Shown here in pieces: positions 1 through 40,486 of a DNA stretch of 40,486 nt. Origin of the DNA: an uncultured Pseudomonadota bacterium. GTDB lineage: Bacteria; Pseudomonadota; Alphaproteobacteria; RF32; CAG-239. The DNA is taken from contig CASEYY010000023.1 of the NCBI GenBank assembly GCA_949292335.1, forward strand, positions 1-40,486, read 5' to 3'. Under the pieces are notes generated by a model. That model saw only the letters and a list, made by a program, of their open reading frames with translations. It did not search any database and was not told the origin of the DNA. Every line of letters starts with the position of its first letter. Position 1 is the first letter of the stretch. Position numbers and translations under genes: made by a program.

Positions 1-3
1 CAC

Positions 4-31
4 TTGTGAGGATGTTGCAACATCCTCACAA
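4..31. repeat. Perfect 28-bp palindrome
   Basis: TTGTGAGGATGTTG is followed directly by its exact reverse complement, giving 14-bp arms with no spacer. No T-run follows on either strand, so it is not a classical terminator. It lies downstream of fabI and next to a second inverted repeat (38-80). It could be an RNA processing hairpin, a protein site or the end of a small repeat element; the window edge hides its left context. Confidence 0.85.
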
Positions 32-37
32 ACAATT

Positions 38-80
38 AGGGACAATAAACATTGTATAGCATACTTCGTTTATTGTCCCT
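38..80. repeat. Inverted repeat, 13-bp arms
   Basis: AGGGACAATAAAC (38-50) is matched by GTTTATTGTCCCT (68-80) across a 17-nt loop. The right arm is followed on the plus strand by a short TTT. It may be a terminator for a gene left of the window or part of a composite element with the palindrome at 4-31. Its function is not assigned. Confidence 0.8.
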
Positions 81-89
81 TTAATGTAT

Positions 90-113
90 AAGCCCCGATT
101 TTAATCGAGGCTT
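90..113 (-). terminator. Terminator-like hairpin after fabI
   Basis: AAGCCCCGATT and AATCGAGGCTT form an 11-bp stem with one mismatch and a TT loop, 22 nt past the fabI stop. The T-run after it on the minus strand is poor, so termination may be weak or serve the opposite strand. Confidence 0.5.
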
Positions 114-135
114 CTTCACAAAGGCAAAAATCTGA

Positions 136-963
136 CTACATTCCCTCGGTTAGGACCTCAACATCTTCTTTGATGTTTTTCATTCTTAACATGCCTTGAA
201 TGTGGTAGCCGCAGTCAACATGGATAACCTCTCCGGTTACACCTGCACCGCAGTCTGACAACAAACCGGTTACAACCATACCAACTTCTTCGGGAGTTAT
301 GTTGCGTTCAAGAGCCGAGTTGAGTGCATTCCAATGCAACATTTTGCGAAAATCTCCGATACCCGATGCCGCCAAAGTCTTAATCGGTCCGGCCGAAACG
401 GCATTTACTCTAACACCTTGCTCGCCCATGTCCATGGCGGCGTAGCGAACCGAAGCCTCTAATGCGGCTTTGGCGACACCCATGATATTATAATTGGGCA
501 AAACTCTTTCCGAACCCATATAGGTCAGAGTAACTATCGCACCACCTTCATTCATGAGCGGAGATGCATATTTACAAGCCTCCAAAAATGAATAGCAAGA
601 TATCTCCATGGTCATTTTGAAATTGTCTTTAGTGGTATCTATGGTGCGACCACGCAACTGGTTTCTATCAGAGAAAGCAATAGCGTGAACCAAGAAATCT
701 ATCTTGCCCCATTTAGACTCTAACTCCTTAAAACAATCAGCAACACTCTCGCTGTCGGAAACATCACATTTTATCAATAAAGGCTCTTTATCAAGCTGTG
801 CGGCTAAAGGTTGTACCCTTTTTTCCAAAGCTTCATTTTGGTACGAAATTGCCAGCTGAGCCCCTTGTTCGTTTAACGCCTGGGCTATACCCCAAGCAAT
901 CGATTTGTCATTGGCAAGACCCATTATCAGGCCACGTTTGCCTTCCATAAGTAATTTGGCCAT
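136..963 (-). CDS. fabI: Enoyl-[acyl-carrier-protein] reductase (NADH), FabI
   Basis: Cytosolic short-chain dehydrogenase/reductase that performs the last reduction of each fatty-acid elongation cycle (trans-2-enoyl-ACP to acyl-ACP). From the chosen start it has 275 residues, close to the usual 260-275. The N-terminal segment GLIMGLANDKSIAWGIA is the FabI form of the Rossmann nucleotide loop. The catalytic Tyr-X6-Lys is Y158 to K165 (YNIMGVAK), with the second conserved Tyr at 148. The reading frame extends 15 codons further upstream, but the ATG at 963 is preceded by AGAAGGA at good spacing and the extension (MCIVCCV...) is not FabI-like. It is divergent from yihY. It is the enzyme class targeted by triclosan and isoniazid-type inhibitors. 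Confidence 0.95.
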   Translation of the reverse strand: MAKLLMEGKRGLIMGLANDKSIAWGIAQALNEQGAQLAISYQNEALEKRVQPLAAQLDKEPLLIKCDVSDSESVADCFKELESKWGKIDFLVHAIAFSDRNQLRGRTIDTTKDNFKMTMEISCYSFLEACKYASPLMNEGGAIVTLTYMGSERVLPNYNIMGVAKAALEASVRYAAMDMGEQGVRVNAVSAGPIKTLAASGIGDFRKMLHWNALNSALERNITPEEVGMVVTGLLSDCGAGVTGEVIHVDCGYHIQGMLRMKNIKEDVEVLTEGM

Positions 964-1096
964 AGTATCTATAGTCCTTCTATTTATTACACAACACACA
1001 ATACACAATAGAGCTTTATCCTATTGCAATATAGGTTAAGTTTCTATAAAATCTGTCTTAAATTGTAAACATCTTTTTTATGTGATAAGGAAAAGT

Positions 1097-2029
1097 ATGA
1101 ATTTTAATTACGACTATATCAAAACAAAAACTACGACAATCAAAGATTTTTTGAAGTTCGTAATACAAAGAATCCAGACCGACAATATTTTGCGGGTGGC
1201 GTCTTCTTTGAGTTATACCTCACTGATTGCCATAGTACCGTTGTTTGCTATAGGTTTGGCCATATTTTCGGCCTTTCCGGTATTTAGCGATATCAGAGCT
1301 CAACTGCAAGATGCCTTGATTCAAAATGTGGTGCCGGCTATCGGAAAAGAGGTTAATCAGTATTTTAACGAATTTGTTTCGGCAACCGCAAAACTTACAA
1401 CCCTGGGCGTGGTCGGTATCATCTTTACCGCAATCTTGCTGCTTTCAACCATTGAAAACTCTTTTAACTACATCTTCAAAGTCTACAAACCTCGCAGTAT
1501 CAAAACTAAAATAACCCTTTATTGGACCGTGATTACCTTGGGTCCTCTGCTTTACGGTGCCGGTGTTTCTCTTAAAGGATATTTCTATACTTTGGAAAAA
1601 TTCGTGCCGCAGGAATTCGGAATTTCGTATATGTTCCAGTCCTGGCTGCCGGGGATGTTCACTTTGCTTACTTTGATGTTGGTATATATACTGGTTCCCA
1701 ACAAAAAGGTTAAATTGCTTCACGCTTTTTGGGGGGCTTTAATTGCTCTGGCCGGTATCCACCTGATGCGGAGTCTGTTCGGAAACTTTATTGCCTCCTC
1801 GGTTGTATACCATACCCTTTACGGAGCAATGGCCGCCATTCCGTTATTGTTACTCTGGCTCTATTTAAACTGGGCCGTGGTTATCTTCGGAGCGGCAATT
1901 ACGGCTGCTTGGGGCGAATATAAAGAGCATTTGATGCAAAAAAATATCCCCAATTCAAAGCCTAATCATTTTTATAACAAAAAAAATAATAACAGACGAA
2001 AAAAGTTCTTGCCAAAAGAACAATTTTAG
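1097..2029 (+). CDS. yihY: YihY/BrkB family inner-membrane protein
   Basis: Integral membrane protein of the YihY/virulence factor BrkB family (310 residues), whose biochemical function is not firmly established. About six hydrophobic segments are visible, including one around the SYTSLIAIVPLFAIGLAIF stretch, and the polar charged C-terminus (KKNNNRRKK) is presumably cytoplasmic. The family signature of an N-terminal amphipathic region followed by SYTSLIAIVP is present. I chose the ATG at 1097 because AAGGAA precedes it; a GTG at 1082 in the same frame is less well placed. It ends just upstream of recA, and its last codons overlap the recA SOS box at 2018-2032. Confidence 0.85.
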   Translation: MNFNYDYIKTKTTTIKDFLKFVIQRIQTDNILRVASSLSYTSLIAIVPLFAIGLAIFSAFPVFSDIRAQLQDALIQNVVPAIGKEVNQYFNEFVSATAKLTTLGVVGIIFTAILLLSTIENSFNYIFKVYKPRSIKTKITLYWTVITLGPLLYGAGVSLKGYFYTLEKFVPQEFGISYMFQSWLPGMFTLLTLMLVYILVPNKKVKLLHAFWGALIALAGIHLMRSLFGNFIASSVVYHTLYGAMAAIPLLLLWLYLNWAVVIFGAAITAAWGEYKEHLMQKNIPNSKPNHFYNKKNNNRRKKFLPKEQF

Positions 2030-2032
2030 AAC
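2018..2032 (+). promoter_or_regulatory. LexA (SOS) box of recA
   Basis: GAAC-N7-GAAC (2018-2021 and 2029-2032) is the complement of the GTTC-N7-GTTC direct repeat known as the LexA operator in Alphaproteobacteria. It lies 50-64 nt before the recA start and inside the spacer of a possible promoter (TTGCCA 2009-2014, N17, CATACT 2032-2037). A further inverted repeat, GTTCTT-N5-AAGAAC (2005-2021), shares its left half-site. The operator form and position are as expected for SOS control of recA. Confidence 0.8.
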
Positions 2033-2081
2033 ATACTTCAGACAATTAATATAAAACTTAAATTCGTGACGGAGTTGAAAT

Positions 2082-3110
2082 ATGGATAAAGATAAAGCAC
2101 TTGATGCCGCCTTGAGCCAAATCGAAAAAGCTTTCGGTAAGGGTTCTATCATGAGAATGGGACAAGATAATGCCCATGTCGACATCGAAGGTATTTCCAC
2201 CGGTTCTTTAGGCTTGGATATGGCCTTGGGAATCGGCGGATTGCCCAGAGGAAGAATCGTGGAGATATATGGTCCCGAAAGCTCAGGCAAAACAACTTTG
2301 GCTTTGAGCGTCATCGCTCAGGCACAAAAAAACAAAGGTACTTGTGCTTTTATTGATGCCGAACACGCTCTTGACCCCTCTTATGCCAAGAAAATCGGTG
2401 TTGATTTGGAAAATCTTTTAATCTCTCAACCCGATGCCGGCGAGCAGGCTTTGGAAATTGCCGACACTCTAGTCCGCTCGGGTGCCATTGATGTGTTGGT
2501 TGTCGACTCTGTGGCCGCTCTGGTTCCGAAAGCCGAATTGGAAGGCGAAATGGGGGATTCACACATGGGATTGCAAGCACGTTTAATGAGCCAAGCTTTG
2601 CGTAAACTTACCTCCACAATCGCTCGTTCAAACACTTTGGTTATCTTTATTAACCAAATCAGAATGAAAATCGGTGTTATGTTCGGCAATCCCGAAACTA
2701 CTACCGGCGGTAATGCATTGAAGTTTTATGCTTCGGTTAGAATCGATATCAGAAGCATTGGTAAAATCAAAGATAAAGAAGATATTATCGGTTCACAAAC
2801 CAGAGTCAAAATCGTTAAGAACAAAGTTGCTCCTCCGTTTAAGGTTGTGGACTTTGATATTATGTATGGCGAGGGTATTTCCAAAACCGGCGAGCTGATT
2901 GATTTGGGAGTGAAAGCCAATGTAATTGAAAAGTCAGGTGCCTGGTTCTCTTATAACGGAGATAAAATCGGACAAGGTAGAGAAAATGCTAAAATTTTCT
3001 TGAAAGAACATCCTGATTTGGCACAAGAGATTGAAAATAAAATCAAAGCCGATGCCGGACATTTGAGCTCGGAAATGATTGGCGGCGATGCTTCGATTGA
3101 GGAAGAATAA
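2082..3110 (+). CDS. recA: Recombinase A
   Basis: ATP-dependent strand-exchange protein that forms filaments on single-stranded DNA, drives homologous recombination and triggers LexA self-cleavage. At 342 residues it is the standard RecA size. The Walker A motif GPESSGKT is at 64-71; the VVDSVAAL Walker B strand and the FINQIR segment with its [15 protein letters not shown]-like L2 loop follow. The C-terminus is acidic (SIEEE), as usual. The start has GGAG upstream. A LexA box sits in front and an intrinsic terminator behind, so it is a single-gene SOS-regulated unit. Confidence 0.98.
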
Positions 3111-3127
3111 TTGCTCCAAGTAAAACA

Positions 3128-3158
3128 AAAAATCCCCGAGTAAATTCGGGGATTTTTT
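3128..3158 (+). terminator. recA intrinsic terminator
   Basis: AATCCCCGA and TTCGGGGATT form a GC-rich stem around a short AT loop, followed by TTTTTT. Confidence 0.9.
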
Positions 3159-3282
3159 GTAAAGCCAGTATTTTTCCAACAAAACTTATTGCACAGACAA
3201 ATATAATTTATGGAAGAAATAAATACCTATAACTCTGGATTGCATATAAGAAGTTGTATTCCAAATTGCCTTTATAAATAGC

Positions 3283-3310
3283 TTGAAAAATTAATAATCT
3301 ATGCTATGGT
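3283..3310 (+). promoter_or_regulatory. Sigma70-type promoter of the macro-domain gene
   Basis: TTGAAA (3283-3288), 16-nt spacer, TATGGT (3305-3310). The predicted start near 3317 leaves a leader of about 41 nt before the ATG at 3358. The upstream ATG at 3301 would lie inside the promoter, which decides the start choice. Confidence 0.55.
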
Positions 3311-3357
3311 GTGCCAAATTAAATTATAATTATGTTTCACTTAATTTTTTTTATATT

Positions 3358-3963
3358 ATGAAAATCGGAAATATAAATGTTATCGTAAAAAACGGTAATA
3401 TTGCAGAAGAAAAAGTTGATTGTATTGTTATACACGAATTTAATGATAGTGCTTTTTTTAGCAATATTGCCGAGGATATTATTGATTGCGGCATGAAAGA
3501 AGGGTTTGATCTTTATGATGCCGCCGTTCAAAAGCAACCTCTGCCACTGGGGCATGTTATGATTACGGAATCCGGCTTAAAAAATATAAAGTTGGCTCAT
3601 GTTTCAACTGTTAACAGCCAAAAAGAAACACAGTTTAAAGTCATTTTTGATGCGATTTTAATGCTTCTGTTAGAAGCCGAAAAACAAGAAATGAGGACAA
3701 TCGCAATACCGCAACTCGGAGTTGGTTTTCTTGGATTTTTGACACCAGAGCAATCTGCTAGTGCAATTTTTGGTGCGGTCAATCAATTTGCCATACACTA
3801 TCCTGATTCAAATATAAAGGAAATCAGGTTGGTTATTTGCTACAGTTCTACCGTGCCGGCAGAAACAGTTTTATCCAAACAATCATTTGAATTTGAAAAT
3901 GAAATTGGAGAAAAACAATTTAGTTTTGAGGCTTGGCTTGAGGAAATGGTTGCGAGAATCTAA
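3358..3963 (+). CDS. Divergent macro-domain (ADP-ribose-binding fold) protein
   Basis: 201-residue cytosolic protein with the strand-helix layout of a macro domain. N-terminal INVIVKNGNI matches the usual 'I.v..GDIt' start. VDCIVIH corresponds to 'vDaIVNAAN'. LPLGHVMITESGLK matches the 'G.a.iT.gy.L' region, and IAIPQLGVGFLGF matches the 'iafPaistG.yGfP' phosphate loop. Residues that normally hold ADP-ribose have changed: the GDI aspartate is Asn14, and the NAAN loop is replaced by IHEFND (25-30). It therefore either binds a different ligand or has lost catalysis. It is flanked by its own promoter and terminator, between recA and lpxD, so context gives no pathway. No clear Shine-Dalgarno is visible. 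The fold call is moderate; the biological role is unknown. Confidence 0.65.
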   Translation: MKIGNINVIVKNGNIAEEKVDCIVIHEFNDSAFFSNIAEDIIDCGMKEGFDLYDAAVQKQPLPLGHVMITESGLKNIKLAHVSTVNSQKETQFKVIFDAILMLLLEAEKQEMRTIAIPQLGVGFLGFLTPEQSASAIFGAVNQFAIHYPDSNIKEIRLVICYSSTVPAETVLSKQSFEFENEIGEKQFSFEAWLEEMVARI

Positions 3964-3981
3964 CTGGTTCTTTCAAATTTT

Positions 3982-4013
3982 AAAAGGCTATCTAAAACAG
4001 ATAGCCTTTTTTT
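3982..4013. terminator. Bidirectional intrinsic terminator
   Basis: AAAGGCTATCT and AGATAGCCTTT form a long stem with A-runs on the left and T-runs on the right. It ends the macro-domain gene (+) and the lpxD operon (-). Confidence 0.88.
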
Positions 4014-4045
4014 ATTTTAGCAAAAACATTACCGAAAAATATAAA

Positions 4046-5059
4046 TTATTTCTTCCATAGTTTTTGAATACATGCGGTTTGTTTCATAAAATCTCTGAAA
4101 CCTATGGCCGGTGAACCCATAACAGCCGTTCCGGGTTCAATATCTCTCATTATACCAGATTGAGCACCGAGCTGTGCTTGTGAGCCAATATTTATATGAT
4201 CGGCAATACCTACCTGTCCACCGCAAACAACATAGTCACCGAATGTGCAGCTGCCGGCAACTCCTACTTGGGCTACCAAGACGCAACCTCGACCGAGCTT
4301 GTCGTTATGTGCAATCTGAACCAGGTTATCTATGCGGCAGCCGTCTCCGATAACGGTATCATTAAGAGCTCCGCGGTCAATACAAGTGTTGGCACCGATT
4401 TCAACATCGTTACCGATTATAACTCTACCTAATTGCGGTATTCTTTTGTGTTGGCCTTGGACGGTATTAAAACCAAAACCATCCCAACCAATTCTGGCAC
4501 CGCCGTAGATAAAAACATTGTTGCCCATGATGGTATGCATAATATTGGCATGACTGCCGATGCGGCAATTATTACCCAACTTACAACCGGCGGCAATTAC
4601 GCAGGCCGGCTCTAGGCGACAGTTATCTCCAATTTCAACATTATCACCAATGACTACATAGTCACCGATATAGCAATTATTTCCTATCTTGGCAGAAGGA
4701 GATATTACCGCCGTAGTGCAAATTTGTGCCGGGGGCAAAATTTCTTCATACATGGCATATTTTAAAGCAACCGAGGCGTCTTTGGGATTATCACAAATCA
4801 AAACAATAACCCCCGCCGGCATCAAAGCAGAAAATTCCTTATTAGTTACGCAGGCCGTGGTTTTAATCTCGGCTATCTTATCTTTTTTCTTTTTATCGAA
4901 GAAAAAAGATATACTACCCTCGCCTTCACTCAAAATATCGGCAACATCTTTTATAACAACCGCAGATTGGCTTGCATCGACCAATTCGGCTTGACAAATC
5001 TTGCATACCTCGGCCAAAGTAAAAGGCCCGTTATTTTTATAAAATCTGCTGTCAACCAT
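4046..5059 (-). CDS. lpxD: UDP-3-O-(3-hydroxyacyl)glucosamine N-acyltransferase, LpxD
   Basis: Adds the second hydroxyacyl chain to UDP-3-O-acylglucosamine in lipid A biosynthesis, using acyl-ACP in the cytosol. It has 337 residues. An N-terminal uridine-binding domain (about 1-105) is followed by many left-handed beta-helix hexapeptide repeats (for example [20 protein letters not shown]). The catalytic histidine is H251 in QIAHND, matching His239 of the E. coli enzyme. The start is backed by AAGGAG. It is the last gene of the minus-strand run and lies 14 nt after bamA. In many proteobacteria fabZ-lpxA(-lpxB) follows lpxD; here a terminator follows, so those genes must lie elsewhere. Confidence 0.96.
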
Positions 5060-5073
5060 GCATATTCTCCTTA

Positions 5074-7332
5074 TTACAAACGGCTACCAAAGTTCAAGCG
5101 GAATACTTCGGTTTCATCGTAGTCTTCTTTAACAATCGGGAAACCAAAGTCAACATCGATTTGTCCCATCGGTGACAACCACTGGAAGCCAAAACCAACG
5201 GCAACACGCGGAGTGTCGGAATAATATACATCATTGTCATTAATTCCATCCGGTTTTCCGAGCATACCGACATCGGTAAATACATGTGCCGAAATTCCTA
5301 ACTCATCAAGCCCTATCGGGAAGCCTAACTCCGCTCCACTGTAGACCATCCAGTTACCGCCTAAGGCATCGCCGGTATATTTATCTCTGGCACCAATACC
5401 ACCGGGTTCAAAACCTCTCATGGTGTAGCCACCCAAGAAATAACGGTTAATCAAGCGGACATCTTCATCTCCATAACCGGATATGCTGCCGGCATTGGCA
5501 AATAATTTGATTGTATAATAGTCGGCTAAAGTCTTAAACCAGTATGCCTTACCATCAAATTTGATATATTTCTCATCTCCACCCAGACCGGCAAAATCGG
5601 CTCCGGCCGACAAGAAATATCCATCTCGGGGGAATAAAACACTATCTCTCTTATCATAAGAAATGGTGGTTCCGACCGAAGAGTTGGTATATTTGCCTTT
5701 TTCATCTTTAATGTATTTGGAAGCATATTGTCCGACATCGGTAATCTCATCGCTTTTTAAGGTGTAGTGCATCTGTTGTGCCAAATCATCGGTATAGTTC
5801 CAGCCGGTACGCAAGCGACCACCCGTTGTCTTGGTATCGTATGAACTCTCATCTTGATAATCTTGTTTAGAGTGGAATAAATCAAATCCGGCTCTTAGTC
5901 TGCGATTTAAGAAATATGGCTCGGTGAAGCTTAAATCAACATCTTGCGATTTCTGTGAAACACCTACATCAAAACCGACTCGCTGTCCCAAGCCTCTAAA
6001 GTTGTTTTCGGTAACACCGGCTCTTACCAAAGCTCCGTTTACGGTTGAAAAACCAACCCCAACATTGAAATATCCGGTCGATTTTTCTTTTACATCTATG
6101 TCTAAATCAGCTCGGTTACCATCCTTGGCCGTGGTGTTCATGTCAACCTTTTCAAAATAATCCAAACCTTCGACATTGCGACGCGAATCTTTAATCTTTG
6201 ATACATTAAACGCATCACCTTCTCCTATACGCAACTCGCGGCGAATAACTTTATCATGGGTACGCGAATTGCCTCTGATATTAATGCGGTCGATAAAGAA
6301 TCTCTCGCCCTCTTTAATGTGGAAAGTTACATCGGCAACTCCGGTCGTTGTATCCTTGGAAATTACCGGCTCAACATCAACAAAGGCAAAACCTTTCTTG
6401 CCCAATTCTTCGGTCAATGAAGTAACGGTTGCATCAATATCCGAGGAATCGTATCTGTCGCCCTCTGAAACTTCGACAAACTGCTCGTAGTCTTCGGCCT
6501 TGACATCGGTAATATCAGATACGACCTGAACTGTTCCGATATTATATTTTTTACCTTCATCAACAACAAAAGTTACGGTAAATGATTCTTTATTGGGACT
6601 CAATTCACCAACCGCCGAAACAACCCTGAAATCGGCATAACCTTTTTTCAAATAAAAACGACGTAGCAATTCTTTATCATAATTGATCTTTTCGGAATCA
6701 TAGTTTTCTGACGATGAGAATATGCGGTACCAGCGACTTTCCTTACTCATGATTACTTCTTGCAATTCTTTGCCGGTATATTTTTCATTGCCGATAAAAT
6801 TAATTTTATCAATAACCGCCAACGGCCCTTCGTTGATATTGAAAATCAAATCTACACGATTTTGGTCGCGGCGTATAATCTCGGGATTTACAACCGTGGC
6901 ATAGCGACCGCTGCGACGATATACCTCCAGTATCCGGCGAACATCATCCTGAACTTTGGCTCGGGAATATGTGGAACGGGGAGCTAAGTTTATTTCGCTT
7001 GATAGCATCTCGTCATCAAGTTTATCATTTCCGTCGAACAGAACTTGCGAAATTATCGGATTTTCCGTAACCTTTATCGTTAGAATCCCACTTGAGGAAA
7101 CATTCATCGAAACATCTTCAAACAATCCGGTGGCATACAGTTGCTTCAATGCCTCATTTAACTGAGTATCATCGGTAGTTTGTCCTTTTTTGATATTGAC
7201 ATAAGATATTACCGTCTCCGGCTCCACCCTCTCCAAGCCGCTGACTTTGATGTCATTGACTTTGGTTGCCGCCATCAAACTGGTTGAGGCCAACAAAGAA
7301 AAAGCAAAACTTCCTAAAAATACTCTTTTCAT
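5074..7332 (-). CDS. bamA: Outer-membrane protein assembly factor BamA
   Basis: Central subunit of the BAM complex, which folds and inserts beta-barrel proteins into the outer membrane. At 752 residues it is near the usual 750-810. A signal peptide (about 1-21, cleaved after SLMAA) precedes POTRA domains (about 22-420) and a 16-strand barrel. The conserved loop motif usually written VRGF is MRGF at 638-641 ([12 protein letters not shown]). The chain ends LNFGSRL rather than with a terminal Phe. It lies 24 nt after rseP and before lpxD, the usual alphaproteobacterial order. Confidence 0.96.
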
Positions 7333-7356
7333 AATTTAAATCCCCGTATCTGTTTT

Positions 7357-8481
7357 TTATGAAAACCAACGATTAAATAATCTGGCAAAATCGTTGTATG
7401 TAGCTAAAAGCATTAAGCTTATGAGTAAGAAAAAACCAAACTTAAACACATATTCTTTGACTTTTTCATTTATCTCACGACGTGAAATTATTTCTATTAG
7501 ATATATCACAATATGCCCGCCGTCAAGAAGCGGTATCGGAAACAAGTTAATTAATCCCAAGTTTATTGACAACAGTGACATAAAGATTAAGAAATCCAAC
7601 CACGAATTGGTTTTGGATATATCGCCGCTCATTTCGGCAATACGGACAATTCCTCCCAATTCTTCGGTACCGCGTGCTCCGGTTATCATTTGTCCGACGC
7701 CGCGTAAAGTAACGGTCGTAATCTGCCAGCTCATTGCTCCAGCTTCGGCAAAAGCTTGCGGTAAGCTCAGTTTTACCGGACTGAATTCAACAGAGGTAAC
7801 CGATGTAACGCCCAACATCGGTTTTTGATTCTGATTGGCCTCAACACTGAGCGGTATCATTTCCAGCTTTACGCTCAGTTTTTTTTCTTTACCGTCACGC
7901 ATAATCGTCAAATCGACAACACCGGTAGTGCTCATCTCAATTTCTTGGCGAAACTCTTGAAAGGTACTGACTTTTCTGCCATCTACCGTCAAAATCTTAT
8001 CTTGGGGCAAGATTCCGGCCTTATCGGCGGCACTGCCCTTTATCACCTCGCCGACAACCGGCGGAAAATCCATCTTGCCAAATGCAAAAAATATCCCGGC
8101 AAAAACCAAAATGGCAAAAATGTAATTAAATGCCGGACCGCCAATAACTATGGCTAATTTCTTGAATGGATTTTGAAACGCAAAAGCATACTTTTTGTCT
8201 TCTTCGCTCAAGGTTGAGGCACTGCTACCGGCCGAGGCTTCATCTTCATCACCTAAGAACTTGCAGTACCCGCCCAAAGGAACAGCCGATATTTTCCATA
8301 AGGTTCCGGAGGAATCTTTTTTACCCCATAGCTGCTTGCCGAAACCTATCGAAAACTCGGCTACTTTGACGCCGCAAAGTTTGGCTATTATATAATGACC
8401 GAACTCGTGCACAAAAACCAGTATCCCTAATAATACGATGAAAGGTATTACATAATAAGCCGCGTTAATAAGCCAATCCAT
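7357..8481 (-). CDS. rseP: Site-2 intramembrane metalloprotease RseP
   Basis: Zinc protease in the inner membrane that cleaves transmembrane anti-sigma factors or signal-peptide remnants. It has 374 residues. The catalytic motif HEFGH is at 25-29 in the first membrane segment and LDGGH at 319-323 supplies the third zinc ligand. A periplasmic PDZ domain (about 127-205, GSAADKAGILPQDKILTVDG) lies between. Only one clear PDZ is visible, whereas E. coli RseP has two. The start is preceded by AAGGAG. It sits between cdsA and bamA; dxr, often found just before it, is absent. Confidence 0.95.
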   Translation of the reverse strand: MDWLINAAYYVIPFIVLLGILVFVHEFGHYIIAKLCGVKVAEFSIGFGKQLWGKKDSSGTLWKISAVPLGGYCKFLGDEDEASAGSSASTLSEEDKKYAFAFQNPFKKLAIVIGGPAFNYIFAILVFAGIFFAFGKMDFPPVVGEVIKGSAADKAGILPQDKILTVDGRKVSTFQEFRQEIEMSTTGVVDLTIMRDGKEKKLSVKLEMIPLSVEANQNQKPMLGVTSVTSVEFSPVKLSLPQAFAEAGAMSWQITTVTLRGVGQMITGARGTEELGGIVRIAEMSGDISKTNSWLDFLIFMSLLSINLGLINLFPIPLLDGGHIVIYLIEIISRREINEKVKEYVFKFGFFLLISLMLLATYNDFARLFNRWFS

Positions 8482-8491
8482 CAGAAACTCC

Positions 8492-9289
8492 TTAATTTAC
8501 AAAATAAAATAAATTACGCAACAACAAAACCGTAAACGGAGCCGCAAAAATCAACCCGTCAATACGATCAAAAATACCGCCGTGTCCAGGAATCATATTG
8601 CTGGAATCTTTTAAGCCCAAATGTCTTTTGATTGCCGATTCAATTAAATCGCCGACTTGAGCAATAATGGCTAACATAGCCGACATATAAACATAATATT
8701 GGGCATTGGACCAGTCTGCGGCATCAAAAAACCAGCAGACGCCGTAACTTACCGCCATTGCCAAGATCATACCGCCGAACAAACCGGCCCAGGTTTTATT
8801 AGGCGAAATTTTGGGAGCAAGTTTGGGACCTTTGAGTAAGCTGCCAAATACATAGCCTCCGATGTCGACACCCCAGACCATAAACAAAAACCATAAAACA
8901 ACCTGATAACCGTAGAGAGTATATATCTCTATAACTGCCCAGAAGCCGATGGATATATACGGAATACCAAGCAACAACAGCTTGCGGTGCTTTTCGCCTT
9001 TGCTTTTGAACCATACTAACAAGAGAGCCAGCACTCCGCTGATAATATATGCTTCCAAAGAACCTAAAATCGTGGCGGTTGCTGCAACAAAAAGATATGT
9101 TGCCGTATAAAACGCCGGTTTCTTATTGGGAACCATACTCGCCCATTCCCATGACAGCAAAGCCGCACCAAACAGAGCCAGCAGGTATATTGAAGTAAAA
9201 CTATGCATAACCAACATTACCACCACCGGAACCATTATAACGGTTGTCAGCAACCTGATAAAAAACGATTTTACTTTAGAGTTTTCCAT
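8492..9289 (-). CDS. cdsA: Phosphatidate cytidylyltransferase CdsA
   Basis: Makes CDP-diacylglycerol from phosphatidic acid and CTP at the inner membrane, feeding all phospholipid head groups. It has 265 residues and about seven to eight membrane segments. The full family signature is present at 221-245: KRHLGLKDSSNMIPGHGG followed by IFDRID. I chose ATG 9289 (MENSK) because GGGAG precedes it; an in-frame ATG at 9316 lacks a ribosome site. It overlaps the end of uppS by 14 nt, suggesting translational coupling. Confidence 0.95.
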   Translation of the reverse strand: MENSKVKSFFIRLLTTVIMVPVVVMLVMHSFTSIYLLALFGAALLSWEWASMVPNKKPAFYTATYLFVAATATILGSLEAYIISGVLALLLVWFKSKGEKHRKLLLLGIPYISIGFWAVIEIYTLYGYQVVLWFLFMVWGVDIGGYVFGSLLKGPKLAPKISPNKTWAGLFGGMILAMAVSYGVCWFFDAADWSNAQYYVYMSAMLAIIAQVGDLIESAIKRHLGLKDSSNMIPGHGGIFDRIDGLIFAAPFTVLLLRNLFYFVN

Positions 9290-9977
9290 ATCGTCTCTCC
9301 CTTGTATTAAAGTCATCTATAATCTCTTTAAACTCTTTTGCCGAAAAATCGGGCCATAAAGTTTTACTAAAATAAAATTCACTATAGGCAATCTGCCACA
9401 GCAAATAATTACTTATTCTTTGTTCGCCGCTGGTTCTTATTACCAAATCAGGATCGGGAATACCTGCCGTATAAAGCTGCGAAGCAAAAGTATTTTCGTT
9501 GATGTCGGAAATTTGTATCTTTCCCGAGGCTACACTTGCCGCCATCATCTTGGCGGCATGAACTATCTCGGCTCGGGAGCCATAACTTAGGGCAATACAT
9601 AATGTAAATTTTTCGTTAGCTGCCGTTTCTGCCTCTATGTTATTCATTTGTGCTACGATATCGGAATCCAGCATATCCCTTTCACCAATGAAACGAATGC
9701 GAGCTCCGCGTTCTTTTATCTCTTTGAGCTCCGAGTGCAAATACTGCCGCAAAAGATTCATCAGGTAGTCAACTTCGGCTTTATCCCTGTGCCAATTTTC
9801 GGTAGAAAATGCATAGAAAGTAAGACACGGGATTTCCATATCGGCTGCGGTCTTGACAATTTCTTGTAAGACTTCGGCACCTTTTTTATGGCCGGCCGAA
9901 CGCGGCAAGCCTCTTTTGGTTGCCCAACGACCGTTACCATCCATTATGAAAGCTATATGTTTAAGTTTAGCAGACAC
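9276..9977 (-). CDS. uppS: Isoprenyl transferase (undecaprenyl diphosphate synthase)
   Basis: Cis-prenyltransferase that condenses isopentenyl diphosphate onto farnesyl diphosphate to give the C55 carrier for peptidoglycan and other glycans. It has 233 residues. The active-site loop IMDGNGRWA is at 11-19 with catalytic D13. The family segments FYAFSTENW and the C-terminal RTSGEQRISNYLLWQ with a WPDF motif are present. The start codon is GTG with AGGA upstream. It lies between frr and cdsA. Confidence 0.96.
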   Translation of the reverse strand: MSAKLKHIAFIMDGNGRWATKRGLPRSAGHKKGAEVLQEIVKTAADMEIPCLTFYAFSTENWHRDKAEVDYLMNLLRQYLHSELKEIKERGARIRFIGERDMLDSDIVAQMNNIEAETAANEKFTLCIALSYGSRAEIVHAAKMMAASVASGKIQISDINENTFASQLYTAGIPDPDLVIRTSGEQRISNYLLWQIAYSEFYFSKTLWPDFSAKEFKEIIDDFNTRERRYGKL

Positions 9978-9998
9978 TTCCGAATCCTAAGTTAGAAA

Positions 9999-10562
9999 TT
10001 AGACCTGAAGGATGTCTTTTTCTTTTTGTGCCAACAATTCATCAATTTTTTTGGTGGCATCATCGGTTAGTTTTTGAACTTCATTTTCATATTTTTTTTC
10101 GTCATCTTCCGAAATCAGGTTATCTTTTTTCAATTTTTTAACCTCGTCCAAAGCGTCTCGGCGAATATTACGAATCGCGACTTTTGATGCTTCGGCGTAT
10201 TTACCGGCGACCTTCGACAATTCGCGACGTCTTTCTTCCGACAACGGCGGAATCGGAATCCTGATTAACTGACCGTCAGATGATGGGTTTAAGCCTAAAT
10301 CGGATTCCATAATGGCTTTCTCGACCGCCTTGGCCAATCCTCTGTCCCAAACACTTACCGACAAAGTTCTGGCGTCGGGCACCGAGATTGTTCCGACTTG
10401 CGATAACGGGGTCATTGAACCGTAAGCTTCAACCATAATACCGTCCAAAAGGCTTATATGTGCTCTGCCGGCACGCAAAGAACCAAAATCCGCCTTCAAC
10501 GATTCAATGGTTTTTTCCATACGGTTCTTTGTATCTTCTCTGATTAAAGAAAAATCTGACAT
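9999..10562 (-). CDS. frr: Ribosome recycling factor
   Basis: Splits the post-termination ribosome together with EF-G. The length, 187 residues, is typical. The long three-helix bundle is evident: an N-terminal helix with MEKTIESLKADFGSLRAGRA and C-terminal helices rich in Lys and Glu (DEVKKLKKDNLISEDDEKKYE). The conserved SVWDRG and GLNPSSDGQLIRIPIPPLSEERR segments are intact. It lies 11 nt after pyrH, as in nearly all proteobacteria. Confidence 0.97.
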   Translation of the reverse strand: MSDFSLIREDTKNRMEKTIESLKADFGSLRAGRAHISLLDGIMVEAYGSMTPLSQVGTISVPDARTLSVSVWDRGLAKAVEKAIMESDLGLNPSSDGQLIRIPIPPLSEERRRELSKVAGKYAEASKVAIRNIRRDALDEVKKLKKDNLISEDDEKKYENEVQKLTDDATKKIDELLAQKEKDILQV

Positions 10563-10573
10563 AACATACCTCT

Positions 10574-11287
10574 TTAGTTTTTGATAATTGTAAATGTTCC
10601 TTTACCTTGAATAACTTTTTCCATAGATTTGTCTTCATGCTGGCAAAATACCAATATCGGTATATTGTTTTCTTTGGCCAGCGAAACTGCCGTTAAATCC
10701 ATAACTCCGAGCTGTTTTTGAATAACTTCGTCATATGAAATTTCTTTTACTCTTTTGGCATTTTTATCTTTTCGGGGATCGGCCGTATAAACGCCGTCGA
10801 CCTGGGTTGCTTTCAAAACTGCTTCGCATTGCATTTCCGAAGCTCGCAAAACCGCTCCGGTGTCGGTGGTAAAATAGGGATTACCGGTGCCTCCGGCAAA
10901 GATTATGACTCTCTTTTTTTCTAAATGACGCAAGGCCTTGCGATACATATAATTTTCGCAAACCTGCGGCACTCCCAAGCCTGACAAAACCCTAACCTCA
11001 ACTCCTCGATTTTCCAGAGCATTTTGCAAGCACAGTGCATTCATCAAAGTCGCCAGCATACCGACCTGATCGGCAACCGTACGGTTCATTCCTTTAGCCG
11101 CCTCTTTGGCTCCGCGAAATATGTTACCGCCGCCGACAACTATGCAGACATCAACTCCCGAATTGTGTATTGACTTAATCTGACCGGCTAAATTCTGCAA
11201 AACCTCCGGCGACATACCGAAGCTTTTATCCCCCATCAGTCCTTCGCCGGAAAGCTTAAACAACACTCTCTTATATATAGGCTTCAT
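10574..11287 (-). CDS. pyrH: Uridylate kinase (UMP kinase)
   Basis: Phosphorylates UMP to UDP in pyrimidine nucleotide synthesis; a bacterial amino-acid-kinase-fold hexamer. It has 237 residues. KLSGEGLMG near the N-terminus, the glycine-rich VGGGNIFRG loop, the TGNPYFTTDTGA segment and KATQVDGVY are all present. It is the first visible gene of the minus-strand run. The usual upstream rpsB-tsf genes are not here: the next gene upstream is the divergent plsY. Confidence 0.97.
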   Translation of the reverse strand: MKPIYKRVLFKLSGEGLMGDKSFGMSPEVLQNLAGQIKSIHNSGVDVCIVVGGGNIFRGAKEAAKGMNRTVADQVGMLATLMNALCLQNALENRGVEVRVLSGLGVPQVCENYMYRKALRHLEKKRVIIFAGGTGNPYFTTDTGAVLRASEMQCEAVLKATQVDGVYTADPRKDKNAKRVKEISYDEVIQKQLGVMDLTAVSLAKENNIPILVFCQHEDKSMEKVIQGKGTFTIIKN

Positions 11288-11384
11288 CTTTGATACACCC
11301 TATGATTTAACTCTTTTTTAGTATTAACAGAAAGAATCGTTTTGTCATTAAAATTCTTCAATCCTTAACAACTAATATAAAAAA

Positions 11385-11443
11385 GTTGCCAAATAATGAA
11401 TCTTTTTACTTTGTGAAAAAGCAAATTCGTGGTTGCCAAATAA
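11385..11443 (+). promoter_or_regulatory. Twin direct repeats and possible plsY promoter
   Basis: GTTGCCAAATAA occurs at 11385-11396 and again at 11432-11443, 47 bp apart, in the AT-rich divergent region between pyrH and plsY. The second copy supplies a possible -35 (TTGCCA 11433-11438), with TATTAG at 11456-11461 after 17 nt. The repeat could be a regulator site or a duplicated promoter; only the repeat itself is certain. Confidence 0.45.
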
Positions 11444-11493
11444 AAAGTTTCGGAATATTAGATATATAGCTTTTAATTGGTAGGAGATTTAAT

Positions 11494-12144
11494 ATGTCTT
11501 TGGGTTTTGAACTTTCCATCTGCGGAATCGGCGGTTATTTACTCGGCTCAATTCCTTTTGGTTTGGTATTGTGCTTGCTGGCCGGATACGGCGATATCAG
11601 AAAAATCGGCTCCGGTAATATCGGTGCCACAAATGTTTTGCGTACCGGAAATAAGTGGTTAGCTCTTTTAACCGTTATCCTTGATGCCTCAAAAGCCGGT
11701 GTTGCCGCTTGGTTGGCGTATAAATTTGTAAGACCCGAAGCCGTTATTGTCTTCGGTCTGGCTACTTACCTTAATGTGTTGGCTTCTTTGATTGCCGGAT
11801 CTATGGCTATTATCGGACATAACTTTCCGATTTGGCTTAAATTTAAAGGCGGAAAAGGTGTTGCCTCGGCATTCGGTTTTATCTTGGTGACCCAACCAAT
11901 GATTGCCCTCGCCGCTTTAGCCATTTGGCTCGTGATGGCTTTTACCTTTAAGTATTCATCTCTTTCGGCAATAGTTGCCGCTTTTGCCGTTCCCGTGATT
12001 ACTTTCTTTTATGCTCAGCCGATCTATACCATTTTTTATACCGCTCTGGTAGTCTTGGTCTTGGTAAGACACCATGCCAATTTTGCAAGATTATTCAAGG
12101 GACAGGAAAGCAAAATTTCATTTAAGAAAAAGGACGGTAAATAA
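11494..12144 (+). CDS. plsY: Acyl-phosphate:glycerol-3-phosphate acyltransferase PlsY
   Basis: Inner-membrane enzyme that transfers an acyl group from acyl-phosphate to glycerol-3-phosphate, the first committed step of phospholipid synthesis. It has 216 residues and about five to six membrane segments. All three conserved motifs are visible: GSIPFG near the start, GSGNIGATNVLR, and GHNFPIWLKFKGGKG. TAGGAG precedes the ATG. It is followed by dprA with one base between, and then topA, a common alphaproteobacterial order. Confidence 0.96.
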   Translation: MSLGFELSICGIGGYLLGSIPFGLVLCLLAGYGDIRKIGSGNIGATNVLRTGNKWLALLTVILDASKAGVAAWLAYKFVRPEAVIVFGLATYLNVLASLIAGSMAIIGHNFPIWLKFKGGKGVASAFGFILVTQPMIALAALAIWLVMAFTFKYSSLSAIVAAFAVPVITFFYAQPIYTIFYTALVVLVLVRHHANFARLFKGQESKISFKKKDGK

Positions 12145-12145
12145 A

Positions 12146-13255
12146 TTGTCAAAAATAGAAGAATTAACTACTTGTCTTAGACTGATTAACGCTCAAAATG
12201 TCGGGCCGGCATCTTTTTATCGAATGGTGAATAATTTCGGCTCTTTGGAGGCTACTTTGGCCATGGTCGAAAAAACCGAAAAATATCGCCCGTGGAGCCT
12301 GAGCCGTGCTAAAGAAGAAATTGAAATGGCAAAAAAATTCAAAGTCCATATTTTGACTTATCTGGACGATGAATATCCGTTTATGCTCAAACAGGTGGAT
12401 AATCCGCCGCCGATCATTTATGTCAAAGGAAACCTTGATGCCTTAAACTATGAAAAATCAGTAGCAATGGTAGGTGCCCGTGCCGCTTCGGCTAACGGAA
12501 GAAGAACCGCGGCAAAGCTCGCCTTTGATTTGACGGAAAATAATGTGTGTGTGATTTCGGGTATGGCCAGAGGAATTGATGCATCGGCTCATATGGGTGC
12601 TATGATGGCGAAAGAAGGTACCGGAAGCACCATCGCCGTTTTGGGAACCGGAATTGATGTTATTTATCCGGCCGAAAACCGTGACCTTTATAAAAATATT
12701 ATCGTTAACGGCTGTGTCATTTCCGAATTTCCGATGGGAACCAAAGTCTCTACACAGAATTTTCCTCGAAGGAATCGAACCATTGCGGCTTTAAGCGGCG
12801 GCGTTTTGGTCGTCGAAGCCGGATTGCAATCGGGTTCTTTGATTACAGCAAACTGGGCTTCTAAATTGCACAAGGGAATATTTGCGGTGCCGGGAACTCC
12901 CGGTGAAGCCCGTTCTCAAGGGGTTAACCACTTGATAAAATCAGGGGCCAGATTAGTTGAAAATGTGCAGGATGTGGTATCTTTTCTCGATAAAAATAAA
13001 CACTGGTTTGAACCTTACAGAAAACAACCGACGCAAAAAGTTCTTGTCTTTGAAAATAAAAATGCTAACTTGACCAAACAAAAATTTGAATCGGTAGACC
13101 TGCTCAGCCTGATAAGTGTTGACGGTACGGATATTGATGAAATCATCCGCCTGTCGGAAAGACCTACGACTACCGTAATTGCCCAAATTCTGGAATTGGA
13201 AATGTTGGGCTTGGTCGAACGACAGGCTGGTAATAAGGTCGCGTTGGTTAAATAA
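12146..13255 (+). CDS. dprA: DNA-processing protein DprA
   Basis: Binds incoming single-stranded DNA during natural transformation and loads RecA. It has 369 residues from the chosen start. An N-terminal helical (SAM-like) region precedes the Rossmann-type DprA domain, with VAMVGARAASANGR, ISGMARGIDASAH, FPRRNRTIAALS and VEAGLQSGSLITA. A C-terminal winged helix (about 310-369) is typical of the family. I chose TTG 12146 because AGGACGG lies just upstream and plsY stops one base before; an upstream in-frame ATG (12074) would overlap plsY by 71 nt. Confidence 0.93.
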   Translation: MSKIEELTTCLRLINAQNVGPASFYRMVNNFGSLEATLAMVEKTEKYRPWSLSRAKEEIEMAKKFKVHILTYLDDEYPFMLKQVDNPPPIIYVKGNLDALNYEKSVAMVGARAASANGRRTAAKLAFDLTENNVCVISGMARGIDASAHMGAMMAKEGTGSTIAVLGTGIDVIYPAENRDLYKNIIVNGCVISEFPMGTKVSTQNFPRRNRTIAALSGGVLVVEAGLQSGSLITANWASKLHKGIFAVPGTPGEARSQGVNHLIKSGARLVENVQDVVSFLDKNKHWFEPYRKQPTQKVLVFENKNANLTKQKFESVDLLSLISVDGTDIDEIIRLSERPTTTVIAQILELEMLGLVERQAGNKVALVK

Positions 13256-13272
13256 TTCGGGTGTTGAAAAAA

Positions 13273-15726
13273 ATGAAATTAGTTGTTGTCGAATCTCCGG
13301 CTAAAGCCAAAACAATAAATAAATATTTGGGTAAAGATTATCAGGTATTGGCAAGCTTCGGACATATTCGCGACCTTCCGAGTAAAGACGGTTCGGTTAA
13401 CCCCGATGATGACTTTAAAATGACTTGGGAATTAAGCTCGGGCGGGAAAAAACATCTGGCCGACATCATCAAAGCTCTTAAAAATGCCGACACCCTCATT
13501 CTCGCATCCGACCCGGATAGAGAGGGAGAAGCAATCGCCTGGCACTTGTTGGAAGAGTTAAAAAGCAAAAAGGCTCTTAAAGGCAAAAAAATCGAACGCG
13601 TGGTCTTTCATGAAATTACCAAAAATGCCGTAACCGAAGCTATTAAAAACCCCAGAGAAATCGATGATAATTTAGTGTCGGCTTATATGGCCAGACGAGC
13701 ACTCGATTATTTGGTCGGCTTTACCTTGTCGCCGGTATTGTGGCGAAAACTTCCGGGTTCGCGTTCGGCCGGCAGGGTACAATCGGTGGCTTTGAGATTG
13801 ATTTGCGATCGTGAAAACGAAATCGAGAAATTTAAAGCCGAGGAATATTGGACCGTTGATGCCGAATTATTTACCTCCCAAAAAGCTTTGATTAAATCGC
13901 ATTTGATTGAACTCGACGGTAAAAAGTTGGAGAAATTCGACATCAATACCGAAGCAAAAGCTTTGGAAGCCAAAGCCAAAATCGAAGCCCAAAATTTTGC
14001 CGTTGCCGGTATTGAACGCAAAAAAGCAAATCGCTATCCGGCTCCGCCGTTTACCACTTCGACTTTACAGCAAGAAGCTGCCCGTAAGCTCAGGTTCTCA
14101 GCCAAAAAAACCATGCAGGTCGCACAGAAGCTTTATGAGGACGGTTTTATTACCTATATGCGTACCGATGCCGTAAATCTTTCGGTAGAGGCAATTAAAG
14201 CCTGCCGAGAAGCGATTGTTAAATATTTTGGCGAGAGTTATTTACCCAAGCAACCCAAAGAATATAAAACAAAATCTAAAAATGCCCAAGAAGCTCACGA
14301 GGCAATCAGACCGTCAGATGTAATGAACACGCCGAAGAAAATGGAAGTCAAACTCTCGGCCGATGAACACAAACTCTATGAATTGATATGGAAAAGGACG
14401 GTAGCTTGTCAGATGAATCCGGCAATTCTTGACCGAGTTGTGATTGATGCCGTTTCCGATGATAAACAGATTTTGCTCAGAGCCAATGGTCAGGTTATTG
14501 CGTTTGACGGCTTCTTAAAACTGTATCAGGAATCGAAAGACGACAACGACGAAGATGATGAAAATCGCATTTTGCCCAATGTGGAACAAGGCGAAAGATT
14601 AGACAAAGGCGAAATTACCGCTGAGCAGCATTTCACCGCTCCGCCACCGAGATTTACCGAGGCAAGTTTGGTTAAAAAGCTTGAGGAGTTGGGTATCGGT
14701 CGTCCGTCGACTTATGCCACGATAATTGCCGTATTACAGGAACGCAAATATGTCAGAGTGGAAAAATTGCGTTTTATCCCCGAAGATCGCGGTCGTATCG
14801 TTACCGTATTCTTGGAAAACTTTTTCAAAAAATATGTGGAATATGATTTTACCGCCCAGATGGAAGAATTTTTAGATGATGTTTCGGCCGGTGAAATGCA
14901 ATGGAAAAAGCTTCTGGAAGGCTTTTGGGTCAAATTTATTAAAAATGTTGACGCCGTTAAACCTTTGCAAGTTTCGGAAGTTATTGAGAAAATTGATGAA
15001 GTCTTGTCACATCACTTATTCCCTCCGCGTGAGGATGGCTCAGACCCAAGAGTTTGTCCGGAATGTAAAACCGGCAGATTAAGTATTAAACTGGGTAAGT
15101 TCGGAGCTTTTATCGGTTGCTCGAATTATCCGGAATGCAAATATACCAAGCCTTTGGTTGATACTTCCGATGAAGAAGCGGCTGACAATGCAAAACCCAA
15201 GGAAGTATCCGATAAAATTTTGGGTGAATTGAACGGACTAAATATCTACCTTAAAAAAGGCCCTTACGGTTTTTATGTCCAACTCGGCGAAGATCAGACC
15301 GCTACAACCGAAAAGCCCAAACGAACAGCTTTGCCGAAAAACATTACCCCTGAGGAAATTACCTTGGAGCAGGCTCAAAGACTACTAAGTATGCCGTATA
15401 ATCTGGGAGAAGGAATCGAGCTTAATTCGGGAAAATTCGGACCATATATCAAATCCGGAAACAAGTCGGTGTCCTTGCGAGGTAATGACACGATTTTTAA
15501 CATCACTTTGGAAAGAGCCAAAGAGCTTTTGGTGGGTGCCAAGGAAAAACCGACCGGCAAAGCTTTGGGAATGCACCCGACTAAAAAGCAAGAAATTGTA
15601 TTATTGATGGGAAGATACGGACCTTATTTAAAATGCGGCAAAACCAACTATGCCATTCCTAAGGAGGTTTCCGGTCATGAGCCGACCTTAGATGAGGCAA
15701 TTAAGATAATTGATGCAAAAAAATAA
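13273..15726 (+). CDS. topA: DNA topoisomerase I
   Basis: Type IA topoisomerase that relaxes negative supercoils through a 5'-phosphotyrosine intermediate. It has 817 residues. The N-terminal Toprim domain opens with VVVESPAKAKTI and includes DPDREGEAIAWHL. The catalytic tyrosine is Y295 in FITYMRTDA. One four-cysteine zinc motif (CPEC...CSNYPEC) follows the core, then topoisomerase C-terminal repeats of the GKFGPYIK type. I chose ATG 13273 since the family begins MKLVVVESP; a GTG at 13261 in frame is possible. It follows dprA closely and ends at an intrinsic terminator. Confidence 0.96.
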   Translation: MKLVVVESPAKAKTINKYLGKDYQVLASFGHIRDLPSKDGSVNPDDDFKMTWELSSGGKKHLADIIKALKNADTLILASDPDREGEAIAWHLLEELKSKKALKGKKIERVVFHEITKNAVTEAIKNPREIDDNLVSAYMARRALDYLVGFTLSPVLWRKLPGSRSAGRVQSVALRLICDRENEIEKFKAEEYWTVDAELFTSQKALIKSHLIELDGKKLEKFDINTEAKALEAKAKIEAQNFAVAGIERKKANRYPAPPFTTSTLQQEAARKLRFSAKKTMQVAQKLYEDGFITYMRTDAVNLSVEAIKACREAIVKYFGESYLPKQPKEYKTKSKNAQEAHEAIRPSDVMNTPKKMEVKLSADEHKLYELIWKRTVACQMNPAILDRVVIDAVSDDKQILLRANGQVIAFDGFLKLYQESKDDNDEDDENRILPNVEQGERLDKGEITAEQHFTAPPPRFTEASLVKKLEELGIGRPSTYATIIAVLQERKYVRVEKLRFIPEDRGRIVTVFLENFFKKYVEYDFTAQMEEFLDDVSAGEMQWKKLLEGFWVKFIKNVDAVKPLQVSEVIEKIDEVLSHHLFPPREDGSDPRVCPECKTGRLSIKLGKFGAFIGCSNYPECKYTKPLVDTSDEEAADNAKPKEVSDKILGELNGLNIYLKKGPYGFYVQLGEDQTATTEKPKRTALPKNITPEEITLEQAQRLLSMPYNLGEGIELNSGKFGPYIKSGNKSVSLRGNDTIFNITLERAKELLVGAKEKPTGKALGMHPTKKQEIVLLMGRYGPYLKCGKTNYAIPKEVSGHEPTLDEAIKIIDAKK

Positions 15727-15736
15727 ATCATCAAAG

Positions 15737-15767
15737 AAAAGGAGCTTGAACAAAGCTCCTTTTTTTG
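15737..15767 (+). terminator. topA intrinsic terminator
   Basis: GGAGCTT and AAGCTCC form a 7-bp stem around GAACA, followed by seven Ts. It separates the topA operon from the structured RNA that follows. Confidence 0.9.
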
Positions 15768-15787
15768 AAAGATGATAAAAATATTCT

Positions 15788-15816
15788 TTGACTTTTGAGA
15801 GTTTTGATTTTAGGCT
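15788..15816 (+). promoter_or_regulatory. Promoter of the structured RNA / lipoprotein unit
   Basis: TTGACT (15788-15793), 17-nt spacer, TAGGCT (15811-15816). The predicted start near 15823 coincides with the first base-paired element. No other promoter is apparent between the topA terminator and the lipoprotein gene at 16061. Confidence 0.6.
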
Positions 15817-15822
15817 GAAGCC

Positions 15823-16028
15823 GAGTGTGGAAGAAAAAATTTTTCTTACACTTAAGGGCGTCGAAAACCCTTTTTGTACCATTAGTCGCGGCATTGCGAC
15901 TTAAAATAATGTGCCGATTTCTGCCTTAGGGCGGATGTCGGCGAATAAGGCTACGGCCGAATAAGCCGAGCCGTCCTGATGGTACACGGTTTTCGAACAT
16001 CCGCCCGCCTTTAAAAGCGGGTTTTTTT
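15823..16028 (+). ncRNA. Highly structured RNA of unknown family, possible attenuator/riboswitch
   Basis: About 206 nt between a promoter and an intrinsic terminator, with no credible ORF. Visible pairings are: hairpin 15824-15852 (AGTGT/ACACT plus AAGAAA/TTTCTT); stem A 15861-15869 with 15988-15996 (9 bp perfect); stem B 15876-15885 with 15976-15985 (10 bp, one G-U). Inside stem B are three arms: 15885-15889/15896-15900; 15913-15917/15938-15942 continuing as 15921-15925/15930-15934; and 15953-15957/15970-15974. The result is a four-way junction. A competing perfect 10-bp pairing joins GGGCGGATGT (15929-15938) to ACATCCGCCC (15997-16006), overlapping the terminator's 5' arm. The lipoprotein ATG follows 32 nt after the T-run. 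I do not recognise RNase P, SRP, tmRNA or 6S features. It could be a cis-acting leader or a free small RNA. Confidence 0.65.
16004..16028 (+). terminator. Terminator at the end of the structured RNA
   Basis: CCCGC (16004-16008) and GCGGG (16017-16021) with an 8-nt loop, followed by seven Ts. Its 5' arm shares bases 16004-16006 with the alternative 10-bp pairing, so termination could be conditional. Confidence 0.75.
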
Positions 16029-16060
16029 ATGACAAAATAAAATTTTAAGGGATAAAAAAG

Positions 16061-16639
16061 ATGAAGAAAACGGTGATACTTTCTTGTTTGATGCTTACTG
16101 CTTGCGGCACAATTTTCAGCGGAACAGGACAAGAAATTAATTTTGACAGCAACGAAAAAGGGGTAGAAGTTTTTATTGACGGAGTGAGAGCTTGTTCAAC
16201 GCCTTGCACCTATGAGGTTGACCGCAGTATAAGTGATTTGGATATTGTGGCTAAGAAAAAAGGTTTTAGAAATCAGCAAATTACTTTGCGATCAAACTTT
16301 AATAAAATGGCGGTTTTGAACCTGACATTTTTAACCAGCTGGACTACCGATTTGGCTTTTGGCGGAGTGTGGGAATACAAACGCAACAATGTCTATATTG
16401 ATATGGAAAAACTTTCAAGACAAAACGCATCTTTAGATAACGGCCTTGCACCTAAAATCAGACGATTTGCGTTGTTTGGCTTTGACGAGATGAAAATGGA
16501 GGCAGCAAAAAACACCAGCGGCGAATATATCAGCTCTTTGGCGGCAATAACCAAAAAAGATGACGTCGAACTGATTGCCCTTATTAACCAAACCTCAAGT
16601 GAAGTTGAGCTTGCTCATAAATTGACCGGAATTGATTAG
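16061..16639 (+). CDS. Putative lipoprotein with PEGA-like segment
   Basis: 192-residue exported lipoprotein. The signal peptide MKKTVILSCLMLTACG carries the lipobox LTAC, with Cys15 as the lipidated residue. A short beta-rich segment (about 30-65: GVEVFIDGVRACSTPCTYEV) resembles the PEGA-type fold seen in surface proteins, with two Cys that could pair. A hydrophobic WTTDLAFGGVWEY patch follows. The C-terminal third is helical and charged. AAGGGA precedes the ATG. The gene is preceded by the structured RNA and its terminator, so it may be controlled by attenuation, and it ends at its own terminator. The specific function is unknown. Confidence 0.8.
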   Translation: MKKTVILSCLMLTACGTIFSGTGQEINFDSNEKGVEVFIDGVRACSTPCTYEVDRSISDLDIVAKKKGFRNQQITLRSNFNKMAVLNLTFLTSWTTDLAFGGVWEYKRNNVYIDMEKLSRQNASLDNGLAPKIRRFALFGFDEMKMEAAKNTSGEYISSLAAITKKDDVELIALINQTSSEVELAHKLTGID

Positions 16640-16644
16640 ATAAT

Positions 16645-16678
16645 AAAAAATGCGGTGTAATTTAACACCGCATTTTTT
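16645..16678. terminator. Bidirectional intrinsic terminator
   Basis: AATGCGGTGT and ACACCGCATT flank a 6-nt AT loop, with A-run and T-run on either side. It serves the lipoprotein gene (+) and the acidic protein gene (-). Confidence 0.88.
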
Positions 16679-16688
16679 ATGTAATCGA

Positions 16689-17117
16689 CTAAACGACCGC
16701 CGCTTTTTCATATTCTTTGGCTAAAGATTTGAGCAATTCGACCAGTTCTTCATCGCCAATCTCAGACCTCAAATCTTCAAACAATTCAACCGCTTCTTCT
16801 TCAAAATTATCGGGATATGGTATCTCTTTAACATGGTTTATTTCTACCGTGTAGGCGTTCATTATCTCATGATTGGGACCGCGTCTTTCCAGTATGAGAA
16901 TATCGTCCAGGCTGTTTAATTTTTCTCTTATCCCAGGAAATATATTGGTGAGCATAAAAGCTTTGTTATTGTTGCGAACCAAAACAGCACAATTTCTGCC
17001 ATCGTAGCTCAATTCGGCACTGGTTATCATTCCCTCATCCAGGTCAATGGCTATGGCAATGTCTTCGCCGTCAACCAAAAATTCAAAATCTTCTACCAAA
17101 ACCTTTTCAATGGACAT
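16689..17117 (-). CDS. Hypothetical acidic protein, 142 residues
   Basis: I do not recognise the family. It is a soluble, strongly acidic protein with no signal peptide or membrane segment. The N-terminal half is beta-rich (VEDFEFLVDGEDIAIAIDLD, then SYDGRNCAVLVRNNNKAFML). The C-terminal half is helical with many Glu residues. ATG 17117 was chosen because AAAGGA precedes it; in-frame ATGs at 17150 and 17165 lack one. The coding pattern and length support a real gene. It lies between two lipoprotein genes but has no export signal. Confidence 0.7.
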   Translation of the reverse strand: MSIEKVLVEDFEFLVDGEDIAIAIDLDEGMITSAELSYDGRNCAVLVRNNNKAFMLTNIFPGIREKLNSLDDILILERRGPNHEIMNAYTVEINHVKEIPYPDNFEEEAVELFEDLRSEIGDEELVELLKSLAKEYEKAAVV

Positions 17118-17189
17118 CGTTCTTTCCTTTGCACAATTCTTAGTTGCCATAAACACTAGCACCATCTGTTTAATTTTTCCTTAACCTAA

Positions 17190-17224
17190 TAAAAAAACAC
17201 CGCCTTTGATTGAAGACGGTGCCT
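17190..17224 (-). terminator. Terminator of the glycine-zipper lipoprotein gene
   Basis: On the minus strand CACCG and CGGTG form a stem with a long loop, followed by seven Ts. Confidence 0.7.
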
Positions 17225-17238
17225 TTAGATTAGCCTTT

Positions 17239-17688
17239 CTAGTTTGCCGGAATAATACGCGACTGTTTACCGTAAAGCAAGTAACATTTCTGACCGGGCT
17301 GCATATAAACATCGGTACCCTGAGTAATGGTACGCATGGTGCCGTTGTCAAGCTTGACAATATATTCAACACCTTCTTGTGATGTTAGTCCCTCTTGTGC
17401 CATATCACCGGCAATTCCGCCTAAGGCAGCTCCGCCCAAAGCTCCCAAAACACTGCCGCGACCGTGTCCGATCGTGGAACCGGCAACACCGCCGCCGATG
17501 GCACCGATTACGGCTCCGGCAGAGCTGTCCGAGGTGGAGACATTAACCTGACGAACACTTACCACCGTACAGGGTTGAACCTGTCCGACCGTACCGGCTT
17601 GCGAGGTCTCATAATGATTGGAATTAATGTTGGCGGCACAGGCTGCCAAAAACGCCGTTGCCGAAATCATACCCAAAAGCTTTTTCAT
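17239..17688 (-). CDS. Glycine-zipper outer-membrane lipoprotein
   Basis: 149-residue lipoprotein with signal peptide and lipobox LAAC (Cys17). A glycine-zipper segment (about 57-97) contains alternating Gly/Ala patterns such as AGAVIGAIGGGVAGSTIG and LGALGGAALGGIAGD, which form membrane-inserting helical hairpins in the SlyB / rickettsial 17-kDa antigen group. The C-terminal SH3-like part (VEYIVKLDNGTMRTITQGTD) is also typical. Its role in the family is structural, in outer-membrane stability or stress. It has its own strong promoter (17725-17753) and terminator, so it is a single-gene unit. Confidence 0.88.
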   Translation of the reverse strand: MKKLLGMISATAFLAACAANINSNHYETSQAGTVGQVQPCTVVSVRQVNVSTSDSSAGAVIGAIGGGVAGSTIGHGRGSVLGALGGAALGGIAGDMAQEGLTSQEGVEYIVKLDNGTMRTITQGTDVYMQPGQKCYLLYGKQSRIIPAN

Positions 17689-17724
17689 CGTTTCGTCCTT
17701 ATCAAAAAAAATTCATCTGCATTA

Positions 17725-17753
17725 AATTTAATCTGTAGAATAATGTTTGTCAA
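17725..17753 (-). promoter_or_regulatory. Sigma70-type promoter of the glycine-zipper lipoprotein gene
   Basis: On the minus strand TTGACA (17753-17748), 17-nt spacer, TAAATT (17730-17725). The predicted start near 17718 gives a leader of about 30 nt. Confidence 0.75.
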
Positions 17754-17834
17754 TGCTGGACATTAAAAGAAAAATGTAATAACTTAACGAGAGTTTTGTT
17801 ATTTTAGAATAAATCGTTTTAAGGACAGAATAAT

Positions 17835-19223
17835 ATGTTGAAAAGAACCAAAATTGCCGAATTATTAAAATCGGAAAAGCCGATTGAACAAGTCTTGATT
17901 AAAGGTTGGGTCAAAACCAGACGCGATGCCAAAGATTTTTCTTTTATCGAAATTAATGACGGTTCATGTCTCAAAAATATGCAGGTGATTGCCCATAACA
18001 GCCTCGGCAATTATGATGAAGTCAAAAAATTAACTACCGGTTCTTCCCTTGCCGTGAAAGGTGAGATGGTTTTGTCGCAGGGCGGAAACCAAAAATTTGA
18101 AATAGTTGCCGTTGCCATTGAAATTTACTCAATCGCACCGGAGGATTATCCCTTGCAAAAGAAAAAACATACCGATGAGTACTTACGCACCATCGCTCAT
18201 TTGCGTCCGCGGTCAAATAAATACGGTGCCGCCTTTAGGGTTCGTTCCGAGCTTTCTTATGCCATTCATAAATTCTTCAATGAACGCGGTTTTCGTTATG
18301 TGCATACTCCGATTATTACCGGTTCGGACTGCGAGGGTGCCGGCGAAATGTTTCAGGTAACAACCTTGGATATTAATAACCCTCCGCGTACACCGGACGG
18401 CAAGATAGATTATTCGCAAGACTTTTTCGGAAAAGAAGCTCGTCTTACCGTTTCGGGACAACTTAACGGTGAAATGTATGCCTGTGCTTTGGGTGACATT
18501 TATACCTTCGGTCCAACCTTCAGAGCCGAAAATTCCAATACTACCCGCCATGCCGCCGAGTTTTGGATGATTGAGCCGGAAATGGCTTTTGCCGATATTC
18601 ATGATGATATGGATTTGGCCGAAGATATGGTCAAATTCTGCATTAGATATGTAATGGATACTTGTGCCGAAGATTTGGAATTGTTTGATAAATTCGTCGA
18701 ACCGGGTCTTTTAAACAAACTTAACAATATTCTTGAAAATGATTTTGCCAGAATTACCTACGCCGAGGCAATCGAAATTATGAAAGCTTCCGGTCATCAA
18801 TTTGAATACAAACCGGAATTCGGTATTGATATGCAGACCGAACACGAACGTTATCTGGCCGAGGTGCATTTCAAGCGACCGGTTATCGTGCGGGACTACC
18901 CCAAAGAAATTAAAGCCTTCTATATGCGGCTTAATGATGATAACCGTACCGTCGCCGCCATGGATGTCCTGGTACCGGGAATCGGAGAGCTTATCGGGGG
19001 GTCTCAACGCGAGGAACGACTTGATGTACTTATCAAAAAAATCGAAGAAATGGGAATGACCGAGGCTGACTATGAATGGTATCTTGATTCCAGAAGATAC
19101 GGTTCGGTACCGCACGCCGGTTTCGGACTGGGGTTTGAAAGAATGATGATGTTAATTACCGGAATCGGCAACATCAGAGATGTAATTCCTTTCCCCAGAA
19201 CACCAAAATCCATCAGCTTTTAG
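17835..19223 (+). CDS. asnS: Asparaginyl-tRNA synthetase
   Basis: Class II aminoacyl-tRNA synthetase that charges tRNA-Asn. It has 462 residues (E. coli 466). The N-terminal OB-fold anticodon-binding domain (about 1-115: [20 protein letters not shown]) precedes the catalytic core. Motif 2 lies around [20 protein letters not shown] and motif 3 is [11 protein letters not shown] near the end. The SQREERLD segment is AsnRS-like rather than AspRS-like. TAAGGA lies before the ATG. It is followed after 7 nt by a secreted-protein gene. Direct asparaginylation is not universal in Alphaproteobacteria, many of which use the amidotransferase route. Confidence 0.95.
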
Positions 19224-19230
19224 GATAAAT

Positions 19231-19776
19231 ATGGGAAGTATGCAGAAAATTTTGTTTTCGGTCATGGTGGGAGTGTTTGCCGCCGCAACCTGTTACGGAT
19301 CCGAAGAGATCGAAACCAACGTTTTCGGTTATCCTTTGAACGAGCCAATTATGGTAATCGACAACACTTCCGCCCCTGCTTCCCTTAAAAATTTGCCTAA
19401 AAGCTCTTTACCCGAATGTAACAACCCTGATTTATTGAATGCGGTAAAGCAACATATTGCTCCGGTTGTGGGTCAAAATAATCCCAATATAATTGAAAAA
19501 AGAAAATTTGACTTACTGCTTAAAAATATTACCGATTTTAGAGAAATTAATATTGATGAATTATCACCGCAAAAGTATCGTCCGGCCGCGGCAAAAGTCA
19601 TAGAGCTGAAAATCAACGACCGGATAACCGAAAGCGAAATCAAAGCCTGTCGCAGCCAAAGTCCGGAAATAAAAGATACCATTTATGTCATTGTCTACAA
19701 TTTGCAGGGGCAAATTTGGGTCTCGGTTATCAGTAATAATCGGAAATTGCCGGATTTTGTATTTAGTGATGATTAA
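19231..19776 (+). CDS. Hypothetical secreted protein, 181 residues
   Basis: I do not recognise the family. A signal peptide is clear (MGSMQKILFSVMVGVFAAATCYG, cleavage near residue 23). The mature part is mixed alpha/beta with no membrane segment, single Cys residues near 63 and 139, and a C-terminal strand pair (IYVIVYNLQGQIWVSVISN). It starts 7 nt after asnS, probably co-transcribed, with AGGAT before the first ATG; the second ATG (residue 4) is also possible. It is likely periplasmic. Confidence 0.75.
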   Translation: MGSMQKILFSVMVGVFAAATCYGSEEIETNVFGYPLNEPIMVIDNTSAPASLKNLPKSSLPECNNPDLLNAVKQHIAPVVGQNNPNIIEKRKFDLLLKNITDFREINIDELSPQKYRPAAAKVIELKINDRITESEIKACRSQSPEIKDTIYVIVYNLQGQIWVSVISNNRKLPDFVFSDD

Positions 19777-19778
19777 TA

Positions 19779-19807
19779 TTGCATTTTGCGTTTTTTTGCG
19801 ATATTAT
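19779..19807 (+). promoter_or_regulatory. Possible rpoH promoter
   Basis: TTGCAT (19779-19784), 17-nt spacer, TATTAT (19802-19807), overlapping no coding sequence. The predicted start near 19814 coincides with a short palindrome CTCGCTTGCGAG (19813-19824) in the leader of about 50 nt. Confidence 0.5.
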
Positions 19808-19863
19808 GGTAGCTCGCTTGCGAGAATATGGTTAATGTTTTTTATGCGGAGAATTGATAATAG

Positions 19864-20760
19864 ATGAGTGACAATCATCAACTGGTTGTAAGAAAAAATA
19901 ACCTGCCGGCGGTCGTCAATGACAATTCGCTGGAGGCATATCTGGAGAAAATTAAAACCTTTCCTGTCCTGACCGAAGAACAAGAAGTTGCTTTGGTTAA
20001 TGATTTGCAGCAAAACCGCAATCCTCAAGCTGCTCAAATATTGGTTACTTCTCACTTGCGACTGGCCGCTAAAATAGCTCTTACCTATCGTCGCTACGGT
20101 TTACCGCTGTCTGATATCATTTCCGAAGCAAACCTCGGTTTGATGCAGGCCGTAAAAAAGTTTGACCTTTCAAAAAAAGTTCGTCTGGCAACCTATGCAA
20201 TATGGTGGATTAAAGCAGCAATCAATGACTATATCCTGCGTTCGTGGTCATTGGTGAAAATCGGAACCAGTGCCGCTCAAAAAAGATTGTTCTACAATTT
20301 ACGAAAAATAAAAGCCAGATTGGGTATATACGATAATAAAGAGTTGGCCCCGCAACAAATATCACAAATTGCCAAAGAATTGGTTGTCGATGAAAGCGAT
20401 GTGAAGGAAATGAATATGCGTCTTGGCGGTGACAGCTCTCTTAATGAAGTTGTGGCCGGTAACGAAGATGAAGCCGAACGAATTGATTTTGTGGTCGATA
20501 AAACTCAAAATATTGAAGAAAGATTAGCCGGAAAACAAGAGGCCGCCTACAAAAACGCCGTCCTTCGCGATTGCTTGGCCAAACTTAACGAACGCGAGCA
20601 ATATATTATCAAAAACAGAATGCTGACCGAAGAGCCTAAAACTCTTAGTGAAGTGGCGGAAAAATTCGGTATCAGCAGAGAGCGCGTTCGCCAAATCGAA
20701 ACCGCCGCTTTCAAAAAATTGCAAAATATGGTTTTGCTTGCAATCAGCGTTAAAAAATGA
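19864..20760 (+). CDS. rpoH: RNA polymerase heat-shock sigma factor RpoH (sigma-32)
   Basis: Group 3-type sigma factor that directs RNA polymerase to heat-shock promoters. It has 298 residues. Region 2 (about 50-125: SEANLGLMQAVKKFD then YAIWWIKAAI) is followed by the RpoH box QKRLFYNLRK at 139-148, which separates RpoH from RpoD. Region 4 carries the helix-turn-helix with LSEVAEKFGISRERVRQIE. It has a probable promoter of its own. A plausible RpoH-type promoter in front of clpB lies 3 kb downstream. Confidence 0.94.
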   Translation: MSDNHQLVVRKNNLPAVVNDNSLEAYLEKIKTFPVLTEEQEVALVNDLQQNRNPQAAQILVTSHLRLAAKIALTYRRYGLPLSDIISEANLGLMQAVKKFDLSKKVRLATYAIWWIKAAINDYILRSWSLVKIGTSAAQKRLFYNLRKIKARLGIYDNKELAPQQISQIAKELVVDESDVKEMNMRLGGDSSLNEVVAGNEDEAERIDFVVDKTQNIEERLAGKQEAAYKNAVLRDCLAKLNEREQYIIKNRMLTEEPKTLSEVAEKFGISRERVRQIETAAFKKLQNMVLLAISVKK

Positions 20761-20766
20761 TATAAT
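20738..20766 (+). promoter_or_regulatory. Strong sigma70 promoter overlapping the rpoH 3' end
   Basis: TTGCAA (20738-20743), 17-nt spacer, perfect TATAAT (20761-20766). The -35 lies inside the last codons of rpoH and the -10 just after its stop. The predicted start near 20773 drives the 64-residue protein gene at 20796. Confidence 0.75.
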
Positions 20767-20795
20767 GAAGCGTTACTCAGAAAAGGATTTAAAAA

Positions 20796-20990
20796 ATGAA
20801 AAATTTGACCGAATCTAATGTTTATACCCCTTTGTCGGCAGAAGATAAAAAAATGCTGAAACTTGATGTCGCTTCCTTTACAAAAAGAATGAAAGACAGA
20901 ATCAAAAAAATACAAGGGGATGAATCGGCCAATGATGTGAGCGAAAACTTTTTGTTGCGTCATCGCTACGGCGAGGCCAATTCTTTATAA
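20796..20990 (+). CDS. Small basic protein, 64 residues, unknown
   Basis: I do not recognise it. Residues 1-15 are neutral and a lysine-rich probable helix follows (about 16-42: DKKMLKLDVASFTKRMKDRI). The tail contains FLLRHRYGEANSL. There is no signal peptide or membrane segment. AAAAGGA precedes the ATG, a consensus promoter lies 30 nt upstream and a terminator 20 nt downstream, so it is a complete small transcription unit directly behind rpoH. The dedicated signals make it a credible gene; the function is open. Confidence 0.75.
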   Translation: MKNLTESNVYTPLSAEDKKMLKLDVASFTKRMKDRIKKIQGDESANDVSENFLLRHRYGEANSL

Positions 20991-21009
20991 AATCAATTAT
21001 CTCATTTTT

Positions 21010-21034
21010 CGCCGTACATACGGCGTATTTTTTT
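21010..21034 (+). terminator. Terminator of the small basic protein gene
   Basis: CGCCGTA and TACGGCG pair around CA, followed after GTA by a run of seven Ts. It lies 18 nt before the prmC start, so prmC depends on read-through or an unseen promoter. Confidence 0.8.
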
Positions 21035-21051
21035 GCCTGGAGATTTGAACT

Positions 21052-21903
21052 TTGCGTACTCAAGATTTTTTAGAAACGAAGTTAAAAAAGATAAAAAATA
21101 TTGCCCCGGACATTACTTCTCTGGATTTGCGAATGCTGTTGGCTCATGTTCTGAACATGGAAGCATCCGAAGTATATTTTGCCAAATGCGAACTCAACAG
21201 TCTCCAGATTGAACAGTTTGAGTCTTTGTTAAAAAAGCGAATTGAGCATTGTCCGACTGATAAAATCATCGGACATAAAGGTTTTTATAAATACGAGTTT
21301 GTCGTTAATGAAGATGTGCTTTCGCCAAGACCAGATACAGAAATTTTAGTCGAGGTGACTTCCGCTCTTATCGCCCGTGAAAATATTGATAATATTTTAG
21401 AACTTGGTGTAGGATCCGGATGTATTATCCTGTCTTTATTGGCCGATAATCCTAACCTTACCGCTACCGGAATAGATATATCAAACAAAGCTTTGGCCGT
21501 CGCCAGAGCAAATGCTGTCAACCTCGGTGTTACTCAAAGGGTTAAATTTATTAATGCAAGTTGGTTTGATAACGATATTACCGCCAAATTAAATGAGCAA
21601 TATAACCTCATTATCTCAAATCCTCCCTATATCCCTTCAGCAGAAATTGATACTCTTGACGATGAGGTAAAATGCTTTGACCCTAAAATCGCGTTGGACG
21701 GCGGGAACGACGGTCTGAGAGATTACAGGCAAATCATTAAACTGTCGGCAAACCTGCTCAATGACGGCGGTTTTCTGATTTTTGAAATCGGGGAAAACCA
21801 AAAAAACGATATCTTAAAAATCGCTTATGAGCAAAAACTTTCTTCGGTTGAGGTTTTGCGTGATCTGAGCGGAACGGAACGTTGTATAATTTTGAAAAAA
21901 TAG
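21052..21903 (+). CDS. prmC: Release factor glutamine methyltransferase PrmC
   Basis: Uses S-adenosylmethionine to methylate the Gln of the GGQ motif in RF1 and RF2. It has 283 residues. The N-terminal helical domain (1-75) precedes a Rossmann methyltransferase domain with ELGVGSG at 117-123 and the catalytic NPPY at 190-193. The start is TTG with GGAG upstream; no nearby ATG fits. In most Alphaproteobacteria prfA precedes it; here the small protein gene does. DUF4167 follows, as in the class-typical order. Confidence 0.95.
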   Translation: MRTQDFLETKLKKIKNIAPDITSLDLRMLLAHVLNMEASEVYFAKCELNSLQIEQFESLLKKRIEHCPTDKIIGHKGFYKYEFVVNEDVLSPRPDTEILVEVTSALIARENIDNILELGVGSGCIILSLLADNPNLTATGIDISNKALAVARANAVNLGVTQRVKFINASWFDNDITAKLNEQYNLIISNPPYIPSAEIDTLDDEVKCFDPKIALDGGNDGLRDYRQIIKLSANLLNDGGFLIFEIGENQKNDILKIAYEQKLSSVEVLRDLSGTERCIILKK

Positions 21904-21946
21904 TTTGCATTTATAAAAACATTTATTATTATGTCTCTTGTTGAAA

Positions 21947-21971
21947 GATGCCGTTTTTAGTGGGCATTTTT
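21947..21971 (+). terminator. Weak terminator after prmC
   Basis: ATGCC and GGCAT form a 5-bp stem around a 10-nt loop, followed by TTTTT. It is modest and may be leaky. Confidence 0.45.
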
Positions 21972-22045
21972 GATATTTTCTCTTTAGTTTTATTTTAATT
22001 AATCGGCATCTGTACGGTGCTCTAGTTTTGTGTGGTAAATGCTTT

Positions 22046-22573
22046 ATGAAAAAAATTAAATATCGTAATAACAATAATTACAATAATCAGGTATATTCAA
22101 TCAATTATAAATTCGACAGTATTTCTCCGGCCGGAAAATGCAGCGGAACCGCTCTCGATTTGATAAAAAAATATAATGAACTCGCCAAAGAGGCTCACAG
22201 CAACGGCGACTATGTCGAAGCCGAGGTTTTTCGCCAGTACGCCGAACATTATCGGAAAATCGTTACCGAAATAAATGAGCGAAAAAATGTGCGTTATCCG
22301 GCCCAGCCTAAGGAAAACGAAGCACAAGAAGCCGAGATAAAACCAGCCGATGCAGAACTCCAAAAACAACCCGTAATTTCTGAGGAAATTACTCCGTCGG
22401 TATCGTCCGAACAAAACAAATCGGAAGTAAATGATTCTTTGGTAGAAACCAAACCAAAAGCTTCTCGCAAGGCTTTCACCGTTATTGAAGTAAAACAAAA
22501 AAGACAAAGAAAATCCATAAAACCTGAAAATCAAACTCCCGAAGATACGAAAGAAAATACCATAAACGAATAG
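22046..22573 (+). CDS. DUF4167 domain protein
   Basis: 175-residue protein of the alphaproteobacterial DUF4167 family, probably nucleic-acid-associated but of undetermined function. The N-terminus is basic and Asn-rich (KKIKYRNNNNYNNQVYSINY). The conserved helical core follows (about 35-80): SGTALDLIKKYNELAKEA then SNGDYVEAEVFRQYAEHYRK. The remainder is a low-complexity acidic tail ending in a basic stretch (KQKRQRKSIK). I chose ATG 22046; a TTG at 22028 is possible, and neither has a strong ribosome site. Its position between prmC and clpB is conserved in the class, but here a phosphoesterase gene intervenes before clpB. Confidence 0.85.
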   Translation: MKKIKYRNNNNYNNQVYSINYKFDSISPAGKCSGTALDLIKKYNELAKEAHSNGDYVEAEVFRQYAEHYRKIVTEINERKNVRYPAQPKENEAQEAEIKPADAELQKQPVISEEITPSVSSEQNKSEVNDSLVETKPKASRKAFTVIEVKQKRQRKSIKPENQTPEDTKENTINE

Positions 22574-22585
22574 GAGCCTTAAAAA

Positions 22586-23722
22586 GTGTTTTTCTTTTTT
22601 GCTTTTGTTATTGTGGCAATCGCCTGCTCTATAATATCAATCAGAACTTTGGTCGGTTACAGTGACATAAAAAAAATCTATAAAATAAGTATTGCCACAC
22701 TTGTCGTTGTCGGATGGTTTGCACCCCTTATTATTAAACTTATAGAATTTGTTCCGGCTATTCCCAATGTAGTATATACAACCTTATATCATTCTCTGTA
22801 CTCCTTGACCGGATTTTGTTTTATTCTGTTTGCTTTATTGATACTACGCGACATCATATGGTATATAATTTACGGATTATGTAAGCTGGCCAACAAAAAT
22901 ACCTGGCATGTAGACCCTAACAATTTAGCAAACCTCAACCGAGCAAATTGCGTAGTTGTTGTCTTGGCTATTATGGCAACCGCTTATGCTCTATACCTAG
23001 GCTATAAAGTGCCGGAAGTGAAAAATATTGCCGTATATTCCGGCAAAATAGATAAAAACCTGCGTATTCTCCAAATCAGTGATTTGCATATTAACCGTGC
23101 AACAGCCGTCGACAGAATAAAAACTATTGTCAGCGAGGCCAACAATCTAAATCCCGATGTGGTTGTGTTGACCGGTGATACTATTGACGATAATGTCGTC
23201 TTGATTGAGGAACAAATGGCGGCTTTAAAAGAATTAAGTGCTCCGTACGGTATTTTTGCCATAATGGGAAATCATGAATTTTATAACAATATCTACAATG
23301 CTAAAAGAACCTTGGAAAACAACAATTTTGAGTTCTTGTTTAACGGCGGTAGGTTTATCGGAAACACCAATATTTACATCTCGGGTATTCCGGATATGAA
23401 TACAATGTATGAAAGAATTAATTTATGGCGTACCTTTGCTATTACAAAGAAAAATGATTATAGAATCTTACTTTCTCATACCCCTATAATAACCGATAGT
23501 TTGAGTGTAGATTTGGTTGATTTGGTTTTATCCGGACATACCCACGGCGGACAAATTTATCCGTTTCATATGTTGGTTAAACAAGCTAATCGTTATTTGG
23601 CCGGTGAATATGATGTAAATAAAGTCAAGCTCATCGTTTCTCGCGGGGCGGGAACCTGGGGACCGGCAATGCGGCTTTTTGCTCCATCTGACATTATCTT
23701 AATAGATTTGATAAAAAAATAA
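22586..23722 (+). CDS. Membrane-anchored calcineurin-like metallophosphoesterase
   Basis: 378 residues. The N-terminal half has about four hydrophobic segments (near 1-18, 34-52, 70-95 and 121-140). A two-metal phosphoesterase domain follows: D166 and H168 in QISDLHIN, GD at 197-198, GNHE at 228-231, SHTP near 297 and GHTHGG at 317-322. All metal ligands are present, so it should be active. The layout resembles YkuE/YaeI-type membrane phosphoesterases; the chlamydial lipid A enzyme LpxG has a similar build, so a UDP-diacylglucosamine hydrolase role is conceivable but unproven. The start is GTG with GGAG upstream. It follows DUF4167 by 12 nt. Confidence 0.85.
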   Translation: MFFFFAFVIVAIACSIISIRTLVGYSDIKKIYKISIATLVVVGWFAPLIIKLIEFVPAIPNVVYTTLYHSLYSLTGFCFILFALLILRDIIWYIIYGLCKLANKNTWHVDPNNLANLNRANCVVVVLAIMATAYALYLGYKVPEVKNIAVYSGKIDKNLRILQISDLHINRATAVDRIKTIVSEANNLNPDVVVLTGDTIDDNVVLIEEQMAALKELSAPYGIFAIMGNHEFYNNIYNAKRTLENNNFEFLFNGGRFIGNTNIYISGIPDMNTMYERINLWRTFAITKKNDYRILLSHTPIITDSLSVDLVDLVLSGHTHGGQIYPFHMLVKQANRYLAGEYDVNKVKLIVSRGAGTWGPAMRLFAPSDIILIDLIKK

Positions 23723-23731
23723 TTTGCAACC

Positions 23732-23764
23732 CTTGATTTACCTGTTACTCTGTTCCTATATTGT
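23732..23764 (+). promoter_or_regulatory. RpoH-type heat-shock promoter of clpB
   Basis: CTTGAT (from 23732) and CCTATATTG (from 23755) resemble the alphaproteobacterial sigma-32 elements CTTG and CYTATNT. The interval after CTTG (19 nt) is slightly longer than the common 17-18. The leader would be only about 20 nt. RpoH control of clpB is the general rule. Confidence 0.5.
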
Positions 23765-23787
23765 ATGTACACAGGAGGATTGGGATA

Positions 23788-26379
23788 ATGGATTTTGAAA
23801 AACTTACCGCTAAATCAAAAGAGGTTATTGAGGCTGTGGTTAATATGGCTGCCGCCGCCAAAAACCAATATATAACTCCGTTGCATCTGCTGAAAGTTTT
23901 ACTCAACGGAAAATATGAGCTAATTTTAAGCCTGATCGCCAAATCGGGCGGTGATATTTCTCAAATAAGAGATCGAACCGAAACCGAATTTGAAAAACTG
24001 CCTAAAGTTGCCGGCGGAAATGTCCAGACTTTGATGAATCAGGAATTCACCGCCGTTATGATGGAGGCTGAAAAATTGGCCGATATGGCAAATGATAGAT
24101 TTGTCACTATTGAGCGACTATTGCAGGCCCTAAGTACTACGGCCGGAAATACGGCTTATAATATTTTGAAAACTTCCGGTGTCGATGCAACCAGGTTGAA
24201 CCAAGCAATCAATGATTATCGTAAAGGCCGTTTGGCTGATTCCGAAACCAGTGAAGATAATTTTGAGGCCTTGAAAAAATTTACCATTGATATAACCGCA
24301 AAAGCTAAGGAAGGAAAACTTGATCCGGTTATCGGTCGTGAACAGGAAATCAGACGTGCCGTCCAGGTGTTGTCACGCCGCACCAAAAATAATCCGGTAC
24401 TTATCGGCGAACCAGGTGTCGGAAAAACCGCCATCGTCGAAGGTTTGGCCATTCGTATTGTTAACAACGATGTACCGGAAAGCTTGATGAACAAACGTCT
24501 GCTGGCTCTTGATTTGGGTGCATTAATCGCCGGTGCAAAATTCCGCGGTGAATTTGAAGAAAGACTAAAAGCCGTATTAAAAGATATTGAGGCCTCGGAA
24601 GGCGAGATAATCTTGTTCATTGATGAAATGCACACCCTGGTCGGTGCCGGTGCTACCGAAGGAGCTATGGATGCTTCAAACCTCTTAAAACCGGCTTTGG
24701 CTCGCGGTGAATTGCACTGCATGGGTGCAACAACTCTTAATGAATACAAAAAGTATGTGGAAAAAGATGCCGCTTTGGCTCGTCGTTTCCAAGAGATTTA
24801 TGTTGCCGAACCAACAGTTGAAGATACCGTTTCAATCTTGCGTGGTATTAAAGAAAAATTTGAATTACACCATGGGGTCAGAATTTCCGATGCCGCTTTA
24901 ATTGCTGCAGCTTCCCTTTCAAACCGCTATATCTCGGATCGTTTCTTGCCCGATAAAGCTATCGATTTGATGGATGAAGCCGCCAGTGCATTGCGTATGG
25001 CTATCGATTCAAAACCTGAGGAATTGGACGAACTTGATCGTCGAATCTTACAGCTTAAAATCGAACGCGAAGGTCTAAAACGCGAAACCGATGTTCGCTC
25101 CAAGGAAAGATTGGAAATTATTGATTCCGAAATCGAAAATTTGGAGAAAAAAGCCAAAGGATTGGAAGACAAATGGCGAGAAGATAAGAAAGGTTTGGCT
25201 GACTTCACCGTATTAAAAGACAAATTGGATAAGGCCAGAATCGAAGTGGAAATTGCCAAACGCGACGGTAATCTCAACCGTGCCGGCGAGCTGCAATACA
25301 GCATTATTCCACAACTCGAAAAACAAATCAGCGATGCCGAAAGCAAAGTTGAAGCCAAACACAACGGTTTTACCGAAACCGTTACCGAAGAAGATATTGC
25401 TCATGTGGTTTCAAAAAGAACCGGAATCCCGGTTGATAAAATGCTTTCGAGTGAAAAAGAAAAACTTTTGCACATGGAAGAATTTTTGGGCAAACGAGTC
25501 ATCGGACAAAAAGAAGCTATCTCGGCCGTGGCTAACGCAATTCGTCGTTCGCGTGCCGGTATATCCGATGCCGCACAACCCATTGGTTCTTTTCTGTTCT
25601 TAGGACCTACCGGTGTGGGTAAAACCGAATTGAGCAAAGCCGTTGCCGAATTTCTGTTTAACGACGAGCACGCTATTTTAAGAGTTGATATGTCGGAATA
25701 TATGGAAAAGCATTCGGTGGCTCGTCTTATCGGGTCTCCTCCGGGATATGTCGGATACGAAGAAGGCGGTTTTTTGACCGAAGCGGTCAGACGCAGACCT
25801 TATCAGGTAATCTTGTTTGATGAGATTGAAAAAGCTCACCCCGATGTCTTTAACATCTTATTACAAGTGCTTGATGATGGTCGTTTGACCGACGGTAAGG
25901 GCAGAACGGTTGACTTCAAAAATACCCTTATCATCATGACTTCAAACTTAGGTTCGGAAATCTTGAGCAATGCCACCGGAGCCGACGACGGCAAAAAAAT
26001 CAGAGCTCAGGTTATGGATATTGTTAAAGCCTCGTTCCGTCCGGAATTCATCAATCGTATTGATGAAATTACTCTGTTCCACAGGCTTGATAAAAACAAT
26101 ATTAAGGATATTGCTCAGATCCAAATTGCCAATATCGAAAAACGTCTAAGCCCGCGAAATATCAAGCTTAAGGTTCATGACAGTGCTTTTGTCTGGATCG
26201 TTAATAACGGATATGACGCAGTGTATGGTGCCAGACCGCTTAAAAGGCTTTTGAAAAACAATATTGAAAATAAATTGGCTATCAAAATCCTAAACGGTGA
26301 TATCAGCGATAATGACACGGCTGAAGTAATCGTGCTTAACGGCGGATTGGAAATCACCAAAGCCAAGGAAAAGAAATAA
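23788..26379 (+). CDS. clpB: Disaggregase ClpB
   Basis: Hexameric AAA+ chaperone that, with DnaK, extracts proteins from aggregates. It has 863 residues, the normal length. The Clp N-domain (about 1-145), first AAA+ module with Walker A GEPGVGKT at 207-214, coiled-coil middle domain (about 400-520), and second AAA+ module with GPTGVGKT at 606-613 are all present, with a C-terminal ClpB D2-small domain. The middle domain and lack of a ClpP-binding loop separate it from ClpA/C. GGAGG lies before ATG 23788; the frame extends upstream to a TTG at 23761 without support. Confidence 0.97.
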
Positions 26380-26384
26380 GAAAA

Positions 26385-26412
26385 AAGCCTCTCACATGAG
26401 AGGCTTCTTCTT
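26385..26412. terminator. Bidirectional terminator between clpB and valS
   Basis: AAGCCTCTCA and TGAGAGGCTT pair around CA. An A-run lies on the left and TTCTTCTT on the right, so it ends both converging genes, more strongly for valS. Confidence 0.8.
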
Positions 26413-26414
26413 AA

Positions 26415-29054
26415 TTAAAGATTGGCGATGCGAGCCAATGCCGATTCAACCTTTTCTTTGTTGGCTAAAGCTTCGCTTTGGCGACGTTTTTCTTCTTCAA
26501 CAACTTTGGCCGGTGCTCGTTCAACAAAGCTTGCATTAGATAACTTAGCTGCATAACCGGCCAAGTTTTTATCCAGCTGAGCCAATTCTTTTTGCAATCT
26601 TTCGCGTTCGGCAGCAAAGTCTACAACTCCTTTAAGCGGAATTAATATGGTTAAGCTACCGCTTACGGTTTGAACCATATCCGAAGACGCAGCACCGGAC
26701 AGAGCTTCAATACTCTCAAGTCTGGCCAGCGAGCAAATAATATTAGCAAAATCTTTGATATGTGAAAACTCTGCTTCTGAAGCATCTTTAACATATGCTT
26801 TCAATTTGGCTCCGGCCGGCAAATTCATCTCGGCACGTAAAGAACGAATCGATGATATTATATCAATAACCATATCCAAAGCCTGTGCCGATTGGTTATC
26901 AATAACTTCATTTTGCGGCCATGGATGATGAATTAATTTAACATCTCTTGAAGCCAAATTATCCCATAATTGCGTGGTAACAAACGGCATGAACGGGTGT
27001 AAAATTACCAAAATTCTATCTAAAACCCAAGCAAAAGAAGCTCTGGTTTCTTGTTTGGCAACCTCGTCTTCGCCATAGAGAATCGGTTTTATCATCTCTA
27101 TATACCAGTCGCAGAATGTTCCCCATACAAATTGGTAAACACCATTGGCGGCATCGGAAAAACGAAATGCTTCGATATTTTTTGAAACCTCTAAAGTTGC
27201 CTCTTGGGCTTTGGCAATAATCCACTTGTTGATTGCCAACTTAACTTCGCTTATGTTGAAATTTTTAACCGGTTTGGCTTCGTTCATTTCACCAAAACGA
27301 GCGGCATTCCACAGCTTGGTGGCAAAATTTCTGTAACCGGCAATACGGTTTTCGTTCATATTAATGTCACGACCTTGGGTTTCCATGGCGGCCATAAAGA
27401 AGCGTAAAGCATCGGCTCCGTACTTTTCTATGGTTTCCATCGGGTCAACCGTGTTGCCTTTTGATTTTGACATCTTTTGGCCTTTTTCATCGCGAACCAG
27501 ACCGTGCATGTAAATGGTTTTGAACGGAATCTTCTTCATGCCATACATACTCATCATCATCATACGAGCAACCCAGAAGAAAATAATATCAAATGCCGTA
27601 ACCAAAACCGAGGTAGGATAAAATGTTTTTAAGTAATCGCTATTTTCATCCGGCCAGCCCAAGGTGGAGAAAGCCCACAATCCTGATGAGAACCAAGTAT
27701 CCAAGACATCGGTTTCGCGAGTTAGGTTTACATGGCGGCCAAATTGTTTATCGGCTGCAGCCTGAGCCTCTGCTTCGGTTTCTTCGCAAAAGATAGTGCC
27801 GTCTTCGGCATACCATATCGGCATCTGATGTCCCCACCATAGTTGACGCGATATGCACCAGGGTTGAATGTTTCGCATCCATTCAAAATAGGTTTTTTCA
27901 TAAGACTGCGGAACGAATTTGGTCTCTCCATCCTCAACTGCTCTGATGGCTTCTTTGGCCAGTATCGGAGCATCAACAAACCATTGGTCGGTCATCAAGG
28001 GTTCAATTACAACTCCGGAACGATCACCATAGGGTATAACCATAGGGTGATCTTCGATTTTTTCCATTAAACCTAATTCTTCCATCTTTTCGATAGTCTT
28101 TTGGCGGGCGGTTTGAGTATCAAGCCCGGCGAAAGGTGTATTTTCGTTTAAGGTTGCATCAGGATTTAGGATATTAACCAAAGGCAAATTATGACGACGG
28201 CCAACCTCAAAGTCGTTAAAGTCATGAGCAGGAGTTATCTTAACCGCACCGGTACCTTTTTCGGGATCGGCGTGCTCATCGGCAATAATCGGAATCTCGC
28301 GATTTATTATCGGCAATATCGCTTTTTTACCAATCAGATGTTTTAATTTCTCGTTATCCTTAGAAACGGCAACTGCCGTGTCGCCAAACATGGTCTCCGG
28401 TCTGGTGGTAGCAATATGGATGTATTCGCCCTCTTCTCCGGCTATCGGATATTTGTAGTAATACATTTTACCAACGGTTTCTTTTTGAATAACCTCCAAA
28501 TCGGAAACGGCGGTCATAAATTTGGAATCCCAGTTAACCAACTTTTTGGCCTTATATATCAAACCGTCTTTGTAAAGCTTTACAAAAATTTTGCGAACTG
28601 CGGCCGACAAACCTTCGTCCATGGTGAAACGTTCTCTTGACCAATCGCAAGAAGCACCAAGTCTTCTGAGCTGTTTACAAATGGTACCGCCGGATTGCTC
28701 CTTCCACTTCCATACCGTTTCGATAAATTTTTCTCGACCAAAATCGCGACGGGAAATACCTTCTTTGGCCAAATTGCGTTCAACTACCATTTGGGTGGCG
28801 ATACCGGCATGATCGGTTCCCGGCTGCCACAAAACTTTTTTGCCCAACATACGATTGTAGCGGATTAATATGTCTTGCAAAGTATCGTTGAGAGCGTGTC
28901 CCATGTGCAAAACACCGGTAACATTCGGCGGCGGTAATACTATACAAAAAGCCTCTTTGTCAGATTTCATATCCGGCTTAAAATCGCCGTCGGTTTCCCA
29001 GTTTTCATAAATTTTTTCTTCAAAATCTTTTGGATTATATGTTTTATCAAGCAT
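26415..29054 (-). CDS. valS: Valyl-tRNA synthetase
   Basis: Class Ia synthetase that charges tRNA-Val, with an editing domain. It has 879 residues. The HIGH motif is HMGH at 50-53 and KMSKS at 527-531. The long insertion between them (about 190-350) is the CP1 editing domain. An anticodon-binding helical domain follows, then a C-terminal coiled-coil arm (about 810-879, rich in Glu, Lys and Leu) specific to ValRS. AGGAAA precedes the ATG. It lies downstream of popZ and tolC, the order seen in Caulobacter relatives. Confidence 0.97.
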   Translation of the reverse strand: MLDKTYNPKDFEEKIYENWETDGDFKPDMKSDKEAFCIVLPPPNVTGVLHMGHALNDTLQDILIRYNRMLGKKVLWQPGTDHAGIATQMVVERNLAKEGISRRDFGREKFIETVWKWKEQSGGTICKQLRRLGASCDWSRERFTMDEGLSAAVRKIFVKLYKDGLIYKAKKLVNWDSKFMTAVSDLEVIQKETVGKMYYYKYPIAGEEGEYIHIATTRPETMFGDTAVAVSKDNEKLKHLIGKKAILPIINREIPIIADEHADPEKGTGAVKITPAHDFNDFEVGRRHNLPLVNILNPDATLNENTPFAGLDTQTARQKTIEKMEELGLMEKIEDHPMVIPYGDRSGVVIEPLMTDQWFVDAPILAKEAIRAVEDGETKFVPQSYEKTYFEWMRNIQPWCISRQLWWGHQMPIWYAEDGTIFCEETEAEAQAAADKQFGRHVNLTRETDVLDTWFSSGLWAFSTLGWPDENSDYLKTFYPTSVLVTAFDIIFFWVARMMMMSMYGMKKIPFKTIYMHGLVRDEKGQKMSKSKGNTVDPMETIEKYGADALRFFMAAMETQGRDINMNENRIAGYRNFATKLWNAARFGEMNEAKPVKNFNISEVKLAINKWIIAKAQEATLEVSKNIEAFRFSDAANGVYQFVWGTFCDWYIEMIKPILYGEDEVAKQETRASFAWVLDRILVILHPFMPFVTTQLWDNLASRDVKLIHHPWPQNEVIDNQSAQALDMVIDIISSIRSLRAEMNLPAGAKLKAYVKDASEAEFSHIKDFANIICSLARLESIEALSGAASSDMVQTVSGSLTILIPLKGVVDFAAERERLQKELAQLDKNLAGYAAKLSNASFVERAPAKVVEEEKRRQSEALANKEKVESALARIANL

Positions 29055-29153
29055 TTTATTTTCCTAATTTTGTTGTGGCTAAATACGAACAAAATGCCCT
29101 CAAAATTTTTGTTTTGGGGGCACAAATGTTTGAGGTCGGTCCTTGCTCTAAGC

Positions 29154-30122
29154 CTATCTTGAACCAACCTTTGCCATCACTCGTTCAATTTCTTGTTTAA
29201 CAATTTTTTCAACCATCTGCGGCAAATTGTTATTGAGCCATTTTTTGGTTTCTTCAACAACAGCTTTTTCGGCAAACTCTTTAAAATCGACTCCGTTATT
29301 CCATTGTCTGCTTATCTCGTTGCCAATCGCTCTGGTGATAGACTCAACAACCAAATCTTCTAAAGTTTTATCCACTCTTCCGGCTGAAATTACCGGAGCA
29401 ACATCTTCTGGCAATGCAGAAACTTTTTCTTCCTCTCGGGAAAACATTTTGGCAAAGTTGCTGATTATGTTGGCTGAGGCATCTACGGCCGCTTCGGAGG
29501 TATCAACCGCTAACTCCGAACCACCATCAGTTGATTGCTCGACGATGCTTTCTTCGGTAATCTCGGGTTCAATCTCTTGATCATTATAAGAATAATCTTG
29601 TGATGAGGTATATTCTTCTGCGGTTGAGGGCACCTCTTCGGTTGTAGATAAAGCAGATAACTCATCATCCGCTTGAGAAAAGGGCGAAACCGTCTCCTCA
29701 TTATCTATTGTTTCGGCAACATAGTCCGGAAGCTCGGCTGTATCTTCCGACGAATGCATAATCTCTCCTCCGAAAAAAGAATCTGTATCCGTGGCCTCGA
29801 CCCCAATATCAAGTACGTTCGTAGTGTCATCGGCAGAAGTTGAGGTTTCCGTGGCGGTATCATCGCTTATGGCCTCCGACAATGACAAAGGTAAAGAATC
29901 GGCTTCGGAGGAAACATCTTTTACCCGCATCGCCGGAGAAAGCTCCAATATATCATCTATATCGCCGGAAGAATTCAAGACATCGGCTACAACATCATCT
30001 GACACTGGTGCCTCCGCAGCAGTTGCCGCGGACTTTCCCTGCTCATCTTCTTCCAATATTCCCTTTATGGAAGACAAGATATCTTCCATAGCCATTTCAT
30101 TGTTATTTTCTTCTGCCGCCAT
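29154..30122 (-). CDS. popZ: DUF2497 / PopZ-like polar organising protein
   Basis: 322 residues, cytosolic. The N-terminal conserved helix (about 11-27: AMEDILSSIKGILEED) and the C-terminal oligomerisation region (about 255-322: LEDLVVESITRAIGNEI, then WLNNNLPQMVEKIVKQEIER) match the two conserved ends of DUF2497/PopZ. The middle is a long acidic Ser/Thr/Glu-rich disordered linker, far longer than the linker of Caulobacter PopZ (177 residues in total). PopZ forms a polar matrix that anchors the chromosome origin and recruits cell-cycle regulators. Location between tolC and valS matches Caulobacter. The symbol is given by family and context; polar function here is inferred. Confidence 0.85.
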   Translation of the reverse strand: MAAEENNNEMAMEDILSSIKGILEEDEQGKSAATAAEAPVSDDVVADVLNSSGDIDDILELSPAMRVKDVSSEADSLPLSLSEAISDDTATETSTSADDTTNVLDIGVEATDTDSFFGGEIMHSSEDTAELPDYVAETIDNEETVSPFSQADDELSALSTTEEVPSTAEEYTSSQDYSYNDQEIEPEITEESIVEQSTDGGSELAVDTSEAAVDASANIISNFAKMFSREEEKVSALPEDVAPVISAGRVDKTLEDLVVESITRAIGNEISRQWNNGVDFKEFAEKAVVEETKKWLNNNLPQMVEKIVKQEIERVMAKVGSR

Positions 30123-30202
30123 ATACGAAAACTTCCATTCTTATAATTTATTTTTATAAACCTATGTTAGTTAAAAAAAATTTTTTGGCAAGAGCTTTAT
30201 CA

Positions 30203-31555
30203 CTAATCCAAAGCAAACCATTTATCTTTGGTTTCTTGATAATAAGCGTTGGCGTCGTATAATTCGACATTAAGCTTAAGATCTTTGGCTGTTAATTTTC
30301 CCATGGTTGCCAATAGATTCATTGCCGATACATAGTAGGTACGACGAGCCTTAACATCGTTAACTTTAGAATTGAGTAATTCTTGATAAGCATCCAAAAC
30401 ATCCAAAATGGTACGGTTACCCAAAGCCTCTTCTTTTTGTACGCCGTCCAGAGCTATGGCATTAGCTTTGATTTGGGCTTCAATGGCTTTTAATTGCGAT
30501 TCATTGGACATCATGGTTTCCCAGTTACTTTGAACCGAAGACTTTACTGCTCGCTTGGTCTCCAAAACACTCTCCTGAGCTTGCCACTTTAAGTATTTGC
30601 TTTGGCGAATCTTGGCCCTGGTTGCACCCCCAGTATAAAGCGGAACAGTCAAATTAACTCCCCATTCGGCATTATTAATCGTAGTATCTATCTCACCTTG
30701 TTCGGATTTACTTCTGCCAACCGCACCGTCAAGACTTACTACCGGAAATAATGCACCGGTGTTGGCATATACTTCGTATCCTCTAGCCGCATAGTTATTA
30801 TTGGCTTGTTTGATACTATAGCTGTTCTTACGGGCTATTTCCAAAGCCTCATCATAACTCTTGGGTAAGAATTCTTTTATCTTGGTCGGTTCTGACAACT
30901 TATCCGGTTCGCTGCCGATTATTTTGATGTAAGTTGCGATTGATGATTGCAGGGTTCCCTCGGAAGCTATTCTGTCGGCGATGGCTTGTGAATGACGAGC
31001 TCGGGCTTGCGAGACATCGGTACGAGTAACCTCGCCGACCTTGAATCTTTCCAAGGTTTCATCAAGTTTCTTTTTCAATAACTCTTCGTTATTTTTTTGC
31101 AAATCTACAATAGCCTGATTTTGCAAAACATCCAAATATGCCGTGCCTGCCTGCAATAAAACACTTTGCTCAACATTGGATAATGCATTTTGAGCTGCTT
31201 TTACGGTTCTGTCGGCGGCTTTAACCGAGTTTACGGTCGAAAATCCGCTAAATACCGGTTGACTGATATTGGCCGAACCGCCTAAGCTGTTGTAGCTGCC
31301 ATCAGTGCCGACACCTTTTTTAACATCATTGTCGCCGTCATTATAAGAACCGTTTAAGCTTAGTACCGGACGATATTCCGACTTAGCCAAAGCCACATTC
31401 TCGTCTACCGAACGCAAATAGGCTCTTTCGGCTTGCAATGTAGGGTTAGAATCATAGGTTTGGCTCAAAACCGTAAAAATGTCCTCTGCCCGAGCCGAAG
31501 AACATATACACAAAGATGTGCCTAATAAAAGACTGCTTAATAACTTAATTCTCAT
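30203..31555 (-). CDS. tolC: TolC family outer-membrane efflux channel
   Basis: 450 residues. A signal peptide (about 1-23, ending SSARA) precedes two tandem outer-membrane-efflux repeats, each giving long coiled-coil helices (for example NALSNVEQSVLLQAGTAYLD) and barrel strands. It forms the trimeric exit duct for tripartite pumps and type I secretion. AAGGAA precedes the ATG. It is divergent from glgP across an AT-rich 198-bp gap and is followed by popZ and valS. No inner-membrane pump partner is in the window. Confidence 0.93.
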   Translation of the reverse strand: MRIKLLSSLLLGTSLCICSSARAEDIFTVLSQTYDSNPTLQAERAYLRSVDENVALAKSEYRPVLSLNGSYNDGDNDVKKGVGTDGSYNSLGGSANISQPVFSGFSTVNSVKAADRTVKAAQNALSNVEQSVLLQAGTAYLDVLQNQAIVDLQKNNEELLKKKLDETLERFKVGEVTRTDVSQARARHSQAIADRIASEGTLQSSIATYIKIIGSEPDKLSEPTKIKEFLPKSYDEALEIARKNSYSIKQANNNYAARGYEVYANTGALFPVVSLDGAVGRSKSEQGEIDTTINNAEWGVNLTVPLYTGGATRAKIRQSKYLKWQAQESVLETKRAVKSSVQSNWETMMSNESQLKAIEAQIKANAIALDGVQKEEALGNRTILDVLDAYQELLNSKVNDVKARRTYYVSAMNLLATMGKLTAKDLKLNVELYDANAYYQETKDKWFALD

Positions 31556-31753
31556 TATTTTTTCCTTATTTCATCCTGCTTTAAAAACTTGGTTAGGAGA
31601 TTACATCATTTGTTTCAAAATTACAAATATTTATTAAAATTTTTATAAATTTTTTTAAAATGTAGGTATCAAATGCAAAATATTAACTATATCTCAAACA
31701 ATTATTGTTAGCCTTGGGATAATTGAGTATTTAAGCTTTGAGGAGAAGGTCAA

Positions 31754-34213
31754 GTGAACAAAAAGTCAGTAATCATTAATGAAATTGATAAAGCCAGATT
31801 AAAATTTTCGATTGAGCATTATATTCAATATTTTATCGGTAAACGCGTTTGCGAGATTACCAAAGATGAAGCTCTGGAAGCTATTTCTTTGGCCGTACGT
31901 GAATTTGCCATGGATAAAATGTATCAAACCATTGCCAGATATAATAAGTGCAACTCCAAAAGAGTTTACTACCTGTCAATCGAATATTTGATCGGCAGAC
32001 TGCTCGCTAATAATCTGCATTCCCTTGGCCTCTTTGATATTATCAAAAGTATAAAAATCGAAGGGTTCCCGGATATGAGCCTGGAAGAAATTCTTGATGC
32101 CGAATACGATCCGGCTTTGGGTAACGGCGGTTTGGGAAGATTGGCCGCCTGCTACCTCGATTCAATGGCTTCTCTCGGTATCGCCGGTTTCGGATATGGT
32201 ATAAACTATCAGTTCGGATTGTTTAAACAAAAATTTGAAAACGGTTATCAGGTTGAACAAGCCGATACCTGGAAAGGTGAAAATTCACCCTGGCAATTCG
32301 TAAGAAATGATCGTATCGTCAAAATTCCAATCTATGGAAATGTTGAAGTTTTGGATAATCCCGATGGTTCAAAAGACTTCTTGTGGATGAATACCAAAAC
32401 CATTTACGGCGTGCCGTTTGATTTTCCGATCGTCGGATACAACAGCAAATCGGTTAACTACTTAAGGCTTTTCTCCGCCAAAACCGACGACGAATTGGAT
32501 ATTAATATATTCAACGAGGGCGGTTACATCGAGGCAATGAAAGAAAAAATCGAAACCGAAACCATCTCTAAGGTTTTGTATCCTTCGGACGCCGTAGAAT
32601 CGGGAAAAGAACTGCGTTTGAAACAGCAATATTTCTTTGTTTCTTGTGCAATTCAGGATATCGTTCGCCGTTTCCTTGAAAAGAGTGATGACTTTAAACA
32701 AATGCCGGAGAAAGTGGTTATTCAATTAAATGATACCCATCCGGCAATCGCCATCGCCGAACTGATGCGTTTGTTAATTGATGTTTACGGTCAAGAATGG
32801 GATGATGCATGGGAAATTACTAGCAAGTGTTTTGCTTATACCAACCACACCTTACTGCCCGAAGCTCTGGAAACTTGGCCGGCCAGAATAATCGGCAGAA
32901 TGCTGCCCAGACACTTGCAAATCATCTACGAAATTAACCGCAGATTCATGGAGTTTGCTCGCTCCAAATTCGGCGAAAACGAAGCTAAATTAAGCAAAGT
33001 ATCAATAGTATCCGGTGTGGGGGATAATCAAATTATTCGTATGGCCAACCTTTCAATCGTCGGCTCGTTCTCGGTCAACGGGGTGGCCGAAATTCACTCC
33101 AACCTGATTAAAACCAAACTGGTTCCCGAATTTTATGAATTGTGGCCGGAGAAATTTACCAATGTTACCAATGGTATTACTCCGAGAAGATGGTTGTTGC
33201 ACGCCAATACCGGTTTGGCTAATCTTATTACCTCTAAAATCGGAGACGGCTGGATTGTCCACTTGGAAGAATTGAAAGGCTTGGAAGATTTTGTAGACGA
33301 TAAGAAATTTGTTAAAGCCTTCGGCGAAGTTAAATTGGCCAATAAACAGAAATTAACCAAGATTATCCATAAGGCCAGCGGTATCTTGGTTAATCCGGAA
33401 AGTATGTTTGTGGTTCACGCCAAGAGAATCCATGAGTATAAACGTCAGTTGATGACAATTTTACAGGTTATCGGCGACTATCTTGATATTATCAAAGATA
33501 ATAAACGTCCGGCAACTCCTAAAACATATATCTTTGCCGGAAAAGCCGCCCCCTCTTACAACTTTGCTAAATTAATCATTAAGCTGATTAATAATGTGGC
33601 TGATGTGGTTAATAACGACCCCAAAGTAAATGATTTGCTCAAGGTCGTATTCTTGCCGGACTATAAAGTTTCGTTGGCCGAAGTACTTATTCCGGCTGCC
33701 GATTTGAGTATTCAGTCTTCTACCGCCGGTTTTGAGGCTTCGGGTACCGGCAATATGAAATTTGCCTTAAACGGAGCTTTAACTCTGGGTACTTTGGATG
33801 GTGCCAATATCGAAATCAGGCAGGAAGTCGGGGAAGATAATTTCTATTTGTTTGGCTTGACCGAGCAAGAGGTTCAGTCCAAACGCAAGAATTATAACCC
33901 CAGAGAAATCTACGAAAAGAACAGCTATGTTAAGAGAATTCTCAATGCGGTGAACTCAACCATGTTCTGCGAAAAAGATTATGTCTTGCTGTTCAAGCCG
34001 ATTTTTGAAGAGTTGGTTAACCGTGACTACTACATGGTTTTGGCCGACTTGGAAGCTTTTGACAAGAAGATGGAAGAAGCCGAAAAAGACTTCTTGGATA
34101 AAGATTTGTGGTGTAAAAAAGCTTTGCTCAATGTGGCTCGTATCGGTAAGTTTTCTTCCGATCGCTCGATTGAAGAATACGCCGAGCGGATATGGAATAT
34201 CAAACCATGCTAA
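31754..34213 (+). CDS. glgP: Glycogen/maltodextrin phosphorylase
   Basis: Releases glucose-1-phosphate from alpha-1,4-glucans using pyridoxal phosphate. It has 819 residues, the usual size. The catalytic domain signature GNGGLGRLAACYLDS is near residue 115, and the cofactor site EASGTGNMK is at 661-669 with K669 as the Schiff-base lysine. The start is GTG with GAGGAG upstream. No other glycogen gene (glgA, glgB, glgC, glgX) is adjacent, so it stands alone. It ends at a long shared terminator. Confidence 0.96.
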   Translation: MNKKSVIINEIDKARLKFSIEHYIQYFIGKRVCEITKDEALEAISLAVREFAMDKMYQTIARYNKCNSKRVYYLSIEYLIGRLLANNLHSLGLFDIIKSIKIEGFPDMSLEEILDAEYDPALGNGGLGRLAACYLDSMASLGIAGFGYGINYQFGLFKQKFENGYQVEQADTWKGENSPWQFVRNDRIVKIPIYGNVEVLDNPDGSKDFLWMNTKTIYGVPFDFPIVGYNSKSVNYLRLFSAKTDDELDINIFNEGGYIEAMKEKIETETISKVLYPSDAVESGKELRLKQQYFFVSCAIQDIVRRFLEKSDDFKQMPEKVVIQLNDTHPAIAIAELMRLLIDVYGQEWDDAWEITSKCFAYTNHTLLPEALETWPARIIGRMLPRHLQIIYEINRRFMEFARSKFGENEAKLSKVSIVSGVGDNQIIRMANLSIVGSFSVNGVAEIHSNLIKTKLVPEFYELWPEKFTNVTNGITPRRWLLHANTGLANLITSKIGDGWIVHLEELKGLEDFVDDKKFVKAFGEVKLANKQKLTKIIHKASGILVNPESMFVVHAKRIHEYKRQLMTILQVIGDYLDIIKDNKRPATPKTYIFAGKAAPSYNFAKLIIKLINNVADVVNNDPKVNDLLKVVFLPDYKVSLAEVLIPAADLSIQSSTAGFEASGTGNMKFALNGALTLGTLDGANIEIRQEVGEDNFYLFGLTEQEVQSKRKNYNPREIYEKNSYVKRILNAVNSTMFCEKDYVLLFKPIFEELVNRDYYMVLADLEAFDKKMEEAEKDFLDKDLWCKKALLNVARIGKFSSDRSIEEYAERIWNIKPC

Positions 34214-34223
34214 TCTGGTATAT

Positions 34224-34265
34224 ACAACAAAAAACTCCGGATAAATATCCGGAGTTTTTTGTTGT
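34224..34265. terminator. Long perfect-palindrome bidirectional terminator
   Basis: Twenty-base arms (34224-34243 and 34246-34265) pair without mismatch around AA, with core ACTCCGGATA and outer A/T runs. It serves glgP (+) and the 812-residue gene (-), whose stop codon overlaps its last base. Confidence 0.92.
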
Positions 34266-36703
34266 TAATCGGCTCCGCGGTCTCTGCGGCGACGCCATTC
34301 GTCAAATACCATTTTCTTAGCATTATTATCCTTGCTTTGCTTTTTGACTTCTTTGAAAAATTCTTTACAATCTTTAGCAAATTCACGCAACTCCGGATTA
34401 GGCAGTGCCGGCGGTTGCAATTCTTTTTCCTTACCTTTGGTATAGAGTTCGCGTACTCTGCGATTTATCGTAGAATCATCTTCGTCCAAACCATTGGCCA
34501 TTTCCATATATTTCTCGGGTTTATATTTCTCGGTAGCACTATTAATAATCGGCTTTACACCTTCGACACCAAGAGTGTTTTTAAGAGTGCCGTCAAAATA
34601 GCCAGTTAAAGTATCCTTTTCTCGTTTTGAACATATATCCTTAACCGCGTTATTAATTTTAGAATCTTTTTCATCTGCTGATGATCTGATTTGCTCATGA
34701 ATATCGGCAACGATTTTGGGCTTTTCGGCAGTCATATAGAAAACCAGAGCCTTTTTCATATTCTCGACATTTTTGCCTTCTTTATCTAATGGATCATATC
34801 CTTTACCTAAGAGCTTACCCTTGCCTATATCTTCGGTAATGTATTTCAACGCGACCAAAGCTGCAGCTCGGTCAACTTCATCCCACTTTTGCCCGTAAAC
34901 ACCGGCAAGTCCGGCGTTAATAAAATTATTCAGCTCGGTCATATGACCATTCTGCAATTTGGTATATTTAATTGTTCTATCCAATGAATCTATTTTATCA
35001 CTCAGCTTGGAATTGGTTTTATAATTGGGATTTTCACTGCACCGGCCAAGTTCTTGAGCTTTTAACTCTCGAACCAGCCTAATCTGGAAATCCAACAATT
35101 TGTTGCTGTCTTGTTTGTTTTCATCTTTAATAACCTTGAGCATGGCTTCAACATTATCAGACTCAAGATAAATTCCCGGAGCGTCTTTTGACCTCTTGCA
35201 CAACGGTATCATCAGGTTTTTACCGGAAGCTTCCATAAAAGCATTTAATACCGAACCACCAATTTCATTACCGCCAGGAATTACATAGTAACGCGAGCCA
35301 CAGGCCGACATGGCGTCCAAAACCACTCTGGCGTGCGACGATTTAAATTCTTTACCTTGTTCCATATAAAAATATACTTTAGGCGGGTTGGTAGGCCTTA
35401 TACGAACCGAAAATTCTTTAGTATGATTGCGAATACCGTTCTTATCCACCTCACCGTCCTTCAGCAAATCATTTTCATTTTTATATACACTGATAATTAT
35501 CGAACCCCATACTTTTCTAACCTTGGTTAAAGATGGGTCATGGTAACCGATAGTTTGAATTCTGTTTTTTACGGCTCCGATTATTGCTCTGCTTTTAACG
35601 GTTAAATCTTTTTCTTTGTCAATATAGTTGGTGGGATCTGTTTCAACTCGAAGTGGTTCTCCCAATAAATCGGAAAATTCATTCTCATCAAGTTTTGATG
35701 GCGTATTATCTTCATTTCCGTTACGCAAGTCAGTAATCTTTTGTTGTAATACATCTCCGGCCTTGCCGATTTCATCACCTTTTTTGTCGGTTACAAGGAG
35801 ATTATTAAGCTTCATCGTGTCGGTAACATCTATCTCATTTTTGTAGCAATATTTGGCAAGTGCGTCTATTTGTTGCTGCGTAAGGTTGGGTTGGCAACGG
35901 GCTAACCCCAAACTCCCATCAAGCCAAGTAATATCTAGACCGGTGCCTTGCAAATTAAAAATGGAGTAACAAACCCTACCATCTCTATCAAGATTAAAAT
36001 GATGTTCATTGATTATTTCTTCGCTTTGATTTTTGTCCTTGGGATTGCTTTCTTTATATCTTGGAGCAAATTCTCCTCGTCTTTCAGAGATGAAATTATC
36101 GTAAATTTTGTTAAAATCTTCTTCTTTACCTGCTTTTTTGCATTGATTATAAAACCTCAACAGACTTTTAACTACCTTTTTAGGTGTACCTTGTAAGGTT
36201 TTGAAATCTTCGATGTAGCCATTTGCTTTTTCTTTACTTTCACATGCTCTGTGAACAGAATCAATCGCATCAGCGTATTTATCTTTAAGCTCGTTTAATT
36301 TGGCCTCTTTTTCGGTTTCTGGAATTTCTTGGGCGGCTACTTCATCTCTAATAGTTGTGTATTCAAGGTAATCTTCTTGGTGATTTTTTGTATAATCATC
36401 GTAAGTTTCGAAAAATTCTTTAATATCCTTGTTTGCACCAGATTCGTCGGCATAGGTTTTGGCTTTATTATGCTCATCATTGCTGATTGCATTTTCATAG
36501 GCCAGTAACTCTCTGTCAATTGCTTGTCTTAGCTTATTTTCTAAAGCAATTTCATCGTCTTCATCTGTATCCAAAGATAAAACCTCAAGTATTTTTGCAA
36601 GAGGATATTTAGCCTTAAGACTTTCTATTTTTTCGTTACGATTTGCCTCATTTATTTTAATCTTGAACGGATAAAAGCTTTTTTCGTTATTTTCTTCTGC
36701 CAT
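34265..36703 (-). CDS. Large uncharacterised soluble protein, 812 residues
   Basis: I do not recognise the family. It has no signal peptide or membrane segment and is highly charged (Lys, Glu and Asp throughout). Residues about 1-220 look helical or coiled-coil. A central part (about 225-520) is more globular and includes WLDGSLGLARCQPNL and, later, VVLDAMSACGSRYYVIPGGN and AFMEASGKNLMIPL, where Gly, Trp and Cys residues suggest a folded domain. The C-terminal part (about 530-812) is again helical and ends in an Arg-rich tail (DEWRRRRDRGAD). GGGAG precedes the ATG, and a TATAAT element (36738-36743) lies 35 nt upstream. It stands alone between glgP and pgk. It could be a lineage-specific structural or host-interaction protein; nothing in the context decides. 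Confidence 0.8.
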   Translation of the reverse strand: MAEENNEKSFYPFKIKINEANRNEKIESLKAKYPLAKILEVLSLDTDEDDEIALENKLRQAIDRELLAYENAISNDEHNKAKTYADESGANKDIKEFFETYDDYTKNHQEDYLEYTTIRDEVAAQEIPETEKEAKLNELKDKYADAIDSVHRACESKEKANGYIEDFKTLQGTPKKVVKSLLRFYNQCKKAGKEEDFNKIYDNFISERRGEFAPRYKESNPKDKNQSEEIINEHHFNLDRDGRVCYSIFNLQGTGLDITWLDGSLGLARCQPNLTQQQIDALAKYCYKNEIDVTDTMKLNNLLVTDKKGDEIGKAGDVLQQKITDLRNGNEDNTPSKLDENEFSDLLGEPLRVETDPTNYIDKEKDLTVKSRAIIGAVKNRIQTIGYHDPSLTKVRKVWGSIIISVYKNENDLLKDGEVDKNGIRNHTKEFSVRIRPTNPPKVYFYMEQGKEFKSSHARVVLDAMSACGSRYYVIPGGNEIGGSVLNAFMEASGKNLMIPLCKRSKDAPGIYLESDNVEAMLKVIKDENKQDSNKLLDFQIRLVRELKAQELGRCSENPNYKTNSKLSDKIDSLDRTIKYTKLQNGHMTELNNFINAGLAGVYGQKWDEVDRAAALVALKYITEDIGKGKLLGKGYDPLDKEGKNVENMKKALVFYMTAEKPKIVADIHEQIRSSADEKDSKINNAVKDICSKREKDTLTGYFDGTLKNTLGVEGVKPIINSATEKYKPEKYMEMANGLDEDDSTINRRVRELYTKGKEKELQPPALPNPELREFAKDCKEFFKEVKKQSKDNNAKKMVFDEWRRRRDRGAD

Positions 36704-36737
36704 GGCTTTAACTCCCGAAACCTTTCTTTATAGATTA

Positions 36738-36743
36738 ATTATA
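36738..36743 (-). promoter_or_regulatory. -10 element of the 812-residue gene
   Basis: A perfect TATAAT on the minus strand, about 35 nt before the ATG at 36703. The -35 region is AT-rich and poorly matched. The A/T-rich stretch around it contains no gene. Confidence 0.5.
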
Positions 36744-36835
36744 CAATATTTTTGTCTAAAATAAAAGGAAATTATTCATTGTGGCTTATTTTAGCGTCAA
36801 ATACTTGATTTTTCCTTAATAAAGGTAATAAAAAA

Positions 36836-36867
36836 ACAGGCTTTTCATTTAAGAAAAGCCTGTTTTT
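36836..36867. terminator. pgk terminator, bidirectional shape
   Basis: ACAGGCTTTTC and GAAAAGCCTGT form an 11-bp stem with a 6-nt loop. A T-run follows on the minus strand, just after the pgk stop. Confidence 0.9.
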
Positions 36868-36882
36868 ACTTAGTTCAGAAAA

Positions 36883-38094
36883 CTATTTTTTCAAAACTAC
36901 AACTCCGGGGAGTTCTTTGCCTTCCATCCATTCAAGGAAAGCACCGCCGGCGGTTGAGATGTATGAAAACTTGCTTTCTACTCCGGCGTTAGCCAAAGCA
37001 GAAACAGTGTCACCACCACCTGCTACCGACATCAATTTGCCGGCCTTGGTTAGCTCGGCAGCATGCTCGGCAACTTTGTTGGTAGCATTATCAAACGGTT
37101 TCATCTCAAACACACCCAAAGGTCCGTTCCAAACCAAAGTTTTGCTCTCGTCTAACTCGGCATTGATGGCGGCAATAGTCTTCTCGCCAACATCGAGTAA
37201 ACTCCAGCCCTCACTCGGAATGTGTTCCAAGTCTACGGTTTTGTGTTCGGCCATAGGTTTGAATTCTTTAGAAACAACAACATCTAACGGCAAAACGATT
37301 TTGCAGTTGTTGGCTTTGGCGGTTGCCATAATTTCTTTAGCCGTATCAATCATATCCATTTGGACTAAAGAATTAGCTTCGTTAACGGTATCAATGCCGC
37401 TGGCTTTCATGAAAGTATGAGCCATACCACCGGAAATTACCAATTTGTCGACTTTCTTAACCAAATTGTTTAACAAATCCAACTTGGTCGAAACTTTAGA
37501 ACCGCCAACAATGGCAATCAACGGACGCTTGGGGTCATTCAAACCTTTGGACAAGGCATTTACTTCTTCTTCCATCAAACGACCGAAAGCAGCCGGACGC
37601 AATTTAACGGCAGCAACCATGGATGCGTGGTCGCGGTGTGCAGTTGAGAAGGCATCGGAAACATATGCATCAACATATTTTACCAACTCTTTGGCAAAAT
37701 TCTCGTCACCCTTCTTTTCTTCTTTATAAAAACGAAGATTTTCGAGCAACAAAATTTCGTCTTGCTTCATGTTTTTGATAGCTTCTTCAACATGAGGTCC
37801 AATGCAGTCATCAACAAATACTACATGCTTGCCCAAAGATTTTTCCAAATCTTTAACAATGTGTGACAAAGAGTTTGCCATGTCGCCCTTACCTTCGGGA
37901 CGACCCAAGTGCGAGGTTACCACAACTTTGGCACCTTTGCTCATCAATTCTTTAATGGTGGGAACCGTACGGTCGATACGAGCGGTATTGGTTACTTCGA
38001 AATTTTCATTCATCGGCACATTCAAATCGGCTCTGAGCATAACTACTTTGCCGTTCAAATCACCTAAATCATCTATGGTTTTATATGCTGTCAT
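36883..38094 (-). CDS. pgk: Phosphoglycerate kinase
   Basis: Transfers phosphate between 1,3-bisphosphoglycerate and ADP in glycolysis. It has 403 residues. The N-terminal substrate loop VMLRADLNVPM, the SHLGRPEG segment, LLLENLRFYKEEKKGD and the C-terminal nucleotide loop GGGDTVSAL are present. AGGG precedes the ATG. It lies downstream of gap with a terminator between, so the two may be partly uncoupled. Confidence 0.97.
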   Translation of the reverse strand: MTAYKTIDDLGDLNGKVVMLRADLNVPMNENFEVTNTARIDRTVPTIKELMSKGAKVVVTSHLGRPEGKGDMANSLSHIVKDLEKSLGKHVVFVDDCIGPHVEEAIKNMKQDEILLLENLRFYKEEKKGDENFAKELVKYVDAYVSDAFSTAHRDHASMVAAVKLRPAAFGRLMEEEVNALSKGLNDPKRPLIAIVGGSKVSTKLDLLNNLVKKVDKLVISGGMAHTFMKASGIDTVNEANSLVQMDMIDTAKEIMATAKANNCKIVLPLDVVVSKEFKPMAEHKTVDLEHIPSEGWSLLDVGEKTIAAINAELDESKTLVWNGPLGVFEMKPFDNATNKVAEHAAELTKAGKLMSVAGGGDTVSALANAGVESKFSYISTAGGAFLEWMEGKELPGVVVLKK

Positions 38095-38112
38095 TTTTTT
38101 ACCCTATTTAAA

Positions 38113-38154
38113 TCAAAAAACAAGACCCCCTTGAGCCATAGCCAAGAGGGTCTT
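38113..38154 (-). terminator. gap terminator
   Basis: On the minus strand AAGACCCTCTTG and CAAGGGGGTCTT form a 12-bp stem with one wobble and a 9-nt loop, followed after a G by TTTTTT. It lies between gap and pgk. Confidence 0.82.
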
Positions 38155-38165
38155 AAGAATTAAAA

Positions 38166-39224
<1,059 letters not shown>

Positions 39225-39243
39225 TTAAAATTTATCGTTTGCT

Positions 39244-39271
39244 AATTTAGCATTAAACAGATTTTTTTCAA
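39244..39271 (-). promoter_or_regulatory. Sigma70-type promoter of gap
   Basis: On the minus strand TTGAAA (39271-39266), 16-nt spacer, TAAATT (39249-39244). The predicted start is near 39237. Confidence 0.65.
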
Positions 39272-39316
39272 GATAATTTTTTGATTATCATAACAGTTTC
39301 CTTTTACATACCATAA

Positions 39317-39361
39317 TACCCCAAGGTGCCTTATTGACATGTGTGATTATTGGGGTAATCT
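39317..39361 (+). promoter_or_regulatory. Promoter with flanking inverted repeat, hemolysin III gene
   Basis: Promoter TTGACA (39334-39339), 16-nt spacer, TAATCT (39356-39361). The inverted repeat TACCCCAA (39317-39324) and TTGGGGTA (39350-39357) brackets the -35 and touches the -10, with half-sites 33 bp apart, about three helical turns. This suits a repressor or metal- or redox-responsive regulator bound to one DNA face. The regulator is unknown. Confidence 0.55.
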
Positions 39362-39395
39362 TTACGAGATGTTTTTATGATATACGGAGAAAAAA

Positions 39396-40046
39396 ATGAC
39401 TGCTGTTGCCAAATACACACCCAAAGAAGAATTGTGGAACTGTATTATTCACGGAACCGGAATCGGTTTGAGTATTGCAGGATTGGTATTGTTGGCGGTA
39501 TTTTCATCAATATACGGCGATGCTTGGGTAATAGTTTCGACAGTGATTTTCGGAATTAGCATGATTGTATTATACTCAGCCTCGACACTATATCACGCGA
39601 TTAAAAATGAACATATAAAAAAACGTCTCAAAAAATTTGACCATATTTCCATTTATTATCTGATTGCCGGAACTTACACTCCGTTTTTGTTGGTAAGTTT
39701 ACGCGGTACGCTGGGCTGGGTTCTGTTTGGAATAATTTGGGGATTGGCTATTTTGGGAACAATCTTAAAGCTAGCTTCCTCTACGACGAGCGGAACCAGA
39801 GCTTGGTCGGTAGCATTGTATCTTTTGATGGGGTGGATGATTGTATTTGCCTCCAAATCTTTGGCAGCTGCCGTTCCTGATTTGGGATTAATCTTCTTGA
39901 TATTGGGTGGAGCCTTTTACACTTTTGGTCTGTTATTTTATCTTTGGAAAAGCAAAAAATATACCCACGCAATCTGGCACTTGTTTGTGCTAATCGGCAC
40001 GATTATGCACTTTTTTGCCGTATTGTATTCTTGTGTTTTGGTTTAG
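39396..40046 (+). CDS. Hemolysin III / TrhA family membrane protein
   Basis: 216 residues with seven predicted membrane segments, in the PAQR-related hemolysin III family (YqfA/TrhA), linked in other bacteria to membrane lipid homeostasis. Conserved metal-site candidates are visible: HGTGIG near residue 19, LYHAI near 63, then FDHISIYYLIAGTYTPF, and a C-terminal HAIWHLFVLIGTIMHFF. The YTPF and final H-X3-H elements are family hallmarks. CGGAG precedes the ATG. It is divergent from gap and its promoter carries an operator-like repeat. The name does not imply proven haemolysis. Confidence 0.92.
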   Translation: MTAVAKYTPKEELWNCIIHGTGIGLSIAGLVLLAVFSSIYGDAWVIVSTVIFGISMIVLYSASTLYHAIKNEHIKKRLKKFDHISIYYLIAGTYTPFLLVSLRGTLGWVLFGIIWGLAILGTILKLASSTTSGTRAWSVALYLLMGWMIVFASKSLAAAVPDLGLIFLILGGAFYTFGLLFYLWKSKKYTHAIWHLFVLIGTIMHFFAVLYSCVLV

Positions 40047-40063
40047 AAAGATAAGCTTTTTCC

Positions 40064-40374
40064 GTCATCCTCGGCCACCACACACCCGTCACCCTCGGAT
40101 TTATTCCGATGGTCTATTCTATACGGTCACCCTCGGACAACACACCCCTTCACCCTCGGGCTCCGACCCGAGGGTCTACTTTTTTATAGATTCTCGGGTC
40201 AAGCCCGAGAATGACACTTCTTTATATGTCACCATCGGACACCACACAACCCGTCACCCTCGGACTTGTTCCGAGGGTCTATTCTATACCTTCATCCTCG
40301 GATTTATTCCGAGGATCTCATAAGCTATTGTCACATTGTTTTATTAGATTCTCGGGACACGCCCGAGAATGACG
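40064..40374. repeat. Cluster of nine short palindromic repeats with composite units
   Basis: Copies of a palindrome of the type GTCACCCTCGG-N-CCGAGGGTCTA fill the gap between the hemolysin III gene and flagellin. Full copies lie at 40088-40116, 40149-40178, 40253-40281 and 40291-40320, and inverted ones at 40188-40217 and 40346-40374. Left half-copies ending in ACCACACACC-like sequence lie at 40064-40086, 40126-40148 and 40228-40252. Each half-copy is followed directly by a full copy, making three composite units of 53-54 bp (40064-40116, 40126-40178, 40228-40281). Stem changes are often compensated (CCTCGG/CCGAGG, TTCTCGGG/CCCGAGAA). These are REP-like intergenic elements. This stretch of about 350 bp holds no gene. 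Confidence 0.88.
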
Positions 40375-40396
40375 AAGAAGAAAAAGAATGACATTA

Positions 40397-40486
40397 TTAA
40401 AACAAACTCAATACACTTCTTGCCGACTGCGAAGCCAGCGATAGAGAATTAATTGCCAACTGTTGACGAGTTTGTAATGTGAGGTA
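40397..40486 (-). CDS. Flagellin, C-terminal fragment (runs off the window)
   Basis: The last 29 codons of a gene entering from the right edge, ending in TAA followed by a second TAA. The residues QTRQQLAINSLSLASQS and the end VLSLF match the conserved flagellin D0 C-terminal helix (RXQLXXXXLSXANQXXXXVLXLF pattern), which packs inside the filament core. The start and regulation lie outside the window. The family call rests on this short but characteristic segment. Confidence 0.85.
   Translation of the reverse strand, partial: YLTLQTRQQLAINSLSLASQSARSVLSLF

Follow-up and report, generated by a model that had tools for sequence, protein, structure and literature searches.

A diverged, longer relative of sRNA-Xcc1 upstream of surface-protein genes in gut Alphaproteobacteria and its possible antisense action on ribosome-binding sites

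A structured RNA precedes a lipoprotein gene in the window, the 40,486-nucleotide stretch of DNA from an uncultured alphaproteobacterium that was analyzed here. The stems, terminal hairpin, alternative pairing, fold, and family membership confirmed that the RNA, at positions 15823–16028, is real. The explanation that we favor, and hold to be probable, is that it belongs to a family of ~200-nt antisense leader RNAs that resemble C4 and IsrK, are related to sRNA-Xcc1, and have been domesticated onto surface-protein genes.

A folded RNA between topA and a lipoprotein gene

All features of the window locus lie on the forward strand. A hairpin with a T-run 3′ of topA (15736–15767, inverted repeat I1), likely the topA terminator judging by its sequence, sets the RNA locus apart from topA. 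The promoter that a preliminary description had placed behind it, TTGACT-17-TAGGCT (15788–15816), is identical in four of the five species having the window locus but is weak in itself, matching 8 of 12 consensus positions and being absent from the site list of the promoter scan; it is best regarded as a candidate. Across the genus, 8 of 43 copies carried a promoter site matching at least 10 of 12 positions, against 1.2 expected from mononucleotide shuffles.

Downstream of a hairpin whose sequence differs among copies (15827–15851, inverted repeat I2), we found the two long nested stems of the preliminary description exactly where it had drawn them. P1 (15861–15869 with 15988–15996) is complementary at all nine positions, and P2 (15875–15885 with 15976–15986) at 10 of 11, with one G-U pair in the stretch 15876–15885/15976–15985. 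Both stems enclose a multi-arm interior that contains the P3 hairpin (GTCGC/GCGAC, 15885–15900; 97.8% of alignment cells paired) and a TCGGC element (15938–15942) with two conserved GCCGA partners, one upstream in P4 (15913–15917, 97.2% of cells paired) and an alternative one downstream (15965–15969, 99.4%) flanked by two GAATAA stretches. The strand GGGCGGATGT (15929–15938) is exactly complementary over 10 bp to 15997–16006, as had been claimed, and this alternative, pseudoknot-type pairing has three to four bases in common with the 5′ arm of the terminator hairpin. The 3′ strands of P2, P1, and the pseudoknot together form a 3′ arm (15976–16006), the putative antisense strand of the family in light of the partner-swapping tests in relatives described below.

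The RNA ends in a terminator-like hairpin (16003–16022) followed by a T-run that extends to 16028. The terminator scan over 1.6 kb returned two sites versus 2.0 in shuffles, which is chance level, and is therefore no proof of a terminator on its own; the conservation of the hairpin and T-run in the copy alignment weighs more. Beyond it lie the ribosome-binding site (RBS) AAGGGA (16047–16052), which lacks the GGATGTT of sibling genes, and a gene for a 192-aa lipoprotein with a PEGA domain (16061–16639; open reading frame (ORF) and domain search). Since the T-run and the lipoprotein ATG are only ~32 nt apart, a second promoter in that gap is unlikely, in line with the earlier remark that the only promoter seen for the gene lies upstream of the RNA; transcription of the gene seems to start at the RNA's own promoter and to read through.

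Two checks that the preliminary description had recommended, a minimum free-energy fold and a search for compensatory stem changes among relatives, both came out in favor of the RNA. The region 15823–16028 folds at −89.2 kcal/mol (z −8.2), a value equaled by none of 200 shuffles. A DNA search revealed matches in 29 of 58 relatives and at four places in the genome of origin, including the window, and yielded no relative when blastn was run against a plasmid collection. R1, a model built from 36 genus copies, had matches at E 0.001 in 33 of the genus's 36 genomes, and in 30 of the 36 a match exceeded 100 bits. The window's own genome contained 13 R1 matches, 11 of which were read as sequence (C24 and C42 left out) and all 11 of which showed the same architecture by eye; matches below ~30 bits were counted as copies only if the sequence had been read (L348–L352). 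In the 36 copies, double-sided changes occurred in four of the nine P1 pairs and in all eight counted P2 pairs. Overall, 92.9% of cells pair, compared with 83.6% in shuffles (0/500 as high) and 26.5–43.0% when the pairing was slid. The pseudoknot, paired in 89.6% of cells over eight pairs, showed no double-sided change; because it is nearly invariant in the genus, covariation there speaks neither for nor against it. Moreover, the 10-bp pairing that is perfect in the window is not a rule of the family, as 28 of the 36 copies carry an A-C mismatch inside it.

The genes behind the genus copies mostly look exported: 24 of 33 proteins have exported-like starts by eye. Pfam searches of these 33 proteins identified PEGA domains (8), autotransporter domains (4), and PMP repeats (3), together with single cases of an outer-membrane barrel, an EcoRI-type methylase, TM2, glycosyltransferases, and a phage tail collar domain. 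Four more divergent copies (L348, L349, L351, and L353) precede helix-turn-helix proteins. At one locus (L039:5287–7196), two RNA copies lie 1.7 kb apart in a single genome, with an adenine methylase gene of the EcoRI type and a neighbor gene of the DUF4417 type behind them. A genus-type copy also occurs before an 890-aa adhesin-like ORF on an unannotated fecal scaffold labeled “Bacteriophage sp.” (L069, MT836653.1, 577–731), which may be bacterial DNA.

Relation to sRNA-Xcc1 and to phage antirepressor loci

The preliminary description had recognized no known family, and at Rfam gathering scores the whole window indeed contains none, riboswitch families included; it also contains no tRNA and no tmRNA. 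Searched alone, however, the region has a recognizable relative: RF02221 (sRNA-Xcc1) aligned to 15929–16014 over model positions 1–87 of 87 with 43.5 bits (E 1.4e-6), short of the gathering score of 53 bits. The outer stem of sRNA-Xcc1 corresponds to the pseudoknot pairing of the window RNA, and the inner arms are aligned as well. In the class, RF02221 matched 27 of 190 genomes, three of them above the cut-off, and in the phylum 58 of 398, with 39 above it; in each survey, none of 14 controls matched. A 1.4-Mb alphaproteobacterial genome (G127, in which L051 is one copy) contained 13 RF02221 matches on several contigs, two of them over the cut-off.

A pattern scan for the RF02221 core recovered at least 120 stretches of viral contigs, and reading 80 of these yielded 70 distinct copies. 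In 60 of the viral copies, the ones used in the 5′-arm test, and in 41 copies from the class and phylum, the sequence upstream of the Rfam match contains a strand that is complementary to the 3′ arm. The 5′ arms matched their own 3′ arms far better than swapped ones (z 14.5 for viral and 16.9 for class and phylum copies; 0/5000), and at least 10 paired bases in two blocks joined the arms in 53/60 and 38/41 copies, respectively. Judged by complementarity, then, sRNA-Xcc1 members have a counterpart of the 5′ arm of P1 and P2 upstream of the Rfam match, and this suggests that the RF02221 model covers the 3′ half of a longer structure. In the opposite direction, R1 recovered just 3 of the 23 viral and 2 of the 30 phylum loci presented to it (E 6.7e-5 to 8.4e-3), as well as 5 of 19 class loci; a clearly spurious antisense match at E 4.3e-5 means that R1 E-values are rough. 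This weak recovery of viral and phylum loci counts against a simple merger with RF02221, and on the sequence evidence we regard the window RNA as a diverged, longer relative of sRNA-Xcc1.

The window RNA, at ~200 nt with a terminator-like end, differs from sRNA-Xcc1 as published, an RNA of 88 nt by RACE that was also seen by northern blotting (PMC2996969). An 88-nt RNA fits the 3′ half of the longer structure, in which case the 5′ half would be removed. In the literature, sRNA-Xcc1 is discussed as a trans-acting, virulence-linked small RNA, and its family is recorded in genomes of Xanthomonas, Xylella, Haemophilus, and Aeromonas. At locus L084 (24–1193 and 1501–1584), twenty CRISPR-DR4 repeats lie directly 5′ of an sRNA-Xcc1 copy.

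Pfam searches of 60 proteins whose genes follow viral copies identified Bro-N (13), KilA-N (12), AntA (11), P22_AR_N (7), Phage_pRha (7), and ORF6N (6) domains, with multiple domains per protein possible. Three annotated phages carry a gene labeled antirepressor or KilA-N behind the RNA. Elsewhere, a SymE toxin-family gene directly follows a proteobacterial sRNA-Xcc1 copy (L070:1501–1836), and CTCACAG in its RBS region is complementary to CTGTGAG of the RNA; SymE behind sRNA-Xcc1 is also described for Xanthomonas integron cassettes (PMC12444791).

This setting recalls known antisense RNAs of phages. The c4 RNA is described as preceding an antirepressor gene and being complementary to the ant RBS region (PMC12197685). 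The c4 RNA of phages P1 and P7 (RF01695) and c4-2 (RF02944) share this placement and RBS complementarity with phage copies of the window family but differ from the family in structure and length; RF01695 had no match up to E 10 in 15727–16100, and c4 had none at gathering score in 20 relative loci. The c4-like trait of complementarity to the RBS behind was seen in viral copies, class and phylum copies, and most genus copies, but not for the window's own gene. At locus L079 (2890–2958), a sub-threshold c4-2 match (34.8 bits, cut-off 41) lies ~1.3 kb from an sRNA-Xcc1 copy, as if one prophage held two antirepressor-control RNAs. IsrK of Gifsy-1 precedes the antirepressor gene anrP, can adopt alternative structures, and is expressed from one promoter both as a short, terminated form and as an mRNA made by read-through; its short form activates translation, unlike the repression proposed for the window family (PMC4825925). 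The IsrK Rfam model had no match up to E 10 in the window RNA region. The sar RNA of phage P22, which we set beside the window family by description, is summarized in the review cited for c4 as a small RNA of 68/69 nt that pairs with ant mRNA and lowers antirepressor synthesis (PMC12197685).

Complementarity between the RNA and the ribosome-binding site behind it

On our reading of viral and proteobacterial loci, the gene's RBS looks like the 5′ arm of the RNA, which gives the 3′ arm two possible partners. In 50 of the 70 viral copies, namely those with distinct arms and an ORF start within 75 nt, the two-block exact complement between the RNA and its own RBS averaged 12.7, versus 7.8 for swapped partners (z 14.9, 0/5000). 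The 32 of 41 class and phylum loci where a start could be assigned gave 11.4 versus 7.0 (z 10.1, 0/5000); in both sets, related loci are not independent. Class loci L052, L054, L058, L061–L064, and L067 were left out of the class and phylum RBS tests. Across all 41 class and phylum loci with starts not assigned, duplex energy gave a z of −7.6 (0/20000), although just 12 of the 41 reached p 0.05 when each locus was compared with shuffles of the DNA downstream of it.

The genus uses a shifted register, in which the RBS AAGGATGTT has its complement in AACATCC, part of the 3′ strand of the pseudoknot, which is conserved as AACATCCGCCC in 40 of 45 genus copies. GGATGT occurs at the RBS of 21 of 32 ORFs preceded by the RNA and of none of 208 other ORFs in genus loci (Fisher 1.7e-22, a value that is too small because orthologues were included). 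A search of the window's own genome for AAGGATGTTN0-8ATG gave six sites, of which three follow RNA copies and three lie in what appears by eye to be coding DNA. In the main genus set (42 of 45 copies), own partners were no better than swapped ones (z 1.2 to 1.8); this is expected, since the seed and the RBS are common to the copies, which also means that the set is not independent proof. In two divergent copies, C44 (CAACTTCC/GGAAGTTG) and L023 (GCATCC/GGATGC), the RBS has changed along with the RNA. Across 21 divergent genus copies, which were hand-chosen and in part mutually paralogous, own partners prevailed by duplex energy (z 5.1, 0/10000) and by the two-block score (27/10000), though at L355, L356, L358, and L360 the RNA–RBS match spans only 4–5 nt.

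These data bear on the possibility of a free-standing small RNA that acts in trans on targets elsewhere, with its placement before the lipoprotein gene being incidental. Such an RNA would be in keeping with the RACE and northern results for sRNA-Xcc1, with the RNA's own promoter and terminator-like end, and with a window gene that lacks an RBS match while the seed is common to sibling genes. However, the matching RBS is absent from all 208 ORFs without the RNA, and copies repeatedly sit directly before genes; we consider this alternative improbable. A transposon guide RNA (omega or bridge RNA) was considered because of the copy number and was dropped, as the RBS relation accounts for the position of the copies.

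The window copy and a proposed mechanism

The window gene is at most a putative target, as it has no clear RBS match: in the window and its four orthologues (five species in all), the longest exact complement to the RNA through the ATG is 4 nt. An imperfect duplex over the start codon and first codons (−25.4 kcal/mol) does exceed shuffles (p 0.0055), but 33 of 208 unrelated gene starts equal it, and the two-block score of the window is equaled by 19 of 206 other gene starts and by 2 of 51 among ATGAA starts. A specific antisense site at this gene is therefore not proposed.

A missing RBS match in all five species would also suit an inactive relic of a duplicated module. Against this, between the window and L004, an orthologous locus of 86% identity, three P2 pairs have changed on both sides and still pair, with P1 unchanged, and a relic seems to us very improbable. 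Because its stems are preserved by compensation, the window RNA probably works at its locus; possible modes of action are termination, contact with the start region, and contact with sibling genes that have the common seed.

Termination is central to another alternative, a transcription attenuator or riboswitch in which a ligand or protein selects among the pseudoknot, the inner arms, and the terminator. Expression of the gene would then depend on read-through, and complementarity to the RBS would be of secondary importance. The competing pairings, with TCGGC and its two equally conserved partners and a pseudoknot strand that overlaps the terminator, fit this idea, as do the terminator-like end conserved in genus copies and the window copy without an RBS match. 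Nevertheless, the overlap with the terminator is just three to four bases, several phage copies lack a T-run after the hairpin by eye, the downstream genes share no obvious common pathway, and a pure ligand switch does not predict locus-specific RNA–RBS matching. Taken together, these points make an attenuator or riboswitch unlikely, though less so than the other alternatives. The preliminary description, which had proposed a cis-acting attenuator or riboswitch or else a pseudoknotted small RNA, came close; the partner tests favor antisense control of the RBS over a ligand riboswitch, and the terminator may have some role besides antisense control.

Under antisense control of the RBS, the folded RNA would hold the 3′ arm by means of its own 5′ arm (P1/P2) and the pseudoknot strand, and the gene would stay on as long as the 3′ arm is bound. 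Once freed in a terminated, processed, or refolded RNA, the 3′ arm could base-pair at the RBS of the downstream gene and prevent its translation, the terminated RNA thus acting on the read-through mRNA. In phages, each RNA is matched to its adjoining antirepressor-type gene. In the genus, where the family precedes surface lipoproteins, autotransporters, and helix-turn-helix regulators, most copies have a single seed in common, AACATCC against GGATGTT.

A fuller version of this model, which we offer tentatively as a possibility that falls somewhat short of even odds, holds that what is known as sRNA-Xcc1 represents the 3′ half of a self-mimicking phage switch of ~200 nt. The 3′ arm of this switch would pair either with its own 5′ arm or with the copy of that arm at the antirepressor RBS. 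Gut alphaproteobacteria would have domesticated the switch into a one-seed regulon with many copies, composed of surface lipoproteins and autotransporters; the window copy carries the seed but is followed by no matching RBS, and it may act on sibling genes. We found no account of a full-length sRNA-Xcc1-type RNA or of its RBS pairing in the passages of the open-access literature that were retrieved. Our results suggest that a viral on/off control was borrowed by a gut bacterium. If so, they would provide the sRNA-Xcc1 family with a mechanism tied to phage antirepressor control and would reveal that such a module has spread across the surface-protein genes of gut bacteria.
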